Of a DNA stretch of 9,826 nucleotides, positions 1-9,826 are shown in pieces. The notes under the pieces are model-generated. The model made no database searches. It saw only the letters and a program-made list of their open reading frames with translations, and had not been told where the DNA came from. Within the stretch, counting starts at the first letter, position 1. Each line of letters begins with the position of its first letter. Made by a program: the position numbers and the translations under genes. Source of the DNA: Streptosporangiaceae bacterium (lineage in GTDB: Bacteria; Actinomycetota; Actinomycetes; Streptosporangiales; Streptosporangiaceae); contig JASIGD010000316.1 in the NCBI GenBank assembly GCA_030045295.1, positions 1-9,826 on the forward strand, given 5' to 3'.

Positions 1-194
1 TCGCCTGCGGCGTGGAACTGCTCTTCGTCGACCAGACCGACCTCAAAGGCCCCCTGGTCAACGCCCTCGGCGGCGCCGACATCTCCTGGATCGTCGGCGG
101 CGTCGTCGCCGCCGCCGGCTACCTCATCGCCGTCCGCATCGCCGGCCGCGGCGCCCAGCTACCCGCCACCCAGCTCACCGGAGCCAGCAGGTAG
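1..194 (+). CDS. NCS1-family permease, C-terminal fragment
   Basis: Partial gene that enters from the left edge; the frame runs from base 3 to a TAG stop at 192-194. About 64 residues are visible. They contain a GGADISWIVG stretch followed by a hydrophobic helix (VVAAAGYLIAV) and a short polar tail. The pattern of a G-x-D-[IL]-S-W turn before the last transmembrane helix is typical of the nucleobase:cation symporter-1 family (cytosine, allantoin, uracil and hydantoin permeases), which are 12-helix inner-membrane transporters driven by H+ or Na+. The substrate cannot be read from this fragment. The gene converges on the ammonia-lyase homologue, and enzymes acting on nitrogenous small molecules lie nearby, which suits an NCS1 carrier. 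Family assignment is from remembered motif similarity. Confidence 0.65.
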   Translation, partial: ACGVELLFVDQTDLKGPLVNALGGADISWIVGGVVAAAGYLIAVRIAGRGAQLPATQLTGASR

Positions 195-195
195 G

Positions 196-239
196 CCCGG
201 GGCAGCCCGGCCGACCCCTCGGCTGGCCGATGTCCCGGG
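196..239. terminator. Two-tier hairpin, likely bidirectional terminator
   Basis: The 45-base gap between the convergent permease and ammonia-lyase homologue is almost entirely one structure. The outer stem pairs 196-204 with 231-239 (nine pairs, one G-U). The inner stem pairs 207-214 with 219-226 (eight pairs, one G-U) around a CCCC loop. There is no clear U-tract, which is common in actinomycetes. The position between two stop codons and the dyad symmetry suggest termination from both sides. Confidence 0.6.
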
Positions 240-1718
240 TCAGGCGTACGTTCCGGCCTCGTCAGCCGGGGGGCAGCCTGCCTGGATCAAACGCTCGATA
301 TCGTCGCCGAACGGCCGGTCGCCGCTGATCGGGCCGATCAGTCCGGCCAGCCAGTCCAGCAGCGGTCGGCATCCCGGTGGCGTCGGGCGTCCGGACAGCG
401 CGGCGGCCTGATAGCCGACCAGCAGCTCGCAGGCCGTGACCGCGCGAGCGTGGCGCAACGCGGCGGAGAGCTTCTCGGCAGCTTCCCAGGCAAAGGACTG
501 CACGTCCTCCTGGCCGCCGGACGTCTCGATCAGGCCGACCGCGGTGGCGACCGCAAGGCGCCGCATGGCATGGACCTCGCCGGCCGCCCGTTTGTGGACG
601 GGCGCAAGGCCGGCTTCGGGACCCGGCTCACGGGCGAGCTGCGCGGGCAGACCCGTAACCGCGGGATCCATCAGCCGGTGGATGCGCGCCGCTGCCACCT
701 CCGCCGCATGGCAGAACGCCGCGGTGAGCTGGTCGAAATGCGCGGATAGGTCAATTCCGTGGAACCCGGCAGTACCGGTGAATCGTCCGCCGAGCCAGGC
801 GGGAGAATCGGTGACCCCGGTCAGGGACCGATGGGCGGCCGCCTCCAGCTGGGCGGCAGCCCGGAGTACCTGGGCCAGCACCGGGCCGGCGACCCTGAAC
901 GACACCGGCGCCTGCAGCGACCGCGGCGACGGGTCATCGCCCGCGGCCGCGCGGAGCCGCCCGAGCACCGCAGCAAGAATCTCATCGCCGCGCCCGCATG
1001 CGGCGCGGTAGGGATCGCGCGGCGCCCTGGCCGCGGCGATAGACAGCGCCGCGGCCGCCTCCATGAGCGAGGTAAGCGCCGCAGCCTCGCCGAGGCGCAG
1101 CGCGCACAGGCCGGTGGCCCCGGGTACGCCCTGGATCAAGGCGATGCCCTCCTTGGGACCGAGGCGGAATTCGCTCAGCCCACGGTTCCGCAGTGCCTGC
1201 CTTGCGGGCCGCAGGCCGCCGTCTGGCTCGAGCACCTGGCCGATGCCCGCGATAGGCCCGAACGCATGCGCCAGCTGCATGATCTCGCCCGCCGACCCCG
1301 CACCGGTGCGGGGGACCGCGGGGACGATGCGGTGGTCAAGGAAATCGGCGAGCCGCTGGCACAGCCCGCCGGACACGGCGGCATCGCCGGTCAGGAACGT
1401 CAGCAGCCTGACGGTGATGATCGCCCGGACCTCGAATGGGTCGAGCCACGGCGGACCGCCTGTGGCCCGCGCCAGAAGCAGGTTGCGCTGCTGGGAAATC
1501 TGCTGCTGTTCGGTCAGCCGGACTGAGGAAAGAGCTCCCATGCCGGTGTTCACGCCGTACACCGGCAGCCCGTCGCGCAGCGCCCGCCGGGCCTGCCGGC
1601 AGCGCTGCTGAGCCGCCGCGAGCAGGCCTGGCCCGATGCTGACGCGCTGGCCGGCGGCGACGGCCCGGATGAGCCCGAGATCCGGATCGCCGACCTGGGT
1701 GATGGTGACGGTGGACAT
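240..1718 (-). CDS. Ammonia-lyase (HAL/PAL) fold protein with non-canonical SAG triad
   Basis: 492 aa from the ATG at 1718 (a GTG lies immediately upstream at 1721), close to the ~500 aa usual for histidine/phenylalanine ammonia-lyases. These enzymes use a methylidene-imidazolone (MIO) made from Ala-Ser-Gly to eliminate ammonia from aromatic amino acids. Family landmarks are clear: YGVNTGMG near residue 54, KEGIALI near 190, DPY at 235-237, GFHG at 318-321 and QED at 403-405. However, the MIO triad aligns to Ser-Ala-Gly (142-144, in GSAGEIMQLAH), the His of LSHAAG is Arg84, the Asn of ALINGT is Gln196, and the Arg after DPYxx is Ala. So the fold is certain but classical lyase chemistry is not; it could be an aminomutase-like, pseudo-enzyme or differently modified relative. 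The upstream gene's TAA abuts the GTG-ATG, and no strong Shine-Dalgarno is visible, which implies translational coupling. Confidence 0.85.
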   Translation of the reverse strand: MSTVTITQVGDPDLGLIRAVAAGQRVSIGPGLLAAAQQRCRQARRALRDGLPVYGVNTGMGALSSVRLTEQQQISQQRNLLLARATGGPPWLDPFEVRAIITVRLLTFLTGDAAVSGGLCQRLADFLDHRIVPAVPRTGAGSAGEIMQLAHAFGPIAGIGQVLEPDGGLRPARQALRNRGLSEFRLGPKEGIALIQGVPGATGLCALRLGEAAALTSLMEAAAALSIAAARAPRDPYRAACGRGDEILAAVLGRLRAAAGDDPSPRSLQAPVSFRVAGPVLAQVLRAAAQLEAAAHRSLTGVTDSPAWLGGRFTGTAGFHGIDLSAHFDQLTAAFCHAAEVAAARIHRLMDPAVTGLPAQLAREPGPEAGLAPVHKRAAGEVHAMRRLAVATAVGLIETSGGQEDVQSFAWEAAEKLSAALRHARAVTACELLVGYQAAALSGRPTPPGCRPLLDWLAGLIGPISGDRPFGDDIERLIQAGCPPADEAGTYA

Positions 1719-1721
1719 CAC

Positions 1722-2786
1722 TTAGCGGTACCGGAGCATCGTCCCGGCGCCCTGCTGCTCCGCCCGGCGCAAGATGGCCAGGCCGACCGCGATGTCGAGG
1801 ATGGCCAGCCCGCGGTGCCAGAACAGGATCCGCTCATCGGGGCGTTCGCGGCCCGGCATCCGGCCGGTGACGATCTGGCCCAGCTCGGCGTAGAGCGAGG
1901 CAGCCGACAGACGCCCGGTGTCGACATGGCGGCGCAGCGCGCCGAACCGTCCTGACTGCGCCTCGCGCCAGTCGTCCACCACCACCTTGTCCATCACGTC
2001 GAGCAGGTCGAGCTCCACCGCGCTGACCGTGCCGTACGGGACCACGAAGGCACCGGGCTTGACCGAGCCGGTGCGCAGCAGCGGCTCGGGCGCGGTGAGC
2101 CGCGACGCCTCGACCAAGATGTCGGCGCCGTCGAAGGCCTCCTCGGCGGTCGACGTCACCCGGACGGGGGTGCTGGTGACCGCGGCCAGCTGCTGCGCGA
2201 ACGCCTCACGGGACTCGGGCCGACGGCTCGCGATCCGGATCTCGTCTAGGTCGAACATCTCATCCAGCAGCACCACGTTCCAGAACGCGGTCCCGCGGGC
2301 CCCGACGTGGCCGAGCACGCGGGAATCGCGCCGGGCCAGGTAGCGGGCGCCCACGGCGGTCATGGCGCCCGTCCGGCAGGCCGTAATCATGGTGGCGTCC
2401 ATGACCGCCAGCGGGGCACCCGTCTGCGGATCGAACAGCATCAGCAGCCCGAGTTCGCTGGGCAGCCCGGCGGCATAGTTCGCCACGAAGTCGCCGACCA
2501 CCTTGACGCCGCTGGCGTACCGCCCCGGCAGATGCCCGCGGAGCACGTTGAAATGACCGGCGCCGTCGTTGTCCGGGATCAGGTGCACCCTCGGCTCGGC
2601 GACAGCGCGCCCGTCGCCGTGCGCGCGTACGGCGTCCTCCGCTGCCGCAACTATCTCAGCGTGGGAGATGCCGAGCACGTCTATGTCCGGCCCGGACAGG
2701 AAGCGAAGCCACAATTGCGCGCCAGTCGATCTCGGCGAGGGCGGGCCGCCGAGAGACGACGTACCTGCCGGGGGCAACGAGTTCAC
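1722..2786 (-). CDS. Ornithine cyclodeaminase / mu-crystallin family protein
   Basis: 354 aa from a GTG at 2786. I chose this start because AGGAAGGG sits eight bases upstream, and residues upstream of it look like untranslated leader; a longer ATG frame begins at 2891. The family contains NAD(P)-dependent cyclodeaminases, imine reductases and amino-acid dehydrogenases. Visible landmarks are VKVVGDF (Lys95) and ACRTGA (Arg138), matching the substrate-binding Lys and Arg, and a Rossmann segment VLGHVGARGTA at 157-167. The usual GAGxQA loop reads GARGTA, and the catalytic Asp region of ornithine cyclodeaminase (GGDCPG) reads YGTVSA, so simple ornithine cyclization is unlikely. The GAPLA, ARxDSRV and PGRxxxDE segments resemble, from memory, the clade named tyramine oxidase subunit B, whose role is poorly known. 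It lies 5' of, and abuts, the ammonia-lyase homologue, so the two probably form an operon. Confidence 0.85.
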   Translation of the reverse strand: MNSLPPAGTSSLGGPPSPRSTGAQLWLRFLSGPDIDVLGISHAEIVAAAEDAVRAHGDGRAVAEPRVHLIPDNDGAGHFNVLRGHLPGRYASGVKVVGDFVANYAAGLPSELGLLMLFDPQTGAPLAVMDATMITACRTGAMTAVGARYLARRDSRVLGHVGARGTAFWNVVLLDEMFDLDEIRIASRRPESREAFAQQLAAVTSTPVRVTSTAEEAFDGADILVEASRLTAPEPLLRTGSVKPGAFVVPYGTVSAVELDLLDVMDKVVVDDWREAQSGRFGALRRHVDTGRLSAASLYAELGQIVTGRMPGRERPDERILFWHRGLAILDIAVGLAILRRAEQQGAGTMLRYR

Positions 2787-2829
2787 GTCACGGTTTCCCT
2801 TCCTCGCGACCGGCCCGGTGGTACCTCGA

Positions 2830-2847
2830 TCGGGGCTGCCACCCCGA
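2830..2847 (-). promoter_or_regulatory. Small hairpin in the leader of the cyclodeaminase-like gene
   Basis: Bases 2830-2835 and 2842-2847 form a six-pair GC-rich stem with a six-base loop, about 45 bp upstream of the GTG start. A ten-base dyad, GGATAAATCC, follows at 2856-2865. The 208-bp gap from the DD-peptidase stop (2995) to the 2786 start otherwise shows no recognisable promoter, so either read-through from the DD-peptidase or a promoter I cannot see drives the operon. Confidence 0.25.
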
Positions 2848-2994
2848 GCCGTTCGGGATAAATCCTCCGGGCTCGGACGGCCGCCTTGCACGGCGGAACC
2901 ACGACGCTGCGGCGGACACCCCCAGGGTAGGCGAGCCCCGGGGAAACCGGAGGAAAGTGGGCGTGGTCGGGCCCGTCCGCGTGCCGCCTTTTGC

Positions 2995-4002
2995 TCAGAA
3001 GTGGCTGAAGCCCCAGTTCAGGACGCGGGTGGCGACCGGGCCGGTGACGGTGATGTCGTCGCCGGGGGTACCCAGCGTCACCCCGATCAAGGTCAGGCCG
3101 TTCCGGGTCGCCTCGAACAGCAGGCAGTTGCCGGCCGCCCGGGTGTCGCCGGTCTTGATCCCGGTGGCGCCGGGGTAGGCGCCGATCAGCGGGTTGGTGT
3201 TCTGCCACAGGTAGCCGTGGTGGCCGTCGCCCGCCGGGAGCCAGTAGCTGGCCTGACCGACGATCGTGCGGAACACCGGGTAGCTCATGGCCTCCCGGCC
3301 CAGCGCGATCAGGTTCGCCGGGGTCGACCAGGTGGAGTACTCGCTCGGCCACGGCATGCCGTCGAAGTTCGAGAAGTGCGTGCCGGTCAGGCCGAGCCTT
3401 CGGGCTTCGGTATTCATCTTGGCGATGAACGCGCCGATTCCCGGGCCGTAGGCCTGCGCGAGGGTATAGGCGGCGTCGCAGCCGGACGGCAGCAGCAGCG
3501 CCTCGAGCAGCTCCCGCGCGGTCAGCCGGTCGCCTACGATCAGGCCCGCGGTGCTCGGCCCGTCCTGGCTGTCCAGGTAGGCGATGACCGACTCAGGCAC
3601 CGTGATCTCTCGGTTCAGGTCACCGGCCTGGATCACCACCAGGGCCGTCATGACCTTCACGATGCTGCCGATCGGCCGTTCGGTGTCAAGGCCGACACTC
3701 CACAAGACCCGGCCGGTGGCCGCGTTGGCCAAGGCGGCGCCCGTCACCGGGATGCCGGCCGGGCCGGCCGGCACGGCGGACGCGGCCTGCCTGGCCGAGT
3801 CGGCCTGCGTTCCCGCAGCGGCTCCCGGGATCGAGGCGGCCTCCGTGACGGAGCTGGCCTGGCCGGACGGGTGGACCTGCGGAGCCAGGCGCGGATGCAT
3901 GCCGCTGGCGTGGGCCAGCAGCACGGCGGTGCCCGCTACCGGCAAAGCAATCATGACGGCAACGAGAACCTGGACTGCATGCCGGGGCGATAGAATACGC
4001 AC
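2995..4002 (-). CDS. Secreted D-Ala-D-Ala carboxypeptidase/transpeptidase, S11 family, K15-like SGC type
   Basis: 335 aa. It trims or cross-links the D-Ala-D-Ala ends of peptidoglycan peptides outside the membrane. Residues 9-31 are a hydrophobic signal segment ending near AHA, followed by a Pro/Ala/Ser-rich linker to about residue 83 and then the penicillin-binding domain. The three active-site motifs are in order: SIVK (Ser113, Lys116), SGC (173-175) and KTG (283-285). Most S11 enzymes have SGN; the Cys variant is that of the Streptomyces K15 DD-transpeptidase, so this is a family subtype rather than a defect. Expected HFSNFDGM and YPGATGIKTG segments are present. The start is GTG at 4002, chosen because a TATAAT box lies six bases upstream, which suggests a leaderless mRNA. 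A secreted house-keeping function is likely; linkage to the downstream operon may be only positional. Confidence 0.92.
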   Translation of the reverse strand: MRILSPRHAVQVLVAVMIALPVAGTAVLLAHASGMHPRLAPQVHPSGQASSVTEAASIPGAAAGTQADSARQAASAVPAGPAGIPVTGAALANAATGRVLWSVGLDTERPIGSIVKVMTALVVIQAGDLNREITVPESVIAYLDSQDGPSTAGLIVGDRLTARELLEALLLPSGCDAAYTLAQAYGPGIGAFIAKMNTEARRLGLTGTHFSNFDGMPWPSEYSTWSTPANLIALGREAMSYPVFRTIVGQASYWLPAGDGHHGYLWQNTNPLIGAYPGATGIKTGDTRAAGNCLLFEATRNGLTLIGVTLGTPGDDITVTGPVATRVLNWGFSHF

Positions 4003-4008
4003 ATAAAA

Positions 4009-4014
4009 ATTATA
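4009..4014 (-). promoter_or_regulatory. TATAAT -10 box for a leaderless transcript
   Basis: On the minus strand a perfect TATAAT (4014 to 4009) sits in the only markedly AT-rich patch of the window and is followed by exactly six bases before the GTG of the DD-peptidase. With the last base of the -10 at -7, transcription would begin on the G of GTG. No Shine-Dalgarno is present between them. A convincing -35 is not visible; the corresponding bases read roughly TGGCTC at 17-19 bp spacing. Leaderless GTG mRNAs are common in actinobacteria. Confidence 0.6.
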
Positions 4015-4192
4015 AACTCGAAATCATCAGCGAGCCAGCTCCCGGAGGAAGGGAACCATCGCGCGATCGCCGGAGCACACCATGACGACCGTGCCGGTGG
4101 CTGGTGCGGACGCCCGCTGCGCCGCTCCCTTGTGTTTCCCCCTGAGCCCCCGGTGTCTCCCCCGGCCCCTTTTCCCGAGGCTGGAGACCTAG

Positions 4193-4215
4193 CGCCGGCG
4201 AACCGTTCGCCGGCG
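4193..4215 (+). promoter_or_regulatory. Strong hairpin in the 5' leader of the small membrane protein gene
   Basis: A perfect ten-pair inverted repeat (CGCCGGCGAA and its complement) with a CCG loop ends ten bases before the GGAGGTGA ribosome site of the gene at 4239. No plus-strand gene reads into it, so it is better explained as an mRNA leader structure (stability or attenuation) or a DNA operator than as a terminator for an upstream gene. Confidence 0.5.
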
Positions 4216-4238
4216 TGCTCTCCTTGGAGGTGAGAGAC

Positions 4239-4454
4239 ATGGCCTGGTTCTGGCTGAACATCCCGCTCTGTGCCCTGATTTTCAGTGCCGTCTGCGGCAT
4301 CCCGCTGTGGCTGGTGATCAAGCACCCGGACGCGGACGCGCTGCCGATCGGCGGGAGCGACGCCCTCCCGCAGGTCCGCCCGGTGGTGCTTGCCGCGCCG
4401 ACCACGATGGCGCGCCCCGCCCTCGCCGCGTCGGCCGAGCGCGAAGCGGCGTGA
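4239..4454 (+). CDS. Small single-helix membrane protein, unknown function
   Basis: 71 aa from the ATG at 4239, which has a near-perfect GGAGGTGA six bases upstream; this start is preferred over in-frame codons further up (4215) that lie inside the hairpin. Residues 4-27 (starting FWLNIPLCAL) form one hydrophobic helix beginning right at the N-terminus, followed by KHPD and a Pro/Ala-rich tail of about 40 residues that is probably cytoplasmic. There are two cysteines in the helix. Short proteins of this plan (aromatic start, helix, KHPD turn) occur widely in actinomycetes, but no function is known to me. Transcribed divergently from the DD-peptidase; stop TGA. Confidence 0.7.
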   Translation: MAWFWLNIPLCALIFSAVCGIPLWLVIKHPDADALPIGGSDALPQVRPVVLAAPTTMARPALAASAEREAA

Positions 4455-4795
4455 GCGCTCGCGTCGTCGTCTACCCCCGGCCGCTTAAGGCACGGGGCCT
4501 GACGGCCCCGGTCGCCAGGCGGCGCACGCGGCGCAGCAGGTTCACGGTCGGCTCGACGGCGGCCGGGCACAAACCAGCCTGGCCGCTGGCCGCCAACGCC
4601 GACGGCCCAGGCTCGGACGCCACGGGCTCAGGCTAAACCGAAGGGTCGCATCAGCGACATTGTCCCTTCCAGGGGGCACGGTGGCAAGACAGGCCCGGGA
4701 TCGCGCGGCCCCGGCGGCGGCCGATTCGACTCGCAGCGGTCGGCGGCAGCACACTGTCACCAGACGGCCCCTTACCACCCGGAAGGGAGTAGGCG
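4455..4795. other. Intergenic region before the thioredoxin-fold gene
   Basis: 341 bp without a convincing gene. It holds a terminator-like hairpin at 4493-4510. A second inverted repeat pairs GGCGGCC near 4558 with GGCCGCC near 4588. A G-U containing hairpin sits at 4661-4678 (TGTCCC, TCC, GGGGGCA). The ribosome site GGAAGGGAG is at 4781-4789. No clear -10/-35 pair was seen. Open frames crossing this stretch lack ribosome sites and family resemblance. Confidence 0.4.
4493..4510 (+). terminator. Hairpin downstream of the small membrane protein
   Basis: Seven GC pairs (4493-4499 with 4504-4510) close a TGAC tetraloop, 39 bases after the TGA stop. No U-tract follows. Likely the transcription end of the small gene. 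Confidence 0.5.
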
Positions 4796-5386
4796 ATGGA
4801 AACGATCTCGTGGCGGCCTGCCGACCTGGACGCCGCCCGCCAAGAGGCAGAACAGGCCGGGACACTGGTGCTCGTGGACTTCTTCTCCCCCACTTGAGGC
4901 GGCTGCGCGGCGCTGAAGAACGTCAGCTACCGCGAGGCGGCGGTCGTCGCCACGATCACCGAGAACTTCGTGCCGGTGCAGATCGACACCACCGACGAGG
5001 CCAACGCGCCGCTGGTCGAGCGCTTCCGCCAGATCTGGACGCCGGACCTGCGCGTCCTTGGCCCGGATGGCTTTGAATACGACGCCTGGCAGGGATACTG
5101 GCCGCCTGCCGAGTTCACCGCCAGGCTCCTGCTCGGACGGGCCCGCGCCCTCGCCCGGCAGCACCGCGACCTGGATGCCGAGCTGGCGTACGACGAGGTC
5201 CTGCGCCGTTTCCCGCGCACCTACGCCGCGCCCGAGGCGGCCTACTGGCGAGCCGTATGCCGCTACCGGCGGACCCACCGGCCCGATGACCTGATCGGAC
5301 GCTGGAAGCGCACTCTGCAAACCCGGTATCCGGACAGCCAGTGGCGCACCGCGCAATCCTGGTCCGAACCCCCGCTGCGCGAATAA
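4796..5386 (+). CDS. Thioredoxin-fold protein with in-frame TGA; probable selenoprotein (UxxC)
   Basis: 196 codons from the ATG at 4796 (AAGGGAG six bases upstream) to TAA, if the TGA at 4895-4897 (codon 34) is read through. Before it comes the first helix and strand of a thioredoxin fold ending LVLVDFFSPT (24-33); after it come GGCAALKNVSYREA, NFVPVQID (57-64) and the cis-Pro loop IWTPDLRVL (80-88, Pro83). The TGA thus replaces the first Cys of a CxxC redox motif, giving U34-G-G-C37. Residues 110-190 are helical and TPR-like (an AYDEVLRRFP segment, then RYPDSQW), as in bacterial thioredoxin-TPR proteins of about 200 aa. No signal peptide, so cytoplasmic thiol redox work is expected. A SECIS-like stem begins 8 nt after the TGA. 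Alternatives are a nonsense mutation of a Cys codon or a sequencing error. Standard callers would report only a fragment starting near the GTG at 4970. Confidence 0.82.
4895..4934 (+). promoter_or_regulatory. Candidate bacterial SECIS element with its TGA
   Basis: After the TGA (4895-4897), 4906-4910 (CGCGG) pairs with 4930-4934 (CCGCG), and 4912-4916 (GCTGA) pairs with 4923-4927 (TCAGC). A one-base/two-base internal bulge (C4911; T4928, A4929) separates the two stems. The apical loop is AGAACG (4917-4922), with G at its second position, 19 nt after the TGA. Known bacterial SECIS elements lie just 3' of the UGA within the coding region, with a small apical loop bearing a G near its 5' end at roughly 16-37 nt; this fits. 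SelB would bind it to deliver selenocysteyl-tRNA. No folding energy was computed. Confidence 0.65.
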
Positions 5387-5410
5387 CCACTCGTCGCCCG
5401 CCGTCAAGAC

Positions 5411-5423
5411 GCCCCTCCGGGGC
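5411..5423 (+). terminator. Weak hairpin after the thioredoxin-fold gene
   Basis: Five GC pairs (GCCCC with GGGGC) around a TCC loop, 24 bases after the TAA and in the space between convergent genes. Short and without a U-tract. Confidence 0.3.
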
Positions 5424-5512
5424 AGGGCGCGGCCGCTGGCGGCGTACCGGGACCACTTCGGCATCGTGCCGAGCCGGGTGCCGGACGACCCGGCCGCGCA
5501 GCCGGGCCCGGT

Positions 5513-6397
5513 TCAGCCTGGCGGGCCCGCTTCGTCGGCCGGCGCGGGCGGGACGAAGAAGCGGCCGAATTCCTCGACGGCTTCGCCGGGCGGCAGGGCG
5601 TAGCTGGCCCGGCGGCTGGTGCAGGTGCCGTTCAGCCGCCGGAGCCGGATCGCGGTTTCGGCAGCCGCAACCGCGACGGGCAGCCCGTTTAGCACCGTCG
5701 CCGCACCGATGGCAAAGCCGTGTTCGCGGCCGAACAGCAGCATCGGGTAACCGCCTGCCGGAATGATCACCTCCACGCCGCGATCGAGCATGGACCCGGC
5801 CTGCTCGATGAACGACTCGCGGAGCCGGGTGTACGCGCGTTCGTCGTCGAAGGCCTTGTTGAGCTGTGCGACGTCCGCGTCGAGCGCGCCGACCGCGATC
5901 ACCCGCCGCTGCAGGCCGTACCGCGCGATCTGATCCTCGTGGTACGGAATGAATACCGGGTTGATGGTGACCAGGCCGATCCTGCGGCCCAGCGTGCAGG
6001 CGTGCAGCATGGTCGCTTCACCCAGCCCGATAACGGGCATGTCGACGGCGGCCCGGGCCTCGGCCAGGCCGGGTTCCTGGAAGTGACCGACAACGAACGC
6101 GTCATATCCCTCACGGTGAGCGGTGAGCGCGTTGGCGATCACCTGCGCCGCGCAGCGGAACTCGGTGATCGGGTGCAGGTACCGGTCACCGGGCTGAATC
6201 CCGGCCACCGCGATCTCGAACCCGGTACCGGCGACCGACCGCAGGTAGGCATCCAGCCGGGTGAAATATGCAGCATCGGTGGCCGGGTCGGTGAAGCTCT
6301 GGTACCAGATCCTTCCGGTCACCGCCCCCGGGGCGATGTCGGCCTTTCCCGCAGGCGGATCTGCCGACTCCGACGGAGGGCGCTGGTCAGCTCCCAC
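5513..6397 (-). CDS. Asp/Glu/hydantoin racemase-superfamily protein lacking both catalytic cysteines
   Basis: 294 aa from a GTG at 6397, with GAGGAGGTGAGG just upstream on the minus strand. The superfamily (aspartate, glutamate, hydantoin and allantoin racemases, maleate isomerase, arylmalonate decarboxylase) normally uses two facing cysteines. Recognisable parts are GYDAFVVGHFQEPG (97-110), MPVIGLGEATMLHA (120-133), RIGLVTINPVF (139-149), VEVIIPAGGYPML (208-220) and a VLNGLPVAVAAAE helix near 235-247. The first cysteine of the usual ACFGDPG is His105, and the second (GCAG) is replaced by Ala-Gly at 214-215. The surrounding sequence is well kept, so this looks like a distinct clade rather than decay. 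Annotators often call such proteins hydantoin racemase; the reaction is unknown. Monocistronic, divergent from the membrane protein at 6633; ends with TGA. Confidence 0.85.
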   Translation of the reverse strand: MGADQRPPSESADPPAGKADIAPGAVTGRIWYQSFTDPATDAAYFTRLDAYLRSVAGTGFEIAVAGIQPGDRYLHPITEFRCAAQVIANALTAHREGYDAFVVGHFQEPGLAEARAAVDMPVIGLGEATMLHACTLGRRIGLVTINPVFIPYHEDQIARYGLQRRVIAVGALDADVAQLNKAFDDERAYTRLRESFIEQAGSMLDRGVEVIIPAGGYPMLLFGREHGFAIGAATVLNGLPVAVAAAETAIRLRRLNGTCTSRRASYALPPGEAVEEFGRFFVPPAPADEAGPPG

Positions 6398-6564
6398 CGT
6401 GCCCTCACCTCCTCAAACGCCCGGTAGTGATGCCTGTCAAGTAGAGCAGGCGGCCGTTCTCGTGGCCACGTCCGGGGTCGTTCACGAAACAGCGACCGGT
6501 GGAAGCCAGAGCCACGGGGCGCCGAACGGGATGATTCTGATCGGGAGGAGCGTTCATCCAAAGG

Positions 6565-6580
6565 ACACGACATGTCGTGT
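6565..6580. promoter_or_regulatory. Perfect 16-bp palindrome, candidate operator
   Basis: ACACGACATGTCGTGT is perfectly self-complementary and lies in the 235-bp space between the divergent racemase homologue and the two-helix membrane protein. It is 52 bp before the 6633 start and 168 bp from the other. A dimeric regulator such as a TetR- or GntR-type protein is the natural reading. Confidence 0.5.
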
Positions 6581-6632
6581 TATTCGGGGCAGGCCAGGGT
6601 CCTTGACAGGCTCTGGGCGTTGAGAGGTGAGC

Positions 6633-7001
6633 ATGATGACCGATTGGTATGCGGGGCGGACGCCGGACTGGTCGGCCAGGGCGGTGATCGCCGTGACGGT
6701 GCTCGCGCTGCTGCTGGTGGCGGCCGTGCCGGTGGCCCTGCTGGCCGGCGTGATCCTGATGATGCTGGGACACGTCGTCGGCGGGCTCGCGTTGTTCGGC
6801 GGATCGGTCCTCGTCGCCGCGATCGCTGTCGCGCTCGCGGGCATGAGCGGGATGCGGCACCTGCGCAAGCTGGTCACCAGGCACAGCTTCCGTGTCGTGC
6901 GGCTGGACGGCAGCCGGTACACCAACGTCACCGAGTCACGGGGCAGCGACTACGCCGACGTCGTGGAGCTGGACCCTAGCCAGTACACCGAAGTTCGCTG
7001 A
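6633..7001 (+). CDS. Two-helix membrane protein with duplicated C-terminal motif, unknown function
   Basis: 122 aa from the ATG at 6633; a second ATG follows directly, and GAGAGG five bases upstream serves either, so the start could be 6636. Two hydrophobic helices (about 17-46 and 49-71) form a hairpin, followed by a basic turn (RHLRKLVTRH) that should stay cytoplasmic and a hydrophilic tail. The tail carries the same motif twice, VVRLDGSRYTNV (88-99) and VVELDPSQYTEV (110-121). I do not recognise a family. It faces the iron-sulfur protein gene tail to tail, and a palindrome (6565-6580) lies in its upstream region. Confidence 0.72.
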   Translation: MMTDWYAGRTPDWSARAVIAVTVLALLLVAAVPVALLAGVILMMLGHVVGGLALFGGSVLVAAIAVALAGMSGMRHLRKLVTRHSFRVVRLDGSRYTNVTESRGSDYADVVELDPSQYTEVR

Positions 7002-7017
7002 CCGCTCCGCCCCGTGC

Positions 7018-7034
7018 CCGCCGAGACGCGGCGG
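7018..7034. terminator. Hairpin between convergent genes
   Basis: Six GC pairs (CCGCCG with CGGCGG) around AGACG, 17 bases after the plus-strand TGA (7001) and 35 bases past the minus-strand TGA (7069). Position suits bidirectional termination; no U-tract. Confidence 0.45.
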
Positions 7035-7068
7035 CCTGGGGTATCTGCTGCGTCATCGCTACCCGCGC

Positions 7069-7584
7069 TCACGCCGGTCCGCGCGTGGTCCGGAACCCTA
7101 TCTTGCGATGGCTGCCGTCGCAGAACGGCTTGTTGGCCGAGGCGCCGCACCGGCACAGCGCCACCCGGGTGTCCTGCCTGACCAGCGCGTGGTCCTGGCC
7201 GAAGATCCTGATGTTGCCGCGGATGAACAACGGGCCGTTCGGGCGTTCTTGGACCGTGGTTTGGTCCGGCACCGGCTCCTGCGGCCCGCCGTCCAGGCGG
7301 CGGAAGTGCAGCGCGCCCGTGGGACAGCGCTGGATCACCTCGCCGATCTCACCGGGCGTTCCGTTGTCCGCGATAATCCACGGCCGGCGCCGGTTGTCGA
7401 ACACCGCGGGGAGCCCGCGCAGGCATTCGGCGACATGGATGCAGAACGCAGGTTCCCAGGTGACCTCGATCTGGTCGTTCGCGTACACGCGCTCGGCCGT
7501 CGGCGCGTAGCGCGGCTGCTCGCGGAAACCCTCGGGAGCCTCATCGGGCTCATCGGGCGGAAGCTCGCTGGTTCGTTCGGTCAT
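7069..7584 (-). CDS. Fer4_19 plus CDGSH double-domain iron-sulfur protein
   Basis: 171 aa from the ATG at 7584, preceded by GGAGG seven bases upstream. After an acidic 20-residue leader, residues 33-95 match the divergent monocluster ferredoxin domain (Fer4_19): CIHVAECLRGLPAVF (Cys48, Cys54) and CPTGAL (Cys87). Residues 117-165 are a CDGSH zinc-finger-type domain, with Cys144, Cys146, Cys155 and His159 in CRCGASANKPFCDGSH, the 3Cys-1His ligands of a redox-active, pH-labile [2Fe-2S] cluster. The two domains are often fused in bacteria. It is a soluble cytoplasmic protein, presumably in electron transfer or cluster/redox sensing; the partner is not evident here. All expected ligands are present. 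The 5' side is a long intergenic region with palindromes that may regulate it. Confidence 0.93.
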   Translation of the reverse strand: MTERTSELPPDEPDEAPEGFREQPRYAPTAERVYANDQIEVTWEPAFCIHVAECLRGLPAVFDNRRRPWIIADNGTPGEIGEVIQRCPTGALHFRRLDGGPQEPVPDQTTVQERPNGPLFIRGNIRIFGQDHALVRQDTRVALCRCGASANKPFCDGSHRKIGFRTTRGPA

Positions 7585-7691
7585 CTTCTCGCCTCCATGG
7601 CGGGGTCTCCATGCGAACCCGTACGGCGGTCAGGGCCCGGCCGGCTGGTTCGCTGCCAAAGCCTACGTTTCCTGGCTTGTCGCTGCGGCGA

Positions 7692-7707
7692 GCGGACAGC
7701 TGTCCGC
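7692..7707. promoter_or_regulatory. Perfect 16-bp palindrome upstream of the CDGSH gene
   Basis: GCGGACAGCTGTCCGC is fully self-complementary, 108 bp before the iron-sulfur protein start. It lies between two copies of CCAAAGC-N3-CGTTT. Candidate operator; as RNA it could also fold into a six-pair hairpin. Confidence 0.4.
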
Positions 7708-7839
7708 CGGCAGCAACCAAAGCGAGCGTTTTGGCATGAGCGAGGGCAGGCCCCTATACCGTCACCTCTACCCCTTCAGTGCCCACCTGACGGCCACGAC
7801 CTCACCACGCCTACACTCCCCGCCAGCCAGGTGACTCGC

Positions 7840-7858
7840 CCTCACCCGATCCCGGTGA
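7840..7858. repeat. Duplicated dyad, copy 1
   Basis: CCTCACCCGATCCCGGTGA; copy 2 at 8098-8116 differs at one base of 19. Each copy contains inverted TCACC/GGTGA arms spaced seven bases, so the repeat is itself a dyad and resembles a pair of binding sites for one regulator. Confidence 0.5.
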
Positions 7859-8097
7859 CCTACACCGCCGCAGGCTTACGCGGGACTGACACCGAAATGA
7901 CCGTGTCGACGGCGGGACGTCCGGCGCAGGCATCGAGGAAGGCACCCAGCTTTAAGGCGCGCTGCGGCCCCGGCTCGTCGCGATCTCGCTAACTGATCAC
8001 CCCTATCCGGAGCGTTCCGTCGCGCAATACCCCGGGTGCAACCGCGCGGTCGCTGAGTACCTGCCTGGCCCTGGCCCGAGATGCCCCGAACTGTCCG

Positions 8098-8116
8098 CCT
8101 CACCTGATCCCGGTGA
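8098..8116. repeat. Duplicated dyad, copy 2
   Basis: CCTCACCTGATCCCGGTGA, 258 bp after copy 1 and identical except C to T at the eighth base, which lies in the spacer rather than in the TCACC/GGTGA arms. It lies 170 bp before the DUF998 gene. Confidence 0.5.
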
Positions 8117-8141
8117 TGCGGCTTCACCTGCAAGCCCATAA

Positions 8142-8155
8142 CCATGACGTCATGG
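8142..8155. promoter_or_regulatory. Perfect 14-bp palindrome upstream of the DUF998 gene
   Basis: CCATGACGTCATGG is self-complementary and 130 bp before the DUF998 start. Its outer CCATG/CATGG arms equal those of the palindrome before the esterase (9272-9289). Candidate operator. Confidence 0.4.
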
Positions 8156-8285
8156 ACCCCCCCGCCGTGTACCCGATCCAGATCAGGGACCACCTCGCGT
8201 GACGGCGCCGCGACCTGCCCGATGGATCAGGCGTTCGTAGCCAGCAACTGAGCGGACGAACCTCGCCGTTCGAGGGAGGACAACC

Positions 8286-8969
8286 ATGACATCGCCGACC
8301 TCGGACGCGCCCGGCGCGCCAATCTTGCCGATCCCGGCGGCCTGGCCGGTGCGCTCACGCCCGACAGCCCACCCGTGGGCGGTTATTTCAGCGGGCCTGG
8401 CGCCGATCCTGCTGACCGGGGCTTACCTCATTGCCGGCATCCTCCAGCCAGCTTCCTACAGCCCGGTCCGCACGACCATCAGCGCGATGGCCGGGCAGGC
8501 CGGAACCGACCGGTGGGTCATGACCGGCGGCATCCTGCTGGTCGGCGGCTGCTACCTCGCCACCGCCGCGGGCCTGACCGGTGTCCGGGCGTCCGCCCGT
8601 GTCCTGCTCGCAGTGGCGGGCCTGGCCGGCATCGGCATCGCCGTGTCCCCCGAACCCGCCCACGGCGCGACCCCGCGGCACCTCGCCTGGACCGTGCTCG
8701 GCGCGGTCACGATCGCCGTGTGGCCCGCGTTCGCCGCCCGGCGTGCCTCATCGCGGCCGCTGATCCTGAACGTCTACGGCTCGGCCGCCGTTACCGCCGT
8801 CTTCGTGGCCCTGCTCGGCTGGGTGCTCGCCGAAACCCGCGACGGCAGCGTCCTGGGCCTGGCCGAGCGGCTGACGACATCGATCCAGACCTGCTGGCCG
8901 TTCATCACCGCCGTCGCCCTGCGCCGCGCCCGTCGCCGCGTCCCCAGCGCGCGCGGGAGTTGCGGCTAG
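8286..8969 (+). CDS. DUF998-family integral membrane protein
   Basis: 227 aa from the ATG at 8286 with GAGGGAGGA six bases upstream. Six hydrophobic helices are visible, near residues 31-52, 78-98, 103-121, 133-150, 164-182 and 198-213, after a Pro-rich 30-residue N-terminus. The segments PASYSPVRTTISAMAGQAG (55-73) with RWVMTGG (76-82), and HGATPRHLAWTVLGA (126-140), are the conserved loops of DUF998, a family of small membrane proteins of unknown function common in actinomycetes. The tail is Arg-rich, consistent with a cytoplasmic C-terminus. It ends with TAG. No operon partner is evident; the esterase downstream starts 373 bp later with its own operator-like palindrome. Confidence 0.85.
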   Translation: MTSPTSDAPGAPILPIPAAWPVRSRPTAHPWAVISAGLAPILLTGAYLIAGILQPASYSPVRTTISAMAGQAGTDRWVMTGGILLVGGCYLATAAGLTGVRASARVLLAVAGLAGIGIAVSPEPAHGATPRHLAWTVLGAVTIAVWPAFAARRASSRPLILNVYGSAAVTAVFVALLGWVLAETRDGSVLGLAERLTTSIQTCWPFITAVALRRARRRVPSARGSCG

Positions 8970-9008
8970 CCGTCGCGCGCGAGGAAAGCCGGGCGGCAAA
9001 TCACCGGG

Positions 9009-9033
9009 TCCAGGTGACGGCCGCTTACCTGGA
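9009..9033 (+). terminator. Hairpin downstream of the DUF998 gene
   Basis: Seven pairs (TCCAGGT with ACCTGGA) around an 11-base loop, 39 bases after the TAG stop; no U-tract. Possible terminator. Confidence 0.3.
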
Positions 9034-9271
9034 TGGCAGGTACTTCGAGCGCACCGATCACTGTCACGAGAAGGTGCCGTGCCCGGGACCGGTGCCCTAG
9101 CGCCGGATCCGCTCGCTCGGGGACCCCTTTGCTCCTGCTCAGGGCCGCGGGCACGGGGTCTGGCCCATCGAGACCTTCGGTGTCCCGGGTCTGGTCGCGC
9201 GAATCACCATGATCTGGTGGCGCTTCCTCACCTGCCTCGCGGCCAGGCTGACAGTGGCCCCTTCCGGCAGG

Positions 9272-9289
9272 CCATGTCAGCTGACATGG
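9272..9289. promoter_or_regulatory. Perfect 18-bp palindrome, candidate operator of the esterase
   Basis: CCATGTCAGCTGACATGG is fully self-complementary and ends 53 bp before the esterase GTG, within the distance expected for promoter overlap. The length and 9+9 symmetry suit a dimeric repressor such as a TetR-type protein. No -10/-35 pair was identified with confidence. Confidence 0.55.
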
Positions 9290-9342
9290 GCGAGTCCGTC
9301 CGGGAGCGCGGCCCAGCCAACCCGGCCGAAGGGAGATCCTCG

Positions 9343-9826
9343 GTGAGTACCGAGCAGCGACAGAAGCTCGACGCGATCCTGCGCCAGTCAGCCTTCCCCG
9401 CCGGCAGCAGCGTCAGCGAGCAGCGGCGACAGCTCGCGGAGCTGACATCGGCGCAGCCGCTGCCCGCCGACGTGACCGTGACCGCAGCCGCACTGGGCGG
9501 CGTCCCGACCGCCGAGATCACCGTCGACGGAATCGAACCCCGCCATGTTGTCCTGTACTTCCATGGCGGCGTGTACGTCCTGGGGGACGCCTTCCAAGCC
9601 GCCGGCCTGGCCTCGCAGGTCGCGCGGCGGGCCCGCGCCAGGGTTATCTCCGTCGGCTACCGGCTCGCCCCCGAGCACCCGTATCCGGGGGCGGCCGACG
9701 ACGCCCTAGCCGCCTACCAGGCCCTCCTGGAGGGCGGCACGGCCCCGTCGGACGTCGCCTTCGCGGGAGAGTCCGCTGGCGGCGGGCTCGCCGTCGCCAC
9801 GCTGGTCAACGCCCGCGATCACGGGC
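9343..9826 (+). CDS. HSL-family alpha/beta-hydrolase (esterase/lipase), 5' part
   Basis: The gene runs off the right edge; 161 codons are visible from the GTG at 9343, with AAGGGAGA about seven bases upstream. It hydrolyses ester bonds of short acyl substrates if typical of the hormone-sensitive-lipase (alpha/beta-hydrolase fold-3) family. Seen in order: a helical cap (1-40), VLYFHGGVYVLGD with the oxyanion HGG at 74-76, GYRLAPEHPYPGAADD (105-120), and the nucleophile elbow GESAGG with Ser144. The third Gly of the usual HGGG is Val, an allowed variant. The Asp and His of the triad lie beyond the window. No signal peptide, so cytoplasmic. A perfect 18-bp palindrome directly upstream suggests control by a dimeric regulator. 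Confidence 0.93.
   Translation, partial: MSTEQRQKLDAILRQSAFPAGSSVSEQRRQLAELTSAQPLPADVTVTAAALGGVPTAEITVDGIEPRHVVLYFHGGVYVLGDAFQAAGLASQVARRARARVISVGYRLAPEHPYPGAADDALAAYQALLEGGTAPSDVAFAGESAGGGLAVATLVNARDHG

What the first reader, a model, noticed from the sequence alone, without database searches (positions are those of the whole stretch)
4796..5386. Probable new selenoprotein: thioredoxin-fold protein with UGGC active site
Seen: one in-frame TGA (4895-4897) splits an otherwise intact thioredoxin-fold gene, and it falls exactly at the first Cys of the CxxC motif; Cys37 follows as the resolving residue. Protein resemblance continues on both sides, there is a good ribosome site before the ATG, and the gene ends with TAA. 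Six other genes here use TGA as a true stop, so general recoding is excluded. Known: bacterial selenoproteins often carry UxxC in thioredoxin-like folds. Inferred: the TGA encodes selenocysteine. Ordinary annotation would miss the first 58 residues.
Basis: partly seen in the sequence, partly recalled or inferred. Interest (0 to 1): 0.93.

Follow-up and report, generated by a model that had tools for sequence, protein, structure and literature searches.

The report
Overlooked selenoprotein: thioredoxin with helical tail
A bacterial gene that ordinary annotation cuts short has a TGA "stop" at the catalytic position of a thioredoxin-like protein; the same TGA stands in 28 of 29 relatives whose whole gene was read here, so it is very likely translated as selenocysteine, giving a predicted selenium-dependent redox protein of a kind that cysteine-based searches would be expected to miss.

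Summary
One in-frame TGA (4895-4897, codon 34) interrupts an otherwise open 196-codon frame, exactly at the first residue of the CxxC motif of a thioredoxin fold. Of 29 other full-length genes read in whole genomes, 28 carry TGA at that codon and Cys three residues on. One (L024) has Cys, in a genome without detected selA, selB (over cut-off) or tRNA-Sec. All 26 TGA genomes searched for selA have it (background 385 of 643); 27 of 28 have selB over cut-off; 26 of 28 have tRNA-Sec over cut-off (23 clearly). A hairpin after the TGA fits the published bacterial SECIS model and shows compensatory changes. The window's own genome is not held, so its sel genes are untested. The protein is predicted (pLDDT 95) to be a DsbD-gamma-like thioredoxin domain with a short TPR-like tail, an order also seen in CnoX/YbbN. 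Of 152 database relatives none has Cys at the site: 147 start after it, one (P0002) has Trp. Published methods lean on Cys homologues, which would explain the omission. No TPR-fused family appears in the 119-family inventory of 2026. Sec insertion: very likely. Function (tail-assisted thiol/disulfide exchange): inferred.

The parts
4796..5386 (+). whole selenoprotein gene, 196 codons, TGA at codon 34 predicted to be read as Sec
   Evidence: translate with TGA=U; conserved as one unit in 28 relatives
4781..4789 (+). purine-rich ribosome-binding-site-like stretch GGAAGGGAG
   Evidence: sequence; function inferred
4895..4897 (+). in-frame TGA, predicted Sec34 (U of UGGC)
   Evidence: 28 of 29 other full-length genes have TGA here
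4904..4906 (+). TGC, Cys37, resolving residue of UGGC
   Evidence: Cys present in all 29 TGA genes
4906..4934 (+). predicted bacterial SECIS hairpin: outer stem 4906-4910/4930-4934, upper stem 4912-4916/4923-4927, apical loop AGAACG 4917-4922 with G second
   Evidence: fold -25 kcal/mol for 4895-4942, z -2.26, 5 of 200 shuffles as good; 100% paired with 3 pairs changed on both sides in the 4 closest genes
5042..5044 (+). Pro83, taken as the cis-Pro position of the thioredoxin active site (recalled from thioredoxins)
   Evidence: invariant in alignment A5 of 56 rows
4796..5125 (+). thioredoxin-fold domain, about residues 1-110
   Evidence: PF13098 36.1 bits, PF13899 35.6 bits, both over cut-off 27; DsbD-gamma structures by profile and fold
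5105..5365 (+). C-terminal helical TPR-like domain, residues 104-190
   Evidence: model helices 104-190, mean pLDDT 95.1 overall; CpoB/YbgF and BamD TPR by profile, BamD by fold

Best explanation
This gene very likely encodes a selenoprotein: its TGA codon 34 is predicted to be decoded as selenocysteine with the help of an RNA hairpin just downstream, giving a thioredoxin-fold protein whose Sec34-Cys37 pair would reduce disulfides or other oxidised groups, probably in the cytosol. Shown: the conserved TGA, the conserved Cys at +3, purifying selection on both sides, sel genes in the relatives, and a hairpin with compensatory changes. Predicted: a DsbD-gamma-like thioredoxin fold followed by a short TPR-like helical tail; by eye there is no signal peptide (no tool was run for it). 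Inferred: Sec34 is the attacking nucleophile, Cys37 resolves the selenenyl-sulfide, and the tail holds the client or partner protein, as TPR domains do. The near absence of Cys forms suggests that Sec is needed for the function rather than a convenient upgrade.
For: TGA at the same codon in 28 of 29 other full-length genes: L001-L004, six more from a 396-genome phylum sample, 18 more from a 247-genome phylum sample; the exception L024 has Cys. selA: 7 of 7 TGA genomes (E 1.1e-115 or better) against 226 of 396 over cut-off, and 19 of 19 against 159 of 247; hypergeometric p 0.019 and 0.00015, 0.033 and 0.00024 without the two genomes that the samples were centred on; kinship is not corrected. 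selB over cut-off in 27 of 28 TGA genomes. tRNA-Sec over Rfam's cut-off in 23 of 24 and 3 of 4; 67 bits or more in 20 of 24 and 3 of 4. ARAGORN calls the three loci tested tRNA-Sec, anticodon TCA. G003, genome of the nearest relative with a held genome (L003, 79% identity), has selA-like and selB frames and tRNA-Sec on one contig. The Cys-form genome G294 is absent from the selA list, has no selB over cut-off and no tRNA-Sec match at 1e-7. Hairpin: the minimum-energy fold meets the model's loop, G, spacing and energy rules in 28 of 29 genes, against a mean of 38% of other codons of the same genes (model from PMC13188914, figure legend). In 13 more distant genes 96.7% of cells pair and 6 cells change on both sides (0 of 500 shuffles as high for either), and Asp GAT with Tyr TAT against Gly GGT with Tyr TAC match in 12 of 12 genes that have Tyr. 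In the window and its three nearest relatives three pairs change on both sides. dN/dS below 1 both sides. Structure pLDDT 95.1; DsbD-gamma best by fold, YbbN second.
Against: The window's own genome is not held, so its sel genes are untested. Among the TGA genomes, G937 has selB only below cut-off (209.4 bits); G001 and G875 have no tRNA-Sec over cut-off, and G896, G937 and G721 only matches of 51-55 bits, a range that genomes with a clear tRNA-Sec also show as second matches. Fragmentary assemblies may explain this; that was not shown. selA was not sought in G001 and G002. P0002, a full-length database protein, has Trp at the site: a TGG allele, or a TGA read by a TGA=Trp code, undecided. The hairpin rule alone is weak in such G+C-rich genes: 38% of other codons also pass; a stricter single-stem scan passes 21 of 29 and does not single out the window's group (on average 22% of other codons as good); L002 lacks G in the first two loop positions; codon shuffles gave mean z -1.28, below -1 in 19 of 29. 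In the covariation counts the number of pairs changed on both sides (35 of 500 shuffles as high) and of further pair types (481 of 500) do not stand out in the 13-gene set, and the third group of 12 genes shows no compensatory change. All decoding evidence is comparative. The tail's role is by analogy.
Confidence: 0.93

Rival explanations
1. The TGA is a real stop; the gene is a pseudogene or is expressed as a short 33-residue peptide and a separate 138-residue protein started at GTG 4970, as databases list its relatives.
For: Database relatives are annotated so: of 152 retrieved, 147 begin after the site and 2 (P0097, P0098) end at the residue before it.
Against: A start after the site is what a gene finder that stops at TGA must give, not an observation. 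The frame is intact on both sides in 29 genes, the interruption is TGA in all 29 and always at the catalytic Cys position, dN/dS is below 1 upstream in all 13 computable pairs, and the downstream piece lacks the first helix, the first strand and the active site of its thioredoxin fold.
Confidence: 0.03
2. The TGA is read as another residue (Trp, Cys or by general readthrough), without selenium.
For: P0002 shows Trp at the site.
Against: Six genes of the window stop at TGA; all 26 TGA genomes searched have selA; Trp would remove the nucleophile of a site whose Cys at +3 is kept in 29 of 29; the one relative from a genome without detected sel genes has Cys, not TGA; compensated hairpin.
Confidence: 0.03
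3. Selenoprotein, but acting mainly as a chaperone-like holdase of the CnoX type, with the Trx site in a protective rather than a reducing role.
For: Trx-then-TPR order as in YbbN/CnoX, Foldseek rank 2; CnoX described as Trx fused to TPR with holdase and redox roles (PMC8129009, passages).
Against: The tail is one short helical unit, not the two five-helix subdomains of E. coli CnoX; TM-score to 3qou is only 0.41 over the query; Sec where E. coli CnoX has Ser argues for catalysis.
Confidence: 0.25

Closest known systems
Thiol:disulfide interchange protein, Sec form (PF13098, UxxC), Table 1 of PMC13188914; 'Trx-like 2', cd02953, UxxC in PMC2398784
   Same: Same thioredoxin-like domain (PF13098 over cut-off; DsbD-gamma the best fold match) and Sec at the same place of a UxxC motif
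   Different: Adds a TPR-like tail; the GOS table lists 22 Sec and 2,098 Cys forms for Trx-like 2, whereas here 29 TGA genes stand against 1 Cys gene. The reference protein itself was not compared.
CnoX (YbbN) chaperedoxin
   Same: N-terminal thioredoxin domain, C-terminal TPR domain; Foldseek rank 2
   Different: 196 aa against 282 in the chain 3qou; one short helical unit against two five-helix subdomains; U-x-G-C instead of SXXC or CXXC; low TM-score
DsbD C-terminal (gamma) domain
   Different: No membrane domain, Sec instead of Cys, TPR-like tail
Glycine reductase selenoprotein A (GrdA)
   Same: Precedent for a selenoprotein family without known Cys homologues (PMC1088965, passage)
   Different: Subunit of glycine reductase, CxxU motif

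Membership tests
Bacterial selenoproteins | conserved in-frame TGA in several homologues | tested here: met
   28 of 29 other full-length genes
Bacterial selenoproteins | bSECIS hairpin: loop 3-9 nt, stem 4-16 bp, G in the first two loop positions, 16-37 nt from UGA, MFE -7.5 or lower | tested here: met
   window meets it; 28 of 29 genes by MFE fold, background 38% (loop, G, spacing and energy were checked there, stem length not separately); covariation; stricter single-stem scan 21 of 29
Bacterial selenoproteins | selA, selB, tRNA-Sec in the host genome | tested here: inconclusive
   window's genome not held; in relatives selA 26 of 26 searched, selB 27 of 28, tRNA-Sec over cut-off 26 of 28, clear in 23 of 28
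Bacterial selenoproteins | selenium in the protein | not testable with these tools
   needs 75Se or mass spectrometry
Thiol:disulfide interchange selenoprotein (PF13098, UxxC) | PF13098 domain with UxxC | tested here: met
   36.1 bits, cut-off 27; UGGC
Thiol:disulfide interchange selenoprotein (PF13098, UxxC) | homology to the reference sequence over its length | not tested
   reference sequence not fetched
CnoX/YbbN | TPR domain of two five-helix subdomains after Trx | tested here: not met
   model has six helices in all from residue 104 on; definition for E. coli CnoX from PMC8129009 passages
CnoX/YbbN | transfer of clients to GroEL/ES | not testable with these tools
   experiment needed
DsbD | membrane domain between two periplasmic domains (recalled) | tested here: not met
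   196-residue protein, modelled as two soluble domains only
Named Trx-like selenoprotein models of NCBIfam (TsoB, VPGUxxT type 2, Trx7/PDZ) | score over curated cut-off | tested here: not met
   28.9 of 805, 21.9 of 275, 13.1 of 300 bits

The most novel reading that the evidence does not exclude
A widespread, essentially Sec-only protein family: a cytosolic 'seleno-chaperedoxin' in which a selenocysteine thioredoxin site is coupled to a TPR client-binding tail, overlooked because discovery methods lean on Cys homologues that this family hardly has.
Probability: 0.35. Interest if true: 0.85.

Novelty: new variant of a known kind. Interest (0 to 1): 0.72.

Why it matters
It points to a blind spot: the Sargasso Sea search kept only TGA frames with at least two Cys homologues, and the authors of deep-Sep state that it may not identify selenoproteins lacking them (PMC1088965, PMC12013277, passages). 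Here is such a family, full-length in 19 of 247 genomes of one phylum sample, while its database proteins start after the site and, where named, are mostly called hypothetical, TPR or TolA-binding protein. It enlarges the set of families in which Sec seems irreplaceable, and makes the question of why Sec and not Cys testable with one small protein.

Tried and rejected
Pseudogene, general TGA reassignment and sequencing error were considered and rejected (see rivals). Conserved gene neighbourhood: in an all-against-all comparison of ORFs in 25 loci, the clusters reaching 4 or more loci were the gene itself (24 loci), other frames over the same stretch (11 and 5 loci, the first chained to a few ORFs beside it), and sensor- or regulator-like proteins in 4 loci; no steady partner, so context gave no functional hint. 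In the part of the tblastx output that was printed, this gene is the only long match between the window and L001-L003. Direction of change of the one Cys form: in a tree of 36 rows L024 is a very long branch (2.25) of unsure place, so whether Sec was lost or never gained there is open. The single-stem SECIS scan allows no bulge; I then used the full fold and covariation; all results are told. Order-level search around G003 found the whole gene in 1 of 297 genomes, G003 itself, and a partial match in one more, so it is rare among sequenced kin. Profile search of PDB: none of the 60 matches shown (of 86) covers both domains. In the two phylum samples several shorter, weaker matches with a TGA inside were not examined (for example G006, G310; G841, G898, G930) and are not counted; G294's second, decayed copy (L051) is not counted either. 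Repeat search over 4890-4950 found no inverted repeat by its own rules, although the fold does. Novelty in print rests on the search listings; on the whole Table 1 of PMC13188914 with a word search of its text in which TPR and tetratricopeptide do not occur; and on passages of PMC9312934, PMC2398784, PMC1088965, PMC1794560, PMC12013277. Subscription papers and preprints were not searchable, and Table 1's Trx-like entries were not compared sequence by sequence.

Full report
What is there. Window 4796-5386 is an open frame of 196 codons with one interruption, TGA at 4895-4897, codon 34. It stands at the first position of the thioredoxin CxxC motif, giving U-G-G-C. Six of eight other putative genes checked in the window end in TGA. 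The ordinary ORF list begins the gene at GTG 4970, residue 59.

Homologues. A database search of the read-through protein found 97 proteins; a profile search found 144, of which 120 are listed, after scoring only the 7,997 candidates sharing most words. Together 152 were retrieved. Placed on the query, 147 start after residue 34 (two of them at residue 35, keeping Cys37), 2 (P0097, P0098) end before it, P0002 has Trp, and P0062 and P0095 have unrelated-looking, probably misframed N-termini; none has Cys at 34. A scan of one genome per species gave four loci, all with TGA at the codon: two Pseudonocardiales MAGs, a Streptosporangiaceae MAG and a Thermoanaerobaculia MAG. A sample of 396 genomes from the phylum of the third gave 57 with any match; 7 spanned most of the protein with one TGA (including the one already known) and one, G294, without. 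The G294 gene has Cys at the site and Ser at the resolving place (CGGS). A sample of 247 genomes from the phylum of the fourth gave 133 with any match, 19 of them full-length (including the known one), all 19 with one TGA. The other matches cover mostly the thioredoxin domain alone; those that I looked at were DsbD-like, DsbH-like or small CxxC thioredoxins. In all, 28 relatives have TGA and 1 has Cys. All 29 TGA genes keep Cys at +3. Four database entries name other sources (Microthrixaceae, Eremiobacteraceae, Alphaproteobacteria, Thiovibrio), which suggests a wider spread, but those DNAs were not seen.

Machinery. selA was found in 7 of 7 TGA genomes of the first sample, against 226 of 396 over cut-off, and in 19 of 19 of the second, against 159 of 247; p 0.019 and 0.00015, or 0.033 and 0.00024 without the two centre genomes, kinship not corrected. 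selB is over cut-off in 27 of 28 TGA genomes; G937 has a lower match. tRNA-Sec is over Rfam's cut-off in 23 of 24 and 3 of 4, and reaches 67 bits or more in 20 of 24 and 3 of 4; matches of 45-55 bits also occur as second matches in genomes with a clear one, so I lean only on the 23. G003 has selA-like and selB frames and tRNA-Sec together on one contig. G294, the Cys genome, shows none of the three at these thresholds; it is a 2.4 Mb assembly and may be incomplete. The window's own genome is not held.

RNA signal. The published model asks for a loop of 3-9 nt, an upper stem of 4-16 bp, G in the first two loop positions, 16-37 nt spacing and -7.5 kcal/mol (PMC13188914, figure legend). The window fold has -25 kcal/mol, z -2.26, 5 of 200 shuffles as good. 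By minimum-energy fold 28 of 29 genes comply, against a mean of 38% of other codons of the same genes, so the rule alone is a modest test; a stricter single-stem scan passes 21 of 29. Covariation is stronger. In 13 distant genes a 7-bp stem pairs in 96.7% of cells (0 of 500 shuffles as high; slid controls at most 52.7%), and the Asp or Gly codon GAT/GGT matches the synonymous choice TAT/TAC of the Tyr codon in all 12 genes with Tyr; two of five measures there do not beat the shuffles (35 and 481 of 500). In the window and its three nearest relatives 10 pairs hold in all four, 3 of them with changes on both sides (5 of 500 shuffles pair as well). A third group of 12 genes has its own hairpin at a similar distance; 8 pair at all 7 positions, the rest at 5 or 6, without compensatory change. 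Shuffle counts do not correct for kinship.

Reading. Sec at residue 34 is very likely. That it acts as the nucleophile of a thiol/disulfide exchange with Cys37 resolving follows from the thioredoxin family. That the tail binds a client or partner is inferred from TPR domains and from CnoX (PMC8129009 passages). No steady neighbour gene was found, so the substrate is unknown.

Known or new. Table 1 of the 2026 inventory (119 families and subfamilies, read whole) lists many Trx-like UxxC families, none named as TPR-fused, and the words TPR and tetratricopeptide do not occur in the text. By domain and motif alone ours would sort with 'thiol:disulfide interchange protein, PF13098, UxxC', so I call it a new variant and not a new kind. 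NCBIfam's Trx-like selenoprotein models score far below cut-off. The Sargasso Sea search required Cys homologues (PMC1088965), and deep-Sep's authors state that it may not identify selenoproteins lacking them (PMC12013277), which would explain why this family stayed unnoticed.

Noticed in passing
window 240-1721 (-): Aromatic/histidine ammonia-lyase-like protein (PF00221, 281 bits) whose triad region reads GAGSAGEIMQLAH, i.e. SAG where I recall ASG forming the MIO cofactor; it sits next to an ornithine cyclodeaminase-family gene (1722-2891, -).
   Followed up: no
window 7069-7584 (-): Fusion of a divergent 4Fe-4S mono-cluster domain (PF06902) with a CDGSH domain (PF09360).
   Followed up: no
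L024 (G294) and L051: The only Cys form found (CGGS, resolving residue Ser) lies in a genome without detected selA, selB over cut-off or tRNA-Sec; the same genome has a second copy with a decayed N-terminus and stops.
   Followed up: partly
one search matches, e.g. G823:C73:35214-35597, G714:C108:6257-6628, G841:C101: Several other thioredoxin-domain matches, some in long frames, carry one TGA inside the match; possibly further Trx-fold selenoproteins.
   Followed up: no
P0002 (196 aa, 940-base contig): Full-length database relative with Trp at the Sec site; may be a TGA translated by a TGA=Trp code.
   Followed up: partly
selA over cut-off in 226 of 396 and 159 of 247 genomes of the two phylum samples, more than I expected; suggests much unannotated selenoprotein content.
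   Followed up: no
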